Origin: Roseivivax jejudonensis
Lineage (GTDB): Bacteria > Pseudomonadota > Alphaproteobacteria > Rhodobacterales > Rhodobacteraceae
Assembly: GCF_900172265.1 (NCBI RefSeq)
Contig: NZ_FWFK01000004.1
Location: forward strand, 310,001 to 374,000
Length of the DNA: 64,000 nucleotides
Reading direction: 5' to 3'
The translations under genes were made by a program, and so were the position numbers. The notes below the pieces were generated by a model, which did no database searches, was not told the origin of the DNA, and worked only from the letters and a program-made list of their open reading frames with translations. Shown piece by piece: positions 1-64,000 of this stretch (positions are counted from its first letter, which is position 1; each line of letters starts with the position of its first letter).

Positions 1-792
1 CTCGTCGCCGCGCACGACGTCGACAAGGCGCACGCCGTCGCGCTTGAACAGTTGCACGCTCAGCACGTCGCGCCCGATCAGGTTGGAGTCGGGCGGGATG
101 ACCGCCTCGGTGAAGAACTTCATCTTGCTGCGGTCCGACAGCGTGCCGGCCATGCTCGTCCGCGCCGGCAGCAACCAGCGGCCGAAGAGCATCAGGTAGC
201 CCAGCCCGCAGACCACGAGGACGAGCGCCAGCGGCGTCACTTCGAAAATGGTGAACGGCTCGAGGCCGCGGGTGCGCGCGACGCCATCGACCAGCAGGTT
301 GGTCGACGTGCCGATCAGCGTCGTCATGCCCCCGAGGATCGCCGCATAGCTCAGCGGGATCAGAAGCTTCGACGGCGTGACACCCAGAACCTTCGACAAT
401 TGCACGAAGATCGGCAGCATCACGACCACCACCGGGGTGTTGTTCATGAACGCCGAGGCCACCACGACGAGCCCCATGATGCCCGCCATCGCGGTCCGGG
501 GGCGTTTCTGCGCGCCCGACTGCGCCACCGACGTCACCGCCTCCAGCGCGCCTGTGCGCACGAGCGCCCCCATCACGAGGAACATCGCGGCGATCGTCCA
601 CGGCGCCGGGTTGGCCAGAACCTCGAGGCCTGCCTCGTAGGGCAGAACGCCGGTCGCCAGCAGAACCGCGACGCCGCCGATCGCGACGACCTCGGTCGGA
701 TAAAACTCGCTCACGAACAGCGCGAACATCACGGCGATCACGCCGAGCGTGACATACGCCTCTGCGGTCTGCCCGAGGTTCAGAAACTCCAT
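1..792 (-). CDS. SLC13/DASS family permease, C-terminus cut by window edge
   Basis: Inner-membrane anion or sodium-coupled symporter of the SLC13 (CitT/YfbS-like) group. Only the first 264 residues lie in the window; the frame is open to base 1. The translation begins MEFLNLGQTAEAYVTLGVIA and shows several hydrophobic segments. It carries the family-typical stretches MNNTPVVVVMLPIF (about residues 107-120) and GGMTTLIGTSTNLLVDG (about 145-161), which form the substrate-binding hairpin of this superfamily. From about residue 215 the chain becomes soluble (FFTEAVIPPDSNLIGRDV), matching the TrkA-C (RCK_C) domains inserted in the YfbS-type subgroup. The transported ion cannot be read from sequence; sulfate or a carboxylate is typical of relatives. 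It is followed downstream by sequence outside the window. Confidence 0.85.
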   Translation of the reverse strand, partial: MEFLNLGQTAEAYVTLGVIAVMFALFVSEFYPTEVVAIGGVAVLLATGVLPYEAGLEVLANPAPWTIAAMFLVMGALVRTGALEAVTSVAQSGAQKRPRTAMAGIMGLVVVASAFMNNTPVVVVMLPIFVQLSKVLGVTPSKLLIPLSYAAILGGMTTLIGTSTNLLVDGVARTRGLEPFTIFEVTPLALVLVVCGLGYLMLFGRWLLPARTSMAGTLSDRSKMKFFTEAVIPPDSNLIGRDVLSVQLFKRDGVRLVDVVRGDE

Positions 793-895
793 GCTGCCCG
801 TTACTCCGCCGCACTTGCCCGGTCCGAGGCCAGCCGCCATCTTGTCGAAGGCGTCGGCGCGGCACAAGCGGGTCCGGCGTCGCGGCTCGGGCGTG

Positions 896-1714
896 TCATG
901 CGGACGGATCGCCCGGCATGAGTCGCCCGCCATCCCGCACCATGTGCACCGCGGTCGCCCGGCCCGTGCGGTCGTCGGTCTCCACCAGAACGCCTGACAG
1001 CGTGGCGTCGCCCAGCGCCGGCTGGAACCTCCCCTTCGGCATGCCCGTGATGAACCGGCGCAGCGGTTCGGTCTTGTCCATGCCGATGACCGAGTCGTAG
1101 TCGCCGCACATTCCGGCATCGGTCAGGTACCCGGTCCCGCCCGGCAGAACCTGCGCGTCGGCGGTCGGCACGTGCGTGTGCGTGCCGACGACGAGGCTGG
1201 CGCGGCCGTCGCAGAAATGGCCCATCGCCATCTTCTCCGACGTCGCCTCGCAATGCATGTCGAGCACGATCGCCTGCGCCTGCCCGCCGAGGGGATGCGC
1301 CTTGAGCACCGTTTCCACCGCCGAGAACGGATCGTCGAAGGGCCGCTTCATGAAGACCTGGCCCAGCACCTGCACGACCAGCACCTTGCGGCCGCGCGCA
1401 TCGGTGAACAGCCGGTGACCGCGGCCCGGCGCGCCCTTGGCGAAGTTGAGCGGGCGGACGATGCGGGTCTCGGACTCGATGGCCTGCAGCATGTCCTTCT
1501 GATCGAAGGCATGGTCGCCCAGCGTCACGCAATCCGCGCCGGCCTCGAACAGGGCCTTCGCGTGGTCCCCGGTCAGCCCCGCACCGTTGGACGCGTTCTC
1601 GCCGTTGACGATGCAGAAATCGACGCGCCACCGCGTTCGAAGCTCTGCCAGCCGCTCCGCCACCGCGGCCCGGCCGGCCCGCCCCATCACATCGCCGAGA
1701 AAGAGAATTCGCAT
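896..1714 (-). CDS. YmdB-like metallophosphoesterase (TIGR00282 family)
   Basis: A 272-residue cytoplasmic calcineurin-like phosphoesterase; family members hydrolyse 2',3'-cyclic nucleotides. The start used is the ATG at 1714, giving MRILFLGDVMGRAGR, where the Asp-containing GDVMG motif normally begins the family. The open frame runs 30 codons further upstream into Arg-rich sequence that is not family-like. Metal-site motifs visible are GDVMGRAG, NGENASNGAG, TLGDHAFDQKD, LDMHCEATSEK and VVGTHTHVPTADAQ, all in the expected order. Length agrees with the usual 260-280. The role is general RNA or cyclic-nucleotide metabolism; no operon partner is evident. The neighbouring permease begins about 100 bp downstream on the same strand. 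Confidence 0.88.
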   Translation of the reverse strand: MRILFLGDVMGRAGRAAVAERLAELRTRWRVDFCIVNGENASNGAGLTGDHAKALFEAGADCVTLGDHAFDQKDMLQAIESETRIVRPLNFAKGAPGRGHRLFTDARGRKVLVVQVLGQVFMKRPFDDPFSAVETVLKAHPLGGQAQAIVLDMHCEATSEKMAMGHFCDGRASLVVGTHTHVPTADAQVLPGGTGYLTDAGMCGDYDSVIGMDKTEPLRRFITGMPKGRFQPALGDATLSGVLVETDDRTGRATAVHMVRDGGRLMPGDPSA

Positions 1715-1839
1715 GCAGCGAGGCCTAGTGCCGCCGGTCGCAAAAGCAAAGCGCAAACACGGTCCGCGCCCGCCCCGCGACAACGCGCCCGCGTGCGGCC
1801 TCAACCGGAACTTCAGGCCCGTATGCTCGGTTTCACATC

Positions 1840-2217
1840 ATGCGGCCTTTCGTCCTCGCCCTCTTCGCCTCTCTCGCGCTTACCGGCGCGGCATCGGCGT
1901 TGCCCACCGGCGACCCGGCGACGGTTTTCGCGCGGTGCGAGGGGCGCATGGGGGCCGCGCTCGCCTTCGGATGGCTCGACGGCCGGCATGACGACCGCAC
2001 GGAGCGGATGCAGGACACCTTCGCCGACCTCCGCGATGCCGCCTCGACCGGCGCCGAGGGCTCCGCGACGCGGCGCGATCAACGGATTCGCGCCCGCGCC
2101 GATCAGGCGCGGCTGCTGCAGGACGCCCGGTTCCATCCCGACCCCAGGCATCGCCGCGTCGCCGCCGCCACCGCGCAGGCGCATCGCCGCAGCTGCGAGG
2201 CGCTGGTTCTGGGCTGA
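1840..2217 (+). CDS. Small secreted protein of unknown function
   Basis: A 125-residue protein I do not recognise. Residues 1-20 form a clear Sec signal peptide ([20 protein letters not shown], cleavage after ASA). The mature part is Arg- and Ala-rich. It contains two cysteines, Cys33 and Cys119, close to the two ends of the mature chain, so a single disulfide in the periplasm is plausible. There are no membrane segments after the signal. It lies 44 bp upstream of cobT on the same strand and may be co-transcribed, but nothing links it to cobalamin. It diverges from the YmdB-like gene. Confidence 0.7.
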
Positions 2218-2261
2218 GCCGCCCTCTTGCCAATCGCCCGTGCAGAGAGGACAAAGACCGC

Positions 2262-4139
2262 ATGGCGAAGAACTCCGACAACCCGGCGGATCCGTTCAAG
2301 AAGGCGCTGGCCGAGGCCACCAAGGTCATGGCCCACGACCCGGAACTGACGGTCAGCTACACGGTCGATCCGTCCGGCGTGTCGGGCGACGCGATGCGGC
2401 TGCCGCAAGTGTCGCGCCGGCTGGCGCCGGACGAGATCCTGCTGGCGCGTGGCACCGCCGACGCGCTCGCGCTGCACCGCCGCTACCACGATTCCGGCAC
2501 GCACGCGCGCTACGCGCCGCAGGGCGACATGGCACGCGAGATCTACGAGGCGATGGAGACCGCCCGCTGCGAGGCGATGGGTGCGCGCGACATGCCCGGC
2601 ACCGCCGGCAACATCGACGCCAAGATCGGATACGACGCGGCGCGCAAGGGCTATGCCGAGGTGAAGGACGCCGCCGACGTGCCGCTGTCGACCGCGGCGG
2701 GCTACTACGTGCGACACCTCGCGACCGGGCGCGATCTGCCCGAGGGCGCGCGCACGGTCATGGACCTGTGGCGCAACCACCTCGACAGCCAGGCCGGCGG
2801 CAATTTCGGCGATGTCGAAGCCGCGATCGCCGACCAGGCCGAGTTCGCGCGGCTGGCCCGCCGCGTCATCACTGACCTCGGATACGGCGATCAGCTCGGC
2901 GATGACCCGGATTCGATGGACGACGAGTCGCAGGACGAGGCCGAGGACGGCACCGACGACGACCAGGATCCCGACTCGACCGGCGATCAGGACGAGGGCG
3001 AGGACGATCCCGAGGCGTCGCCCGAGCAGAGCCAGGAGCAGACCGACGATTCCGCGCAGGCGCAGGTCTCGCTCGACGAGATGGCCGACGAGGAGATGGG
3101 CGAGGAGACCGAGCTGCCCGAGGGCGAGGCGCCGATGGATCCGCCCCCGCTCCCGCCCGCGTCCGAGGCCGACCCGAACTACACCGTCTACGAGACCGCG
3201 TTCGACGAGGAGGTCCGCGCCGAGGATCTGGCCGACGCGACCGAGCTCGAACGCCTGCGTGCCTATCTCGATCAGCAGCTCGACCCGCTCAAGGGCGCGG
3301 TGTCGCGGCTCGCCAACAAGCTCCAGCGCCGGCTGCAGGCCCAGCAGAACCGCTCGTGGGAATTCGACCGCGAGGAAGGCATCCTCGATGCCGGCCGGCT
3401 CGCCCGCGTCGTCGCCAACCCGACCACGCCGCTGTCGTTCAAGGTCGAGAAGGACATGGAGTTCCGCGACACGGTCGTGACGCTCCTGCTCGACAATTCC
3501 GGTTCGATGCGCGGGCGGCCGATCTCCATCGCGGCGATCTGCGCCGACGTGCTCGCGCGCACGCTCGAACGCTGCTCGGTCAAGGTCGAGATCCTCGGCT
3601 TCACCACCCGCGCGTGGAAGGGCGGCATGGCGCGCGAATCGTGGCTCAACGCCGGCCGCGAACAGCAGCCCGGGCGCCTGAACGACCTGCGCCACATCAT
3701 CTACAAGAGCGGGGACGCGCCGTGGCGGCGCACCCGCGCGAATCTCGGCCTGATGATGAAAGAGGGTCTGCTGAAGGAAAACATCGACGGCGAGGCTCTC
3801 GAATGGGCGCACCGCCGGCTGGTCCACCGGCCCGAGGCGCGCAAGATCCTCATGGTGATCTCGGACGGCGCGCCGGTCGACGATTCCACGCTGTCGGTCA
3901 ATCCCGCCAACTTCCTCGAGAAGCACCTGCGCGACGTCATCGCGATGGTCGAACGCAAGAAGCAGGTGGAGCTGTTGGCGATCGGGATCGGGCACGATGT
4001 CACGCGCTACTACGACCGCGCGGTCACGATCACCGACGTGGATCAGCTCGCCGGCGCGATGACCGAACAGCTCGCGTCGCTTTTCGACAGCGATCCGCGC
4101 GCCCGCGCGCGCGTCATGGGCATGCGGCGCGCCTCGTGA
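2262..4139 (+). CDS. cobT: Aerobic cobaltochelatase subunit CobT
   Basis: A 625-residue subunit of the ATP-dependent CobNST cobaltochelatase, which inserts cobalt into hydrogenobyrinic acid a,c-diamide in aerobic cobalamin synthesis. It has the family layout: an N-terminal helical region (1-205), a very acidic Asp/Glu/Gln linker (about 210-300, poor in hydrophobics), and a C-terminal von Willebrand A domain (about 395-610). The VWA MIDAS motif is seen as [10 protein letters not shown] (Asp411, Ser413, Ser415), and a later ISDGAPVDD completes the metal site. The start is supported by GAGAGG just upstream of ATG. Length is normal. The AAA+ partner gene cobS, often adjacent in this order, is not in the window. 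Confidence 0.95.
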
Positions 4140-4242
4140 CAGCCGCGCCCGGGCGACGCGGCACGAGAGCGGTGCATCACGCCGCGCGCGTCGTTCACGG
4201 CCCGGCACGACAGCCAGGCAGCCGACACCGGGGAGAAGTCGT

Positions 4243-6048
4243 GTGAAAGACACGCGCGCAACGACCTTTCAGCGGTTCGAACAGACCACCCGCCCCGACC
4301 AGGGGCCCGGGCGGCTGGCCGCCCTGCGCACGGAGCTGTCGCGAGAGGCGCTCGACGGCGTCATCGTGCCCCGCGCCGACATGTACCAGGGCGAATACGT
4401 CGCGCCGCGCGACGAACGCCTCGCCTGGCTCACCGGGTTCACCGGCTCGGCCGGGCTCTGCGTCGCGCTGCAGGACCGCGCCGGTCTTTTCGTAGACGGC
4501 CGCTACCGGGTGCAGGCCCGCGATCAGGCCGACCCGGTCTTCACCCCTGTCGACTGGCCCGAGATCCAGCCGTGGGCATGGCTCGCCGAGGCGCTGCCCG
4601 AGGGCGGACGGATCGGTGTCGATCCCTGGCTGACGAGCGTCGACACGCTCTCCCGGCTCGAGAACGGCGCGCCGGGAATCACCTTCGTGCAGGTCGACAA
4701 CCTCGTCGACCGGATCTGGGACGATCAGCCCGATCCGCCGCTCGGGCCGGTCACGGTACAACCCGAGGACCTCGCCGGCCGCAGCCACGACGAAAAGATC
4801 GCGGCGCTCGCCGCCGACATCGCGCCGGCATCGGCCGCGGTGCTCACCTTGCCGGACAGCATCGCGTGGCTTCTGAACGTCCGCGGCAGCGACATCCCCC
4901 GCAATCCCGTGCCGCACGCCACCGCGATCCTGCATGCCTCGGGCCGGGTCACGCTCTTCATCGCGGCGGAGAAGCTCGACGGGATCGGCGATCACCTCGG
5001 TTCGCGTGTCGATGTCGCGCCCCCCGACTCGTTCGAGGCGGCGCTCGCCGCGCTCGATGGCCCGGTTCGGATCGACCCCGCCTCCTGTCCGGTCGCCGTC
5101 GCGCGGATCCTGCGCGAGGCCGGCGTTGCCACGGAGCACGCCACCGACCCGTGCCTGCGGCCCAAGGCGACGAAGACCGAGGCGGAGATCTCGGGCGCCC
5201 GGGCCGCGCATGCCCGGGACGCCGTCGCGGTCACCAGGTTTCTCGCCTGGCTCGATGCCCAGGCCCCCGGCACCCTGACCGAGATCGACGTGGTCTCGCG
5301 GCTGGAGGCCGAGCGCCGCGCGACCGGAGAGCTTCTGGACATCTCGTTCGAAACGATCGCGGGCACCGGGCCACACGGCGCCATCGTGCACTACCGCGTG
5401 ACCGAGGCGACGAATGCCACCGTGGAGGCCGGGCACCTGCTGCTCGTCGATTCCGGCGGACAGTACCGCGACGGGACGACCGACATCACGCGCACCGTTG
5501 CCATCGGCGAGGTCGCCGAAGACGAACGCGCCGATTTCACCCGTGTCCTGCGAGGCATGATCGCGATGTCGCGGCTGCGCTGGCCCGAGGGCCTCGCCGG
5601 ACGCGACCTCGACGCGGTGGCGCGCCTGCCGCTCTGGGAGGCCGGGCGGGACTACGCCCACGGCACCGGCCACGGCGTGGGCGCCTACCTGAGCGTGCAC
5701 GAGGGCCCACAGCGGCTGGCCCGCTCCGGCACCGTGCCGCTGGAACCGGGGATGATCCTGTCGAACGAGCCCGGCTTCTACCGCGAGGGCGCCTACGGCA
5801 TCCGGATCGAGAACCTCGTCGTCGTGCAGGAGGCCCCGGAGCTGCCGGGTGCCACGATTCCGAGCATGCTGACCTTCGAGACGCTGACCTACGTGCCGAT
5901 CGACCGGCGCCTGATCGTGCCCGAAATGCTGAGCCCGGCGGAGCGCGACTGGCTCGACGCCTATCACGCGACCTGCCACGCGCGGCTGTCGCCGCATCTC
6001 GACGCGGCGGCGCGTGAATGGCTGGACGCCGCCTGCGCGCCGCTGTGA
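4243..6048 (+). CDS. pepP: M24B Xaa-Pro aminopeptidase
   Basis: A 601-residue cytoplasmic metallopeptidase that removes N-terminal residues preceding proline. It has three domains: two creatinase-like N-terminal domains (about 15-300) and a C-terminal pita-bread catalytic domain. The dinuclear metal ligands are all visible in order: Asp in LLVDSGGQYRDG, Asp in TTDITRTV, His in HGTGHGVGAYL, Glu in ILSNEPGFY and Glu in YGIRIENLVV. The C-terminal extension (YVPIDRRLI to the end) is the feature of the long, about 600-residue APP subgroup. The start is a GTG at 4243 after a GGGGAGAAG stretch. The gene stands about 100 bp after cobT, same strand. Confidence 0.92.
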   Translation: MKDTRATTFQRFEQTTRPDQGPGRLAALRTELSREALDGVIVPRADMYQGEYVAPRDERLAWLTGFTGSAGLCVALQDRAGLFVDGRYRVQARDQADPVFTPVDWPEIQPWAWLAEALPEGGRIGVDPWLTSVDTLSRLENGAPGITFVQVDNLVDRIWDDQPDPPLGPVTVQPEDLAGRSHDEKIAALAADIAPASAAVLTLPDSIAWLLNVRGSDIPRNPVPHATAILHASGRVTLFIAAEKLDGIGDHLGSRVDVAPPDSFEAALAALDGPVRIDPASCPVAVARILREAGVATEHATDPCLRPKATKTEAEISGARAAHARDAVAVTRFLAWLDAQAPGTLTEIDVVSRLEAERRATGELLDISFETIAGTGPHGAIVHYRVTEATNATVEAGHLLLVDSGGQYRDGTTDITRTVAIGEVAEDERADFTRVLRGMIAMSRLRWPEGLAGRDLDAVARLPLWEAGRDYAHGTGHGVGAYLSVHEGPQRLARSGTVPLEPGMILSNEPGFYREGAYGIRIENLVVVQEAPELPGATIPSMLTFETLTYVPIDRRLIVPEMLSPAERDWLDAYHATCHARLSPHLDAAAREWLDAACAPL

Positions 6049-6103
6049 CACATTCCTGTGACGCGGCACGGGCCATAGAGACAACAAGGACAGGGAGACA
6101 ACC

Positions 6104-6448
6104 ATGAGCGACGACATCAAGATCCGCCCGGCCGAAGGCACGTGGGTCGTCCGGGCCGGCGGCGCCGTTCTCGGGGAATCCGCGAACGCGCTGGAGCTGA
6201 GCGAATCCGGCCATCCCGACGTCATCTATTTTCCGCGCGACGACATCGCGATGGCGCTGCTGGACCGCACCGACCACGTGACCACCTGCCCCAAGAAGGG
6301 CGAGGCGCGGTATTTCTCGATCATGTCCAAGAGCCGGACCTACCTGAACGCCGTCTGGAGCTACGAGGAGCCCAAGGAGGCGGTGTCGCAGATCCGCGGC
6401 TATCTCGCCTTCGACGAGCAGGACGGCGTGACGGTCGAACAGCTGTAG
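6104..6448 (+). CDS. DUF427 domain protein
   Basis: A 114-residue cytoplasmic protein matching the DUF427 fold. The markers are an opening RPAEGTWVVRAGG, a central DVIYFPRDDI, the TTCPKKGEARYFSI stretch and a closing AVWSYEEP with GYLAFDEQDGVTV. The family is widespread and without an assigned reaction. The start has a good ribosome site (AGGGAGA, 6 nt before ATG). It follows the aminopeptidase by 55 bp on the same strand and may share its transcript. Nothing unusual in composition. Confidence 0.9.
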   Translation: MSDDIKIRPAEGTWVVRAGGAVLGESANALELSESGHPDVIYFPRDDIAMALLDRTDHVTTCPKKGEARYFSIMSKSRTYLNAVWSYEEPKEAVSQIRGYLAFDEQDGVTVEQL

Positions 6449-6488
6449 GGGATATGCGCGGCGACCGTCGCCGCGCACCGCAGGCCGC

Positions 6489-8171
6489 TCAGCTGTGTTC
6501 CTCTTCCGCCGTCGCGGCGAGCGCGCGGTTGTAGGCCTTGAGCGCATCGACGTGAAACAGCGCGCCTTCGAGCTCGAGCGAGCCGGTCTCGGGCGAGCGG
6601 CGCACCACCGGAAGGAAGGCCGCGCCGGTCTCCTCGAACCGTGGAAGCGCGGTCTCGAGCGTCGCAGCTGCGTTTACCGACACGCCCTTCTCGATCATCG
6701 ACAGGCAGGTCTCGGTGTCCGCGGCGCCCAGGTCGGTCGGCTTGCGCATCAGGTTCTGCACCTTGAACATGCACAGGAGATAGGCCTGCGGCCCGGCGGC
6801 GAGATGCACGTTCCGGCGCTCGATCTGCGTGAGGAAGAAGGACCGGTCGACGATCCGGGACGCAAGCGCCGTCGACATCGACACCGACACCATCACCGCG
6901 AGCCCCGTCTGCCAGTCGCCGGTGAGTTCGAACACGATAAGCGTGGTCGAGATCGGCGCGCCGAGCACGGCCGCCGCGACCGCGCCCATGCCGGCCAGCG
7001 CATAGAGCGTGTGGGACCCCGACTGGTTCGGGAACAGCCCGGTCGCGATCAGCCCGAAGGCGAGACCGGTGAGCGCGCCGATCATCAGCGAGGGTGAAAA
7101 GACGCCGCCGCCCATGCGCCCGGCCATCGTGATCGCGAGTGCCGCCACCTTCAGCACGACGAACACGACGGCCTCGTGCGTCGACAGGCTTCCGGTCAGG
7201 GCGAGCGACGTCGTCTCGTAGCCCACGCCGATGATGTGCGGGTACCAGATCGCCATGATGCCCAGAAGCGTGCCGGCGACGGCGGGACGCAGGAAATACG
7301 GCAGCCCGAGCCGCTTCTGCCACGCGCTCGCGATGTCGTCGGACACGAAGATCGCGCGCATCGTCACCACCGCGACAGCCCCGCAGACGAGCCCAAGCAC
7401 GAGGAAAGCGGGCAATTCGAGGTAGAACTCGACCGTCGTGGTGCCGGGGAGGCGAAACTCCGTCACGTCGCCGAAGGCGAGGCGATTGATGACCGTGCCC
7501 GCCGCCGATGCGATGGCGATCGGCGCGAACGCGTGCAGCGCGGAATGCCGCAGGATCACTTCGAGCGCGAAAAGCGCGCCGGCGATCGGCGCGTTGAAGC
7601 TGGCCGACACCGCCGCGGCGACGGCGCAGCCCAGAAGGTCGCGGCCGGTGATGCCGTCGGCGTTGATCAGGCTCGCGACCTTGCTGGAAATCATCGCGGC
7701 GATGTGCACGACCGGACCTTCCCGCCCGGACGAGCCGCCGGTGGACAGCGTGATCCAGGAGCACAGCGCGGACGCGACCCCGGCGCGGCCCTCGACCCGG
7801 CCCTCGTTGAGCGCCGCGCCCTCGATCACGTCGGCGACCGACCGGATGCGCCCGTCTCCGATGACCCAGTGCACGATCCCGCCGACGACGATACCGCCGA
7901 GCATCGGGATGGCGATCACCCAGTACCATTCGAGGTCGGCCGCGAAACTGGCAAGGAGGTTGGGATCGTCGACGCCGTAGAGCGCGGCCTGCAGCCACTC
8001 GATGCCGAGGCGGAACACCAGCGCGGCAAATCCCGCGGCAATGCCGATGAGCAGCGCGATGAACCAGAACTGGATCTGGCTCGGCCCGCGGTCGCGCAGG
8101 AAATCCAGACCGCGGCGCACCCGCCCGGGCGCACCTGCCCCGGCGCGCGATGGCTCTTGCCCTGCCGTCAT
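6489..8171 (-). CDS. ClC-type chloride channel/antiporter with C-terminal CBS region
   Basis: Polytopic inner-membrane ClC protein, about 560 residues. The anion-path motifs are present: GSSGREGPVVH (including the gating-type Glu), FNAPIAGALFALE and MGGGVFSPSLMIG. The presence of the gating Glu suggests a proton-coupled exchanger rather than a pure channel, as inference. After the membrane domain, about 120 residues starting near QIERRNVHLAAG look like a CBS-pair regulatory domain. The frame stays open far upstream into recN. I chose ATG 8171, which has GGGAGGA upstream at a rather long spacing; ATG 8213 (14 residues longer) is possible. It is convergent with the DUF427 gene. Confidence 0.88.
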   Translation of the reverse strand: MTAGQEPSRAGAGAPGRVRRGLDFLRDRGPSQIQFWFIALLIGIAAGFAALVFRLGIEWLQAALYGVDDPNLLASFAADLEWYWVIAIPMLGGIVVGGIVHWVIGDGRIRSVADVIEGAALNEGRVEGRAGVASALCSWITLSTGGSSGREGPVVHIAAMISSKVASLINADGITGRDLLGCAVAAAVSASFNAPIAGALFALEVILRHSALHAFAPIAIASAAGTVINRLAFGDVTEFRLPGTTTVEFYLELPAFLVLGLVCGAVAVVTMRAIFVSDDIASAWQKRLGLPYFLRPAVAGTLLGIMAIWYPHIIGVGYETTSLALTGSLSTHEAVVFVVLKVAALAITMAGRMGGGVFSPSLMIGALTGLAFGLIATGLFPNQSGSHTLYALAGMGAVAAAVLGAPISTTLIVFELTGDWQTGLAVMVSVSMSTALASRIVDRSFFLTQIERRNVHLAAGPQAYLLCMFKVQNLMRKPTDLGAADTETCLSMIEKGVSVNAAATLETALPRFEETGAAFLPVVRRSPETGSLELEGALFHVDALKAYNRALAATAEEEHS

Positions 8172-8269
8172 CCGAAGCCGACCGTCCTCCCGTCCACGCG
8201 TCTTTTCCGGCATAGGACGTTTGCGCGGCACGGCCAAGGCTTGCGGCCTGCAAGGGCCGCCGGGTTCCC

Positions 8270-9916
8270 TCAGCCGGCCAGAAGTGCCCGCGCGGCAGCC
8301 CGTGCCTCGTCCGTCACGGTGTCGCCGGCCAGCATCCGGGCGATCTCGCCCTCGCGCTCCGCCGCGTCGAGCGCGGTGACCGTCGAGACCGTGGCCGCGT
8401 CCGCCACGCGTTTCTCGACCCGCCAATGATGCGCGCCCAGTGCCGCGACCTGCGGCGAATGGGTGACCACGAGAACCTGCCCGCCATTCGCCAGCTCGGC
8501 GAGCCTGCGGCCCACGGCATCGGCGGTGGCGCCGCCGACACCGCGGTCGATCTCGTCGAAGATCATGGTCACGCCACGGTCGCCCTCGGCGAGGCAGACC
8601 TTCAGCGCGAGAAGGAAGCGCGACAGCTCCCCGCCAGAGGCGATCTTGTTGAGCGGGCCCGACGGCGCGCCGGGGTTCGTGGCCACGGTGAACGCGACCG
8701 CATCGCGGCCCTCGGGGCCGGGGGCCGCCTCCTCGATCTCGGTGCGGAAGACCGCACGCTCCATCTTGAGGGGTGCGAGCTCGGCCGAGACCGCGCGGTC
8801 GAGCCGCTCCGCGGCCGCCTTGCGCGCGATCGATAGCCGCTCAGCCGCGGCGTCGTAGGCGCTCTCGGCCTCCGCAAGCGCGGTCTCGAGATCCGAAAGG
8901 CCCGCCGCGCCCCGGTCGAGCGCATCCAGCCGCCCCGACAGATCCGCACGCAGATCGGCCAGCTCGTCCGGCGCGATCTGGTGCTTCCGCGCGAGGGCGC
9001 GCAGGGCAAAGAGCCGTTCTTCGGTCGTCTCGAGATCGCTCGGATCGAAGCTCAGCCCGTCGAGGCAGGTCTCGACGCCGGACACCGCCTCGCCCAGTTC
9101 CACCATCGCGCGGTCGAGCGCGGCGAGCGGCGCGTCGAGCGCGCCGTCGGCACCGTCCGAGGCTCCCTCCAGCCAGCGGGTCGCGTCACCGATCGCCTGT
9201 TCGGCCTGCTCCGACAACGCCTGGTGCGCGCGGCCGATATCCTCGCGGATCCGTCCGGCCGCCTGCATCCGCCGCCGGGCGACATCGAGCGCCTCTTCCT
9301 CGCCCGGTTCGGGCGCGAGGTCGTCGAGCTCCTTGACCGCGAAGCGCAGGAACTCTTCTTCCGCGCGGGCCGCTGCCACCGCCTCGCGCGCCTCGACCAG
9401 CGCCCTGTCGGCGCGCGTGCGCGCCGTCCACGCCGTGCGCACCTCGGCGCGCTCGGCGTCGGTCCCTGCGAAGGCATCCAGAATGGCGCGGTGGCCCTTG
9501 GGATTCAGAAGCCCGCGATCGTCATGCTGCCCGTGCAGTTCCACCAGCGTGTCGGACAGCCGGCGCAGCACCTCGCCCGAGGCGCGCCTGTCGTTGATCC
9601 ACGCGGTCTTGCGTCCCTCGCTGGTATTGACGCGGCGCAGGATCAGCGTGTCGTCAGCCTCGAGCCCGGCTTCTGCCAGAACCTCGCGCGCCGGGTGGTC
9701 AGGCGGCAGATCGAACTCCGCCACGACCTCGCCCTGCGTCGCGCCGGAGCGCACCAGCTCGGCCCGGCCGCGCCAGCCGAGCACGAAACCGAGCGCATCG
9801 AGCAGGATGGACTTGCCGGCCCCGGTTTCCCCGGTCAGCACGTTCAGCCCCGGCTGGAAGGCAAGCTCCAGCCGGTCGATGATCAGGATGTCGCGGATCT
9901 CCAGCGCGCGCAGCAT
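8270..9916 (-). CDS. recN: DNA repair protein RecN
   Basis: A 548-residue SMC-like ATPase that acts in recombinational double-strand-break repair. Walker A is GETGAGKS at residues 29-36. The central half is coiled coil (Glu/Ala/Arg-rich, about 150-370). The C-terminal lobe contains the signature SGGELSRFLLALK and the Walker B MIFDEIDRGVGG, followed by the His-switch VTHSPQVA. Length fits the family. It lies at the 3' end of the envelope gene block, about 95 bp downstream of bamD, an order (bamD-recN) common in alphaproteobacteria. It is followed by the ClC gene on the same strand. Confidence 0.95.
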   Translation of the reverse strand: MLRALEIRDILIIDRLELAFQPGLNVLTGETGAGKSILLDALGFVLGWRGRAELVRSGATQGEVVAEFDLPPDHPAREVLAEAGLEADDTLILRRVNTSEGRKTAWINDRRASGEVLRRLSDTLVELHGQHDDRGLLNPKGHRAILDAFAGTDAERAEVRTAWTARTRADRALVEAREAVAAARAEEEFLRFAVKELDDLAPEPGEEEALDVARRRMQAAGRIREDIGRAHQALSEQAEQAIGDATRWLEGASDGADGALDAPLAALDRAMVELGEAVSGVETCLDGLSFDPSDLETTEERLFALRALARKHQIAPDELADLRADLSGRLDALDRGAAGLSDLETALAEAESAYDAAAERLSIARKAAAERLDRAVSAELAPLKMERAVFRTEIEEAAPGPEGRDAVAFTVATNPGAPSGPLNKIASGGELSRFLLALKVCLAEGDRGVTMIFDEIDRGVGGATADAVGRRLAELANGGQVLVVTHSPQVAALGAHHWRVEKRVADAATVSTVTALDAAEREGEIARMLAGDTVTDEARAAARALLAG

Positions 9917-9977
9917 GGCTCAGGGTGTAGGGCCAAAGTCAGTCGGGCTGCAACGGGGCGCGGCGAGATCGAGACCG

Positions 9978-9996
9978 GGCCGTGCCGCACACGGCC
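9978..9996 (-). terminator. Possible weak hairpin after bamD
   Basis: Sixteen bases downstream of the bamD stop, a 6-bp stem (GGCCGT/ACGGCC) encloses a 7-nt loop. There is no T-tract, so intrinsic termination is unproven; it may only slow transcription or mark a processing site before recN. Confidence 0.25.
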
Positions 9997-10011
9997 GGCG
10001 GGGGCGCGGGG

Positions 10012-10866
10012 TCAGAGCCACTCGCCCCGCACCATCTGGCGATAGATCGCCGAGAGCCAGTTGTCGCCCACGGAGCGCATCTCGAGGCCCTGCCCTGTCA
10101 GGAGCGCGTAGCTGTCCTCGTACCACTCGCTCGAACGGTAGTTGTAGGCGAGGATGGCGCCGGCGGTCTGCGCCTCGTCGGTCAGACCGAGCGACAGGTA
10201 GGCCTCCACCAGCCGGTGCAGCGCCTCGGGCGTGTGCGTCGTCGTCTGGAAGTCCTCGACCACCACGCGGAACCGGTTGGTTGCCGCGGCGTAGTGCTGC
10301 CGCTTCAGGTAATAGCGCCCGATCTCCATCTCCTTGCCGGCGAGATGGTCGAAGGCGAGGTCGAATTTCAGGATCGCGGTGCGGGCGTATTCGCTGTCGG
10401 GATAGACCTCGATGACCTGACGCAGCGATTGCAGCGCCTGGAAGGTCAGCCCCTGGTCGCGGCCGACTTCCTCGATCTGGTCGTAATAGCTCAGCGCCAG
10501 AAGGTACTGCGCGTACGCCGCGTCATCCTCGAGCGGATAGAAATCGATGTACCGCTGTGCGGCGGCGCGGCTGTTCTCGTAGTCGCGGTCGCGATGGAAC
10601 GCGAAGGCCTGCATGATCAGCGACCGCTTCGCCCACTCCGAATAGGGATAGAGGCGTTCGACCTCGGCGAAGTATTCCGCCGCGTCGTCGGGGCGGTTGC
10701 GGTCGAGTTCAAACTCGCCGCGCTCGTAGATCTGTTCAGCCGTGAAGGATTCGAGAGGAACGCCCCCGGGGCCGGTGCCCGGACGCTCGCCGTTGCCGCA
10801 TCCCGACAGCGCGAGTGCGAAAAGACCGGCCCCAATCAAGGAAAACCGCACGATTCCGCCTGCCAT
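10012..10866 (-). CDS. bamD: Outer membrane assembly lipoprotein BamD
   Basis: A 284-residue lipoprotein component of the BAM complex that inserts beta-barrel proteins in the outer membrane. The signal peptide ends in the lipobox LALSGC with the lipid-bearing Cys23 (counting from the ATG used). The mature chain is built of TPR-like helical pairs, e.g. YERGEFELDRNRPDDAAEYF and EVERLYPYSEWAKRS, as in BamD/ComL. I prefer ATG 10866, which has GAGGG 8-9 nt upstream; a GTG at 10875 adds three residues. It lies downstream of lpxC and upstream of recN, the conserved order in this group. Confidence 0.93.
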   Translation of the reverse strand: MAGGIVRFSLIGAGLFALALSGCGNGERPGTGPGGVPLESFTAEQIYERGEFELDRNRPDDAAEYFAEVERLYPYSEWAKRSLIMQAFAFHRDRDYENSRAAAQRYIDFYPLEDDAAYAQYLLALSYYDQIEEVGRDQGLTFQALQSLRQVIEVYPDSEYARTAILKFDLAFDHLAGKEMEIGRYYLKRQHYAAATNRFRVVVEDFQTTTHTPEALHRLVEAYLSLGLTDEAQTAGAILAYNYRSSEWYEDSYALLTGQGLEMRSVGDNWLSAIYRQMVRGEWL

Positions 10867-10982
10867 CCGGATCACCCTCAGCTCGTCCGCGGAGCTGCCT
10901 GCCCCTTGTCGTTACACGCCTCTAGCACAGAAAATTCCGGGGCAAAACGGCCTAGGATCACTTCGCCGCGCGCTGCGGCGTC

Positions 10983-11006
10983 GCGGTCGCCGCGCGGCGC
11001 GACCGC
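10983..11006 (-). terminator. Hairpin downstream of lpxC
   Basis: An 8-bp perfect stem (GCGGTCGC/GCGACCGC) with an 8-nt GC loop begins 17 nt after the lpxC stop. It lacks a T-run, so it could be a processing or attenuation hairpin rather than a full intrinsic terminator. Confidence 0.3.
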
Positions 11007-11023
11007 AGATCCGGCGGACCCGA

Positions 11024-11944
11024 TCAGGCCACCGCCGGGATCTCTTCGCGCTGGATGCCGACGCCGGGCAGACGGGCGCGCATTTCCGGCCCGATCTCCA
11101 CCAGCCGCGCGGCTCCGTCCGTCGCGAACACTTCGTGCAGCAGCAAGTTGGTCATCGCGTGACCGGCCTTGTGGCCCTCGTAGAGCCCGAGGACCGGATG
11201 ACCGGCCAGCGCCAGGTCGCCCAGTGCGTCCAGCATCTTGTGGCGCACCGCCTCGTCGGCGTGGCGCAGCCCGCCCGGCGTCAGAACGCGCGCGCCTTCG
11301 ACGACGACGGCATTGTCCAGCGTACCGCCGAGCGCGAGCCCGTGGGCCCGCATCGTGTCCACGTCGGCCTTGCGGCAGAACGTCCGGCTGTCCGACAGCT
11401 CGCGCACGAAGGCGCCGTTCGACAGGTCGAGCGACTTGCGCTGCGTTCCGATCGCCGCGTCGGCAAAGCTGATGTGAAAGTCCATGCGCACGCCGTCATG
11501 CGGCGACAGGCGCGCCCAGCCCGCGTCGGTCCGGACTTCGACCGGCTTCAGGATCTGAAGCGCGCGCACCGGTGCGGCCAGTGTCCGCAGGCCACGGCCG
11601 AGGATACCGCGCACGAAAGGCGCCGCCGAGCCGTCGAGGATCGGCACTTCCGGTCCGTCGATCTCGACCAACGCGTTGTGCACGCCGCAGCCCGCAAGGG
11701 CCGCCATCACGTGCTCGACCGTCTGCACCTCGACGCCGGCGGCGTTCACGATGCGCGTGCAGAGCGGCGAACGCTGGACGACGTCCCAGCGCGCCGGCAC
11801 GAGCGTGTCGCCCAGGCGGATGTCGGTGCGCTTGAACCAGATGCCATGCTCCGCTCCGGCCGGGCGGATGGTCAGGCGCGCCGGACGACCGGAGTGGAGG
11901 CCCACCCCGTCGAACGTGATCGCTGCTCTGACGGTCGTCTGCAC
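11024..11944 (-). CDS. lpxC: UDP-3-O-acyl-N-acetylglucosamine deacetylase LpxC
   Basis: A 306-residue zinc deacetylase, the committed step of lipid A synthesis in the cytoplasm. It starts with a GTG at 11944 that is supported by GGAGA 8 nt upstream. Family motifs are the opening TVRAAITFDGVGLHSG, the EHVMAAL zinc/base region, and the HKMLDALGDLALAG motif containing zinc His and Asp. Length is normal. It follows ftsZ, as in most proteobacteria, but an intrinsic terminator after ftsZ and an approximately 200-bp gap imply its own promoter. The A/T-rich stretch around 12000-12060 is the likely place. Confidence 0.96.
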   Translation of the reverse strand: MQTTVRAAITFDGVGLHSGRPARLTIRPAGAEHGIWFKRTDIRLGDTLVPARWDVVQRSPLCTRIVNAAGVEVQTVEHVMAALAGCGVHNALVEIDGPEVPILDGSAAPFVRGILGRGLRTLAAPVRALQILKPVEVRTDAGWARLSPHDGVRMDFHISFADAAIGTQRKSLDLSNGAFVRELSDSRTFCRKADVDTMRAHGLALGGTLDNAVVVEGARVLTPGGLRHADEAVRHKMLDALGDLALAGHPVLGLYEGHKAGHAMTNLLLHEVFATDGAARLVEIGPEMRARLPGVGIQREEIPAVA

Positions 11945-12091
11945 GGTCTGTCTCCGGATCGCTGGTGTGGCGGAGGCACGGCGCCCCTGCGTCTGCCATT
12001 TGATCTAGAGATCACGTGCACTTCGCTCAAATCAAAGATTACAACGGCTTGAAACACGAAGTCGCAATTCTCAAGCCCCTGATCCAAAACG

Positions 12092-12118
12092 AAAAACGCC
12101 CCCTCCGGAGAGGGGGCG
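12092..12118 (-). terminator. Intrinsic terminator of the ftsZ transcript
   Basis: On the minus strand, a perfect 9-bp GC stem (CGCCCCCTC/GAGGGGGCG, bases 12097-12118) with a TCCG loop is followed at once by TTTTT. It starts 24 nt after the ftsZ stop. This is the best textbook terminator in the window, and it separates the division cluster from lpxC. Confidence 0.88.
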
Positions 12119-12142
12119 CTCGGTGTCCCGCGGGCCGCGGTG

Positions 12143-13810
12143 TCAGTTGGCCTGCCGGCGCAGGAAGGCGGGGATCTCGATCCGGTCCTGATCTTCCTCG
12201 GCGTGATCGTCCTGGATCGGCTCGGGCCGGTGCGCCTGCACGGGCGGCTGGCGCCGTGCCGCGGCGGCCGGAGCGGCCTCGTGACCGTGGCCGGTCATGC
12301 GGTTGATGAGCGAATTGATCCCGAAGCGGGCCTTCTCGCCCTCGGCGGTCTGCTGTGCCGCGCGCTGCGGCTGCGCGCTGCGCTGGGGTGCTGCCGGCGC
12401 CTCGGGACGGGACCGCGCGGCGGCGGCCTGGAGCCGGGCGAGTGCCTCGGGCGAAGGCGTTCCCGGAGCCGGGGCGCGCGGCGCGACGAAGGTCTCGGGG
12501 CTGTCCTCGGGCTCCACCTCGACGGCGCGATGGTCGGCCGCGGCGGGCTTGGGCTGGTACGCCGGCGGCGGCAGGCCGTCGTCGCCCTCGGCCGTGTCCT
12601 CCTCGAAGATGGTTTCCATCTCGTCGGCGGCGGCGGTGCGTTCGGCGTTCAGATCCTCGAAGAGAGAGGGCTCCTGGTCGTCACGCGCGACCTGCGCGGC
12701 CGGGGCCGCCGTCGCGGCGGCGGGCGCGGGACGCGGCGCCTCGGTCAGCTTGGGCGCGGCGTGGGCCACGTCCTCGGCCTCGACCGTCTGGCGCAGCGGC
12801 TCACGCAGCGACCGGCGCGGCACCGGCATTTCCGTGTTCACGTCGGTCGCATCGATGCCGGTGGCGACGACGGACACGCGCATCCGGCCTTCCATGGTCT
12901 GATCGAGGGTCGAGCCGACGATGATGTTCGCGTCCGCGTCGACTTCCTCGCGGATGCGGTTCGCCGCCTCGTCGAGTTCGAACAGGGTGAGGTCGTGACC
13001 ACCGGTGATGTTGATGAGCACGCCCTTGGCGCCGCGCAGCGAGATCTCGTCCAGCAGCGGGTTCGCGATGGCCTTCTCGGCGGCCTGGATCGCGCGATCC
13101 TCGCCGTCGGCCTCGCCCGTGCCCATCATCGCCTTTCCCATCTCGTCCATCACCGCGCGCACGTCGGCGAAGTCGAGGTTGATGAGACCCGGGCGCACCA
13201 TCAGGTCGGTCACGCCCTTCACGCCCTGGTACAGGACGTCGTCGGCCATCGAGAACGCCTCGGTGAAGGTCGTCTTCTCGTTCGCCAGACGGAACAGGTT
13301 CTGGTTCGGAATGATGATGAGCGTGTCGACGACCTTCTGCAGCGCCTCGACGCCGTCCTCGGCCTGGCGCATGCGCTTGGCGCCTTCGAACTGGAAGGGC
13401 TTGGTCACGACGCCGACGGTCAGGACGCCCAGCTCGCGGGCCGCCTGAGCGATGATCGGCGCGGCGCCGGTGCCGGTGCCGCCCCCCATACCGGCGGTGA
13501 TGAAGCACATGTGCGCGCCAGCGAGGTGATCGACGATCTGTTCGATCGACTCCTCTGCCGCCGCGGCGCCCACGGTCGCGCGGGCACCGGCACCCAGACC
13601 CTCGGTCACCTTCACGCCGAGCTGGATGCGGTTGTCCGCCTGGCTTTGCTGCAGAGCCTGCGCGTCGGTGTTCGCCACGACGAAGTCGCAGCCGTCGAGC
13701 GCCTTCTCGATCATGTTGTTGACGGCGTTGCCGCCCGCCCCGCCGACGCCGAAGACCGTGATCCGCGGCTTCAGTTCATCGTTCCCGGGCACCGAAAGGT
13801 TGAGTGTCAT
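12143..13810 (-). CDS. ftsZ: Cell division GTPase FtsZ
   Basis: A 555-residue tubulin homologue that forms the cytokinetic ring. The N-terminal GTPase core (about 15-320) shows [14 protein letters not shown] near residues 20-32 and the tubulin signature GGGTGTG at about 108-114. A long, low-complexity Ala/Pro/Glu linker (about 325-540) follows, as is usual in alphaproteobacteria. The chain ends in the conserved partner-binding peptide [11 protein letters not shown], which binds FtsA and other division proteins. The start ATG at 13810 gives the typical MTLNLSVPG. It lies 171 bp downstream of ftsA, so a promoter dedicated to ftsZ is likely in 13811-13981. An intrinsic terminator follows. Confidence 0.97.
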
Positions 13811-13981
13811 CGCTGTTCCGCCTGCTTGCTTTGGGCCGGCCGGGCCCTTTTCCGCCTATTTTTACCCGATGCTATCGTTTGCAGGGCCTGACGTCACGCA
13901 AAAAACACGAAAATCATACCAAATCTGCCGCAGTTCTTTCCGAGACTCGCGTGATTTCGCCGAAACGCGCAGATATTGCGG

Positions 13982-15316
13982 TCACCAGTTTTCCTTGAAC
14001 CATCTCACGGCGCGCCCGAACGTCCGGCCGGGCAGTCGCTCCACCGGAATCTCGAAGTCCCACCACTCGTCCTGCGGATGCGCGGCAAAGAGGCAGAGGC
14101 CGACCGTGCTGGCGAAGCTCGGCACCGTCGCCGCCTGCGGCAGGCCGTGCACACGGAGCGGACGGCCCAGCCGCACTTGCTGGCCGAGGATCTTGGAGGC
14201 GAGGCCGTCGAGCCCCGGCGTCTGGCTGCCCCCGCCGGTCAGCACGATCTGCTGGCTCGGCAGGTATTCGAACCCGGCCGCGTCGAGCCGGGCGCGCACC
14301 TCCTCGAGGATCTCCTCGACGCGTGGGCGCATGATCCCGATCAGCTCGGCGCGGGTCACCGTGCGCCGGTCGTGCTCCCAGTCGCCGGTGTCGCCGCCGA
14401 TCTCGATCATCTCGCGGTCGTCCATGCCGGTCGCCACCACGCCGCCGTGGAAGGTCTTGATCCGCTCGGCCGTCGCCATCGGCACCTGCAGACCCATCGA
14501 GATGTCGCCGGTGATGTGGTCGCCGCCCATCTTGACCGCGTCGGCGTAGATCATGTGCTTCTTCATGAAGATCGACACGCTGGTCACGCCGCCGCCCATG
14601 TCGATGCACGCCGCGCCCAGTTCCTGCTCGTCCTCGACGAGAGCCGAGATGCCGCTGGCATATGCCGACGAGGCGATGCCCGCGAGTTCGAGATCGCAGC
14701 GCTTGACGCATTGCGCGAGGTTCTGGACCGCCATGCCGTCGACCGTGAGCATGTGCATGTCGGTCGCGAGTTCCTGGCCGATCTGTCCGCGCGGATCGCC
14801 GAGGCCGGAGCGGTGATCGAGCGCGAAGTTCACCGGCTGAGCGTGCAGCACCTCGCGGTCATGGCCAAGATCGGGCACGTCACAGGCCGACAGCACGCGC
14901 GCGATGTCCTGCTCGCTGACCGTGGTGCCCTGCAGGTCGACCTTGCCCGACAGTCCGTAGCTGCGCGGATCGGCGCCCGAGAAGCACGCGATCACGTGGT
15001 CGACCCGCTTGTCGGCCATCTTCTGCGCCGCCTGCACCGCGGTACGGATCGCGCGCTCGGTCTCCTGCATGGCGCTGATCTCGCCGAAACGCACGCCGCG
15101 CGAGCGCGTGGTCGCGACACCGATCACCTGGAACCCCGACTGACCGGCAAGGCTGCCCACGCCGTCCTGGTCATGCATCCGCTCGGTGCCGTCGAAGCGC
15201 AGCACGAAGCAGGCGATCTTCGAGCTCCCGACATCGAGAATGGCGATGACACCGCGCTGCATCGCCGCCTTGCGCATGTTGCGCATCGCCCGCTGGGATT
15301 CGTAGAGCTCGATCAT
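13982..15316 (-). CDS. ftsA: Cell division protein FtsA
   Basis: A 444-residue actin-like ATPase that anchors FtsZ to the membrane. The phosphate-1 motif AILDVGSSKIACF begins near residue 25. The SHS2 (1C) domain follows in the middle, and phosphate-2 (AACIDMGGGVTSV) and the adenosine motif (IVLTGGGSQTPG) come later. The C-terminus (VRWFKENW) is short and amphipathic, the usual membrane-targeting helix. The start overlaps the ftsQ stop as ATGA, indicating translational coupling. Confidence 0.96.
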   Translation of the reverse strand: MIELYESQRAMRNMRKAAMQRGVIAILDVGSSKIACFVLRFDGTERMHDQDGVGSLAGQSGFQVIGVATTRSRGVRFGEISAMQETERAIRTAVQAAQKMADKRVDHVIACFSGADPRSYGLSGKVDLQGTTVSEQDIARVLSACDVPDLGHDREVLHAQPVNFALDHRSGLGDPRGQIGQELATDMHMLTVDGMAVQNLAQCVKRCDLELAGIASSAYASGISALVEDEQELGAACIDMGGGVTSVSIFMKKHMIYADAVKMGGDHITGDISMGLQVPMATAERIKTFHGGVVATGMDDREMIEIGGDTGDWEHDRRTVTRAELIGIMRPRVEEILEEVRARLDAAGFEYLPSQQIVLTGGGSQTPGLDGLASKILGQQVRLGRPLRVHGLPQAATVPSFASTVGLCLFAAHPQDEWWDFEIPVERLPGRTFGRAVRWFKENW

Positions 15317-16185
15317 CTATTCTGTGTCCCTGCCTCAATCGCCTTGATGCGCCAGAGTTCTTCCAGCGCATGATCGGTCATTCTCAATGTCGGTCGCCGC
15401 GGAAGCCGCAGATCGACGGCGACGAGATCGCGCGCCAAGAGATCCACGGCATCGTCCATCGCGATAGCGCGCTCCAGCGCGCGCACCGCCCCGGCCTCGG
15501 GCAGCATGATCCGCTGCCCGCGGTCGAGTACCACGTCCCACCGCCGCGCGCCCTTGCGCACGAAGCCCCGCAGCCGGCCGCGCAGCGGCGCGGCCGCGAC
15601 GTGGAGCGCCGAAAGCTCCGCCACGGCGAGGTCCGCGCCGTCGCCCACCATCACCGGCAGATCCGGATGCGCCGAGCGCGTCTCGGCCGGGCCGACGACG
15701 ACACCTTCGGGGTCGACCAGCCACAACCCCTGTGCCGTGCGCCACAGGACCGCGGGCACGCGTTCTTCCACGTCGACTTCGAGCACGCCGCCCTGGCGGA
15801 TATGCAGGCGCACGGACTTCACCGCGGCCAGTTCCGCGACGGTGTCGCGCATCGCTTCGAGGTCGAGGTCGAAGGATGAGACGGGGAAGTCCACCGCGAG
15901 ACGCGCGCGCACCTCCTCGGCGACCTCGTCGGACGCGCCGTCGACGGCCATCAGCTTGACCATGAACTCGGGGCGTTCCTCGATCATGGCCCGGGCATCG
16001 CTCCAGGCCAGCGTGATCCGCTCGATGGTCTCGGGCTGGCTCAGCCAGAACGCCGCGCCGCCGAAGGTGAGCGCCAGCGGCAGCCCGACCCGCAGCATTA
16101 GGCGGTAGGCCGGCGTCAGCATCATCCGCTGCATCCGGTAGCGCAGGCGCGACGGCGCGGGATCGATCCGGGTCACCTGTTGCAC
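15313..16185 (-). CDS. ftsQ: Cell division protein FtsQ
   Basis: A bitopic inner-membrane division protein of about 290 residues, with a short cytoplasmic basic tail, one transmembrane segment ([15 protein letters not shown] region, about residues 40-55), a periplasmic POTRA domain (from [10 protein letters not shown]) and the beta-rich FtsQ domain ending [14 protein letters not shown] choose a GTG start at 16185, which has a strong GGAGG 7 nt upstream located inside the end of ddl. The ATG of the longer frame at 16212 would lie deeper in ddl and has no such site. The coding ends of ddl and ftsQ overlap by 13 bp. The stop overlaps the ftsA start. Confidence 0.9.
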
Positions 16186-17087
16186 GAAGCGTCCTCCACC
16201 AGAAAGCGGCACATCGCGCCGAACGGAATGCCCACGCTCTCGCCCTGCTCCGGCGTCAGGGAGGTGGGCGTCATGCCGGGCTGCGTGTTGGTTTCCAGAA
16301 GCACGAGCCCCGCGAGGCCGCGCGACGAGTCCCAGCGGAAGTCGGTGCGGCTCACGCCGCGACAGCCGAGCGCCCGGTGCGCCCGAAGCGCGTAATCGAG
16401 GCAGGCATCGAAGATGTCCTGCGGGATGTCGGCCGGCACCACATGGCGCGACCCGCCGGGCTTGTACTTGGCGTCGTAGTCGTACCAGTCGTCGGTGACG
16501 ATATCGGTGACGGTCAGCGCGCGGTCGCCCAGCACAGTGGTGGTCAGCTCGCGCCCGGGCGCGAACGCCTCGACCATCAGGATGTCCGGCATCGTGTCGG
16601 CAAGCGCCGGCGGCGCGTTCTCACCCTCGGCCACGAGGTAGACCCCGACCGAAGACCCTTCGTTGTAGGGCTTGATGACGTAGGGCGGCACCATCGGGTG
16701 CCCGCCGGAGAGCTCCGCCTTGCACACGAGCCGGCTGTCGGCCACCGGCAGCCCGATGTTGCGATAGACGGCCTTGGTGCGCTCCTTGTCCATGGCGAGC
16801 GCGGAGGCGAGGACCCCGGAATGCGTATAGGGCACGCCCATCCATTCGAGCAGTCCCTGAACCGCGCCGTCCTCGCCCATCGGACCGTGCAGCGCGTTGA
16901 AGGCGACGTCGGGGGAAATCTCGGACAGGCGCGCGGCAAGGTCGCGGTCGCAATCGACCTCGACCACTTCGAACCCCTCGTTCCGCAAAGCGGCGGCGCA
17001 GCCACGCCCGGTCGAGAGAGACACCTCGCGCTCGGCCGAGATGCCGCCCATCAACACCGCCACTTTCGGGAGTGCCCTGCTCGACAT
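16173..17087 (-). CDS. ddl: D-alanine--D-alanine ligase
   Basis: A 304-residue ATP-grasp enzyme that makes the D-Ala-D-Ala dipeptide for peptidoglycan. It has the N-terminal signature [18 protein letters not shown], the [20 protein letters not shown] segment, the ATP-binding FVIKP-like [14 protein letters not shown] and the C-terminal metal/phosphate motif [15 protein letters not shown]. The start at 17087 ([11 protein letters not shown]) has GAGG 10 nt upstream; the frame extends 13 codons further without family similarity. It lies between murB and ftsQ in the usual order of this cluster. Confidence 0.95.
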
Positions 17088-17254
17088 CCCAAAACTGCCT
17101 CGTGCCTCGGACCTGCCCGCCCACACCGATGGCGGGGAATCCGTTATGTCATTTTCGTTGCAACCTGCCTGTGGTCGCGATTGTCCCGGTTTCCCGGTCT
17201 GCTCCGGGGCGGTTCGGGGCCGAAGGCCGCGTATCGCGGCGGGCCCGTCCGTCC

Positions 17255-18187
17255 TCAGTCGCGGATCGGTTCACCAACCCGCATGATTTCCCAATGTAGC
17301 GATATTCCACTGCTTTGAAAAACCATTTTTCGCACATCCTCGCCAAGACCTTCGAGGTCGGCTGCCGTGGCGTCGCCGGTATTGATGAGGAAGTTCGAGT
17401 GCTTTTCCGACATCTGCGCGCCGCCGCGGCGCGCGCCGCGCATCCCGGCGTCGTCGATCACCTTCCAGGCCTTGAGATCGTGCACGTCGTCGTCGCGCCC
17501 GGTCGAGGAGAAGCCCGCGGGATTTCGGAAGGTCGATCCCGCCGTCCGCTCCTTGCTGGGCTGCGTCGCGTCGCGCCGCGCGAGCTGGTCGGCCATGCGG
17601 GCCTCGAGCGCGTCGGCCGCGCCAGGCGCGCCCTCGAAGGTCGCGTCGACGATCACCGCCCCGTCGGGCAGGTCGGTCTGGCGGTAGCGGAAGTTCAGGT
17701 CGTCGGCGGCAAAGGTGATCAACCGGCCGTCGCGGGTCACCGCCCGAGCCGACACGAAGACGTCCGCGACATAGGTGCCGTAGCAGCCTGCGTTCATGCG
17801 CACCGCGCCGCCGACGGCGCCGGGGATCGTCCGCAGGAAAGTCAGGTCGACGCCTGCGGCAGCCGCGCGCTTGGCCACGAACGCATCGAGCGCCGCGGCC
17901 CCCGCGGTCACCCGCGTTCCGTCGATCTCCACGCCGTTGAAGCCGCGGCCGAGCCGGATCACCACCGCGCGGATGCCGCCGTCCCGGACGATCAGGTTCG
18001 ATCCGACCCCCATCGGAAAGACCGGCACCGCGGGGTCGAGCGCGGCGAGGAAATCCTGCAGGTCGGCCACGTCGGCCGGCTGGAACAGCCAGTCCGCCGG
18101 TCCGCCGACGCGCAGCCAGGTCAGGTCGGAAAGGGCGCGCTCGGCCGTCAGGCGTCCGCGAACCCGGGGGAGATCGGTCAGGGTCAT
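17255..18187 (-). CDS. murB: UDP-N-acetylenolpyruvoylglucosamine reductase MurB
   Basis: A 310-residue FAD enzyme that reduces UDP-GlcNAc-enolpyruvate to UDP-MurNAc. FAD-binding stretches are [15 protein letters not shown] and [16 protein letters not shown]. The catalytic serine motif is GSTFRNPAG, and the C-terminal [10 protein letters not shown] holds the catalytic Glu region. The start at 18187 gives [11 protein letters not shown]. It follows the two DUF2484 genes by about 55 bp and precedes ddl by about 170 bp, a gap that could contain a promoter for ddl-ftsQA. Confidence 0.95.
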
Positions 18188-18241
18188 GGCGCGTGTCCTG
18201 CCCAAACTCGCCGGGGGCGTAAAGCCCCGCGGCGTCCGCGC

Positions 18242-18496
18242 TCAGGCGCGCGAGGCGGACTGCCGCCGCATCCACCGCACGAAGTAGCGCACCGGCCAGC
18301 GCAACACGCTCATCCCGGCCGCGAGAGCGAGAAGCCCGATCCACGGGCCGTTCTCGTAGGTGACGAAGCCCAGGAGCGGAATGCCCACGGCGATCAGGAC
18401 ATAGGCGCGAGACCAGTGATTGTCGCGGGAGGGGATCATGGCGAGAACGTTCGCCGTGACGGCCCAGGCCAGCGCGAGGATCAGCGACAGGGTCAT
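18242..18496 (-). CDS. DUF2484 small membrane protein (second of a tandem pair)
   Basis: An 84-residue protein with about three hydrophobic segments (residues 2-20, 30-45 and 50-65) and a basic C-terminal tail (YFVRWMRRQSASRA). It starts [11 protein letters not shown] after a good GGAGG. Its start overlaps the stop of the preceding DUF2484 gene as ATGA. The family is, to my knowledge, confined to Rhodobacterales and has no assigned function. Its fixed position between murC and murB suggests a role tied to envelope growth, but that is inference only. Confidence 0.85.
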   Translation of the reverse strand: MTLSLILALAWAVTANVLAMIPSRDNHWSRAYVLIAVGIPLLGFVTYENGPWIGLLALAAGMSVLRWPVRYFVRWMRRQSASRA

Positions 18497-18747
18497 TTCG
18501 GCTCCTCCCGGAAACGCCACACCGTCCATTTCATGAAATGCGCCAATGGACGTCGAAACATAGACACGAAAGCTGCAAACCCGCACACCGCATAAATCGC
18601 ACCGTGCACCACACCGATCCAGACAAGCAAGGCCGGCGCGGCGATCAGCAGACCGAGACCCGGCGCGTACTGGCGCCGCATCGGCAGCATCGCCACGATT
18701 GTGGCCGCCAGGGCCCAGAGGCAGGCGACCACCAGCGGCGCGCTCAC
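18493..18747 (-). CDS. DUF2484 small membrane protein (first of a tandem pair)
   Basis: An 84-residue protein homologous in layout to the next gene: hydrophobic N-terminus ([20 protein letters not shown]), a middle segment ([18 protein letters not shown]), a third ([14 protein letters not shown]) and a basic end (RFREEPK). It begins with a GTG at 18747 that overlaps the murC stop as GTGA, so it is translationally coupled to murC. It ends overlapping the following DUF2484 start. The two paralogues are clearly diverged but keep the same length. Function unknown. Confidence 0.83.
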
Positions 18748-20147
18748 GCCGCTGCCTCCAGCCGGCGGGTCAGGCCGTGCGCCCACGCGCTGATCGTGCC
18801 CGCCCCGAGGCAGACGACCATGTCCCCCGGCTGCGCCTGTTCGCGCACCAGCCGCTCGAGGTCGTCCTCGTCGCGGATCGCGCGGGCATGCCGATGGCCG
18901 TGCCGCACCAGCCCGGCCACGAGATCGTCGCGGCCCGCGCCCTCGATCGGATCCTCGCCGGCGGAATAGACGTCGGCGATCGCGACGACGTCGGCCTCGT
19001 TGAAGCAGGCGCAGAAATCATCGAAAAGCGAATGCAGACGCGAATAGCGGTGCGGCTGGTGCACGGCGATCACGCGGCCTTCGCAGGCCTGCCGCGCAGC
19101 CTTGAGCACCGCCGCGATCTCGACCGGATGGTGGCCGTAGTCGTCGATGACCGTGACGCCGTCGATCTCGCCCACGCGGGTGAACCGGCGATTGACGCCG
19201 CCGAAGTTGGCCAGCGCCTCGCGGATCTCCGCGCGCTTCATGCCCAGATGACGCGCGACCGCCACGGCCGACAGCGCGTTCGACACGTTGTGATCGCCCG
19301 GCATCGGCAAGGTGCAGCCCTCGATCATCGTGCCCTCGGATTGCAGGGCGACGTCGAAATGCGCGATCCCGCGCTCGTAACGCAGGTTGACCGCGCGCAC
19401 GTCGGCCTGCGTGTTGAAGCCGTAGGTCAGGACCCGGCGGTCGGTGATCCGCCCGACCAGCCGCTGCACCTCTTCGTGGTCGGTGCAGCACACGGCGAGA
19501 CCGTAGAAGGGGATGTTCGACACGAAGTCGAGAAAGCCCTGCTTCAGCCGCTCGAAATCGCCCCAGTGATCCATATGCTCGGGGTCGATGTTGGTGACGA
19601 TCGCCACCGTCGCCGGCAGCCGGTTGAAGGTGCCGTCGCTTTCGTCGGCCTCGACCACCATCCATTCGCCCTGCCCCATCCGCGCGTTCGAGCCGTAGGC
19701 GTGGATGATGCCGCCGTTCACGACCGTCGGATCGTATTCGCCGGCCACGAGAAGGGTCGCCACCATCGTCGTCGTCGTGGTCTTTCCGTGGGTGCCCGCC
19801 ACCGCGATGTTCGACTTGAGCCGCATCAGCTCGGCCAGCATCTCGGCCCGCCGCACGACCGGAAGCCCGCGCGCGCGCGCCGCGTCGAGTTCGGCATTGC
19901 CCGGCTTGATCGCCGAGGAGATCACGATCACCTCCGCGCCCTCGAGGTTCTCGGCCGACTGCCCGATGAAGATCCGCGCGCCCAGCCCCTCGAGGCGCTC
20001 GGTGATCTTCGACGCCTTCAGATCCGAGCCCTGCACGGTGTAGCCGAGGTTCAGCAGCACCTCCGCGATGCCCGACATGCCGATCCCGCCGATGCCGACG
20101 AAATGGATGGGGCCCACGTCGGTGGGCAGCTTGGTGGCGGCATTCAT
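18744..20147 (-). CDS. murC: UDP-N-acetylmuramate--L-alanine ligase MurC
   Basis: A 467-residue Mur ligase adding L-Ala to UDP-MurNAc. The N-terminal Rossmann motif is [18 protein letters not shown]. The ATP P-loop is [16 protein letters not shown], the central domain has [12 protein letters not shown] and [12 protein letters not shown], and the C-terminal domain begins near [20 protein letters not shown]. Length is standard. The start codon overlaps the murG stop by 4 bp and the stop overlaps the first DUF2484 start. Confidence 0.97.
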
Positions 20148-21256
20148 GTGCTCTTGTCCTTCTCTGCCAGGTGTTCGACCAGCGCGGCGAGGTCGTCGGC
20201 GGCGTCGGGCCGGCCGACCGACAGGGCCGCCTGGTGCATCCGGAGCGCGCCGTCGGGATCCTCGAGGATCGCACGGATCGCGTCGGTCATCGACTCGACG
20301 GTCAGGCGGCTCTCGGGCATTCGGATCGCCGCCCCCGCCTCCGTCAGCTGTTTGGCGTTCGCGGTCTGGTGGTCGCCGGCGGCGGCGGCGAACGGCACGA
20401 GGATCGCCGGGCGCCCGATGACGCTGAGGTCAGCCACGCTCGACGCGCCCGAGCGCGAGATCACCAGCTGCGCCTCGCTCATCCGGGCCGGGATGTCGTG
20501 AAAGAACGGCTGCACGTCCGCGTCGACGCCGTTTTCCGCGTAATAGGTGGCGACGCGCTCTGCATCCTCGTCGCGGGCCTGGTGACTGACCCTCAGATGG
20601 TGAAGCGTCTCCATCGGCAGGGCGGCGATGGCCGGCGGCACGACGTCCGACAGGATGCGCGCGCCCTGGCTGCCGCCGATCACGAGGATCGACATCGGGT
20701 AGTCGCCGGGAACGATGTAGCCCGCGCCGGCCCGCTCGCGCACCGCGGCGCGCACCGGGTTGCCGACGAAGGTGCCCTCCACCCCGTCCGGCAGCGCCGT
20801 CGGCCACGTGCCGCAAGCCACCGCGTCGACCCGTTTGGCGAAGATCTCGTTCACCCGGCCGAGGATGCCGTTCTGTTCGTGGATCATCCGTGGCAGACCC
20901 AGAATCGTCGCGGCACCGAGCGCCGGGATCGACGGGTAGCCGCCGAAGCCGACGACCACATCGGGCCGGTCGCTGCGCATCCGCGACGCCATCGACATCA
21001 CACCGCCGGCGACCTTGAAGGGCACGCCGGCCTTTGCCAGCAGTCCGCCGCGCGCGAACGTGGCGGAGGCGACCTCCTCGATCTCGACCGCGTGGGAAAA
21101 GCCGCCGGTATAGCGCGCGCCGCGCGCGTCGGTCGACAGCTTCACCCGCCAGCCGCGCGCCAGGAGCGCCTCTGCGAGCGCCTGCGCCGGGAACATGTGG
21201 CCGCCGGTGCCCCCGGCAGCCATCACGATCAGCTTCTGTCGTCCGGTCTCGGCCAT
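20144..21256 (-). CDS. murG: MurG lipid II-forming GlcNAc transferase
   Basis: A 370-residue GT28 glycosyltransferase at the inner face of the inner membrane that converts lipid I to lipid II. The N-terminal glycine-rich loop is [20 protein letters not shown]. The second loop is [13 protein letters not shown], and the C-terminal UDP-GlcNAc region includes [15 protein letters not shown] and [14 protein letters not shown]. It lies 43 bp downstream of ftsW and is coupled to murC by a 4-bp overlap. Confidence 0.97.
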
Positions 21257-21298
21257 CTCGTCCGGGCGGGGCCCTGCCCCGCCGCTCTCCTCGCTCGG

Positions 21299-22465
21299 CT
21301 AGCGGATCCTGCCCCGCAGGATGTCGCCAATCTCGCCCTGCGGGCGCGTGCGTGTAAAGGCCAGCAGCATGCCGACGGCGAGCCCCCCCGCGATCAGCGA
21401 GGAGCCGCCGTAGCTCACGAAGGGCAGCGTCATGCCCTTGGCCGGCAGCAGCCGCACCGCCACGCCCATGTTGATCATCGCCTGCACCCCGAACATGCAG
21501 GCCAGCCCGGTCCCGGCCAGGCGGATAAAGGGGTCGCGCTCGCGCATCAGGCGCATCAGCGACCGGATCACGATCGCCGCGTACAGACCGAGGATGACGA
21601 GCACGAGGATCAGGCCGTATTCCTCGGCCGCGACGGCGATGATGAAATCGGTGTGCGCGTCAGGCAGCGACCACTTCACCTGACCCTCGCCGACCCCGAC
21701 GCCGAAGAAGCCGCCTTCCTGGATCGCGTTCGTCGCGAAGCCCAGCTGCGTGTTCGGATCGACCTCGGGGCTGAGGAAGCCGTCGATCCGGCGCGCGAAG
21801 TGTTCCGAATTGTCGTAGGCCACCGTCCCGGCGAGCACCACCGCCCCGGCCATGCCGATCAGCAGCAAGAGCGGCGCGCCGGCCACGAAGTACATGACGC
21901 CCCAGCCGAACAGCACGAGGCAGGCCTGGCCGAAATCGGGCTGCAGCGCCAGCATCAGCACGATCGCGATGGCCAGCGCGAAGGACCAAAGGCGCCCCGG
22001 CGGTCCGCCGATTTCGAGGCTCGCCGCCATCAGCCACGCGCAGACGATGACGAAGGCGGGCTTCAGGAACTCTGACGGCTGCACCGACGCGAAACCGAGC
22101 GAGTACCAGCGCACCGCGCCCTTGCCGAAATCGGTCCCGAAGACCGGAAGGAACGCGAGCGCCACGAACGCGCCCAGAAATCCGATCACCGCGACGCGCC
22201 GCACGAGAACGGGCGACGCGAGCGACGTGAGGAACATCGCAACGAGAGCGAGCCCGCCGAAGGCGATCTGGCGCTGGACATAGTGGAAGGGGTCGAGACC
22301 GTTGCGTTCCGCCAGCGGCGGAGAGGCGGCCAGCCCGAGCAGCAGCCCGATGCCGAAAAGCACGAGAATGCAACTGAGCGACCACTTGTCGACCGTGCGC
22401 CACCATTTGGGAAGCACCGGCTCACCCGTCGCCACGGGCGCCGTGCCGTACACCATCTCGGTCAT
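21299..22465 (-). CDS. ftsW: Lipid II polymerase/septal protein FtsW
   Basis: A 388-residue SEDS-family glycosyltransferase with about ten membrane segments. It polymerises septal peptidoglycan together with FtsI. SEDS markers include VQPSEFLKPAFVIVCAWLMA, LALQPDFGQACLVL and the catalytic-region loop leading to DFIIAVAAEEYGLIL, plus the C-terminal LPFVSYGGSSLIAGG. In related genomes murD lies directly upstream. Here the upstream neighbour is instead a cyclase-like gene with an abnormal end. Confidence 0.96.
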   Translation of the reverse strand: MTEMVYGTAPVATGEPVLPKWWRTVDKWSLSCILVLFGIGLLLGLAASPPLAERNGLDPFHYVQRQIAFGGLALVAMFLTSLASPVLVRRVAVIGFLGAFVALAFLPVFGTDFGKGAVRWYSLGFASVQPSEFLKPAFVIVCAWLMAASLEIGGPPGRLWSFALAIAIVLMLALQPDFGQACLVLFGWGVMYFVAGAPLLLLIGMAGAVVLAGTVAYDNSEHFARRIDGFLSPEVDPNTQLGFATNAIQEGGFFGVGVGEGQVKWSLPDAHTDFIIAVAAEEYGLILVLVILGLYAAIVIRSLMRLMRERDPFIRLAGTGLACMFGVQAMINMGVAVRLLPAKGMTLPFVSYGGSSLIAGGLAVGMLLAFTRTRPQGEIGDILRGRIR

Positions 22466-22498
22466 CGGAAAACTGCCTCGGTTCCGCTCGAATTTTCG

Positions 22499-23497
22499 TT
22501 AGTGCTGCCTGCGTCGCCCGGTTGTCCGGGTCTGATTGCAGGAGTCTAGCGAAATATTCGCACTGCCGCCAGCACAAACGAAGGCCTTTCGCGCATACCG
22601 TGCAATGGACCGGCCCGGAACCGCATCGGGAGTCCGCAGGCCCGGTCCCGACCGCGTCGGCCAGGCGACCTCATTGCGCAGCGCGCCCCAGCCGCCGTGC
22701 TTTCCGGTCAGCGACCAGCGCAGCGCGACGCGCGGGCACATGCCCGGCGCCTCCAGCCCCGCGCGGTGATGGACCTCGAACCGCCCGTCGGGGATCGCCG
22801 CGCGCAGCCCCAGCCAGAAGGCACGCGCGGCGTTCGGGCCGTACTCCCGGCGGCCGCCGGGTAGAGCGAGCTCCGCGCCGGGCGCGTACCGCCCCTCGAA
22901 GAGCGCGAAGGCGCCCTCCATCGCACGCTCGACGAGATCGGCAAATTCCGCGCCCGGCCCGTCGCGCGCGCCCTGGCCGGCATAGGCGGACGGCACGTCG
23001 AGCGCCGGCGTGAACGGCGCGGCATCCGCATCCTCGGCGAGCGCGGCAGCGGCCCATCGCTCCGGCGACAGGTCGAGGGCGTCGAGGATGGCCGCCCTGT
23101 CGGTGACCCGCCAGATGTCGGTGATCCGCCCGTCCCGCTCGGCCACTTCGGACAGCACCCGGTACCGGAGGCGTCGCCCGGTCGCCGCCCCGAAGGCGCC
23201 GTCGCCGTCATGGGCGGCCTCGACCGTGCGGCGCAACGCGGTCACGCGCACTGTGCCGCGGACAGGCAAGGCGACCGTGTCTTCCGCGAACCACTCCTGC
23301 CTCGGCAAGGCGGACAACCACCCGAGGGCATCGGTCGCGATCCCGATCCGCCCCTGCACGATGGCTTCGGGCGCGCGCAGGACGATCGTCCGCGACAGAT
23401 TGGCGTCGACCGGCGCCGCGAAATCCGCGCGCCGCCAGATCGCCTCGGTCGCGCGCGCGGCGACAGAGGCCGCTCCGTCGATGATGCCGTCCTTCAC
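22499..23497 (-). CDS. SnoaL-like (ester cyclase-type) protein with atypical C-terminus
   Basis: A 332-residue protein that appears to contain two NTF2/SnoaL-like halves. The first is around residues 20-160. The second begins near FADLVERAMEGAFALFEG and runs through FWLGLRAAIPDGRFEVHH and RVALRWSLTGKHGGWG. In the family that last motif is normally followed by a PTGAPVHV-type strand and a HAEFG-type motif. Here the similarity stops at GWGAL and the last 60 or so residues (ending TTGRRRQH) are Arg/Ser-rich and not family-like. I infer that the original 3' end was lost and the frame reads into the region upstream of ftsW. The GTG start at 23497 has GGAGG 7 nt upstream. Possibly non-functional. 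Confidence 0.6.
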   Translation of the reverse strand: MKDGIIDGAASVAARATEAIWRRADFAAPVDANLSRTIVLRAPEAIVQGRIGIATDALGWLSALPRQEWFAEDTVALPVRGTVRVTALRRTVEAAHDGDGAFGAATGRRLRYRVLSEVAERDGRITDIWRVTDRAAILDALDLSPERWAAAALAEDADAAPFTPALDVPSAYAGQGARDGPGAEFADLVERAMEGAFALFEGRYAPGAELALPGGRREYGPNAARAFWLGLRAAIPDGRFEVHHRAGLEAPGMCPRVALRWSLTGKHGGWGALRNEVAWPTRSGPGLRTPDAVPGRSIARYARKAFVCAGGSANISLDSCNQTRTTGRRRQH

Positions 23498-23575
23498 GAG
23501 TGACCTCCGACCAACGCACGGGGTCGCGACCCGCCGAAGCCGGCTTAGCCCGTGCAGATTAATCGGTGATTAACG

Positions 23576-24574
23576 TTAATCGCCGTCAGGCGCGTCCAGC
23601 GCTTGCGCCCAGGCCACGATCCGCGCGGTCAGCGGCTCGGTCAGGTTCGGCGACAGGATGTCGCCAGCGAGCACGTGCGCGTAGGGGTCGGCGTCCGGCC
23701 CCGGCGTCACCTCGTGCATGGCCGAGGGCCCGCCCCAGGCCGCGGCCACCGTCCGTGTCGCGTCTGCGTCGACGACCTGGTCCTCGTCGGCGAACAGGAA
23801 CAGCGCGGGCACCTCGATCGTCGCGTGGTCGAGGCCCCGCGCCGCCGCGACGCTCCGCGCCATCGGAAGGACGGCGACGGTCGGGTAGCGTTCGGTCCAG
23901 TAGCGGGCCTGCCGATCGTTCACTGGGGTGAAGCCACGCTTCTCTCCGGCCACCAGCGGCCCCCACCAGCGCACGCCGGGCCATGTCAGGATCCGGGCCG
24001 CGGGGTTGTTGACGCGGTAGTTGGGCGAAATCAGCGCGAGCCCGGCCATGTCGCGCGACAGGTCCGGATCCGCCGCCGCCAACGTGGCGAGCGTGCCGCC
24101 GGTGGACGTCCCGATGACCAGCACACGGTCGCCGATGCGCCGGCCGATGGCCATCGCTTCGGCCACGTCAGCCATCCAGTCCGACACCCGCGGCCCGGCC
24201 ATCGCCGCGCCATCGCGGCCGTGTCCGGCCAGCCGGGTGAAGAACAGATTGGCACCCAGCGCCTCCGCCACCCGGTCCGGCAGCGGCCGGACCTCCTCGG
24301 ACGTGGCGGAGAACCCGTGCAGATAGATTACCGCCCACTCGGTCCGCGCTTCAGGCTCGCCGGCCCACAGGATCCGCTTTTCGGTGCCCGGCACGATGTC
24401 GTCGAACGCCGCTTCGCGCTCCGCGAGGTAGGCGTCGAGATCCGCGCCCAGCGTCTCGGCGTCGAATTCCACGGGGTCCACGCGCGGGGTCCGGGTGCCG
24501 AGGACCGCCATCAGCGACACGATGAGCACGAGCGCCAGCGCGATGCGGGCGATCCATCTCAGCACCAGCAGCAT
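23576..24574 (-). CDS. Alpha/beta hydrolase with N-terminal membrane anchor
   Basis: A 332-residue hydrolase. Residues 5-25 (LRWIARIALALVLIVSLMAVL) form a signal anchor, so the catalytic domain is probably periplasmic or membrane-attached. The oxyanion-region strand is WAVIYLHGFSATSEE. The nucleophile elbow is VIGTSTGGTLA (Ser in G-T-S-T-G), the acid is in FLFADEDQVVDAD, and a terminal His is in DPYAHVLAGD. The substrate is unknown; carboxylesterases are the nearest type. It precedes no clear operon partner, but another alpha/beta hydrolase lies 49 bp upstream in the same direction. Confidence 0.82.
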   Translation of the reverse strand: MLLVLRWIARIALALVLIVSLMAVLGTRTPRVDPVEFDAETLGADLDAYLAEREAAFDDIVPGTEKRILWAGEPEARTEWAVIYLHGFSATSEEVRPLPDRVAEALGANLFFTRLAGHGRDGAAMAGPRVSDWMADVAEAMAIGRRIGDRVLVIGTSTGGTLATLAAADPDLSRDMAGLALISPNYRVNNPAARILTWPGVRWWGPLVAGEKRGFTPVNDRQARYWTERYPTVAVLPMARSVAAARGLDHATIEVPALFLFADEDQVVDADATRTVAAAWGGPSAMHEVTPGPDADPYAHVLAGDILSPNLTEPLTARIVAWAQALDAPDGD

Positions 24575-24623
24575 GGCGTCCTCGCCCGCGCGCCGGCGGC
24601 CGCATCTGCAGCGCGCCGGAGGA

Positions 24624-25364
24624 TCATCCGCCGACCTCCTCCACGGCCCGTTCGACGAGCGCGAGGCATTCGGGCGTGGAGAAGCGGTGATCGGCGCCTT
24701 TCACCAGGGTCAGCCGCACGTCGTCGCCCGCGATATGATCGAGCAGCCGCAGCGGCACGTCGCCGGCCACGGCCTCGTCTTCCGTGCCCTGCAGCAGCCG
24801 CACCGGGAACGGCATCGGCAGCGGCGTGCGCATCACGAGGTGCGTGCGACCGTCCTCGATCAGCCGGCGGGTGACGATATAGGGCTCGCCGTAATCCGAT
24901 GGCAGGGCGACATGCCCGTCCTCCATCACCTGCCGGCGCTGCACCTCCGAGAACCCGGCCCAAAAGCTGTCTTCGGTGAAGTCCGGCGCCGCGGCGATGC
25001 CCACGAACCCCGCCACCCGAGAGAGGCGTCGGGTCAGCAGGCAGCCGACCCAGCCGCCCATCGACGAACCGACCAGCACCACCGGACCCTCGGTGGCGGC
25101 GGTGATGACGGCCTCGGCATCGGCGACCCAGTCGCCGATCGCGCCGTCCTCGAACCGTCCGCCCGACCGGCCGTGCCCGGAATAGTCGAGCCGCAGGAAC
25201 GCGCGACCGCGATCGCGCGCCCAGGCTTCGAGGTGCACCGCCTTTGTGCCGTCCATGTCGGACTTGTAGCCCGGCAGGAACACCGTGCAGGGGCCCGTTC
25301 CGTCGGTCTTCGCGTAGGCCAGCCGGCGCCCGTCCGGGCCGTCGATGTGCTGGATGTCGGTCAT
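24624..25364 (-). CDS. Alpha/beta hydrolase, YqiA/ABHD10-like
   Basis: A 246-residue cytoplasmic serine hydrolase without signal peptide. The strand before the oxyanion hole reads CTVFLPGYKSDMDG. A lid-free core follows with FLRLDYSGHGRSGG, the nucleophile elbow VLVGSSMGGWVG, the acid in LQGTEDEAV and the catalytic His in VKGADHRFS. This pattern resembles the mycophenolic acyl-glucuronide/palmitoyl-thioesterase (ABHD10) group. Good ribosome site (GGAGG, 4-5 nt from ATG). It probably shares a transcript with the next hydrolase. Substrate not predictable. Confidence 0.85.
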   Translation of the reverse strand: MTDIQHIDGPDGRRLAYAKTDGTGPCTVFLPGYKSDMDGTKAVHLEAWARDRGRAFLRLDYSGHGRSGGRFEDGAIGDWVADAEAVITAATEGPVVLVGSSMGGWVGCLLTRRLSRVAGFVGIAAAPDFTEDSFWAGFSEVQRRQVMEDGHVALPSDYGEPYIVTRRLIEDGRTHLVMRTPLPMPFPVRLLQGTEDEAVAGDVPLRLLDHIAGDDVRLTLVKGADHRFSTPECLALVERAVEEVGG

Positions 25365-25523
25365 CTGTCCTCCGTTTGCCGGGCAGCCTGCCCCGGCCTG
25401 CGCGCGGTTTCCAGCCCCGAGGCACGCGAATTGCCCTGCGCGCCCCGCCCGCTACCGTCGTGGGGTCCGAACCGCGCCGGGCCCCCGGCGCACACCTCAA
25501 GACACCAACGGACACGACCGCTC

Positions 25524-26090
25524 ATGCACCGCAGAACACTCCTTCTTTCGCTCGGCGCCGCCGGCCTTGCCGCCTGCGCGCCGATCCCTTCCGACACGGC
25601 CTTGTCCCCGGCCGAGCGACGGGCCTTGCGGCTGTCGACGATCCAGGTGGTCCCGTCCGGCGCGACGTTCCTCAATTCCGGGGCGCAGGAGGTCCGCAAC
25701 GTGATCGCGCCGGATCTGCAGGGCGTGCTGCGGCGCGAGTTTTCGGATCGCATCGTGGCGCAGGGCGGATGGACGATGCAGGTGGAACTGGCGCGCGTCG
25801 CCGTGGCCTCGGCCACGAGCACGGCGCTCGGACGCGACCAGTCGCAGCTCGACGGCACCGTCCGGCTGGTCGATCCCTCCGGCGCGTTGCGGGCCTCGGT
25901 GCCGATCACGGTCACCGCCGGCGAGGCCGCCGACAGCGTGCTCGGCGGCGCGGCGGCGGCGATCACCGGGAGCCGGTCGCGCTTCTACCGCCAGCTGCTC
26001 GGCACGTTCGCGCGCGATGCGCGCACGACCATCCTCGGGCGCGACCTTCCGGGAGAGCGGATCATCCGCCGCACGCAATCATCGCTGTGA
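25524..26090 (+). CDS. Putative lipoprotein of unknown family
   Basis: A 188-residue protein with an N-terminal lipoprotein signal (MHRRTLLLSLGAAGLAAC; lipobox LAAC, Cys18). The mature part has alternating strands (STIQVVPSGATFL, WTMQVELARVAVAS, LDGTVRLVDPSG) and ends in an Arg-rich tail. I do not recognise the family. The layout suggests a small periplasmic beta-domain protein anchored to the membrane. It diverges from the hydrolase at 24624 and is convergent with the MFS gene. Confidence 0.75.
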   Translation: MHRRTLLLSLGAAGLAACAPIPSDTALSPAERRALRLSTIQVVPSGATFLNSGAQEVRNVIAPDLQGVLRREFSDRIVAQGGWTMQVELARVAVASATSTALGRDQSQLDGTVRLVDPSGALRASVPITVTAGEAADSVLGGAAAAITGSRSRFYRQLLGTFARDARTTILGRDLPGERIIRRTQSSL

Positions 26091-26109
26091 TGCACCGCAC
26101 GGCGGCCGG

Positions 26110-27384
26110 TCAGTCGTCCTGCCCGGCCGTCGTTTCGACCTCGTCGAGGCCGAACGCGATCAGCGCGCCGATCGCCGACAACGCCGCGAAACCGCACAGA
26201 GCCCAGATCGCGCCACCGGTGCTCAGCGCGCCCCCGAACGCGCCCGCCGCCAGAAGCAAGAGCCCGATCGAGGTGTTCGCGATCGCCGTGTAGTTCGACC
26301 GGCTCTCTTTCGGCGCCATGTCGACAAGGTAGGTGGAGCGGCTTTCGCGGACGCCCCGATAGGCGATCTGCATCACGAAAAGCACCAGCGGCGCCACGAT
26401 CATGCCCTCGGTCCAGCCCGCGGCGCCAGCCAGAGCCGCGGCGGCCATCGACACCGCGCCGGCCAGCCCCGACAGGATGAGCACGGTGCGCGACGACCGG
26501 TCGGACAGCCGTCCCCAGACATAGGACGACACGAACGCCGCCGCCGCGGAGGCCAGAATAAGCGCGCCCAGGCGCTGCAGCGCGCCGTCGCCCCCCGACA
26601 GGATGACGAGGTATGGCGGCGCCAGCGCCGTCGCCGTGAGCGCGCCGCGCGCGGCGATGAAGCGGCGGAACTGCGGATCCTCGCGGAGCGGGCTCAGGTC
26701 GACGGCCGCGCGCGCCTGCGGCTCCGACCGCCCCTCCTCCAGCGTCGCGAACACAGCCGCCGCCGCGAGCCAGAGTCCCGCGGCGAGGCAGATCGCGGCG
26801 ATGAGCGGCTCGCGATCCTGCAGGAGCCCGGAGATCAGCAAGAGCGCGAAGACGAGCACCGCCGCGGAGGCGGCGGATCCCGCGACTCCCTTGACCGCGC
26901 CGCGCCGCGTCTTGGCGACGGTCTTGCCGAGAATGTCCTTGTAGCTGACCGAACAGGCGGCGCGCGCGAGCGCCAGCACCGTCAGGGACACGCAGATCGC
27001 GAGGCCCGCCGCCCAGCCCTCGAGCAGGGCCGCGGCGGCGGCAATCCCGAGGGCGGCAAAGCCCTGCACCGCGCAGCCGGCCACCCAGACCCACTTGCGG
27101 TGCTCGCGCGCCTGGACGACCCCGGCCAGCAGGATCTGCGGCAGCAGCGCGCCGGCCTCGCGGATCGGCACAAGGAGCGACACCAGAACGGCCGGGGCGC
27201 CGACCGCGTTCATCAGCCATGCGAGCACGAGCTTTGGATCGATGAGCCCGTCGGCTACCTTCTGAACCGACAACGACACCATGTGGCGGATCCCGTTGCG
27301 CGCCTCGCGGGCGTTCGCCGCACCGTCATCGTCGGTCAGGGTGCCGTAGACCTCGCGCACCTCCTCGTCGCTCACATCGACCAT
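26110..27384 (-). CDS. MFS-type membrane transporter
   Basis: A 424-residue polytopic protein with about 12 hydrophobic segments. A hydrophilic N-terminal stretch (about 1-40, rich in Asp/Glu) precedes the first segments. Typical MFS elements are a REAGALLPQILLAG loop, the cytoplasmic SYKDILGKTVAKTRRGAVKG loop and VWGRLSDRSSRTVLILSGLAG near the second-half loop. The later MAPKESRSNYTAIANTSIG segment is also recognisable. The substrate is unknown. The start has AGGAGA 5 nt upstream. It diverges from thrS, leaving about 130 bp for two promoters. Confidence 0.8.
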   Translation of the reverse strand: MVDVSDEEVREVYGTLTDDDGAANAREARNGIRHMVSLSVQKVADGLIDPKLVLAWLMNAVGAPAVLVSLLVPIREAGALLPQILLAGVVQAREHRKWVWVAGCAVQGFAALGIAAAAALLEGWAAGLAICVSLTVLALARAACSVSYKDILGKTVAKTRRGAVKGVAGSAASAAVLVFALLLISGLLQDREPLIAAICLAAGLWLAAAAVFATLEEGRSEPQARAAVDLSPLREDPQFRRFIAARGALTATALAPPYLVILSGGDGALQRLGALILASAAAAFVSSYVWGRLSDRSSRTVLILSGLAGAVSMAAAALAGAAGWTEGMIVAPLVLFVMQIAYRGVRESRSTYLVDMAPKESRSNYTAIANTSIGLLLLAAGAFGGALSTGGAIWALCGFAALSAIGALIAFGLDEVETTAGQDD

Positions 27385-27516
27385 TCACGTCTCCTGGGCT
27401 GTCGGCCTGGGTCGCCGCGCGGCTTGACACCTCCGCGACCCGTCGGCAGATAGCCCGCGACACATAACCCGCAACCGGGCGTTCCGTGGGCGCCGAACCG
27501 ACGAGGAGCATGGCCG

Positions 27517-29496
27517 ATGAGCCAGATTTCCCTGACCTTTCCCGATGGCAACGCGCGCGAGTTTCCCGCCGGCATCACGCCGGCCGAGGTCGCGCAGGCC
27601 ATTTCCACGTCGCTCGGCAAGAAGGCGATCTCGGCCTCCGTCGACGGCGCGCACTGGGATCTCGCCTGGCCCATCGACACCGACGCCGCCATCGCGATCC
27701 ACACGATGCAGGACGATGCGCCGGCGCTCGAGCTCATCCGCCACGACTTCGCCCACGTCATGGCCCGCGCGGTGCAGGAGATCTGGCCCGACACCAAGGT
27801 CACCATCGGCCCCGTGACCGAAAAGGGCTGGTTCTACGACTTCGACCGCGCGGAGCCGTTCACGCCCGAGGATCTCGGCGCGATCGAGGCCAAGATGAAG
27901 GAGATCGTCGCGGCCCGGGATCCGGTCACCACCGAGGTCTGGGATCGCGACCGCGCCATCGCGCACTACCGGGACACGAACGAGCCCTACAAGGTCGAGC
28001 TGATCGACCGGATCCCCGAGGGCGCGCCGATCCGCATGTACTGGCACGGCGACTGGCAGGACCTGTGCCGCGGCCCGCACCTCCAGCACACCGGCCAGCT
28101 CCCGGCGGACGCGTTCAAGCTGATGGGCGTCTCGGGCGCCTACTGGTTCGGCGACACGTCGCGGCCGATGCTGCAACGGATCCAGGGTGTCGCGTTCAAG
28201 AACCGCAACGACCTGAAGGCGCATCTGACCTTTCTCGAGGAGGCGGCGAAGCGCGACCACCGCCGCCTCGGACGCGAGATGGATCTCTTTCACATGCAGG
28301 AAGAGGCCCCGGGCCAGGTATTCTGGCATCCGAACGGCTGGACCATCTACACCACGCTGCAGGACTACATGCGCCGCAAGCAGCGCGCCGGCGGCTACCA
28401 GGAAATCAACACGCCCCAGGTCGTCGATCGCAAGCTGTGGGAGGCCTCGGGCCACTGGGAGAAGTACCAGCACCACATGTTCATCGTCGAGGTGGACGAG
28501 TCCCGCGATGGCGAAACCGACGATGCCGCGGTGAAGGACAAGGCGCAGACGCGGATCAACGCGCTCAAGCCGATGAACTGTCCGTGTCACGTACAGGTGT
28601 TCAACCAGGGCCTGAAGTCCTACCGCGACCTGCCGCTCCGTCTGGCCGAGTTCGGCTCGTGCGCGCGCTTCGAACCCTCGGGCGCGCTGCACGGGATCAT
28701 GCGCGTGCGCGGCTTTACCCAGGACGACGCGCACATCTTCTGCACCGAGGACCAGATCCAGGAGGAATGCGCGCGCTTCATCGAATTCCTCGCCGGCGTC
28801 TACCGCGAGCTCGGCTTCCCGGACTTCGAGATCCGCTTTGCCACCCGTCCCGAAAAGCGGGTGGGCAGCGACGAGAGCTGGGACCACGTGGAGGGCGCGC
28901 TCGAGAACGCGATCAAGGCCGTGGGCCGCGACTACGTGCTGGAGCCGGGCGATGGCGCGTTCTACGGTCCCAAGCTCGATTTCTACCTGACCGACGCGAT
29001 CGGCCGGGTCTGGCAATGCGGCACCTTCCAGGTCGATCCCAACCTGCCGGAACGGCTCGGCGCGAGCTACGTCGCCCCAGACGGCGACAAGAAGCGTCCG
29101 TTCATGCTCCACCGCGCGGCGCTCGGGTCTTTCGAGCGGTTCATCGGCATCCTGATCGAGGAGCATTCGGGCAAGCTGCCGTTCTGGCTGGCCCCGCGCC
29201 AGGTCGTGGTCGCGTCCATCGTGTCCGAGGCCGACGACTACATCCACGAGATCGTGGCCGCGCTCCGCGCCGCCGGCGTGCGCGCCGAGGCGGACCTGCG
29301 CAACGAGAAGATCAACTACAAGGTTCGCGAACACTCGGTCGGCAAGGTGCCCGCCATCCTCGCCATCGGCCATCGCGAGGTCGAGGAGCGGACCGTCACG
29401 CTGCGCCGGCTCGGCGAGAAGGCGACCTCGGTTCTGAGCCTCGACGAGGCGGTGGCGACCCTCGCCCGCGAGGCAACGCCGCCCGATCTTCTGTAA
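27517..29496 (+). CDS. thrS: Threonyl-tRNA synthetase
   Basis: A 659-residue class II aminoacyl-tRNA synthetase. It has an N-terminal TGS domain (1-65), the SAD/editing domain with [11 protein letters not shown] and the C-x3-H-type LCRGPHL, then the catalytic core. Zinc ligands are in [10 protein letters not shown]. Motif 2 is visible as [22 protein letters not shown], split across the active site, and motif 3 lies near [14 protein letters not shown]. The anticodon-binding domain (about 555-659) starts near [12 protein letters not shown]. The second of two close ATGs (27517) is 10 nt after GAGGAG and is used. Confidence 0.97.
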
Positions 29497-29501
29497 CATT
29501 C

Positions 29502-29532
29502 GGCGCGCGGCAGGTTTCAGCTGCCGCGCGCC
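29502..29532 (+). terminator. Strong GC hairpin after thrS
   Basis: A perfect 12-bp stem (GGCGCGCGGCAG and its complement) with a 7-nt loop starts 6 nt after the thrS stop. No T-run follows, so it is a probable 3'-end or RNA-protecting hairpin rather than a canonical terminator. Confidence 0.5.
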
Positions 29533-29672
29533 CCGGGCCCGCTCCGCCCCGTAACCCACTGAAAATTTGGATATCTCCTGGCTGCCGCATGTCCTCGATG
29601 GCGGTGGCGTTCTGAACCGTGCGTGAGGCACGTCGCTGTGTGTGGCGCGGATTTGTCGCAGGCGGCATCATT

Positions 29673-29701
29673 CTCGTGCCGCCCCCCCCCGGCGGCACGA
29701 G
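29673..29701 (+). promoter_or_regulatory. 11-bp hairpin with all-C loop in the bufA leader
   Basis: Bases 29673-29683 (CTCGTGCCGCC) pair perfectly with 29691-29701, leaving a loop of seven cytosines inside a run of nine C. The hairpin ends about 9 nt before the GGGAGAG ribosome site of bufA. It is well placed to influence translation initiation or RNA stability. No known riboswitch matches it by eye. Confidence 0.55.
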
Positions 29702-29721
29702 ACCTGAACAGGGAGAGATCG

Positions 29722-30063
29722 ATGTCCACCACAGTGAAGACCGCAGCCCTCGTGGGCGCCGTCGCCGCTGCCTTCGCCACGGCCGAGAAGGCCGAGGCGC
29801 AGGCCAAGGAGAAGTGCTTCGGCGTGTCGCTCGCCGGCGAAAACGACTGCGCCGCCGGCCCCGGCACGACGTGCGCGGGAACTTCGACCGTCGACTACCA
29901 GGGCAATGCCTGGACTCTGGTCGATGCGGGCACCTGCAGCGAGATCGACCTGCCCGACGGGCGCGAGGGCGCGACGGCCGCGGCGCTTGAGGAAGAAGGC
30001 TTCGAGGGCCTCGCGCGCGACCTGCCCGATGGCACCGACACATCCGTGTTGAAGCCGGTCTGA
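29722..30063 (+). CDS. bufA: DUF2282 bufferin-type precursor peptide (BufA)
   Basis: A 113-residue precursor of a bufferin, a ribosomally made, cysteine-modified peptide implicated in copper handling. A hydrophobic, signal-like N-terminus (residues 5-27, ending AEAQA) directs export. The core carries the four conserved Cys of the family: Cys32 (EKCFGV), Cys43 (NDCAAG), Cys51 (TTCAGTS) and Cys72 (GTC). After Cys72 about 40 residues remain, ending SVLKPV, which is longer and more acidic than the short tails I recall. The start at 29722 is set by GGGAGAG 5 nt upstream; the frame extends further upstream without family features. It is the first gene of a bufABC-doxX operon. Confidence 0.88.
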
Positions 30064-30153
30064 CGCCGGAGACCAGGCGTCCGGGGCCGCGCGCGCCGGA
30101 CGCCCTGCAGGTAGAGCGAGAGACCGCGGGACCGACGGACAGAGAGGGTCGCG

Positions 30154-31002
30154 ATGTTCGATCACAGGCAAGCGGATCTGCCCCCCGCGGTCGGCGTGGG
30201 CTTCAAGGCCAAGCACTTCGCGGCGCTGATGGACGACCCGGGTGCCGTGCGCTGGATCGAGATTCACGCAGAGAACTACATGGGCGACGGCGGCCGCCCG
30301 CTCGCGCAGCTTGGCGCGCTAGCCGAACGCTTTCCCGTCTCGGTGCATGGCGTCGGCCTGTCCATCGGCGGCGCGGGGCCGCTCGACCCCGACCACCTGT
30401 CGCGGCTCCGCACGCTCTGCGACCGGATCGGCCCGGCCAGCTTTTCCGAGCATCTCGCATGGTCGACGCATGACACCGAATACCTGAACGACCTGCTGCC
30501 CCTGCCCTACACGACCGACACGCTCGCCCGTGTCGCCGCGCATATCGATGCGGTGCAGGACACGCTCGGCCGCCGCATGTTGCTGGAGAATCCGTCGAGC
30601 TACCTCGCATTCGCCGAAAGCACGTGGTCCGAACCCGATTTCCTGGCCGAACTCGTGCGCCGCACCGGCTGCGGGCTCCTGCTCGACGTCAACAACGTCT
30701 TCGTCTCGGCCACCAATCTCGGCTACGCGCCGGAGGCCTATCTCGACGCTTTCCCCACCGATGCGGTCGGAGAGATCCACCTGGGCGGGCACGAGACCGA
30801 TGCCGACGACCACGGCGGGCCGCTCCTGATCGACAGTCACGGCCGCGAAGTGGCCGATCCGGTCTGGACACTCCTGGACCGCCTGCTGGCCGCGACCGGA
30901 CCGCGCCCCGTGCTCGTCGAATGGGATACCGACGTGCCGGACTGGCCGGTCCTCGCCGCGGAAGCTGCGCGCGCGGCGCAGGCGCTGGAGGCGGTTCGAT
31001 GA
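30154..31002 (+). CDS. bufB: DUF692 MNIO enzyme (BufB), cysteine-modifying
   Basis: A 282-residue TIM-barrel multinuclear non-heme iron oxidative enzyme of the MbnB/TglH family. Members oxidise cysteines of precursor peptides; with bufferins they form thiooxazole-type heterocycles. The metal-binding motifs are in order: [81 protein letters not shown] and [10 protein letters not shown]. Length is standard. Ribosome site GAGAGGG lies before ATG. It is followed with ATGA overlap by the partner protein gene. Confidence 0.93.
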
Positions 31003-31730
31003 CCCGCGAGGCCGCCTTTCGCGGCGCGCTGCTCGATCCGCGCGCGCCCGTTCCGGCGGGCCTCGTCGACGGAGCCGGCCGGCCGGCCGGGCGCCGGTAT
31101 GCCGTCTATCGCAACAACGTCGCCGTATCGCTACGCGACGCGCTCGCGGCCGGGTTCCCGGCTGTCGCGGCGCGGCTCGGCCCGGCGCTCTTTTCCGATG
31201 TCGCGCTGGACTACCTGCGCGCGTCGCCGCCCGACACGCCGGTGCTGCAGCACTGGGGGACGGGCTTTCCCGACTACCTCGCCGCGCACCCGCACCTGGC
31301 CGACCGACCGGACCTTCCGGATCTCGCGCGGCTCGACCTTCTGATCCGTCAATCCTACCACGCCGCCGATCACGAGGCGGCCGATCCGGCACCCCTCGCC
31401 ACGATGGACGAGGCGACGTTGATGACCGTTCGACTGCGGCTGGCGCCGTCGCTGCGGCTCTTGTCATCGCCGTGGCCGGTCCTGTCGCTGCGCCGCGTCG
31501 TCCTCGACGGCGGGCCGGAGCCGTCCATGGCCCCGGAAGAGATCGTCGTGCTGCGCCCCGACTTCGACCCGGAGCCGCGCGCCCTGCCGGCCGGCGGCGT
31601 CGCCATCCTGTCGGCGCTGCGGGCCGGCGCCCCGCTCGGCGCCGCCTGGCAAACCGCCCCCGACACCGACCTCGGGCAGGTTCTCGCGCCCCTTCTCGAA
31701 ACCCGCGCCATCGTCGCGATCGACGCTTGA
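30999..31730 (+). CDS. bufC: DUF2063 MNIO partner protein (BufC)
   Basis: A 243-residue protein with the N-terminal DUF2063 domain: [20 protein letters not shown] followed by FPAVAARLG and [19 protein letters not shown]. Although named a putative DNA-binding domain, this family acts as the precursor-binding partner of MNIO enzymes. The C-terminal half is a beta-rich domain with [13 protein letters not shown]. It starts with ATG overlapping the bufB stop (ATGA), so the two proteins are co-translated in near-equal amounts. Confidence 0.9.
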
Positions 31731-31741
31731 AAGGCCCCCCG

Positions 31742-32302
31742 ATGCTGCACCGCCTGCTGTTCCAGCCCGCCGACCGGCACGACGCCCTCCTGCCGCTCCT
31801 CGCACGTCTCGTCTTTGCCGCGACGCTTCTGAGCTATTTCTGGGCGGCGGGCCTGACCAAGCTCGGCGATGGCGCGCTCGGCCTCTTCTCACCGTCGACC
31901 GGGGCCTATGCGCAGATCTTTCCCCGCCAGTTCGAGGCAGTCGGCTACGATGCGAGCCAGTTCGGCCTGTGGCACTGGGCGGTGACAGTGGCCGGCACCT
32001 GGGCGGAATTCCTGCTGCCCCTGGCGATCGTCATCGGATTGCTGACCCGCCTCGCCGCGCTCGGCATGATCGGGTTCATCGTCGTGCAGTCGCTGACGGA
32101 CCTCTACGGCCACGGCGGCATCGAACACGCCGAGACGCTCGGCGCGTGGTTCGACCGGATCCCGGATGCCGCGATCCTCGACCAGCGCGCGCTCTGGGTC
32201 TTCCTGCTGCTGGTGCTCGTGGTGAAAGGCGGCGGGCTTCTCTCGGCGGACGCGCTGATCGCGCGCGGACGCCCCGGCGCCACCGCGCCACGCCCGGCCT
32301 AG
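31742..32302 (+). CDS. DoxX family membrane protein
   Basis: A 186-residue inner-membrane protein with four hydrophobic segments (about 20-40, 77-100, 100-118 and 150-172). The DoxX-like signature is ARLVFAATLLSYFWAAGLTK. DoxX-type genes commonly close bufferin operons, where they may support redox or membrane steps, but the exact job is not established. It begins 11 bp after bufC. Its stop shares bases with the stop of the convergent ArsC-like gene (4-bp overlap). Confidence 0.88.
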   Translation: MLHRLLFQPADRHDALLPLLARLVFAATLLSYFWAAGLTKLGDGALGLFSPSTGAYAQIFPRQFEAVGYDASQFGLWHWAVTVAGTWAEFLLPLAIVIGLLTRLAALGMIGFIVVQSLTDLYGHGGIEHAETLGAWFDRIPDAAILDQRALWVFLLLVLVVKGGGLLSADALIARGRPGATAPRPA

Positions 32303-32616
32303 AGTCCGAGGCGCGATCTCACCTCCGCGTCCCAGCCGAGCAGAAGGGTGCTCTCGTCCAGAGCAATGAGCGGCCGCTTCATCAGCGTCGGATGGTCCGA
32401 CAGCAGCGCCTCCGGCGCGGCGTCACGTTCGGCCGCGGACAGGCCCCGCCATGTGGTCGAGCGGGTATTGACCAGCGCATCGCCGAACGTCGCGAGCGCG
32501 GCGGCGCGAGTCTCGGCCGGCAGGCCCTCGTCGCGCACGTCGACGAACGTCGCCTCCGGCAGCGCCTTGCGCGCCTTTCGGCAGGTATCGCAGGTTTTCA
32601 GGCCATAAATGATCAT
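32299..32616 (-). CDS. ArsC/Spx (YffB-like) family reductase
   Basis: A 105-residue thioredoxin-fold protein. The N-terminal strand leads into the CxxC motif TCDTCRKA at residues 9-12, and the conserved MKRPLIALDE segment near residue 83 supplies the cis-Pro/Arg region of the ArsC family. YffB-like members often reduce small thiol substrates rather than arsenate, and no ars gene is near, so arsenate resistance is not implied. The start at 32616 is the only good match; the open frame runs far upstream through non-coding sequence. It is convergent with the bufferin operon. Confidence 0.85.
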   Translation of the reverse strand: MIIYGLKTCDTCRKARKALPEATFVDVRDEGLPAETRAAALATFGDALVNTRSTTWRGLSAAERDAAPEALLSDHPTLMKRPLIALDESTLLLGWDAEVRSRLGL

Positions 32617-32850
32617 TTTCGCCCCGTTGCCACATGCACAATCACATATCCTTGCGGCGTTGCGCACGCGAGGCTGTTTCTCTTGCTTTTTACAAACTGC
32701 ATGTAATCGTGTCGGGGTGACTTTCGAAGATACCGGGCCGGACAGGGTCCGTGGCGCTGCCCCGATCTCCTTCCGCCAATCGATTGTGACGCAACGTCCC
32801 GCGTATGGAACGCGCGGGCAGGAATGACGACGACAAAGGAGACACGGGAC

Positions 32851-33057
32851 ATGCCGAACGGCACCGTGAAATGGTTCAATACCACCAAGGGCTATGGCTT
32901 CATCGCGCCCGAGGACGGCGGCAAGGACGTCTTCGTGCACATCTCCGCGGTGGAGCGGTCGGGCCTTACCGGCCTCGCCGACAATCAGAAGATCAGCTAC
33001 GAGCTTAAGGAGGGCCGGGACGGCCGTATGATGGCCTCGGACCTCAAAACCCTCTGA
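32851..33057 (+). CDS. CspA-family cold-shock protein
   Basis: A 68-residue single OB-fold RNA chaperone. It has RNP1 (KGYGFI) and RNP2 (VFVHIS) with the family opening MPNGTVKWFNTTKGYG. The start at 32851 follows AAGGAGA at 8 nt; an upstream in-frame ATG at 32824 adds nine residues that are not family-like. The approximately 230-bp gap upstream gives space for a long 5' leader, as usual in cspA-type genes, but I cannot prove a thermosensor from the sequence. Confidence 0.93.
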   Translation: MPNGTVKWFNTTKGYGFIAPEDGGKDVFVHISAVERSGLTGLADNQKISYELKEGRDGRMMASDLKTL

Positions 33058-33122
33058 TCGACGCGTCCTGACGATCCGGCGCAGGTTCCTGGCCGGCGCG
33101 CGGCTCCCGTGTCGCGGGCGCG

Positions 33123-34028
33123 TCAGGCGGCTTGCAGCCGCTCGGCCTCGGCCTGCGCGAGCGCGATCAGGTCGCCGACATAGCGCTTGCCGGCGTCGGC
33201 CGTGCGCGTCGCCGCGTAGAGCCGGCGGGTGATCCCCGTCTGCGTCAGCGGGCGTGTCACGTAGTCGGAGTTGTATTTCACCTCGCGGACCACCCAGTCC
33301 GGCAGGACCGCGACCCCGCGGTTCGATGCGACGAGCAGCAGGATCACCGCGGTCAACTCCGCCTGCCGCACGGCGCCGGGTTCGACCTTGGCCGGCGTCA
33401 GAAGCTGGCTGAACACGTCGAGGCGCGTGCGCTCCACCGGGTAGGTGATGAGCGTCTGTCCGCGGAAATCTTCCGCGTCGATCCATTGCCGCTGCGCCAG
33501 CGGATGCTGGGAGGCCGCGACGAAGACCGGCGCGTAGTCGAAGAGCGGCGTGAAGGTCACGCCCGGCAGATCCTCGGGATCCGACGACACCACGAGATCG
33601 ACCTCTTCCTTGAGAAGCGCCGGCAGCGCGTCGAAGGCGAGGCCCGGGCGGATGTCCACGTCCACGTCCGGCCACGACTTTCGGAAGCCCTCGAGCACCG
33701 GGAACAGCCATTCGAAACAGGCGTGGCACTCGATCGCGATATGCATGCGCCCCGAAACGCCGGAGCGCAGTCCCTCGAACTCGGCCGCGAGCGCCTCGAC
33801 CTGCGGCAGCACCTGGTCGGCCAGCCGCAACAGCCGCAGGCCCGCCGGGGACAGCCGCATCGGCTTCGACCGGCGCACGAAGAGCTCGACCCCGGCCTGG
33901 TCCTCCAGTCCCTTGATCTGGTGGCTCAGCGCGCTCTGGGTGATGTTCAGGCTTTCGGCCGCGCGGGCCACGCCGCCCATCTCGTGGATGGCCTTGATGG
34001 TGCGCAGATGGCGGAACTCGATATGCAT
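33123..34028 (-). CDS. metR: LysR-family regulator, MetR-like
   Basis: A 301-residue transcription regulator. The winged helix-turn-helix is at 5-65 (HLRTIKAIHEMGGVARAA, then ESLNITQSALSHQIKGLED). The C-terminal co-inducer domain runs from about 90 and shows GRMHIAIECHACFEWL, a MetR-like signature in which Cys and Phe residues line the homocysteine pocket. It is divergent from metF with a 98-bp shared control region, the typical arrangement for MetR and one of its targets. The start at 34028 gives MHIEFRHLRT; the longer frame lacks similarity. Confidence 0.9.
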   Translation of the reverse strand: MHIEFRHLRTIKAIHEMGGVARAAESLNITQSALSHQIKGLEDQAGVELFVRRSKPMRLSPAGLRLLRLADQVLPQVEALAAEFEGLRSGVSGRMHIAIECHACFEWLFPVLEGFRKSWPDVDVDIRPGLAFDALPALLKEEVDLVVSSDPEDLPGVTFTPLFDYAPVFVAASQHPLAQRQWIDAEDFRGQTLITYPVERTRLDVFSQLLTPAKVEPGAVRQAELTAVILLLVASNRGVAVLPDWVVREVKYNSDYVTRPLTQTGITRRLYAATRTADAGKRYVGDLIALAQAEAERLQAA

Positions 34029-34053
34029 GCCAGCGTCCGGCTCATGATCGTCT

Positions 34054-34075
34054 TGAGATTTATGAGTTTGTCTCA
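34054..34075. promoter_or_regulatory. Candidate MetR operator between metR and metF
   Basis: Inverted repeat TGAGA-N12-TCTCA inside the only A/T-rich part of the divergent metR/metF region. A partly overlapping pair, CTCAT (34041-34045) and ATGAG (34062-34066), also exists. LysR proteins bind such dyads with a T-N-A core. The assignment rests on position and symmetry only. Confidence 0.5.
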
Positions 34076-34126
34076 CGACAGCCCGCATGGCACAAGCGAC
34101 GAAAGCCAAAGGAAGGACCCTGTCCG

Positions 34127-34993
34127 ATGCAGCGCCCGGAAATCTCGCTGGAATTCTTTCCGCCGAAATCGCTCGAGGCCTCGTTCCGCCTGTGGGACAC
34201 CGTGCAGACGCTGGCCCCGCTGGGACCGCGCTTCGTCTCCGTGACGTATGGCGCCGGCGGAACGACGCGCGAATTGACGCGCGACGCCGTCAAGACGATC
34301 CACAAGCACTCGGGCCTGCGCACCGCGGCGCACCTGACCTGCGTGAACGCCACGCGGGAAGAGACACTCGATATCGCACGCGACTTCTGGGACGTGGGCG
34401 TGCACGACATCGTGGCGCTTCGCGGCGATCCGCCGAAAGGCGAGGATCGCTTCACGCCGACCGACGGGGGCTTTCGCAATTCGTGCGAGCTCATCGAGGC
34501 GCTGAAGGCGGAGCGCGACTTCACGATCCGGGTCGGCGCCTATCCGGACGTGCACCCGAACGCCGGGTCGATGCAGGACGACGTCGATTATCTCAAGCGA
34601 AAGTTCGACGCGGGCGCGGACGAGGCGATCACCCAGTTCTTCTTCGAGGCGGACACGTTCTTCCGCTTCCGCGACGCCTGCGCGAAGGCCGGCATCGACA
34701 AGCCGATCGTGCCCGGCATCTTCCCGGTCGAGAACTGGAAGGGCGCGCGGCGTTTTGCCGAGGGCTGTGGCACCCGGATCCCCGACTGGGTGATCGACGC
34801 CTTCGAGGCCGCCGAGCGCGACGGCCGCACCGAGCTTCTGGCGACTGCGCTCTGCACCGAGATGTGCGAGGCGCTGATCGAGGGCGGTGTGGACAAACTG
34901 CACTTCTACACGCTGAACAAGCCCGAGCTGACGCGCGACGTCTGCCACGCGGTCGGCGTGACCCCGGAGACTCGCCTGGAAAACGTCGCCTGA
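34127..34993 (+). CDS. metF: Methylenetetrahydrofolate reductase
   Basis: A 288-residue FAD-dependent TIM-barrel enzyme that makes 5-methyl-THF for methionine synthesis. The family start ISLEFFPPKS contains the catalytic Glu. Other markers are FVSVTYGAGGTTR, TAAHLTCVNATRE, HDIVALRGDPPKG and DEAITQFFFEADTF, plus the C-terminal VDKLHFYTLNKPEL. A GGAAGG ribosome site precedes the ATG. It is divergently arranged with a MetR-like gene, which probably regulates it. Confidence 0.96.
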   Translation: MQRPEISLEFFPPKSLEASFRLWDTVQTLAPLGPRFVSVTYGAGGTTRELTRDAVKTIHKHSGLRTAAHLTCVNATREETLDIARDFWDVGVHDIVALRGDPPKGEDRFTPTDGGFRNSCELIEALKAERDFTIRVGAYPDVHPNAGSMQDDVDYLKRKFDAGADEAITQFFFEADTFFRFRDACAKAGIDKPIVPGIFPVENWKGARRFAEGCGTRIPDWVIDAFEAAERDGRTELLATALCTEMCEALIEGGVDKLHFYTLNKPELTRDVCHAVGVTPETRLENVA

Positions 34994-35086
34994 GGCGACC
35001 CTCCGGCATACCGCCGCAAACGGCGGCTTGCACCTCCCCGCGAAACGCAGGACCGTCCGCGCGATCGAAATCGGCGGAGGGTCCTC

Positions 35087-36091
35087 ATGCGTATCGCGAT
35101 CAACGGCTTCGGGCGGATCGGGCGGACGGTGTTGCGGCAGGTTCTGACCGGCCGCGGCACGGACGACATCGAGATCGCCTTCGTCAACGACATCGCCCCG
35201 CGCGACACCTGTGCCTACCTCTTCCGCTACGATTCCGTCTTCGGCCCCTTCCCCGGCACGGTCGAGACCACGCAGGACGGTCTTCGCATCGACGGCCGCG
35301 ACATCCCCCTTCTGTCGGAGCGGGACCTCGGGCGCCTGCCGCTCGCGGGCGTGGATGTGGTCATGGATTGCACCGGCACCATAAAGACCCGCGATCAGGC
35401 CCGCCGCGGGCTCGAGGCCGGCGCCACCAACGTCCTGATCTCGGGCCCCTGCGACGAGGCCGAGGAAACGCTGGTGATCGGTGCGAACGAGGACCGGCTG
35501 GGCGAGGCGCGCATCGTGTCGAACGCCTCCTGCACGACGAACGCGCTGGCGCCGCTCCTGAAATCACTACACGCCGCCGCACCGATCGCCCGCGGTCACA
35601 TGACGACGATCCACTGCTACACCGGCTCTCAGCCCACGGTCGACGCGCCGCGCGGCGACCTCGCCCGCAGCCGCGCCGCCGCGGTGTCGATGGTGCCCAC
35701 CACGTCGAGCGCCACCCGCCTCGTCGGGCGCATCGTGCCGGAACTGGCCGGCCGCATCACCGGCGCCGCGGTCCGTGTCCCGACGCTGAGCGTGTCGGCG
35801 ATCGACGCGGTGCTGACTTTCGAATCTCCCCTCGGCGAAGACCCACGCGCGCTCCTGGCTCGGATCGCCGGCGAGAGCCCGGTTCTCGGGGTGACCGATG
35901 ATCCCTGCGTCTCGACCGATCTGCGCGCGCGGCCCGAAAGCCTGGTCATCGCACTGCCGGAAACGCTCGCGCCCGATGCGGCTCAGATCCGCGTGTTCGG
36001 CTGGTACGACAACGAATGGGGCTTTTCGGCGCGGATGATCGACATGGCGCGGCGGATGGCGGTGCGTCAGGTGGCGACCGCGGCGAGCTGA
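35087..36091 (+). CDS. Atypical type I glyceraldehyde-3-phosphate dehydrogenase-like protein
   Basis: A 334-residue NAD(P)-dependent dehydrogenase of the GAPDH fold. The Rossmann start is MRIAINGFGRIGRTVLR. The catalytic Cys is in SNASCTTNALAP and the catalytic His in HMTTIHCYTG. The inorganic-phosphate region, normally PTTTGAA-like, reads PTTSSATRL here, and the usual TNDQ-type motif after the His is GSQPTVDAP. These changes fall in the anion-recognition sites, so the physiological substrate may differ from glyceraldehyde-3-phosphate. It stands 93 bp after metF; no other glycolytic gene is near. Good GGAGGG ribosome site. Confidence 0.8.
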   Translation: MRIAINGFGRIGRTVLRQVLTGRGTDDIEIAFVNDIAPRDTCAYLFRYDSVFGPFPGTVETTQDGLRIDGRDIPLLSERDLGRLPLAGVDVVMDCTGTIKTRDQARRGLEAGATNVLISGPCDEAEETLVIGANEDRLGEARIVSNASCTTNALAPLLKSLHAAAPIARGHMTTIHCYTGSQPTVDAPRGDLARSRAAAVSMVPTTSSATRLVGRIVPELAGRITGAAVRVPTLSVSAIDAVLTFESPLGEDPRALLARIAGESPVLGVTDDPCVSTDLRARPESLVIALPETLAPDAAQIRVFGWYDNEWGFSARMIDMARRMAVRQVATAAS

Positions 36092-37311
36092 CCCGCCGCC
36101 CGCCGCGCCGACGCGACCTCTCCGGCATCGAGAAGCGCCGACACCGCGCGCAGGCCATCGCCAAGGCTCGCCCGGTCCAACGGGCCGCCCGCCGTCGCCT
36201 CCTCACGCCGGATGTGCAGCGCCGGCGCGGTGCGCGACCGTGCGCCGAACGCAGTCTTGTAGGGCGCGGCGCCGGGCCCGAAATCGTAGCTGGTGAAGCC
36301 GTGCGCAATGGCCCAGCGGATCGCTTCGGCATGCAACAGAACGCCGACCGATGCCGTCGCGCCATCGGGCGCGGCGCCGCCCTCGGTCACGTGTACGCGG
36401 TCCATGTCGTGGTCGAGGATGTGGGCAAGCGCACCGAGCGCGGTGTCGCCCTCCCACAGCACCATCATCATCAGCGCATCGGTCCCGAGCGCGTTGGCCA
36501 GGACCGCGCGGCCGTTTGCGGCCGCGCGCTCCGCCGCCGCCGGGCCCAGCGCCGCGGCGAGGGCGGCGCGGCGCGGCGCGAGCGCGATGGCGGCGTCACG
36601 CTCGAAGCTGTCGGCGGTGGTGATCGTGACGCAGCGCCGGCCCGTGCCGAGATAGCGCCGTTCGAACCGGCGGATGCGCTGCGCGAACGGGCGGCGCGGC
36701 GCGGTCTGAAGCCAGGTCTCGTAGCTCTCGGGGAGCGCGAGCACCGGGCGGACCGAGGCCGCACGGGCGGCCGCGTCCGCGTCTTCGACGACCGTGACGG
36801 CGCTGGCGTCGAAGCAGGCCGCGAACCGCCGCGCGCGCTCCGGCGCGATCTCGGCCGCGAGCGACAGCGTGGTCCAGGGCCGCGCGGACAGCGCCGCGGC
36901 CAGCGCCGCGAGCGCGCCGTCCTCGTGCTCCGGCGCGACGAGCATCCCGGTATAGTCGCTCAGGATCAGCCGCCCGGCGGAGACGAGCACGGTCTCCAGC
37001 CGCCCGTCCCCGGCGTTCCAGCGGGCGCGCAGCATCAGCGGCAGGATCGCGACCGCCGCCCCGCCCTCGGCGCGGGCGCGCACGACGTAGACCCGCCAGC
37101 GGCCGGGATTGTCCCGGAAAGCACGGTCGAGCCACGCCCACGACAGGAACACGCTCATCTGCGGATCCCGCGCCGCGAGCGCCTGCCAGTCGGGCTTCAG
37201 ACGGCGGAACGCGTCGTGGGTGTCCACGGTCTCGACGACGAAACTGCCGGAGTGGATCCGGTGAGAGACGTCACCGTCGGAAGATGCGGCGAGGGGCGCG
37301 GCGTCAAGCAT
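36067..37311 (-). CDS. GNAT acetyltransferase, BioF2/FemAB-like
   Basis: A protein of about 414 residues with the BioF2-type (Acetyltransf_6) GNAT fold. The N-terminal half has DWQALAARDPQMSVFLSWAWLD and WRVYVVRARAEGGAAVAILPL. The C-terminal half has the acetyl-CoA-binding-like region with a LHAEAIRWAIAHGFTSYDFGPG motif, typical of cell-wall or polysaccharide acyltransferases. The substrate is unknown. I use ATG 37311 (MLDAAPLA); a GTG at 37335 is an alternative. Its 3' end overlaps the GAPDH-like gene by 25 bp in convergent orientation. Confidence 0.78.
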   Translation of the reverse strand: MLDAAPLAASSDGDVSHRIHSGSFVVETVDTHDAFRRLKPDWQALAARDPQMSVFLSWAWLDRAFRDNPGRWRVYVVRARAEGGAAVAILPLMLRARWNAGDGRLETVLVSAGRLILSDYTGMLVAPEHEDGALAALAAALSARPWTTLSLAAEIAPERARRFAACFDASAVTVVEDADAAARAASVRPVLALPESYETWLQTAPRRPFAQRIRRFERRYLGTGRRCVTITTADSFERDAAIALAPRRAALAAALGPAAAERAAANGRAVLANALGTDALMMMVLWEGDTALGALAHILDHDMDRVHVTEGGAAPDGATASVGVLLHAEAIRWAIAHGFTSYDFGPGAAPYKTAFGARSRTAPALHIRREEATAGGPLDRASLGDGLRAVSALLDAGEVASARRAAGQLAAVAT

Positions 37312-37404
37312 GGGCGAAGTGTCCGGAACAATCACGAGTTGCGCTGTCTTTCGGTCGGTTCACCCTGCGCTATTGTCCGATTCGGGCAATTTTAGGGATC
37401 GCGC

Positions 37405-38730
37405 TCAGGCGGCGAGACCCCGGTCCATGGCTGTGTCGAGTTTGTCGACAAGCTCGTCGATCTGGGCATCATCGATGATGAACGGCGGCGCCAGCAGCAC
37501 GTGATCGCCAAGCCGGCCGTCGATCGTGCCGGACATCGGGTAGCAGATCAGCCCCGCCTCGAAGGCCGCGCTCTTGATCCGTGCGGCGAGCTTGCGCGCC
37601 GGATCGAACGGCGCCTTCGTCGCGCGATCCGACACCAGTTCGAGCCCCAGGAACAGCCCCCGCCCGCGGATGTCGCCCACATGCGCATGCTGGCCGAACC
37701 GCGCCTCCAGCGCGTCGCGCAGCCGGTCGCCCTGCGCGGCGGACCGGGCGACCAGATCCCGCTCCAGGAGCGCCGAGACCACGGCATGCCCCGCCGCCGC
37801 CGCGGCCGGATGGCCGATATAGGTATGGCCGTGCTGGAAGAAGCCGGAACCGTCGCGGATCGCGTCGTAGATCTGACCCGAGCACATCATCGCGCCGATC
37901 GGCTGGTAGCCGGCCCCGAGCCCCTTGGCGATGCACAGGATGTCCGGGCTTACGCCGTCCTGTTCGCAGGCGAAGAGCGTGCCGGTCCGCCCCATCCCGC
38001 ACATCACCTCGTCGAGGATCAGCAGAATCCCGTAACGGTCGCAGATCTCGCGGATCCGGCGGAAATATCCCGGCGCCGGCGGCACCGCGCCCGCGGTCGC
38101 GCCGACGACCGGCTCGGCCATGAAGGCCATCACGGTCTCGGGCCCGACGCGCAGCAGTTCCTCTTCCAGAGCGTCGGCGGCGCGGCGGCCGTAGGCCTCA
38201 GGGCTCTCGCCGTCCTCGCGGTGCCGGTACGCGTAGCAGGGCGCGATGTGACTGACATCGAGCAGGAGCGGCCCGAACTGTTCTCGCCGCCACGCGTTGC
38301 CGCCCGCCGACAACGCGCCCAGGGTGTTGCCGTGATAGCTCTGGCGCCGCGCGATCAGCCGGCTGCGCCCGGGCTGGCCGCTCTCCACCATGTATTGCCG
38401 CGCGAGCTTGATTGCGGCCTCGGCCGCCTCCGATCCGCCGGAGACGAGATAGACGCGGTCGAGCCCCTCGGGCGCCTGCGCGACCAACAGGTCGGCCAGC
38501 GCCTCGGCGGGCTCGGAGGTGAAGAAACCGGTATGGGCGAAGGCGACGCGGTCGAGCTGCGCCTTGATCGCGTCGATCACCGCACGGTCGCCATGGCCGA
38601 GACACGAGACCGCCGCCCCGCCGGAGGCATCGAGATAGCGCTTGCCGGCTGCATCGATCAGATAGCAGCCCTCGCCCCCGACGGCGACGGGCGGCGCGAG
38701 CGCGGTGTGGCGGGGAAAGACGTGAGACAT
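37405..38730 (-). CDS. Class III PLP aminotransferase
   Basis: A 441-residue fold-type I aminotransferase. The PLP-binding motifs are YLVSGGSEAAEAAIKLARQY, the SYHGNTLGALSAGG loop, LLILDEVMCGMGRTGT and the PLP lysine in CIAKGLGAGYQPIGAMM. Substrate markers suggest an omega-amino acid or amine donor, but the exact pair cannot be read. It is the last gene in this orientation before a 317-bp gap that separates it from the amide/amine module, so membership in that operon is uncertain. Confidence 0.9.
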   Translation of the reverse strand: MSHVFPRHTALAPPVAVGGEGCYLIDAAGKRYLDASGGAAVSCLGHGDRAVIDAIKAQLDRVAFAHTGFFTSEPAEALADLLVAQAPEGLDRVYLVSGGSEAAEAAIKLARQYMVESGQPGRSRLIARRQSYHGNTLGALSAGGNAWRREQFGPLLLDVSHIAPCYAYRHREDGESPEAYGRRAADALEEELLRVGPETVMAFMAEPVVGATAGAVPPAPGYFRRIREICDRYGILLILDEVMCGMGRTGTLFACEQDGVSPDILCIAKGLGAGYQPIGAMMCSGQIYDAIRDGSGFFQHGHTYIGHPAAAAAGHAVVSALLERDLVARSAAQGDRLRDALEARFGQHAHVGDIRGRGLFLGLELVSDRATKAPFDPARKLAARIKSAAFEAGLICYPMSGTIDGRLGDHVLLAPPFIIDDAQIDELVDKLDTAMDRGLAA

Positions 38731-38853
38731 CGAAGGGCATCCGGTGCGGTTGACGACGCACAGTCTAGGCGAAGCGCCGCGCGGGGTGAATGGGGCGCTG
38801 AGAGCGACACGTGCGGCACGCGGGTGCGGCAGGAGCGAGGGGCGTGGGTGGCA

Positions 38854-38907
38854 GGAGCGAGGGGCGCTGCCCCTCGCGCTCCCCGGAGTACTTGGACCAA
38901 GAAGAAG
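38854..38907 (+). repeat. 54-bp dispersed palindromic repeat, copy A
   Basis: Begins with an inverted repeat (GCGAGGGGC/GCCCCTCGC around a GCT centre), continues with GCTCCCCGGAGTA and ends CCAAGAAGAAG. It matches 51 of 54 bases with copy B at 55045-55098 on the other strand. Both sit downstream of the 3' end of a minus-strand gene. REP-like; no transposase nearby. Confidence 0.85.
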
Positions 38908-38930
38908 GAGGGAGGGCGGGCCGCGCCGGC

Positions 38931-38976
38931 CGGGTTGGGCGTCGGGTGTCGGCCGGGTTGGGCGTCGGGTGTCGGC
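38931..38976 (+). repeat. Two perfect 23-bp tandem copies
   Basis: The unit CGGGTTGGGCGTCGGGTGTC plus GGC occurs twice head to tail with no mismatch. Non-coding, G-rich, next to the dispersed repeat. Confidence 0.9.
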
Positions 38977-39047
38977 CGGGACCGGGACGGCGGTGGGGCG
39001 GATTGGGGACGGGCGGTCGCCGGACGCGAGGGCCTACGGCCGGCGGG

Positions 39048-40025
39048 CTAGACGGCGACGCCGGGCACCTCGACATGGCGCACGCCCTCCTCGAAGCCGC
39101 CCAGCGACTGGCGCCACGTCGTGCCGGGCCAGCGCACCTCCATCTGGCCCCGCCGCGGGCGGTAGACGGCGGTGTAGAGCGTGCCGAAGCCGTGCGCGAA
39201 GGCCGTCGAGTAGAGCGGCGGCTTGAGGAAGGCGGAGACGAACTTCTCTTCGGGATCGCGGTGCAACGTCAGGCGCTGCAGCAGGTAGCGCTCGCGCTCC
39301 ACCGTGGCGGTGAACCGCGCGTGGCTGACCCATTCGACGTTTTCCTGATGGTTCGTCGCCACCGCGGCATGGGTCAGGATCGCCGGGCGGTCGGGCGAGA
39401 GCATCGCAGTCACGAATTTCCGTCTCCGGTCAAGCGCGGTCACGTTGTAACTCATGTGCGTGGGGATCCGCGCGAGCGCCGCGCCGGCCTCTTCGGCGGT
39501 GGAGCAGGTCTGCAGAACGTAGCGCAGGATGATCGGCACGCCGAACCCCTCGCCGACGATGCGCCGTCCGCCGAAGGTCAGCGACACCGCGAGGCCGGCA
39601 TCGTTCACGCCGTCGACGAGCCCCCAGAGCCCGTCCGACACGCCCATCACCGTGCGGCCCTGCCACCGCGTGCGCAGGATAAGGCTGTCGAAGGCGTTGG
39701 GCGCGTAGTCGTAATTGCGCACCATCACCGGCTCGCGCCCTGGCCAGATCGCCTGGCTGCAGCCCGACAGGTAGGGCGGCGGCGTGTGGAACGACAGGAA
39801 CCGCGCCGCCTGGTCGCCGCCTCCGGCGAGCTCGCAGAGCCGGTCGTAGAGCGGCACGATCTCGGGCATGTGGGCCTCGAGCGCGCGGCGGCTCTCGAGA
39901 TAGGTGGGGCGCGCGGCGTCGCCCTCGCGCAGCCACCAGCGGCGGTAGTCGGGCCAGTATTCGTGAAAGAGCGCGGCCCATTTCGGGCCGGGCTCATCCT
40001 CGGATATGGCGCGCCAGAGGGGCAT
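39048..40025 (-). CDS. C45-type Ntn hydrolase (acyltransferase/amidohydrolase)
   Basis: A 325-residue protein like the isopenicillin N acyltransferase/carcinine hydrolase (peptidase C45) family. The predicted nucleophile Cys follows TPPPYLSGCSQAIW, and the family-typical MVRNYDYAPN strand comes next. Later VSLTFGGRRIVGEGFGVPII and ATNHQENVEW supply substrate-pocket segments. In this family autocatalytic cleavage before Cys yields the active enzyme; here about 88 residues precede it. The reaction is cleavage or formation of an amide bond. It is 64 bp downstream of the ATP-grasp gene, same strand, at the end of the amine module. Confidence 0.82.
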   Translation of the reverse strand: MPLWRAISEDEPGPKWAALFHEYWPDYRRWWLREGDAARPTYLESRRALEAHMPEIVPLYDRLCELAGGGDQAARFLSFHTPPPYLSGCSQAIWPGREPVMVRNYDYAPNAFDSLILRTRWQGRTVMGVSDGLWGLVDGVNDAGLAVSLTFGGRRIVGEGFGVPIILRYVLQTCSTAEEAGAALARIPTHMSYNVTALDRRRKFVTAMLSPDRPAILTHAAVATNHQENVEWVSHARFTATVERERYLLQRLTLHRDPEEKFVSAFLKPPLYSTAFAHGFGTLYTAVYRPRRGQMEVRWPGTTWRQSLGGFEEGVRHVEVPGVAV

Positions 40026-40089
40026 GGGAGCCGTGTCTACAGCGGGACGCGGGACCGCGGCAAGAGCGGCCGGTCGCGGCCCGGCCGCG

Positions 40090-41547
40090 CTAAAGGATCT
40101 TGAAGGCCGGATCGGCGAGCGCGGGTCCGGCCTGCGCCACCGGCAGGGGCTTGCCCGCCACCTGGCTCTTGATGCCGTGGATCCACTTCTTGGCCCGGTC
40201 GTTCAGCCGGAACGACTTGGTCATCGAGCGGCCGCGGGTGACGAGGATGCCGAGATCGGCGCCTTCGTAGCGGTAGTCGCCGGGGCGGATGATGCGCAGG
40301 AAGAACGCCTCGTTCTCGCTCTCCACCGCGCGGCGGTGATAGTCGAAGCGGTCGAAGACCACGCGGCCGTCCTCGAGCATCCGGTAGATCCCGGTTTCCG
40401 GCGCCGCGGTGCAGATGTCGACCGTGTCGTCGGTGTGCTTGATGACCATCTGGCTCCAGCTGTCGATATTGTCGGGATCGGCCCAGCGGGCGTTGAGCTC
40501 GTCCACGTCCAGCTTGAACTTCTTCTTGGAGAACTCCAGCAGGTGGAACAGGAACAGCGGCGCGTCGGCATGGGCGAAGGCGGCGTGGTTGGTCATCGAC
40601 GAGGCGCCGGTGATCCGTGGGTTGAGCTCGCCCAGCCAGAGATCGCCGGATTTCTTGTCGATCAGGAAATCGAGTTCGAAATAGCCGCGGTAGCCTTCCT
40701 TGCGCAGCTGCTCGCCGAACTTGAAGGTCAGGTCGCGCGCCTCTTCGCGCACCTTGGGCGGGAAAGCCGAGGCGAGGATCTCGTTTCCGCACCAGCCGCC
40801 GCGATAGGGCGTGAGTTCCTTGAAGCCAACGAGCTCGGTCATCAGGGGGCCGACGATCGTGCCCTGGTCGGTCGCGCAGGCCTCGATCGCGGAGCCGCGG
40901 CAATCGATGCGCCGCATCACCTTGATCTCGCCCTGCCCCACGATTTCGTGCTCGTGGCGACGGAAGTCCGCTTCGGACTTGATGAAGAACGTCGTGTGGC
41001 CGCTGTCGCCGAAGGCCGATTGCAGGACGAGGTCGTCGCCGATCCCGGCCTTCTCGGTCACCTTCTTGAGATGCGCGTAGTCCTTGATCTCGCTCAGCGT
41101 GTTGGGCACCGACGGCACGCCCGCCTTGTTGCCGACGCGCACCGTTTCGATCTTGTTGTCCATCTTGGTGCGAAGCTTGGCCTTCGGGAACCAGACCTCG
41201 CCGCCGAGTTCCTTGACCAGTTCCTCGGTCTTGTCGTCGAACATCAGAAAGACGAAGCGCGGCTTGCCGCCGCGGCGCTTCACGAGATCGATGACCTCCT
41301 TGTGGGACAACAGGTAGTTGTTGATGTCCTCGATCGACTGGAATTCCGCGTGCGGCTGTTCGGACGGGCAGAAGACGTTCGGATGGCGGCCGTCATAGCA
41401 GTCTATGTAATTGATGTACTTGAAATTCTTCGCCCACTCGTCGATCCCGAGAAGATTGAAGTTGGTCGCCGAGACAAAGTAGATCGGATCCTCGTTGCGG
41501 TGAAAGAACCGCCGGATCTCGGAGATGTTTCTAAGTTCCTTGGCCAT
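40090..41547 (-). CDS. ATP-grasp ligase of unknown substrate
   Basis: A 485-residue ATP-grasp protein; annotators often call such proteins biotin carboxylase, but no biotin-related gene is near. The nucleotide-binding region includes DDLVLQSAFGDSGHTTFFI and the strand GEIKVMRRIDCRGSAIEA. The catalytic end has YFELDFLIDKKSG and the Mg-binding LGELNPRITGAS. The N-terminal part (about 1-130) is a Rossmann-like domain. ATP-grasp enzymes couple a carboxylate with an amine via acyl-phosphate. Its place 23 bp downstream of a PLP decarboxylase suggests that the amine produced there is the acceptor. This is inference. Confidence 0.85.
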   Translation of the reverse strand: MAKELRNISEIRRFFHRNEDPIYFVSATNFNLLGIDEWAKNFKYINYIDCYDGRHPNVFCPSEQPHAEFQSIEDINNYLLSHKEVIDLVKRRGGKPRFVFLMFDDKTEELVKELGGEVWFPKAKLRTKMDNKIETVRVGNKAGVPSVPNTLSEIKDYAHLKKVTEKAGIGDDLVLQSAFGDSGHTTFFIKSEADFRRHEHEIVGQGEIKVMRRIDCRGSAIEACATDQGTIVGPLMTELVGFKELTPYRGGWCGNEILASAFPPKVREEARDLTFKFGEQLRKEGYRGYFELDFLIDKKSGDLWLGELNPRITGASSMTNHAAFAHADAPLFLFHLLEFSKKKFKLDVDELNARWADPDNIDSWSQMVIKHTDDTVDICTAAPETGIYRMLEDGRVVFDRFDYHRRAVESENEAFFLRIIRPGDYRYEGADLGILVTRGRSMTKSFRLNDRAKKWIHGIKSQVAGKPLPVAQAGPALADPAFKIL

Positions 41548-41570
41548 GGCCGGTCCCTCTTCCTGCTGGC

Positions 41571-44309
41571 TTATTCGGCCGCGTGGGACAGGTTCGCCCC
41601 CGCATGCGTGTCGAGCGCGGCCTTGGTAAAGACGCGCAGGCCCAGATCGGGCCGGTATCCGTGGATCTCGTTGACGTCGAGCGCGCGCATGAAGTCGAGG
41701 ATCTCGTTCGAGATCACCTGACCGGGCACGAGGATCGGGAAGCCGGGCGGATAGGGAATGATGAAGGACGCGGAGACAAGCTCCTCGCCGCGCTCCATCG
41801 CCGCCTTCAGGCTGCCGTCGAGTTCCAGATAATCGCAGTTGTCCTCGTCGTAGGCGAGGAAGAACGCGGCGCGGATGTCGCCCTCGGGCGTTTCGCCGTC
41901 CGCGCGGAACGCGTCGTGGAAGCGCGAGAAGTCCGGCAGCGGCGGAAGCTCTTCCATCAGGTGCTTGACCCGGCGCTCGAAGCCCATCTTCTCCATGCGG
42001 CTCGCGTCATCGATCAGGTCGTCGAGCTCCTTGGCGATCTCCACCAGAACCTCGATCAGGTAGGCGACCGAGGACCGCGTCGTGCCGATATTCGTCATGA
42101 ACAGGACGGTGTTGCGCGAGGTCTTGTTGATCTGGATCCCGTACTTGTCCATCAGGATCTGCGTCTTGAACGTGTCGCCGTCCCACCCCGTGCCGCCGAC
42201 CGACAGCGTCACCCGCGTGGCGTCGAGCACGAATTCGTCGCGATCCCATGCATCCCAGATCTCGGCCCAGCCCTGATCGGTCGAGTAGTAGGCGGTGACG
42301 CCGCTTTCGCGGTGCGCCTCGGGGATCATGTCGGCGACGGTCAGCACCTTGAAGTACTTCTGCAGAAGCGGGTGCGTGCCGATCGCGCGGCGCATGGCCA
42401 TGGCGGCCTCGATCTGGCGCTGGACGAACTCGAACCCCTCCAGCTCGACCTGCCGGCGCCCGACATCGAGCGAGGCGATGATCTGGTAGTTCGGCGAGGT
42501 CGAGGTGTGGGTCATGTAGGCTTCGTGGAAGCTCTGCTCGACCTCGCCTTTGAAGTCCTGGTCGTTGACGTGGATCATCGAGCCCTGGCGCAGCGACGTC
42601 AGCGTCTTGTGGGTCGACTGCGTGGCGTAGACCCGGACCCGGGCCTTCGGCGGCGGGATCAGGCGCGTGGCCAGCAGGGTCTCTTCGTCGGCCTCCCCGA
42701 GCGCGGCCTGCTGTGCCTCGTAGGCGCGGGCGTGCTCTTCGGTGCGCAGGCGGGCGCGCATGTCGTTCGCGGTGTTCATCGCGGTGCGGTGGCGATAGGT
42801 CGGGTTGAAGCGGGCGAAGGCGAACCATGCCTCGTCCCAGAGAAAGATGAGGTCCGGCTTGATCGCCAGGCACTCTTCCATGATGCGCTCGACGTTGTAG
42901 ACGATGCCGTCGAAGGTGCAGTTCGTCAGCAAGAGCATCCGCACGCGGTCGAGCTTGCCCGCCGCCTTGAGCTTCAGGAGCTGGTGCTTGATCTCGCGCA
43001 GGGGGACAGCGCCGTACATCGAGTATTCGTTGAGCGGGTAGCTGTCGAGGTAGTTCACCTGCGCGCCCGCCAGCACCATGCCGTAATGGTGCGACTTGTG
43101 GCAGTCGCGGTCGACCAGAACGATATCGCCCGGCCGGATCAGCGCCTGCACCACGATCTTGTTGCAGGTCGACGTGCCGTTGGTGGCGAAGAACGTCTGC
43201 TTCGCGCCGAAGGCGCGCGCCGCGAGTTCCTGCGACTCCTTGATGGGCCCGTGCGGCTCCAGCAGAGAGTCGAGGCCGCCGGACGTCGCGGAGGTTTCGG
43301 CCAGGAAGATGTTCGGCCCGTAGAAGGCCGCCATGTCCTGGATCCAGTGCGAGCGCGTCACCGACTTGCCGCGGCTGATCGGCATGGCGTGAAAGACGCC
43401 GGTGGGCTGCTTGGAATAGTTGGTGAGCGCGGTAAAGAACGGTGTCTTGTAGCGCGCCTGCACCCCCCGGATGATGTTGAGGTGCAGCTCCATGAAGTCT
43501 TCCTGATTGTAGAAGACGCGGCGGCAGATGCCGAGGTCGAGCCCGGCGATATCCTCGACCGAACGGTCGGTGACGAGATAGGCGTCAAGCTCCGGGCGCA
43601 CGTCGGCCACGAGGCGGCAGAGTTCGGCGCCGTAATTGTGCGGGTCGACATCCTGCAGGTCGTCGCGTCCCCCCGCCCCGGCGAGGTAGCGCTTCAGCAG
43701 CGGCATGTTGTACTTGGACCGCAGCGTGAGACCGGGCCGCACGACGATGGCCTGGATGTTGTGGTTGAAGAGGATCGCCATGAGCGCGTCCTCGAGGCTC
43801 GGCACCACCACGCTTTCGTAAAGGAACGGGTCCTCGGGCCTGCGCATCCGCGCCACGTTCGACTTGAGCCAGCGCTCCTGATGCTCGTTGACCTGATCGA
43901 CGATCAGGACCTCGAAATAGGGCTTCGTCAGCGCGCGCGCCTCGGGCGACAGCATCGCCTCGTCGTCGTTCTCGTCGGGCTCCATCGAGTCCCGGTCGAG
44001 CGGGATGTGCCGGCGCCGGTAGGCGCCGGTGGTGAGCGCACGCAGCACCCGGTGGACCGAGTAGGACAGGTCGTCGTAGGCCTTGTGCTCGAACTGCCGG
44101 CGCATGTGATCGAAGGCCGCCATGCCCGGGAACGCCCAGTAGGGTTCGATCACCGCGAGCGAGTCGAACAGCGCCTGCACGCGGTCGCGCAGCCTCAGCA
44201 TCTGACGGTCGTCGGCCCCGCGCGTCAGCGCCTCGGTCGCCTCGCGCAGCGCCGACCAGCGGTCGCTGCGCAACTGGATCGCCGAGTAGTATTCGTTCAC
44301 GGACTCCAT
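41571..44309 (-). CDS. Orn/Lys/Arg-type PLP decarboxylase
   Basis: A 912-residue fold-type I decarboxylase, longer than the 710-755 residues of the inducible E. coli enzymes. The N-terminal wing domain (about 1-260) precedes the aminotransferase-like core. Core motifs are ATSGGLDSLLEPHGPIKES, FFATNGTSTCNKIVV, VDRDCHKSHHYG and FLWDEAWFAFARF. The PLP lysine lies in YATQSTHKTLTSLRQGSM. The C-terminal part has the usual SFIIPYPPGFPILVPGQ. The product should be a diamine or agmatine-type amine, but substrate choice cannot be read. The ribosome site is GGGAGG. It lies between the amidohydrolase and the ATP-grasp gene. Confidence 0.92.
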   Translation of the reverse strand: MESVNEYYSAIQLRSDRWSALREATEALTRGADDRQMLRLRDRVQALFDSLAVIEPYWAFPGMAAFDHMRRQFEHKAYDDLSYSVHRVLRALTTGAYRRRHIPLDRDSMEPDENDDEAMLSPEARALTKPYFEVLIVDQVNEHQERWLKSNVARMRRPEDPFLYESVVVPSLEDALMAILFNHNIQAIVVRPGLTLRSKYNMPLLKRYLAGAGGRDDLQDVDPHNYGAELCRLVADVRPELDAYLVTDRSVEDIAGLDLGICRRVFYNQEDFMELHLNIIRGVQARYKTPFFTALTNYSKQPTGVFHAMPISRGKSVTRSHWIQDMAAFYGPNIFLAETSATSGGLDSLLEPHGPIKESQELAARAFGAKQTFFATNGTSTCNKIVVQALIRPGDIVLVDRDCHKSHHYGMVLAGAQVNYLDSYPLNEYSMYGAVPLREIKHQLLKLKAAGKLDRVRMLLLTNCTFDGIVYNVERIMEECLAIKPDLIFLWDEAWFAFARFNPTYRHRTAMNTANDMRARLRTEEHARAYEAQQAALGEADEETLLATRLIPPPKARVRVYATQSTHKTLTSLRQGSMIHVNDQDFKGEVEQSFHEAYMTHTSTSPNYQIIASLDVGRRQVELEGFEFVQRQIEAAMAMRRAIGTHPLLQKYFKVLTVADMIPEAHRESGVTAYYSTDQGWAEIWDAWDRDEFVLDATRVTLSVGGTGWDGDTFKTQILMDKYGIQINKTSRNTVLFMTNIGTTRSSVAYLIEVLVEIAKELDDLIDDASRMEKMGFERRVKHLMEELPPLPDFSRFHDAFRADGETPEGDIRAAFFLAYDEDNCDYLELDGSLKAAMERGEELVSASFIIPYPPGFPILVPGQVISNEILDFMRALDVNEIHGYRPDLGLRVFTKAALDTHAGANLSHAAE

Positions 44310-44367
44310 CGCGGCATCCTCCCTGTCATCGGGCGGCCGGTACCGGATCGGACTCCGTGCCGCCGCC

Positions 44368-45327
44368 TCATCTCGTTCCGGTCAGTCCCTCCGCGTGCTG
44401 CGGCGGATACACATCCTTCGGCTGCGGCGCCTCGGCTTCGCTTTCGACATCGACCCGGATCCCCGTCCGCGATCCCTTCTGCGGCATCTCGAGCGGGCCG
44501 AGCGTGTGCAGGTAGGCGTCGGCCCCCGCCGCGCGGTCGTAGACCGGGAAATCGTTGGATCGGTCGCGGAAGGACTTGAGCACCTGGCCCAGCCCCTTGA
44601 GGCCGGTTTCGCGCTGGCGGCGCACCATGTCGAAATCGACCTCGATCGGGAACATGTCCTCCTGCCCGCCGGACTGGTGCAGCACCATCGACGACGGATC
44701 GACGACGCAGGACTTGCCGACACCGCCGGCCCCGAGGCCGTTGACGTCGATCACGTAGCATTGGAACTGCGCCGCGGTGGCCCGCGCGATGGCCAGCTCC
44801 GCGTCGCGGTCGGTCGTGCCGGTGAGGACCGGGTGCAGCAGCACCTCGGCGCCCATCGAGGTCAGCTGCCGCGTCGTTTCCGGAAACCAGATGTCGTAGC
44901 AGATCGACAGGCCGAAGCGGCCGACCTCCGGCACGTCGAAAACGCAGAAATCGGTGCCCGCGGTGATGCCCTGCTCGTAGGGCCGGAACGGGAACATCTT
45001 GGAATAGCGCGCGACGATCTCGCCGTCGGGGTCGATGACGAACGAGGTGTTGCGGATTTCGCCTGCCTCGTTCTTGATGAACATCGATCCCGGAACGAGC
45101 CAGATACCGTTGCGGCGCGCCGCCTCGCGGAACTTGTCGAGCGCCTCGTTCTCGTCGGGGAGCGCGAACTTGTTGAGCGGACCGAACGGCGCGAGCTCCG
45201 AGAACAGGACCATCTGGGTCCAGGGGAACCTGGCGAGGCAGACGTCCAGACGGTGGATCATCCCGTCGACGTTGGATTGAAGCGGGTTCACGTATTGCTG
45301 GATCCCAGCGATGGCGAACGGGGTCAT
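44368..45327 (-). CDS. Nitrilase-superfamily carbon-nitrogen hydrolase
   Basis: A 319-residue amidohydrolase. The catalytic triad is visible as Glu in LFSELAPFGP, Lys in RYSKMFPFRPYE and Cys in SICYDIWFPETTRQL. The LHPVLTGTTDRD and ARATAAQFQCYVIDVNG segments complete the fold. Members include N-carbamoylputrescine and N-carbamoyl-amino-acid amidases; the adjacent decarboxylase makes an amine-related substrate plausible. The C-terminal about 50 residues, ending HAEGLTGTR, extend past the usual fold. It starts 71 bp after the universal stress gene and ends 58 bp before the decarboxylase. Ribosome site GGAGA. Confidence 0.9.
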   Translation of the reverse strand: MTPFAIAGIQQYVNPLQSNVDGMIHRLDVCLARFPWTQMVLFSELAPFGPLNKFALPDENEALDKFREAARRNGIWLVPGSMFIKNEAGEIRNTSFVIDPDGEIVARYSKMFPFRPYEQGITAGTDFCVFDVPEVGRFGLSICYDIWFPETTRQLTSMGAEVLLHPVLTGTTDRDAELAIARATAAQFQCYVIDVNGLGAGGVGKSCVVDPSSMVLHQSGGQEDMFPIEVDFDMVRRQRETGLKGLGQVLKSFRDRSNDFPVYDRAAGADAYLHTLGPLEMPQKGSRTGIRVDVESEAEAPQPKDVYPPQHAEGLTGTR

Positions 45328-45398
45328 ATAAGAAAATCTCCGATGGCGTCGTCCGTCAGGCCAGTGAGCCTGGATGGGACGTGTGCGTCCGGCATTCC

Positions 45399-45830
45399 TT
45401 ACGCCCTTACGACCAGGACCGAAACCGGAGACCTGCGGACAACCTTGCCCGCATGACTGCCAACGAGGAAATTCTGGGCAAAGTCGGGATCATGGCTCGC
45501 CATCACGACAAGGTCCGCCCCGGTCTCTTCGACCGCCTCGATCACGCGCTGGGTGATGTTGCCCAGCGCGATATGCTGTTCGTGGGGCGTATCCGCGGGC
45601 AGACGCTCGCGCGCGAGCGAATCGAGCTTCTTCTTGGCCGCGTCGAGCGCCTGCTCCTCGTAGCCCGCGGGAAAGAACCCCTCGACCAGCGGCATCCCCA
45701 TGTCGGGCACGACCGTCAGCAGGTGCAGTTCGCCAGCCGAGGCCTTGGCAAGCTCGATCGCCTGCGGGAGGGCCAGCTCGTAGGACGCGGGGTCGTTCAG
45801 ATCGACCGTCACGAGGATCTTGTGATACAT
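45399..45830 (-). CDS. Universal stress protein
   Basis: A 143-residue UspA-domain protein. It opens MYHKILVTVDLND. It has the ATP-binding region with MASHDPDF and the GSHAGKVVRRSPVSVLVV glycine/serine motif near the C-terminus. It is sandwiched 12 bp after the TRAP permease, a common association in marine alphaproteobacteria, where Usp proteins can regulate or accompany TRAP transporters. Confidence 0.93.
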   Translation of the reverse strand: MYHKILVTVDLNDPASYELALPQAIELAKASAGELHLLTVVPDMGMPLVEGFFPAGYEEQALDAAKKKLDSLARERLPADTPHEQHIALGNITQRVIEAVEETGADLVVMASHDPDFAQNFLVGSHAGKVVRRSPVSVLVVRA

Positions 45831-45842
45831 CGCCCCCCCTCC

Positions 45843-48611
45843 TCACTCGGCCGCTTGCGGACGACGTCCCGCCGATGCCTGCGCGGCGCGCCCGCGCTGC
45901 ATCCAGACGATCAGGCCCAGGACAAGGAAGGCCGGGATGAACATCAGGTACTTCGACGGCTGCCATTGCGGCTGCAGCACGCGCAGCACCTCCTGATCCC
46001 AGTCGAGGCCGGCATCCTGCGCCGCGCTGTCGAACATGACGTCGTCGATGATGAGGCTGTCGCCCTCCTCGCGGAAGATCAGGCCGGCGTTCTCGAGCCG
46101 TTCGGCCCCCGTCTCGCCCTCGGGCATGTCGAGAAGCGCGGTGAACTCGAGCGGTTCGCCGATCTCGTTCACGCCCGCGATCCGCAGCCGGAGGGGTTCG
46201 CCCACGGGCGTGCCCTCGGCCGCGGCCTCGATGTTCGTCGGCGGCACCGGTTCGTAGGGCGGATAGACCATGTCCATCCAGAAGCCCGGCCGGAACAGCG
46301 TGAACGCAATCAGCAGCAGCGCGATGGTCTCGTAGATCCGGTTCTTGGCGAGGAACCAGCCCTGCGTCGCCGCCGCGAAGAGCAGCATGGCTATGGTGGC
46401 GATCACGAAGACGAAGATCCCCTGTATCCACGTCACGTCGATCAGCAGAAGCTGCGTGTTGAAGATGAACAGGAACGGCAGCGCCGCGGTCCGGAGCGAG
46501 TAGAAGAACGCCACCGCCCCGGTCCGGATCGGATCGCCGCCGGACACCGCCGCGGCGGCAAACGACGCGAGGCCCACGGGCGGCGTCACGTCCGCCATGA
46601 TCCCGAAGTAGAACACGAAGAGGTGCACCGCGATCAGCGGCACGATCAGCCCGTTCTGCTGGCCGAGCGTGACGATCACCGGCGCCAGCAGCGCCGATAC
46701 GACGATGTAGTTGGCCGTCGTCGGCAGGCCCATGCCGAGGATCAGCGACAGGATCGCCGTCAGGAACAGGATCGCGAGGATGTTGCCGCCCGACAGCACC
46801 TCGACCACGTCGGCCAGCGCCGAGCCGACGCCGGTCTGGCTGACCGCGCCGACGATGATGCCCGCCGTCGCCGTCGCGATGCCGATGCCGATCATGTTCC
46901 GCGCGCCGGTCACGAGGCCGTCGATCAGGTCGACCACGCCGTTGCGCGCCGCGGTGGCGTACTGCCCCTGCCCGCGGAACAGCGCCATGAGCGGCCGCTG
47001 CGTGAGCAGGATGAAGATCATGTAGGCCGCCGCGTAGAACGCCGAGAGGCCGGGCGACAGGCGGTCCACCATCAGCGCCCAGACCAGCACCACGACCGGC
47101 AGGATGAAGTGCAGGCCAGAGCGCACCGTCGGCCCCGGCAGCGGCAGCGTCTTGGCGTCGTCCGACATTTCGGGGATCGTCTCTTTCGAGGCGATGTAGA
47201 CGAGCCCGACATAGATTGCCGTCAGCAGCACGAAGAGGATCCAGCCCGCGGTGTCGGGAAAGACCGTTCGGATCCAGCCCATGCCGTAGTAGACGATGAA
47301 CGACAGCGCGCAGATCGCGGCGATGATGAAGGCCATGCCGATCAGCCGCTGGACGATGGGCTTTGGCGTGTACGCGCGCGGCAGCCCCTCCATGCCGGCC
47401 TTCAGCGCCTCGAGGTGCACGATGTAGACGAGCGCGATGTAGGAGATCACGGCCGGCAGGAAGGCGTGCTTGACCACGTCGAAATAGGGGATGCCCACGT
47501 ACTCGACCATCAGGAAGGCCGCGGCGCCCATCACCGGCGGCATGATCTGGCCGTTGACGGAGGAGGCGACCTCGACCGCACCGGCCTTGGACGAGTTGAA
47601 GCCGACCTTCTTCATCAGCGGGATCGTGAAGGTGCCGGTGGTCACCACGTTGGCGATCGACGAGCCGGAGATCAGGCCCGTCATGGCCGACGACACCACG
47701 GCCGCCTTGGCCGGGCCGCCCTTCATGTGGCCCATCAGCGAAAAGGCGACCTGAATGAAGTAGTTGCCAGCCCCCGCCTTATCCAGAAGCGAGCCGAACA
47801 GCACGAAGAGGAACACGAAGGACGTAGAGACCCCGAGCGCAATGCCGAAGACGCCCTGCGTCGTGATCCACTGATGGTTCATCACCACGCCCAACGACTT
47901 CGCCGAGTGCGCGATGAGCTGCGGCATGTAGGGCCCGAGGAACGTGTAGCCGAGGAAGACCGTCGCCACGATCATCAGCGCCGGCCCGAGCGACCGGCGC
48001 GTCGCCTCGAGCAGCAGCAGAAGCCCGATGACGCCGACGACGAGATCCTGCGTGATCGGCGCCCCGACCCGGTTCGAGATTCCTTCGTAGGCCAGGTAGA
48101 TATAAAGGGCGGACCCCGCGCCGAAGAGCGCCAGCGCCCATTCCCATGGCGGCACCCGGTCCTTGGGCGAGCCGAGCAGAACGCAGACGATCACCGCCGC
48201 GCCGATCAGAAGCGTCCACCATGCCGTTCCGCCCGAACCGATGAAGAAGAGGATCGACAGGATCAGCGGCACTGCCACGCCGAGACCGAGCTGGAACGGC
48301 GTACGCGCCGCCGGGAAGGCCATGAAGCCGAGGAACAGCGCGAAGGCGAGGTGGAACGAGCGCGCCTCGGTGGCACCGAAAACGCCGACGCCGATCATGT
48401 AGGGCAAGGGCGAGGCGATCCAGAGCTGGAACAGCGACCACGCGAGCGCCACGACCACGATCAGCTTGCCGACCGGTCCGGAGGGAGAGCGGCCTCCCGC
48501 GTCGGTCGAGGCGACAAGCTGGTCCAGTTCGTCCTGGCTCATCCCGGCGCGTCCGGAGGCTTCGTTCTCCACGGCCGAGGCCTGGAACTGATCCTTGTCC
48601 TTGTCGCTCAT
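45843..48611 (-). CDS. TRAP transporter fused permease (TAXI type)
   Basis: A 922-residue inner-membrane protein in which the small (about 4-TM) and large (about 12-TM) TRAP permease subunits are fused. Hydrophilic N-terminal 55 residues precede the first segments. DctM-like motifs include GLISGSSIANVVTTGTFTIP, NGQIMPPVMGAAAFLMVEYV and GMGLPTTANYIVV. The last about 170 residues include a soluble Glu-rich region and a final hydrophobic segment (YLMFIPAFLVLGLIVW). It imports an organic acid or similar ligand bound by the TAXI protein encoded upstream. It is 153 bp downstream of that gene, with a hairpin between. Confidence 0.93.
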   Translation of the reverse strand: MSDKDKDQFQASAVENEASGRAGMSQDELDQLVASTDAGGRSPSGPVGKLIVVVALAWSLFQLWIASPLPYMIGVGVFGATEARSFHLAFALFLGFMAFPAARTPFQLGLGVAVPLILSILFFIGSGGTAWWTLLIGAAVIVCVLLGSPKDRVPPWEWALALFGAGSALYIYLAYEGISNRVGAPITQDLVVGVIGLLLLLEATRRSLGPALMIVATVFLGYTFLGPYMPQLIAHSAKSLGVVMNHQWITTQGVFGIALGVSTSFVFLFVLFGSLLDKAGAGNYFIQVAFSLMGHMKGGPAKAAVVSSAMTGLISGSSIANVVTTGTFTIPLMKKVGFNSSKAGAVEVASSVNGQIMPPVMGAAAFLMVEYVGIPYFDVVKHAFLPAVISYIALVYIVHLEALKAGMEGLPRAYTPKPIVQRLIGMAFIIAAICALSFIVYYGMGWIRTVFPDTAGWILFVLLTAIYVGLVYIASKETIPEMSDDAKTLPLPGPTVRSGLHFILPVVVLVWALMVDRLSPGLSAFYAAAYMIFILLTQRPLMALFRGQGQYATAARNGVVDLIDGLVTGARNMIGIGIATATAGIIVGAVSQTGVGSALADVVEVLSGGNILAILFLTAILSLILGMGLPTTANYIVVSALLAPVIVTLGQQNGLIVPLIAVHLFVFYFGIMADVTPPVGLASFAAAAVSGGDPIRTGAVAFFYSLRTAALPFLFIFNTQLLLIDVTWIQGIFVFVIATIAMLLFAAATQGWFLAKNRIYETIALLLIAFTLFRPGFWMDMVYPPYEPVPPTNIEAAAEGTPVGEPLRLRIAGVNEIGEPLEFTALLDMPEGETGAERLENAGLIFREEGDSLIIDDVMFDSAAQDAGLDWDQEVLRVLQPQWQPSKYLMFIPAFLVLGLIVWMQRGRAAQASAGRRPQAAE

Positions 48612-48723
48612 CGTCGTGTTCCCTGTCCGTGTCGGCCCGTTGTTCTTGGCGTTGCACAGGCCCGATCGGTACGAGACTGCCCGGGTCCGGAATCATTCAC
48701 CAGAAAAACATTTTAGTGGACGA

Positions 48724-48743
48724 CCCCGCCGCGAGAAGCGGGG
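48724..48743 (-). terminator. Hairpin between TAXI binding protein and permease
   Basis: A 6-bp stem (CCCCGC/GCGGGG) with an 8-nt loop lies 21 nt after the binding-protein stop. A T-run occurs only about 20 nt further. It could lower permease expression relative to the binding protein, as often found in TRAP operons. Confidence 0.4.
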
Positions 48744-48764
48744 CCGCCAATGCTCAGACAGAGA

Positions 48765-49730
48765 TCAGGAGCCGCCGTCCATCCAGCCCTGCTCCTGGTA
48801 GTATCTCTCGGCGCCCGGGTGCAGCGGCGCGGAGAGACCGGCCTGGATCATCTGCTCCTGCTCGAGGTTGCCGAAGGCCGGATGCAGGCGCTTGAAGCGG
48901 TCGAAGTTGTCGAAGACGGCCTTCACCACCTCGTAGACGGTGTCCTCGGCCACGTCGGCGGAGCTGACGAAGGTCGCGCGCACACCGAAGGTCGTCGTGT
49001 CGTCTTCGACGCCCTCGTAGAGCGACGCGGGAATCGTCGCTTCGGCATAGAACGCGTTGTCCGCGATCAGCTGGTCGATGTAGTCGCCGGTCACGTCCAC
49101 GAAGACCGCGTCGCAGCTCGAGAACGCTTCCTGGATCGACCCGTTCGGGTGACCGACCTGGTAGACGAAGGCGTCGATGTTGTTGTCGCAGAGCGCCTGC
49201 GCCTGCTCCGTCGCCTGAAGCTCGGATGCGAGCGAGAACTGGTCGGTGGTCCAGCCGGCGGCTTCCATCACCACGTCCATCGTCGCCCGCTGGCCGGAGC
49301 CCGGGTTGCCGATGTTCACGCGCTTGCCCTCGAGGTCATCGAAGGTCTCGATGCCGGCATCGGCCCGCGCGACCACGGTGAACGGCTCGGGGTGGACGGA
49401 GAACACCGCGCGGAGCGCCTCGTAGGGCTCTTCGAACGATGCCTCGCCGTTGTAGCCGTAGTACTGCTGGTCGGACTGCGCGACGCCCATCGTCTGGTCG
49501 CCCGACTTGATCGCGTTGATGTTCGCGACCGAACCACCGGTCGACGGCGCGGTGCACTGAAGGCCATGCTCTTCGGTTCCGCGGTTCACGAGACGGCAGA
49601 TCGACTGCCCCACCACGTAGTAGACGCCGGTCTGGCCGCCGGTTCCGATGGTGATGAACTCGTTCTGCGCGATGGCGCCGGTGCCGGCAAAGAGCGCGGC
49701 GACGGCAACGAGTGTTCCGGTGTGCTTCAT
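48765..49730 (-). CDS. TAXI-family TRAP solute-binding protein
   Basis: A 321-residue periplasmic protein. Residues 1-21 (MKHTGTLVAVAALFAGTGAIA) are a signal peptide. The family opening EFITIGTGGQTGVYYVVGQ, then GSVANINAIKSGDQTMGVAQSDQ, then KRVNIGNPGSGQRATMDVVM are diagnostic of the TAXI group (TIGR02122-type). The start at 49730 has AGGGAGA 6 nt upstream and gives the best signal; an upstream start at 49754 adds eight residues. Ligand unknown. It is the first gene of the transporter-usp-amine operon. Confidence 0.95.
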   Translation of the reverse strand: MKHTGTLVAVAALFAGTGAIAQNEFITIGTGGQTGVYYVVGQSICRLVNRGTEEHGLQCTAPSTGGSVANINAIKSGDQTMGVAQSDQQYYGYNGEASFEEPYEALRAVFSVHPEPFTVVARADAGIETFDDLEGKRVNIGNPGSGQRATMDVVMEAAGWTTDQFSLASELQATEQAQALCDNNIDAFVYQVGHPNGSIQEAFSSCDAVFVDVTGDYIDQLIADNAFYAEATIPASLYEGVEDDTTTFGVRATFVSSADVAEDTVYEVVKAVFDNFDRFKRLHPAFGNLEQEQMIQAGLSAPLHPGAERYYQEQGWMDGGS

Positions 49731-50093
49731 CTCATTCTCCCTGGATGTCGTCATGGCTGGGGGCGTTCATACCGAGGGGCTGCGCCAAGCGGCCCGAAGG
49801 GTCCGGCCGGTCGGCGACGCGACGCCCGCGGCGACCCGGCATGATGATGATACGCTCCCCCATCGCTTTCGACGTTAACAGGGAGCCAAAGGTAATCAAG
49901 CGCCGGAAATCAGGCACTTAGAGACGGAAAATCAAGGCGCGGGGCAAGATCCCGCTGTCGCGGAACCGCGACGGCGCCGCAAAAGTGCGAAAGTTATCAA
50001 ATCATTAATCGGTCATTCTGAAACAATTGACCGTGGCGGGACGATCAGCGGTGTCGGCCTGCCGGATTCCCGCAAGCCCGCCTTTGCGCACAC
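49731..50093. other. 363-bp intergenic region before the TRAP/amine operon
   Basis: No gene seen. It probably carries the promoter of the TAXI gene (minus strand) and the 3' end of the Mla operon. An A/T-rich patch at about 50000-50030 and a perfect 16-bp palindrome (49957-49972, GTCGCGGAACCGCGAC) are the only structures I can point out. I cannot fix a promoter. Confidence 0.6.
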
Positions 50094-50705
50094 TCAGATC
50101 CGCGCCAGCGCCCACTCGGCGAACGCAACGAACAGCCTGTCGGACGCCGCGTCGAAGGCCGCGACGAGGCTCGGCGTCGCGGTGTCGGCGGCCCGCGCCG
50201 ACGACTCGAACGTGCGGCTGGCGATGATGCGCACGCCCTCCTCGCGCACGAGCTGCACCCGCATCCGAAGACGCACCTCCGCGCCCTCGCCGCTCTCGTC
50301 CGCTTCGGCCTGGAAATCGATGATGTCGGTGACGATGGCGATGTCGCCCGACAGCCCCAGCGGCGTGCGCCCGGCATAGCGGAACGCCTCGGTCTCCTGC
50401 AGCGTGCGCAGCATCAGCGACTGCACCATCACCGGCACCTCCTCGCCCCAGCGGGCGTCGGGAAGGTACTGCGCCTGCAGCGCCGAAGGCCGGATCATGA
50501 TCCGGTCGGTGGCGAGCGCGCCGGTCGTCGTCGGCTCTTCCACGATCACGTCGAGCGCGCGGGCGCCGCCCTGCGGCACCGCCTCGGGCGCGCGCAGCTC
50601 GTAGACGTCGAGAACGCTCGTCGCCTCGCCCAGCGCCGACAGGGCGGAGCAGCCGGGCAGCAGGACAAGACACAGAAGGGCGGCGGATAGGCGCATCGGG
50701 ATCAC
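50094..50705 (-). CDS. ABC-type transport auxiliary lipoprotein (MlaB/PqiC-like partner)
   Basis: A 203-residue outer-membrane or periplasmic lipoprotein. The signal ends in the lipobox LLPGC (Cys19). The mature part fits the ABC-transport auxiliary (PqiC-like) domain, with YELRAPEAVPQGG, RIMIRPSALQAQYL and WGEEVPVMVQSLMLRTLQ. The start GTG at 50705 overlaps the mlaD stop (GTGA), so it is coupled; an ATG at 50696 is also possible. It is the last gene of the lipid-transport operon. Confidence 0.87.
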   Translation of the reverse strand: MIPMRLSAALLCLVLLPGCSALSALGEATSVLDVYELRAPEAVPQGGARALDVIVEEPTTTGALATDRIMIRPSALQAQYLPDARWGEEVPVMVQSLMLRTLQETEAFRYAGRTPLGLSGDIAIVTDIIDFQAEADESGEGAEVRLRMRVQLVREEGVRIIASRTFESSARAADTATPSLVAAFDAASDRLFVAFAEWALARI

Positions 50706-52879
50706 CGTCGGAACGTGGGCGTGTCGCGGTCGAGCAGGAACCGCGCGGGGTCGCGGCTGATCTGCTCGGTCAACCGGTCGAGATTGCGGATCAGCGCGCG
50801 TGTCTCGCTGGCGAGCTGGGTGTATTGCGGCAAGCCGTCGCCGGCAAAGCTCGACAGCGGCGCGCCGGTCTCGGCCACCAGCGTGCGGATGTCGCGGAAC
50901 AGCTGCTCGGCCTCCGCGGCGGCGTCCCGCACATCGCCGGTGACGGCGGGAATGTCCTCGGACACCTGCGCCACGGCGCCCTCCAGAGAGGTGATGGCCC
51001 GTCTGAGGTCAGCGGTGATGGTGCCGATGTCCTCGTTCAGGATCCGCTCCGCCCCGTCGATCACCGGCAGCGCCCGGCTGAAGGCATCCTCGACAACCGC
51101 GAGCGTCTGCTCGCCCGAGGCCAGCGCCGAATTCACCGCGTCGAGGGTGGTGTTCGCCCGCGCGAAGGTCGTAGTCGCCGCCGACATCGCCGCCTCGGCC
51201 TCTTCGGAGAGCCCGTCGATCCGTCCGGTCGCCGCCGACAGGTCGGCGCCCACGGTCTCGATCATCTCACGGGCCCGGCGGGTCGCGCCGCGCACGTCCT
51301 CGACGATCACCGGAAGATCCTGCTCGGCCGCCTGCGACACCGTGCGGATCGCCGCCGCCGCATCGGCGGTCACCGCGCGTGCCTCCGCGACCAGCGCCGC
51401 GCCGTCGCCGGTCACGAGCGCATCCACGGAGGCCACCGCCCGGTCGACGCTTTCCGCCGTGGTTTCGAGCTGGCCGACGAGCGCGCGCGCCTCGGCGATC
51501 ACCGGCGCCGCCTCGTCGAGCCGCGCCGTGGCCGACTCGCCCGCGCCCTCGATCGCGCCCAGCGCGCCCTCGGCCCGCGCGCTCAGCGTGTCGAGATCGC
51601 CGCGCAGGTCGTCGACCGCCGCGCGCAGCGTATCCGCCAGCGCCGGCAGGTCATCGGACAGCAGCGCATCGGCGCTCTCGAGCGTGCCGGTCGCCGCGGC
51701 GACCGTGCTCTCCGACGTGGCAAGGAATCCGCGGCCCTGCTCGGCCAGCGCCGACACCTCGTCGACTGCCGCGACCACGTCCTCGAGCGCCGCCCGGCTC
51801 TCGACCAGGACCGCGGTGAACTCACCTTCCATCAGGTCGTCGAAATAGGTCGCTGCCTCGTCGATGTTGGCCGTCGCGATCTCCAGGTCCGCGACGAGGT
51901 CGAGGGTGTCGTCGATCAGCGGTTCGGCCTCGGCGAACCGCGCCAGCGCCTCGCCCGCCGCCCGATCGAGATTGGCCAGCATCCCGTCCGCGCGCCGCGC
52001 CACGTCCAGCGTCTCGCGGCGCAGGTCCGCCACCCCCGCCTGCAGCTCGATCGTCAGCGCCGGAAGGTCGTTCGAGAGATAGCCGTTCGCGCTTTCGATG
52101 GTGCGCGTGGCCGCGTCCAGCGTCACCTCGCCGCGGCCCAGCAGGCTCTGACCCTCGACGGCCAGGTCGCCGATATCCGCGAGCGTGCGGTCCGCCGTCT
52201 CCAGCACCACGGACACGTCCCCCGACAGGTTCTCGAGCGTGGTGTTGAAGCGGTCGACCTCTCGCGCGAAGTCCGAGATCTCGTCGGTGACGTTCGAGAA
52301 ATCCTCCAGCACGGCCGAGAAATCGTCCGACGCGGCCTCGACGTTGATGAGGATGTTGTCGATCCGGTTCTGGTTGTCCGGCGACAGGATCGTGTTGATG
52401 TTGCGTACCGTCGCCAGTGCCTCCTCGAGCAGTTCCGGCGCGTCGCGGGTGAGCGACTGGAACACCGAGCTGCCCGCCGGAATTGTCGGAATGTCCTCCT
52501 CGGCGGCCTGGTCCAGGAGCGGCGTATCGCGCGCGCCGGCGCTGATGCCGACATAGGACACGCCGGTCACGCCCTGGCTTTCGACCGTCGCCTCCGACGT
52601 CGTGCGCACTGGCGTCGCGGCATCGACCTCCAGCCGGACGAGCACCGTCCCGTCGCGGTCGGGCGAGAGGCGGATGTCTGCCACCTGGCCCACCGGCAGA
52701 CCGGCGAAGCGCACGTCGGCGGCCTCCGACAGGCCCGCGACGCTCTCGAAGCGGACGTCGTAATAGGCGAACTGGCGGTCGAGCTCGATGCGCGCGAACC
52801 ACAGGAAGCCCAGCACGATCGCCGCCGCGCCAAGGAGCGTGAACGCCCCGATGAGGATGTAGTTGGCCCGCGTTTCCAT
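50702..52879 (-). CDS. mlaD: MlaD/MCE-domain lipid transport protein
   Basis: A 725-residue protein. An N-terminal anchor (about 8-28, LIGAFTLLGAAAIVLGFLWF) is followed by one MCE domain (about 38-120: YYDVRFESVAGLSEAADVRF and VTGVSYVGISAG). More than 500 residues of helical, coiled-coil-prone, Ala/Glu/Asp/Val-rich repeats follow. That tail is far longer than in E. coli MlaD (183 residues) and could form a periplasm-spanning needle, as in tunnel-type MCE proteins (inference). It lies 3 bp after mlaF. Confidence 0.9.
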   Translation of the reverse strand: METRANYILIGAFTLLGAAAIVLGFLWFARIELDRQFAYYDVRFESVAGLSEAADVRFAGLPVGQVADIRLSPDRDGTVLVRLEVDAATPVRTTSEATVESQGVTGVSYVGISAGARDTPLLDQAAEEDIPTIPAGSSVFQSLTRDAPELLEEALATVRNINTILSPDNQNRIDNILINVEAASDDFSAVLEDFSNVTDEISDFAREVDRFNTTLENLSGDVSVVLETADRTLADIGDLAVEGQSLLGRGEVTLDAATRTIESANGYLSNDLPALTIELQAGVADLRRETLDVARRADGMLANLDRAAGEALARFAEAEPLIDDTLDLVADLEIATANIDEAATYFDDLMEGEFTAVLVESRAALEDVVAAVDEVSALAEQGRGFLATSESTVAAATGTLESADALLSDDLPALADTLRAAVDDLRGDLDTLSARAEGALGAIEGAGESATARLDEAAPVIAEARALVGQLETTAESVDRAVASVDALVTGDGAALVAEARAVTADAAAAIRTVSQAAEQDLPVIVEDVRGATRRAREMIETVGADLSAATGRIDGLSEEAEAAMSAATTTFARANTTLDAVNSALASGEQTLAVVEDAFSRALPVIDGAERILNEDIGTITADLRRAITSLEGAVAQVSEDIPAVTGDVRDAAAEAEQLFRDIRTLVAETGAPLSSFAGDGLPQYTQLASETRALIRNLDRLTEQISRDPARFLLDRDTPTFRR

Positions 52880-52882
52880 CGC

Positions 52883-53656
52883 CTAGCCCTGTCCGCCCGC
52901 CGGACGCGCTGCGCGCGCGCGCGGCCCCTGGAAGTAATCGCGCACCCAGGGATGATCGACGTCCAGCATCTCGCGCATCGTCCCGGTCACCAGTACCCGC
53001 CGCTCGGCGAGCACCGCCACCCGGTCGCACACCGCGTGCAGCGTGTCGAGATCGTGCGTCACCAGAAAGACCGTTAGACCGAGGCTGTCGCCGAGTCCAC
53101 GGATCAGCCGGTCGAACTCCGCCGCCCCGATCGGGTCGAGCCCGGCGGTCGGCTCGTCGAGGAACACGATCTCGGGATCGTGCGCCAGCGCCCGCGCGAG
53201 CCCCGCCCGCTTGCGCATGCCCCCCGAGAGCTCCGACGGGTACTTGCCGCCTGCGTCCCACGGCAGGCCGGCCATCGAGATCTTCAGGTCGGCAAGCTCG
53301 CGCCGCAGCCGCGGCGCCAACCCCGTCACCCGGCGCAGCGGCACCTCGACGTTCTCGCGCACCGTCAGCGACGAAAACAGCGCCCCGTCCTGGAACATCA
53401 CCCCGATCCGGCCCTCGAGCGCCGCCCGCTCGGCTTCGGTCCGCGGCGGCACCCGCCGGCCCAGAACCTCGATCTCGCCCGCCTGCGGCCGGTTGAGCCC
53501 GACGATGGTGCGCAGGAGCACCGACTTGCCCGTGCCCGAGCCGCCCACCACGCCGAGGATCTCGCCGCGCGTCACCTCGAGGTCGAGCCCGTCGTGCACC
53601 ACCTGTCGGCCGAACGCCGTCACCAGCCCCCGGACCGAGATCACCGTCTCCGCCAT
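52883..53656 (-). CDS. mlaF: MlaF-like ABC ATPase
   Basis: A 257-residue ATPase. Walker A is GGSGTGKSVLL, the Q-loop region is GVMFQDGALFSSLTVREN, the signature is LSGGMRKRAGLARAL, and Walker B is IVFLDEPTAGLDP. A His switch (LVTHDLDTLH) follows. The FQDGALFSS and SELSGGMRKR segments are characteristic of the Mla group. The start at 53656 overlaps the mlaE stop by one base. It energises lipid movement through the mlaE permease. Confidence 0.94.
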   Translation of the reverse strand: MAETVISVRGLVTAFGRQVVHDGLDLEVTRGEILGVVGGSGTGKSVLLRTIVGLNRPQAGEIEVLGRRVPPRTEAERAALEGRIGVMFQDGALFSSLTVRENVEVPLRRVTGLAPRLRRELADLKISMAGLPWDAGGKYPSELSGGMRKRAGLARALAHDPEIVFLDEPTAGLDPIGAAEFDRLIRGLGDSLGLTVFLVTHDLDTLHAVCDRVAVLAERRVLVTGTMREMLDVDHPWVRDYFQGPRARAARPAGGQG

Positions 53657-54783
53657 CAGATCCCGATCTCCGCGAACAGCACCGAGAACACGGCGTCGGC
53701 GACGATCACCGCGAAGATCGCGGTGACGACCGCCGCCGAGGTCTGCCGCCCGAGGCTTTCGGCATTGCCACGCACGCGCATGCCGGCGTGGCAGCCGACC
53801 ACGCCGATGATCAGCGCGAAGACCGGCGCCTTGATCAGCCCGATGACGTAATTGGCCACGTCCGTGCCCTCGACGAGCCGTGTCAGGAACATCGGCGGCG
53901 AGATGTCGAGCACCAGCCACGCCATGATTCCCCCGCCGACAAGGCCCGCGGCATTGGCGATCAGCGCGAGGATCGGCAGCATCAGCAGAAGCGCCAGCAC
54001 CCGCGGCACGAACAGCATCGTGCCGGGATCGAGCCCCAGCGTGCGCATCGCGTCGATCTCCTCGCGCATCTTCATCGACCCGATCGCGGCCGTGAAGGCC
54101 GAGGCGGTGCGCCCGGCGACGATGATCGAGGTCAGAAGCACGCCCAGTTCGCGCAGGATCGAGATCGCGATCAGGTCGACGACGAAGACCTCGGCACCGA
54201 ACTGGCGCAGCTGCGTCGCACCCTGAAAGGCCAGCACGATCCCGATCAGAAACGCCATCAGCGCCACGATCGGCACCGCCTGGACGCCGACCGCCTCGCA
54301 ATGGTGGACGAGCGCGGTCAGCCGGAACTCGCGCGGCCGCACGATCCCGCGCGCCAGGCGCGCGAGGATCAGGCCCAGCATGTCGAGAAGCTCGGCGCCG
54401 AACCGGCCCGCACCGGCGACGCGCCGCCCGACACCGGCCAGCCGCTCGGCCGCGCCCCGCCGCGCCGCGGGGGCCGGCGCCGCCGCCGGCTCCGCCGCCG
54501 CGACGGTTTCCAGAAGCGCCGCGTGCGCCGGCGACGCGCCCGCGATCCGGGCGCCCTTTCCCTCGGCGGCCAGCCGCGCCTCGAGCCGGGTCACCACGTG
54601 CGCGCCGGCGGTGTCCATCCGCTCGACCCGCGACAGGTCGATCGTCACTGGCCGCTCGGCCCCGACCCGGCTCAATGCCCGGTCGAGCGCCGGCACTTCG
54701 GCGAGCGTCAGCCGCCCCGACAGGCAAAGCCGGGTCGCGGCGTCCTCTGCGACGGTCTCGATCTGGGCGGCGGTCTCGGTCAT
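53656..54783 (-). CDS. mlaE: MlaE-like permease with N-terminal STAS domain
   Basis: A 375-residue protein. Residues 1-100 form a STAS-type domain (RLTLAEVPALDRALSRVG, VTIDLSRVERMDTAGAHVV) equivalent to MlaB in fused form. A linker rich in Ala/Pro (about 100-125) leads to the MlaE permease: VPIVALMAFLIGIVLAFQGA, LGVLLTSIIVAGRTASAFTA and MKMREEIDAMRTLGLDP. The start at 54783 gives MTETAAQIETV; the longer open frame is not family-like. It is the first gene of the operon mlaE-mlaF-mlaD-lipoprotein. No mlaC is present. Confidence 0.94.
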   Translation of the reverse strand: MTETAAQIETVAEDAATRLCLSGRLTLAEVPALDRALSRVGAERPVTIDLSRVERMDTAGAHVVTRLEARLAAEGKGARIAGASPAHAALLETVAAAEPAAAPAPAARRGAAERLAGVGRRVAGAGRFGAELLDMLGLILARLARGIVRPREFRLTALVHHCEAVGVQAVPIVALMAFLIGIVLAFQGATQLRQFGAEVFVVDLIAISILRELGVLLTSIIVAGRTASAFTAAIGSMKMREEIDAMRTLGLDPGTMLFVPRVLALLLMLPILALIANAAGLVGGGIMAWLVLDISPPMFLTRLVEGTDVANYVIGLIKAPVFALIIGVVGCHAGMRVRGNAESLGRQTSAAVVTAIFAVIVADAVFSVLFAEIGI

Positions 54784-55140
54784 GCTGCGGCAGCAAACGT
54801 CCCGTCGCCCGGAAAGGCAAGCACCCGCAACGCCGCGCGTGCAGGTTCCGCCCGCGGCGCACCGGCGGATGCCTCTGAAGCCACCCCGCCGGTCCCGTCC
54901 CGCGCCCGGATCCGCCCGGTCCGACGCGCCGCCCCCGTCGTCGTATCCGTCCAACTGCGCCGGGGCCCGCGCCCCGCGGCGCGTCTCGCACCCACCTCCC
55001 GCTCGCCGCAACCGGCCCGGACGACACCGGACCGATGCCCCTGTCTTCTTCTTGGCCGAAATACTCCGGGGAGCGCGAGGGGCAGCGCCCCTCGCTCCGC
55101 CACGCCCTCGGGGCCGGACGCCGGTCGCGCGGCGTGCCGC
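54784..55140. other. 357-bp intergenic region with dispersed repeat
   Basis: No gene seen. It must contain the mla operon promoter (minus strand, near 54784-54850) and the 3' end of trkH. The only clear element is copy B of the 54-bp palindromic repeat. Confidence 0.75.
55045..55098 (-). repeat. 54-bp dispersed palindromic repeat, copy B
   Basis: Read on the minus strand it matches copy A (38854-38907) with three mismatches (in the TA.TT.GG.CC part). The strongest element is the palindrome GCGAGGGGC-GCT-GCCCCTCGC. It lies 42 bp downstream of the trkH stop. Confidence 0.85.
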
Positions 55141-56589
55141 TCAGCCCCGCCAGAACCGCAGGGTGAACAGCACCAGCACCGCCATCAGTTCGAGCCGTCC
55201 CATCAGCATCGCGCCGATCAGGATCCATTTCGCGGTATCGTTGAGCCCCTGGAAGTTTCCCGCCGGGCCGATCTCAGGGCCGAGCCCGGGGCCGATATTG
55301 CCCAGCGCCGTCGCCGCGCCCGACACCGAGGTGACGAAATCGAGCCCGGTGAGGCTGAGCGCGACGGAGACGAGCCCGAGGATCACCACGAAGAACATGA
55401 AGAACGACATCACCGAGGACAGCACGTCGTCGCTGACCGGCCGGCCGTCGTAGCGCGGCGTGAAGACGCCGTGCGGCGCGCGGATCTTGCGCAGCTGCGT
55501 GCGAATCGACGCGAAAAGAAGCTGGTAGCGGAAGACCTTCACCGAGCAGGCGGTAGAGCCCGCGCAGCCCCCGATCAGCCCGATGAAGAAGAACATCGCA
55601 GCGAGGAACGGCCCCCAGCCCATGTAGTCGACGCTCGCGTAGCCGGTGCCGGTGATGATCGAGCTGATGTTGAACAGGGCCTCGCGCAGCGCCTGTTCGG
55701 GGTGGTGCGGAAACACCGTGACCAGCACCGAGGCGGCGATGACCACCAGCACCGCGATGATCGACAGGAAGGTCCGCACCTGGCTGTCGCCGAAAATCGC
55801 GACGCGGTTGCCGTTCACGATCTGCACGTAGCGCACGAAGGGCAGCGCCGCGAGGATCATGAACACCGTCGCGATGTATTCCGGCGCGCCCTGGAACACG
55901 CCGAAGGAGGCGTCGTAGTTGGCGAAGCCGCCGGTCGACACCGTCGTCAGCGCGTGCACGGAGGCGTCGAAGGCACCCATGCCGGCGACGAGGTAGGCGA
56001 CCGCACAGGCCAGCGTCAGCGAGATGTAGATTGTGGAGATCTGGGCCGAGATCTGTGTCGCGCGGGGCAGGATCTTGCCCATCGTGTCGAAGGCCTCGGT
56101 GCGAAAGATCTGCATCCCGCCGACGCGCAGTTCCGGCAGGAAAACCATCGCCACCACGATGATGCCGATGCCGCCCAGCCATTGCAGCAGTCCGCGCCAC
56201 AAGAGGATCCCCTTGGGCAGCGCATCGAGCCCCGTGATGACGGTCGAGCCGGTGGTCGTCAGGCCGGACATGGCCTCGAAATAGGCGTCGACGAAACGCG
56301 CCTCGGTGGCGCCGAGGACGAAGGGGATCGCGCCGAAGAGCGGCAGCACCGCCCAGACCGAGGTGGTCAGCAGAAAGGTCTGCTGAAGCGACAACCGGCC
56401 CTTCGCCGAGTTCGACGAGGCGATTGCCATCAGTCCGCCCGCGAGCGTGGTCACCAGCGCGCTTTCGAGGAAGACCGGCCATTCACCACGCCCCTCGGCG
56501 ATGTCCACGAGCATCGGCAGCACCATCGTCGCCCCCAGACAGGCGACGAGCAGGCCGATGACGTGGGCGACGGGGCGCAGATCGAACAT
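55141..56589 (-). CDS. trkH: TrkH-type potassium uptake permease
   Basis: A 482-residue inner-membrane protein of the TrkH/KtrB superfamily. The selectivity-loop motifs are seen as AMSGLTTTGSTVITGLD, TVSTGGFANYDASFG, GCAGSTACSVKVFRY and TALGNIGPGLG. Membrane segments flank them. The start ATG at 56589 gives MFDLRPVAHVIGLLVACLGA; a longer frame adds nine residues. The regulatory TrkA is not in the window. It lies about 134 bp downstream of folE2 on the same strand. Confidence 0.93.
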   Translation of the reverse strand: MFDLRPVAHVIGLLVACLGATMVLPMLVDIAEGRGEWPVFLESALVTTLAGGLMAIASSNSAKGRLSLQQTFLLTTSVWAVLPLFGAIPFVLGATEARFVDAYFEAMSGLTTTGSTVITGLDALPKGILLWRGLLQWLGGIGIIVVAMVFLPELRVGGMQIFRTEAFDTMGKILPRATQISAQISTIYISLTLACAVAYLVAGMGAFDASVHALTTVSTGGFANYDASFGVFQGAPEYIATVFMILAALPFVRYVQIVNGNRVAIFGDSQVRTFLSIIAVLVVIAASVLVTVFPHHPEQALREALFNISSIITGTGYASVDYMGWGPFLAAMFFFIGLIGGCAGSTACSVKVFRYQLLFASIRTQLRKIRAPHGVFTPRYDGRPVSDDVLSSVMSFFMFFVVILGLVSVALSLTGLDFVTSVSGAATALGNIGPGLGPEIGPAGNFQGLNDTAKWILIGAMLMGRLELMAVLVLFTLRFWRG

Positions 56590-56723
56590 GCGCGCGAGCG
56601 TTGGCGGCGCCCGCACAGGCTGTCAACCGCGCCCACGCGTCGCCCTGTCCCCGGCGGCGCGGGTTGATGCAAGAGGGCCGCCGGCCGCCCTGGACAGCCG
56701 GCCGGGGCCGCTTGCGGGCCGGC

Positions 56724-57827
<1,104 letters not shown>

Positions 57828-57999
57828 GGCATCCGCCTCCTGCCAATTGCGCTCAACAGGTAAGACGTTGCGCGCGCTTGTCCATTTGTCGAAAGGGATA
57901 CGCGCGCAACCGTGATGCGGATGTCGCGCCCGCGCCGGCTGCGGCGCGGGGTCGCAGGCCGGCCTCCGCGTCGCGCGGCTCGGCGCGCGTTCCGAGCGG

Positions 58000-59193
58000 T
58001 CAGAGCCCCGACAATGCGCCGAGCAGATCCTCGGCCAGGTCCTCGACGTCCTCGAGCCCGACGGAGATCCGGATCAGCCCCTCGCCGATGCCCAGCACCG
58101 CGCGGGTCTCGGGCGGGATGCGCTGGTGCGTCGTGGTGGCCGGATGGGTCGCGATCGACTTCGCGTCGCCGAGGTTGTTCGAGATCAGTATCACCTCGAG
58201 CGCGTCGAGAACGCGGAAGGCCGCGTCCTTGCCGCCGGCAAGGTCGATCGACAGCATCGTGCCCCCGGCGCCGAGCTGTCGCATCGCCACCTCGTGCTGC
58301 GCGTGGTCGGTCAGACCGGGATAGATCACCTGTGCAAGCGCCGGGTGGCCTGCAAGCCGTCGCGCCAGAGCCGCCGCCGTCTCGGTCTGCGCGCGCACCC
58401 GCAGGTCGATCGTCTCCAGCCCCTTCAGAAGCACCCAGGCCGTGAACGGGCTCATCGAGCCGCCGGTGTGCTTCATGTAGGGCTCGACAGTCTTGCGGAT
58501 GAATTCCCGCGTGCCGAGGATCACGCCGCCGAGCGTGCGGCCCTGTCCGTCGATATGCTTGGTCGCGGAATAGATCACCACGTCGGCGCCCTGGTCGAGC
58601 GCGCGCGAATAGACCGGGGTCGAGAACACGTTGTCGACGATGACTGTCGCGCCGACGGCGTGGGCCCGGGCCGACACCGCCTCGATGTCGATGACCTCGA
58701 GCGTCGGGTTCGACATCGATTCGAAGAAGACCGCCTTGGTGTCGGGGCGCAGCGCCGCCTCCCAAGCGTCGAGGTCGGTGCCGTCGACCAGCGTCACCTC
58801 CACGCCGTAGCGCGGCAGAATTTCTTCGAGGATGTAGAGGCAGGAGCCGAAGAGCGCACGCGCCGCGACGACGTGATCGCCCGCGCGCAACATCGCCACC
58901 AGCGCGCCGTTGACCGCCGCCATGCCGGACGCGGTAGCGAACCCGTCTTCGCTGCCCTCGAGCAGCGCGATGCGTTCCTCGAACATCCGCACCGTCGGGT
59001 TGCCGTAGCGCGCGTAGATGTATTCGTCCTCGCCCGCCTGCAGAAAGCGGGCCTCGGCCGCCGCGGCGCTGTCGTAGGCAAAGCCCTGCGTGAGGAACAT
59101 CGCCTCGGACAGCTCGCCCCATTGGCTGCGCTTGGTGCCGCCATGCACGAGCTTGGTGCGCGTGCGGCGCGTGTCGGTCCGGTTGTCCTTCAT
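58000..59193 (-). CDS. metZ: O-succinylhomoserine sulfhydrylase (MetZ type)
   Basis: A 397-residue PLP enzyme of the cystathionine gamma-synthase family that makes homocysteine from O-acylhomoserine and sulfide. PLP phosphate-binding and substrate motifs are EYIYARYGNPTVRMFEERI, GFATASGMAAVNGAL and VDNVFSTPVYSRAL. The PLP Lys lies in IYSATKHIDGQGRTLGG. The C-terminal end has ISVGLEDVEDLAEDL. I choose the second ATG (59193, MKDNRTD), 7 nt after GAGGAG; ATG 59199 also exists. Its leader holds a SAM-II riboswitch and an intrinsic terminator. Confidence 0.95.
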   Translation of the reverse strand: MKDNRTDTRRTRTKLVHGGTKRSQWGELSEAMFLTQGFAYDSAAAAEARFLQAGEDEYIYARYGNPTVRMFEERIALLEGSEDGFATASGMAAVNGALVAMLRAGDHVVAARALFGSCLYILEEILPRYGVEVTLVDGTDLDAWEAALRPDTKAVFFESMSNPTLEVIDIEAVSARAHAVGATVIVDNVFSTPVYSRALDQGADVVIYSATKHIDGQGRTLGGVILGTREFIRKTVEPYMKHTGGSMSPFTAWVLLKGLETIDLRVRAQTETAAALARRLAGHPALAQVIYPGLTDHAQHEVAMRQLGAGGTMLSIDLAGGKDAAFRVLDALEVILISNNLGDAKSIATHPATTTHQRIPPETRAVLGIGEGLIRISVGLEDVEDLAEDLLGALSGL

Positions 59194-59243
59194 GTCCATT
59201 CTCCTCGCGCCAGACCCGGTTTCCGGGTGCGGGCCGGCACACG

Positions 59244-59276
59244 AAAAAGCCCCGATCGCGGTCAAGCGAAAGGGGC
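59244..59276 (-). terminator. Intrinsic terminator in the metZ leader
   Basis: Minus strand: GCCCC (59276-59272) pairs with GGGGC (59253-59249) around an inner CGC/GCG helix, followed directly by TTTTT (59248-59244). It lies between the riboswitch and the start codon, so it could act as an attenuator under riboswitch control. Confidence 0.7.
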
Positions 59277-59288
59277 GCTTTCGTCTGA

Positions 59289-59340
59289 CCTCTTTAGCGG
59301 CATGTTTTACGTGGCCCGCAATCCGGTAACAAATCGCCAC
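59289..59340 (-). ncRNA. SAM-II riboswitch
   Basis: The leader has the SAM-II (SAM-alpha) pattern: GTGGC at the 5' edge of P1, GATTTG, GGATTGC, GGCCACG closing P1, a TAAA linker and the conserved GCTAAAG (59298-59292) that forms the pseudoknot. It matches the alphaproteobacterial motif known upstream of met genes. SAM binding is expected to lower metZ expression. Confidence 0.9.
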
Positions 59341-59347
59341 ACAGCAT

Positions 59348-59376
59348 CGCGTATGACCGAAACGCCGCACCGTCAA
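59348..59376 (-). promoter_or_regulatory. Candidate metZ promoter
   Basis: Minus-strand TTGACG (59376-59371) lies 17 bp upstream of TACGCG (59353-59348). Transcription would start near 59341, the first base of the riboswitch. The -10 match is weak, but the spacing and position are right. Confidence 0.5.
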
Positions 59377-59464
59377 GTCTGTCATCGGGCTGTCGCTTGA
59401 TCTTCACGCAACCATAACAGTGGCACTGTAGCGCCCATACACAAGATGTAGTGGAGCGCCCATC

Positions 59465-60412
59465 ATGCCCGTCATCTGCGTTACCGCGCGCGACGGCGAT
59501 CCGGCCCCGGCCTTCGGGACGGGCGGGCTCGGTCGACTGCTCGACCGCGCGCTCGCCGATCCCGGCGTGGGCGACGGGCCGATCACGGTGATGGTCCACG
59601 GCTTCAAATACGCGCCGGACGTGCCCCGCCACTGCCCGCACGAAACTTCGTTCTCGCTCACCCCGCGCCACCGCGAGGCCGACAGCCGCATCGTCAGCTG
59701 GCCGCGCCACCTCGGCTTTGGCCGGCCGGGCCGCGACCGGGGTCTCGCCATTTCGTTCGCGTGGCCGGCGCGCGGCTCGATCTGGCGTGCCTATCGCGAC
59801 GCCGCCGTAGCGGGCAGCGCGCTGGCCCGGCTCGTCGACGAGATCGCCGCGCGCCAGCCGGGCCACCCGGTCCACGCGATGGGCCATTCGCTCGGCGCGC
59901 GGGTGGTGCTGAACGCTCTGGGGAAGTCGGCCCCGGGCGCGATTGGCTGGGCGATGCTGTTGGCACCGGCCGAGTTCGCGGCGACGGCGCGCGCGGCGGT
60001 GGACACGCCCGGCGGACGGGCGGCCCGTATCCTTGCCGTGACAAGCCGCGAGAACGACATCTTCGATTTGCTGATGGAGCTCTTCGTGACGCCCGACATG
60101 CGCGGCGACCGGATGCTCGGACATCGCGGCCTCGATGCGCCGCACGCGCTGACCATGCAGATCGACCATGCCGAAACGCTCGCGGCACTTCGCGCGGCGG
60201 GGCACCGGCTTTCGGCGCCCACCCGGCGTGTCTGCCACTGGTCGCCCTACCTGCGGCCAGGGGCGTTCCCGCTCTATCGCGCGATCCTCGACGGGCGGAT
60301 GAGCTTCGCGAGGCTGCGCGCGCTTCTGCCGGAGGACAGCGATCCGCGTTGGGCGCGCCTTCTGCCGCTGCGCGGCGTGCCCGCGTGGGGCGACGCGCGC
60401 CTGCCGCATTGA
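59465..60412 (+). CDS. Alpha/beta hydrolase (esterase-like) of unknown substrate
   Basis: A 315-residue cytoplasmic hydrolase. The strand ITVMVHGFKYAPD and the nucleophile elbow AMGHSLGARVV (Ser in G-H-S-L-G) are clear. A DUF900/esterase-like arrangement is suggested by FAWPARGSIWRAYRDA. The terminal part has MQIDHAETLAALRAAG, with a candidate His. The start has GGAG 9 nt upstream. It diverges from metZ. The 5' region carries two 9-bp direct repeats (AGCGCCCAT at 59430 and 59455). Confidence 0.75.
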   Translation: MPVICVTARDGDPAPAFGTGGLGRLLDRALADPGVGDGPITVMVHGFKYAPDVPRHCPHETSFSLTPRHREADSRIVSWPRHLGFGRPGRDRGLAISFAWPARGSIWRAYRDAAVAGSALARLVDEIAARQPGHPVHAMGHSLGARVVLNALGKSAPGAIGWAMLLAPAEFAATARAAVDTPGGRAARILAVTSRENDIFDLLMELFVTPDMRGDRMLGHRGLDAPHALTMQIDHAETLAALRAAGHRLSAPTRRVCHWSPYLRPGAFPLYRAILDGRMSFARLRALLPEDSDPRWARLLPLRGVPAWGDARLPH

Positions 60413-60415
60413 GCC

Positions 60416-61660
60416 TCAGCCGCCGATCCGGGTCCCGAGCGCCACAGTCGGGAAACAGGTCGCGCGCGCGCCCTGCGCCTCCTGCCAGCGGCCGATGGAC
60501 CGGCGCGTCTTGAAGCCGGCGAGTCCGTCGACGCCGCCGACATCGTGCCCGTCGGCCACCAGCGCACGCTGCATGTCGGCGACAGCCCCGCGCGTCAGAC
60601 CGTCGATCGCGCCCCAGTCGCCTTGGAAATCGCCGATGCCGAAGGCGATGCGATCGCCCACGTGCCCGACGAAGAGCGCATACAGATCGCTCATGTTGTA
60701 GTCCTTCAGCACGTAGAAATTGGGCGTCACGATGAACGCCGGACCGTACCGGCCCGCCGGCAGCATCAGGTAGCCCTCGCCCGCACGTTCGTGGTCGGGA
60801 AAGGTCCGGCCGCCGACCCGCGCGATCCCCATGTCCGCCCAGTCCGCAATCGTCCGCCCCTGATCCGGCCCCTCGAGCGTGCAGGACACGTCGTCGGGAA
60901 GGACGACCTCGAACCCCCAGTCACGGCCGGGCACCCATCCGTGCGCCGCGAGGTAGCTGGCGATCGAGGCGATGGTGTCGGCCTCCGAGCGCCAGATGTC
61001 GGCGCGCCCGTCGCCGTCGCCATCGGCGGCGTGCGCGAGGAAGCTCGACGGCATGAATTGCGGCTGGCCCAACGCCCCGGCCCAGCTCGACCGCATGGCG
61101 CCGGGCGGCGCGTGCCCCGCCTCGGCGATCTGCAACAGCGCGACCAGTTCGTCGGTGAAGTAGTCGGCGCGGCGCGACATGAAGGCCTTGGTCCCCAGCA
61201 CGCGAAACGCGTCGTGCGGGATGTCGACGCGGCCATAGCCGCTTTCGCGTCCCCAGATCGCGAGGATGATCCGACCCGGCACGCCGGTCGCGCGCTCCGC
61301 CGCCGCAAGCGCCGTGGCGTGCCGGCCGGCCATCTGCCGGCCGATCGCCGCCGCGCCCTCGACCGCGTTGGGGCGGAAGTAGCGCGCGGGGGCGGAGAAC
61401 TCGGCCTGCCTCTGCATCTGCGGCACGTCGCCCGCGCTGCCTGGCGGCACGAGGTCCGGCAGATCCCAGTCGAGGCGCACAGCATCGAAGGCCGCGCGCA
61501 GGGTCGCGTCGCCGACGCCGGCGGCCTCGGCCCGTGGGCGCAGCGTGTCGTTGATCCAGGATCGGAACTGCCGCTCGACCGCCGCGCGATCCTGCGCCGC
61601 GGCAAGCGCGGGCCAGAGCAACAGGCCCGCGAAGACGAGCCGACAAAGGTGGCGAAGCAT
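60416..61660 (-). CDS. Lytic murein transglycosylase (MltB-type)
   Basis: A 414-residue periplasmic enzyme that cleaves peptidoglycan to 1,6-anhydroMurNAc products. The N-terminal signal peptide ends near ALAAAQ (residue 23). The catalytic domain includes ILAIWGRESGYG with the catalytic Glu, then GAMRSSWAGALGQPQFMPSS and a long substrate groove (GDGRADIWRSEADTIAS). The C-terminal about 70 residues form a PG_binding_1 repeat (GLTRGAVADMQRALVADGHD). The start ATG at 61660 has GGAGG 8 nt upstream. It is convergent with the hydrolase, 3 bp apart. Confidence 0.93.
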   Translation of the reverse strand: MLRHLCRLVFAGLLLWPALAAAQDRAAVERQFRSWINDTLRPRAEAAGVGDATLRAAFDAVRLDWDLPDLVPPGSAGDVPQMQRQAEFSAPARYFRPNAVEGAAAIGRQMAGRHATALAAAERATGVPGRIILAIWGRESGYGRVDIPHDAFRVLGTKAFMSRRADYFTDELVALLQIAEAGHAPPGAMRSSWAGALGQPQFMPSSFLAHAADGDGDGRADIWRSEADTIASIASYLAAHGWVPGRDWGFEVVLPDDVSCTLEGPDQGRTIADWADMGIARVGGRTFPDHERAGEGYLMLPAGRYGPAFIVTPNFYVLKDYNMSDLYALFVGHVGDRIAFGIGDFQGDWGAIDGLTRGAVADMQRALVADGHDVGGVDGLAGFKTRRSIGRWQEAQGARATCFPTVALGTRIGG

Positions 61661-61720
61661 CGGATGCGCCTCCGGCACGGGGTCAGACCGGGCACAGCAT
61701 GACGACGCCCGGCCGCAGGC

Positions 61721-62041
61721 TCAACCGTCGCCGCGCGCCTCGCGGCAGAACGTATCGTAAAGACTGGCCATGATCGCGCGTACGTCGTCGTCGGCGATGC
61801 GATAGAACACGCTCTGCCCGTCGCGCCGCGTCGCCACCACGCCCGCCGCCCGCAGCTTGGCGAGGTGCTGGCTCAGCGCGGACTGTCCGAGACCGATCTG
61901 CGCCTGAAGCGCGCCGACCGAGGCCTCGCCCTCGGCAAGCCGGCACAGGATCAGCAGCCGACGGGAATTTCCCATCAGCGACAGGAGACCCGCCACGTGA
62001 TCGGCACGATTTTCCAGCTGTTCCAGCACGTCGACATCCAT
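61721..62041 (-). CDS. bigR: ArsR-family persulfide/sulfide sensor (BigR/SqrR-like)
   Basis: A 106-residue winged helix repressor. The recognition helix is GLGQSALSQHLAKL. Two cysteines, Cys33 (ILCRLAEGE) and Cys99 (TFCREAR), match the pair of BigR/SqrR, which forms a tetrasulfide bridge on persulfide exposure and leaves DNA. There is no metal-site motif as in ArsR or SmtB. It is divergent from two YeeE/YedE genes and a persulfide dioxygenase-like gene, the known target set. Confidence 0.92.
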   Translation of the reverse strand: MDVDVLEQLENRADHVAGLLSLMGNSRRLLILCRLAEGEASVGALQAQIGLGQSALSQHLAKLRAAGVVATRRDGQSVFYRIADDDVRAIMASLYDTFCREARGDG

Positions 62042-62051
62042 GTCATCAAAA

Positions 62052-62069
62052 TATTAGACTTTACTAATA
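62052..62069. promoter_or_regulatory. Candidate BigR operator
   Basis: Perfect inverted repeat TATTAG-N6-CTAATA in the A/T-rich 92-bp region between bigR and the YeeE genes, adjacent to the bigR start. Its A/T content and symmetry stand out from the rest of the window. Probably covers promoters on both sides. Confidence 0.7.
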
Positions 62070-62133
62070 AAGCAAGCACTAATATATGCGGCGTGGCCGG
62101 GCGCTACCGCACGGCACCGACGCGGGAGACGCA

Positions 62134-62586
62134 ATGGAACTGGACACCGCAACCGCCTTCACGCCACTCGCCTCGCTGGCCGGCGGCGTGCTCATCGGGC
62201 TCAGTGCCGTCATGGTCATGGCCCTGTTCGGCCGGATCGCCGGCATCTCCGGAATCACGCGCGGCGTGATGGGCGCGCTGACGCCGGGCGCGGCCGGCAT
62301 CGGCGATGCCGGCTGGCGGATCGGCTTCGTTCTCGGGCTGATCGCGGCGCCGCTGGCCGTCGCGACCGCCACCGGCGCCCTGCCCCGGCAGACCGTGCCG
62401 GACGCCCTGCCGGGCATGGCGATCGCGGGGCTGGTCGTCGGCGTGGGCACCGCGCTCGGCTCGGGCTGCACCTCGGGGCACGGGGTCTGCGGGCTTGCCC
62501 GGCTGTCGCCGAGGTCCTTCGCGGCGGTGGGCACCTTCATGGCAGCCGCGTTCGCGACCGTCTTCATCCTGCGTCACCTGGTCTGA
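62134..62586 (+). CDS. YeeE/YedE half-transporter, PmpA-like
   Basis: A 150-residue inner-membrane protein with about four segments. The conserved cysteine motif GSGCTSGHGVCGLARLSPRS is that of YeeE/YedE thiosulfate/sulfur-compound transporters. It represents the first half; the second half follows as a separate gene. The start at 62134 has GGGAG 6 nt upstream. Probably imports or exports thiosulfate or a sulfur compound in the BigR regulon. Confidence 0.9.
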   Translation: MELDTATAFTPLASLAGGVLIGLSAVMVMALFGRIAGISGITRGVMGALTPGAAGIGDAGWRIGFVLGLIAAPLAVATATGALPRQTVPDALPGMAIAGLVVGVGTALGSGCTSGHGVCGLARLSPRSFAAVGTFMAAAFATVFILRHLV

Positions 62587-62596
62587 GGAGCGTCAC

Positions 62597-63034
62597 ATGC
62601 GCAGCATAGCGGGATTTCTCGCCGGGCTCGTCTTCGGCCTCGGCCTCGTCGTTTCCGGCATGGCGGACCCGGCCAAGGTGCTCAATTTCCTCGACCTGTT
62701 CGGCACGTGGGATCCGAGCCTCGCCTTCGTGATGGGCGGGGCGAGCGTCACGACATACGCGGGCTACCGCCTGACGTGGCGCCGCCCGGCGCCGGCGCTG
62801 GCGTCCCGGTTCGACGTGCCGAGCGCCCGACAGATCGACGCGCCGCTGCTCACCGGCGCCGCGCTCTTCGGGATCGGCTGGGGCATCGGCGGCTTCTGCC
62901 CCGGCCCCGCCCTCACCGCGCTGCCGATGGCCGCGCCCGGCACGCTGGTCTTCGTGCCGGCGATGCTTCTCGGGCTGTGGCTCGGCGGCCGCGCCAAAAC
63001 CGCGATGGAACGAACGTCAGGAGCGACCGCATGA
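62597..63034 (+). CDS. YeeE/YedE half-transporter, PmpB-like
   Basis: A 145-residue inner-membrane protein, second half of the split transporter. It shows FGLGLVVSGMADPAKVLNFLD and the conserved IGGFCPGPALTALP motif with a single Cys. About four membrane segments. The start ATG at 62597 has GAGGAG 7 nt upstream, 10 bp after the first half. It ends by overlapping the next start (ATGA). Confidence 0.9.
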   Translation: MRSIAGFLAGLVFGLGLVVSGMADPAKVLNFLDLFGTWDPSLAFVMGGASVTTYAGYRLTWRRPAPALASRFDVPSARQIDAPLLTGAALFGIGWGIGGFCPGPALTALPMAAPGTLVFVPAMLLGLWLGGRAKTAMERTSGATA

Positions 63035-63945
63035 CCGACAGCACCGACACCCGTATCGTCCGCCACTCCCCCTCGCGCGGGGCCGGAAGCCCGGACGTCT
63101 GGGGCATCTACGAGCCCGACACCGGCTCGATCCAGTACGTGTGCGCCGATCCGTCGACGCGCCAGGCCGCGCTGGTCGACGTCGTGCTGAACTACGACCC
63201 GCGCAGCGCGGCCACGTCGGAGGAGAGCCTCGAACAGGTCCTCGGCATCGTCGCGGACAACGGGCTGGAGGTCGCCTGGATCCTCGACACGCACCCCCAC
63301 GCCGATCACCTCATGGCGTCGGCCCGCCTTCACGAGAGGACCGGCGCACCCACCGCGATCGGCGAGAAGGTGCGCGAGATCGCCGATTTGTGGCGCGACC
63401 TCTACCATGCACCCGATGCGTTCGATCCCGACAGCGCGTTCTCCCGCCTCTTCGCGCATGGCGAGACCTTCGCGCTCGGCGATCTCGAGGTCGCGGTGAC
63501 GCTGTCGCCGGGGCATACGCTTGGCTCCATCACCTATCGCTGCGGCGATGCGGCGTTCGTGCACGATACCCTGATGCACGCCGACGTGGGCACCAGCCGC
63601 ACCGACTTTCCCGGTGGATCGGCCGCAATGCTGTGGGACTCGATCCAGGACATCCTGTCCCTGCCCGGGGACACCCGGCTCTTCGTCGGTCACGATTACG
63701 GCGGGCCGGACCGCGATGCGCCAGCGTGGGAAGCAACGGTGGCCGAGCACCGCGCCAACAACCCCCACGTGAAGGACGGCACCAAGCGCGAGGATTGGAT
63801 CGCCCGGCGCGAGGCGCGCGACGAAACCCTGCCGCTGCCCGACCGGATGCTCGCGGCGCTGCAGATCAACCTCGACGGCGGTCGCAAGCCCGCGCCCGAG
63901 GCCGACGGTCACAGCTACCTGAAGATCCCGCTCGACCGGTTCTGA
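63031..63945 (+). CDS. blh: Persulfide dioxygenase-like metallo-beta-lactamase (Blh/ETHE1)
   Basis: A 304-residue MBL-fold protein. Metal ligands are in DTHPHADHLM (H-x-H-x-D-H), the TLSPGHTLGS loop and the LFVGHDYGG loop. These are the ETHE1/Blh-type motifs of glutathione persulfide dioxygenases. Length is longer than human ETHE1 (254) because of a longer C-terminal part with RANNPHVKDGTKREDW. It is translationally coupled to the preceding gene and, with it, forms the BigR-controlled sulfide detoxification operon. Confidence 0.92.
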   Translation: MTDSTDTRIVRHSPSRGAGSPDVWGIYEPDTGSIQYVCADPSTRQAALVDVVLNYDPRSAATSEESLEQVLGIVADNGLEVAWILDTHPHADHLMASARLHERTGAPTAIGEKVREIADLWRDLYHAPDAFDPDSAFSRLFAHGETFALGDLEVAVTLSPGHTLGSITYRCGDAAFVHDTLMHADVGTSRTDFPGGSAAMLWDSIQDILSLPGDTRLFVGHDYGGPDRDAPAWEATVAEHRANNPHVKDGTKREDWIARREARDETLPLPDRMLAALQINLDGGRKPAPEADGHSYLKIPLDRF

Positions 63946-63949
63946 TGCA

Positions 63950-64000
63950 CTAGCGTGTGACGTAGCGCGCGGCGATGTCGGCAACGCGGTCGGGCGCGAG
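63950..64000 (-). CDS. 3' end of an unidentified gene (cut by window edge)
   Basis: The minus strand reads 16 codons (LAPDRVADIAARYVTR) then TAG at 63950. The length is too short to identify. It is convergent with blh and lies 4 bp after it. It may be a real gene end or chance. Confidence 0.35.
   Translation of the reverse strand, partial: LAPDRVADIAARYVTR

Follow-up and report, generated by a model that had tools for sequence, protein, structure and literature searches.

Does the run of genes that links a TAXI-TRAP importer to a decarboxylase, an ATP-grasp protein and two kinds of amide hydrolase encode one pathway, and on which compounds would such a pathway act? We examined this question in a 64,000-nt stretch of DNA (the window) from Roseivivax jejudonensis, beginning with the genes themselves and proceeding to their conservation, their products and their neighbours.

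Organization of the locus

Seven open reading frames follow each other on the minus strand of the window, with gaps in gene order of 153, 12, 71, 58, 23 and 64 bp. They encode a TAXI solute-binding protein (49754-48765, 329 aa; TIGR02122), a fused TRAP permease with a C-terminal DUF3394 domain (48611-45843, 922 aa; TIGR02123, PF06808, PF11874), a universal stress protein, Usp (45830-45399, 143 aa; PF00582), a nitrilase-superfamily C-N hydrolase, NIT (45327-44368, 319 aa; PF00795), a fold-type I PLP decarboxylase of the Orn/Lys/Arg family, DEC (44309-41571, 912 aa; PF01276), an ATP-grasp protein, ATPG (41547-40090, 485 aa; NF005096), and a C45 Ntn hydrolase/acyltransferase, C45 (40025-39048, 325 aa; NF040521). 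These coordinates agree with the original prediction of a one-direction run with gaps of 12-71 bp and of 153 bp after the binding protein, except that the run had been counted as six genes instead of seven and TAXI had been given a start at 49730 instead of 49754. A class III aminotransferase (PRK07483), AMT3, lies on the same strand 317 bp after C45 (38730-37405; NF005685, 771 bits versus a cut-off of 485), and the next minus-strand ORF encodes a GNAT-domain protein (37335-36067). Protein families were assigned with Pfam and NCBIfam profiles, with which nine genes of the window were scanned.

Promoter and terminator scans yielded counts near those of shuffled sequence (2 versus 1.3 and 5 versus 5.9, respectively). 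RNA control of the operon was dropped as a candidate, because the sole Rfam match at gathering scores, a SAM-alpha riboswitch (59273-59350), is located outside the operon. A role in anti-phage defence was dropped as well, since the nine proteins gave no PADLOC match at E 1e-3.

Conservation of a four-gene core

Related loci were compared as the best 80 of 560 confirmed matches, a set that leans towards close relatives and in which denominators below 80 refer to loci with enough flank. Among these best 80, DEC is present in 75/75 loci and C45 in 77/77, and NIT is found upstream of ATPG in 72/72. The order NIT-DEC-ATPG-C45 is uninterrupted in 73 of the 80 and cut by a contig end in the other 7, so that the arrangement is far beyond chance. 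The conserved unit is this four-gene core, which is smaller than the whole seven-gene run. Within the same best 80 of 560, Usp occurs in 30/72 loci at an identity of at least 45%, AMT3 is encoded downstream in 29/74 (at most 60 bp from C45 in 22 of these 29, judged by tblastn ends) and GNAT downstream in 2/72; we regard TAXI, the permease and Usp as optional and AMT3 as associated.

Less biased counts were obtained from genome samples. At identities of at least 63%, ATPG, DEC and C45 are all found in one set of 33 genomes out of the 149 from Rhodobacterales, about a fifth of those sampled, and further samples gave matches in 11/398 and 11/385 genomes (8 of the latter over the family cut-off) and in 0/14 control genomes. 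The core also recurs in other Pseudomonadota and on Rhizobium plasmids. The predicted combination, in which a PLP decarboxylase and an ATP-grasp protein stand with members of two amide-hydrolase families, is present by Pfam and NCBIfam and conserved as such. Its order is not unique to the source genome, but conservation does not extend to the importer.

Twenty-five diverse loci were further compared by tblastn, comprising 9 of 32 plasmid records (with L082 counted apart), 7 of the 11 matches from the 398-genome sample plus a second copy from genome G110, and 8 of the 11 positive genomes from the 385-genome sample, where G778, in two pieces, was omitted. Near-duplicates are included (L083/L084/L109, L105/L106, L101/L103 and L114/L116, as well as five rhizobial loci that are alike), and the record of L084 is flagged UNVERIFIED_ORG. 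C45 adjoins ATPG in 23/25 of these loci. Nevertheless, 6/25 have no DEC near ATPG and 14/25 no same-strand NIT, the NIT count taking in one weak match (L086), and both numbers speak against the four enzymes acting together as proposed below.

The TAXI-TRAP importer

The importer had been regarded as an integral part of a dedicated amine/amide module, in which it would supply the substrate of DEC. The single strand and short gaps are consistent with this, and TAXI and TRAP accompany the core in 42/68 loci with enough flank (best 80 of 560) and again in the diverse locus L118. However, TAXI is absent from the remaining 26/68, and other transporters take the place of TAXI-TRAP in Shinella-type and Rhizobium plasmid loci. 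An integral importer thus appears quite improbable to us.

The family assignments are clear for both proteins (TIGR02122, TRAP_TAXI, 349.9 bits versus 84.35; TIGR02123, TRAP_fused, 644 versus 320.65). PDB chain 8s4j was taken as the glutamate-binding protein VcGluP because its sequence fits all 13 residues named for VcGluP in its description (PMC11574862). Ten of these 13 residues are identical in the pocket of the window TAXI, including the key Y45 and Q93, while VcGluP Ser40, Asp157 and Met201 are replaced with Gly, Gln and Gln. Judged from these residues, the pocket is of the glutamate type, and TAXI-TRAP would import L-glutamate.

The ATP-grasp protein

ATPG scores 750.4 bits with NF005096 (PRK06524), an equivalog named 'biotin carboxylase' with a cut-off of 684. 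No Pfam family was matched at E 1e-3, and at E 1 only CPSase_L_D2 appeared (11.3 bits versus 19.8), which is matched by all 22 family members scanned (E <=1; best 6.4e-05). The profile name and this domain would fit a carboxylase similar to PurK or to biotin carboxylase (BC), in which case no amide would be ligated, as would the PDB sequence matches, which are weak and mostly carboxylases (2-oxoglutarate carboxylase, E 1.9e-05), and the fold list of the AF2 model (pLDDT 83.2), which is headed by PurK and BC. The amide ligase PylC, however, lies with both of them within 1.0 in Z, and the fold search does not separate the three. Moreover, neither Biotin_carb_N nor Biotin_carb_C matched ATPG or any of the 22 family members scanned. 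ATPG reads GELNPRITGAS at the catalytic motif, where a solved biotin carboxylase domain reads EMNTRIQV; ELNPR is invariant in 23 aligned sequences, none of which continues with QVEH, presumably a part of the ExNxRIQVEH catalytic motif of biotin carboxylases. No carrier protein or carboxyltransferase was found among the nine window genes scanned with Pfam and NCBIfam. The motif and domain tests do not support the name 'biotin carboxylase', and a biotin carboxylase subunit was dropped as a candidate for want of the motif, the N- and C-terminal domains and a carrier or carboxyltransferase nearby. The expectation that ATPG is not a biotin-type carboxylase agrees with these tests, against which stand the NF005096 name and the weak carboxylase matches; a carboxylase of either kind is, in our estimate, highly improbable.

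The decarboxylase

DEC matches the PF01276 major domain and contains the S-x-H-K lysine, with Lys568 at the PLP position in 78/78 readable copies from the best 80 of 560 loci and in 18/18 diverse copies. Residues 14-902 align with PDB 9n0o (Rv2531c) at 831 bits, by which DEC is assigned to an Rv2531c-like branch of the Orn/Lys/Arg family, and DEC remains below the NCBIfam cut-off of every named Lys, Arg and Orn decarboxylase listed (best LdcC, 221 versus 968 bits).

A basic amino acid (Arg, Orn or Lys) had been foreseen as the substrate. PF01276 membership is in line with that view, but it is weakened by Asn728 and Gln864, which occupy, in every readable copy, the Glu places of SpeC (E524/E663) and CadA (E526/E663). 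We take these Glu residues to contact the substrate side chain in basic amino acid decarboxylases. AdiA carries Thr571 and Glu708 at the two places, and hence the first Glu is missing there too, while its Asp575 corresponds to an arginine (Arg732) in most DEC copies; the DEC match in locus L010 lacks residues 728-732. Those parts of the literature available to us, PMC8503589 and PMC7866039 included, make no mention of a substrate-binding role for the two replaced Glu. On account of the replaced acidic residues and the genomic contexts described below, DEC may act on an amino acid whose side chain is acidic or neutral, the likeliest reaction being the conversion of L-glutamate to GABA, whereas its family name and PF01276 would point to basic amino acids.

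The amide hydrolases

C45 is well above the cut-off of NF040521 (178.7 versus 85 bits). Autocleavage is predicted at Gly88|Cys89, a pair that is invariant in 19 aligned rows, and in the fold search many solved Ntn chains align with C45 from residue 89 on. No PDB sequence match was obtained at E 1, and the closest fold is that of isopenicillin N acyltransferase (2x1c; over 300 residues, 15% identity), which is a transferase. NIT contains Cys143 with Glu44 and Lys110 at the expected triad places by motif, and its CYD-x-W motif is kept in 11/11 homologues examined; the catalytic motifs are thus intact. A route from arginine decarboxylase via agmatine deiminase to N-carbamoylputrescine amidase was dropped, as NIT lies far below the AguB cut-off (TIGR03381, 58 versus 410.25 bits) and agmatine deiminase (PF04371) has no match in the source genome, with 5/14 control genomes positive.

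Genomic neighbours and proposed role of the core

Recognised neighbours of the core are mostly importers and catabolic enzymes, such as gabT, doeA, doeB, 5-guanidino-2-oxopentanoate decarboxylase and D-amino acid dehydrogenase. In the best 80 of 560, gabT is located upstream in 26/68 loci with enough flank; arginine-degradation genes occur near the core in some loci, and in L101 and L103 the core sits within an ectoine operon. EutB in L101 passes NF005680, not TIGR02991.

As the core is often found next to genes that serve the use of these compounds (glutamate, GABA, arginine or ectoine), a small pathway, so far undescribed, may be at work in which an amide bond is made and broken. The reading we tentatively favour is that the four enzymes work on a pool of acidic or omega-amino acids, most likely glutamate/GABA, and both form and hydrolyse an amide, for which we infer all substrates, the partner in the amide and the direction in which the pathway runs as follows. 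With imported glutamate and GABA from DEC, ATPG would use ATP to join a partner to the omega-amino acid, or to the side-chain carboxyl of glutamate, a role suggested by its ATP-grasp fold and by the C45 gene that so regularly adjoins it in the diverse loci. The amide would then be cleaved or exchanged by NIT and by C45, which would act as a hydrolase or acyltransferase with Cys89 as its N-terminal residue, and the class III transaminase (AMT3 here, gabT elsewhere) may turn the omega-amino acid into the semialdehyde. Against this proposal, neither TAXI nor gabT is present in 10/67 loci with 9.5 kb upstream (best 80 of 560), no gene of the source genome exceeds the cut-off of the GABA transaminase profile TIGR00700, and the sequence and fold neighbours of ATPG include carboxylases. 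SpeB-family genes near the core (L083, L084, L109, L114, L116) could also count against it as a sign of arginine or agmatine.

The same genes would suit a gamma-glutamyl polyamine route resembling the Puu pathway, in which DEC forms agmatine, putrescine or cadaverine from a basic amino acid and ATPG joins this amine to imported glutamate. The amine end left free would be oxidised by a class III transaminase, after which C45 frees glutamate and GABA. Here the PF01276 family of DEC, the glutamate-type TAXI, the gabT and AMT3 neighbours and the C45 fold fall into place, as do the SpeB-family genes of L083, L084, L109, L114 and L116, with an agmatinase in L083 (TIGR01230, 212.3 versus 174.3), and aldehyde dehydrogenase-like genes in L083, L084, L109, L101, L103 and L104. 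Among the regulators, that of L082 was scanned; it has PuuR as its best name, and a relative lies upstream in 19/67 loci (best 80 of 560), but its match is under the cut-off (135.6 versus 211 bits). Both SpeC/CadA Glu are missing from every readable DEC copy, the place of AdiA Asp575 is mostly taken by Arg732, the source genome yielded no agmatine deiminase, and neither an oxidase nor an aldehyde dehydrogenase was detected among the nine window genes scanned. We consider such a route possible but doubtful.

Alternatively, the core could be a small cluster for the biosynthesis of an amide that is exported or stored (an osmolyte, a signal or a nitrogen store), with C45 swapping the acyl group, as the transferase among its fold relatives may suggest, and NIT trimming. 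Its place within the ectoine operon and, on a Rhizobium plasmid (L086), next to nifHDKEN is compatible with this idea, as are nine loci from which all other partner genes that we followed are absent (best 80 of 560). The prevalence of importers and catabolic enzymes argues against it, and the ABC sets in the gene runs of L082, L086, L087 and L108 include a binding protein and hence look like importers, which makes a biosynthetic cluster unlikely.

Comparison with known systems

Word searches of the open-access literature, with PMC3187862 in the part accessible, returned no published pathway with the core gene set, as had been predicted; the 'complete cycle' of an amine-conjugated metabolite that was also predicted is putative. 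If a role were assigned to the core, a function could be given to the decarboxylase branch of which Rv2531c, called 'probable', is the one solved member, the label of ATPG would be corrected, and these bacteria would be credited with a further step in their use of glutamate, GABA or arginine.

VcGluP/VcGluQM of Vibrio cholerae (VC0430/VC0429) likewise belongs to the TAXI family and has a fused permease with an extra C-terminal domain, whereas in the window the enzyme core comes after the TAXI-TRAP genes. The Mycobacterium tuberculosis protein Rv2531c (PDB 9N0O), termed a 'probable amino acid decarboxylase' in PMC12910592, shares Asn and Gln with DEC at both Glu places but has Ile where the DEC family mostly has Arg732. 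Escherichia coli SpeC, CadA and AdiA have the PF01276 major domain and the S-x-H-K lysine in common with DEC at 24-28% identity; the N-terminal region is longer in DEC, which carries other residues in place of the two Glu present in SpeC and CadA, and AdiA retains only the second. Biotin carboxylase and N5-CAIR synthetase (PurK) share the ATP-grasp fold with ATPG at weak sequence similarity, but ATPG lacks Biotin_carb_N, Biotin_carb_C and QVEH. Isopenicillin N acyltransferase and other C45-type Ntn enzymes have, as C45 does, an N-terminal Cys nucleophile.

Among whole pathways, the Puu pathway ligates glutamate to an amine, hydrolyses the product later and feeds a GABA transaminase. The core possibly follows the same logic of ligation and later hydrolysis, but the Puu ligase and hydrolase presumably belong to other families, and the nine scanned genes lack its oxidase. 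In the fly Black-Ebony-Tan cycle, a decarboxylase makes an omega-amino acid, a ligase couples it and a hydrolase, which we take to be of the same family as C45, releases it. By analogy, the core might be a bacterial counterpart in which GABA or beta-alanine is made from an acidic amino acid, coupled to another amine or amino acid by the ATP-grasp enzyme and released by C45; we rate this as a distant prospect, which, if true, would reveal a mobile conjugation and release module in glutamate, arginine and ectoine catabolism and in symbiotic nitrogen metabolism.

Gene organization of the module

Nine minus-strand ORFs were read and named in the window, from 49754 down to 36067. The first seven encode a TAXI binding protein, a fused TRAP permease bearing a DUF3394 domain, a universal stress protein (Usp), a CN hydrolase (NIT), a PLP decarboxylase (DEC; PF01276), an ATP-grasp protein (ATPG) and an Ntn hydrolase (C45). 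The eighth specifies a class III aminotransferase (AMT3), and the ninth codes for a GNAT-domain protein. The genome bearing the window measures 4.31 Mb. The upstream neighbours (50094-52879, minus strand) resemble part of an ABC lipid transport set, one gene product (725 aa) looking like an MlaD-type protein and the other like a small lipoprotein; these names were given by eye and from a like-named pair in another locus (L082). Searching the whole window against Rfam at gathering score returned a SAM-alpha riboswitch (RF00521; 59273-59350, minus strand; 56.5 bits versus 36) as the sole match.

Conservation was assessed in the best 80 of 560 confirmed relatives' loci, a set leaning to close relatives, in which the closest named loci to the window's ATPG belong to Roseivivax (91-92% identity); denominators are loci with enough flank. 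DEC (75/75), NIT (72/72) and C45 (77/77) were always present, and the order NIT-DEC-ATPG-C45 was intact in 73 of the 80 loci, the remaining seven ending at a contig edge. TAXI and TRAP were found in 42/68, Usp in 30/72, an upstream gabT in 26/68, an FMN-type glutamate synthase-like gene in 22/67, a downstream AMT3 in 29/74 and GNAT in 2/72. Among the 67 of these 80 loci with 9.5 kb upstream, TAXI-TRAP and gabT occurred together in 10, TAXI-TRAP without gabT in 31, gabT without TAXI-TRAP in 16, and neither of them in 10. In 9/80 no other tracked partner gene was seen beside the core. The conserved unit is thus the four genes NIT-DEC-ATPG-C45. Word searches of one open-access library found no description of this four-gene module.

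Distribution and genomic contexts

The enzyme set is conserved and recurrent. In an even sample of Rhodobacterales, ATPG, DEC and C45 (at least 63% identity) occur in the same 33 of 149 genomes, while weaker C45 paralogues (40-48%) were detected in some of these 33 and in three others. ATPG was present in 11/398 genomes sampled phylum-wide and in 11/385 sampled class-wide, eight of the latter above the family cut-off, and was absent from all 14 control genomes. The window's own genome carries a C45 paralogue (47%; G000:C18:260210-261160) near a CopG-like ORF recognized by eye, and similar paralogues are present in other Rhodobacterales genomes; yet another (44%; L125:5753-9702) adjoins an Orn/Lys/Arg decarboxylase of the classical kind, in which a PGE motif is present. 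Decaying core copies were also seen (L088 and L120): on a Rhizobium plasmid, C45 is truncated and has insertion sequences next to it, and in genome G692 ATPG is reduced to a lone C-terminal fragment.

In 25 diverse loci taken from outside the best 80 of 560, a same-strand C45 lay no more than 6 kb away in 23; the corresponding counts for DEC and NIT were 19 and 11, the latter including a weak and perhaps chance match (L086). In the Shinella locus and two others that resemble it, a single strand encodes a permease, Usp, a ureohydrolase of the SpeB family, which is an agmatinase by TIGR01230 (scored in L083), a 5-guanidino-2-oxopentanoate decarboxylase (737 bits versus a cut-off of 500, in L083), an aldehyde dehydrogenase, ATPG, C45, a D-amino acid dehydrogenase and a racemase. 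A CN hydrolase gene and that of an Lrp-type regulator run divergently from these. In L114 and L116, too, NIT is preceded on its own strand by a SpeB-family gene, at a distance of 0.9-1.7 kb. A Puu-like route, in which polyamines would be handled as gamma-glutamyl conjugates, seems to us rather doubtful and is weighted below a module centred on glutamate/GABA, to which we give most weight, if tentatively.

As for transport genes beside the putative glutamate/GABA-centred module, downstream of the four-gene core of Cupriavidus (L085) come a DctA/GltP-like symporter and a binding protein; the top name for the latter is glutamate/aspartate, at 210.8 bits and hence under the 375 cut-off. Rhizobium leguminosarum plasmids carry DEC-ATPG-C45 with an ABC transporter, and in one of these loci (L086) the set adjoins nifHDKEN. 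Two Rhizobium plasmid copies (L087 and L108) are close to RiPP radical-SAM genes, which are accompanied by a Nif11-type precursor.

The decarboxylase

The top PDB match of DEC (residues 14-902) is Rv2531c (9N0O), a probable amino acid decarboxylase of M. tuberculosis. A PF01276 search of the own genome at E 1e-5 gave no match besides DEC. Compared with E. coli SpeC, CadA and AdiA (24-28% identity), DEC retains the lysine, but Asn728 replaces a Glu in SpeC (E524) and CadA (E526) and Thr571 in AdiA, Gln864 stands where each of the three has the Glu of a PGE/SGE motif, and Arg732 corresponds to Leu, Pro and Asp, respectively. Positions 728, 732 and 864 are putative contacts of the substrate side chain. 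Asn728 (79/79), Gln864 (80/80) and Arg732 (79/79) are invariant in readable copies from the best 80 of 560 loci, and among the diverse loci with DEC the first two are kept in 19/19 and Arg732 in 18/19.

Two Rhodobacterales genomes harbor a second DEC-like gene (50%) with identical residues at all three positions (L123 and L124). In L124 its neighbours are an aspartate 4-decarboxylase (709.7 bits; cut-off 435.1) and two AspT-type aspartate-alanine antiporters, which reach 598.9 and 614.7 bits against a cut-off of 546.95; by eye, the neighbourhood of L123 resembles that of L124, from which the scores derive. This cluster (L123:2669-16922 and L124:2236-11822) is possibly a second amino acid/amine exchange system. 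The residues and neighbours of the second gene favour an acidic amino acid as the putative substrate of the DEC branch.

Comparison with known systems

In locus L101, NIT-ATPG-C45-DEC sits within an ectoine operon, flanked by an Lrp-type regulator and by SSADH-like and class III transaminase genes; DoeA (670.2 bits; cut-off 613), DoeB (491.4; 402.7) and EutB (465.6; 413, NF005680) pass their cut-offs, and L103 shares the layout by similarity. In H. elongata, doeX, doeC and doeD are reported to occupy that place, and the core insert of L101 is absent (PMC3187862).

The nearest PDB sequence to the window's TAXI protein is 8s4j (394.8 bits), whose sequence letters are consistent with VcGluP of V. 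cholerae. VcGluP is reported to be glutamate-specific, with 13 named pocket residues of which Tyr45 and Gln93 are the most important (PMC11574862). Glutamate is the likely ligand of the window's TAXI protein, since 10 of these 13 residues, including Tyr45 and Gln93, are identical, the differences from VcGluP being Ser40 to Gly, Asp157 to Gln and Met201 to Gln.
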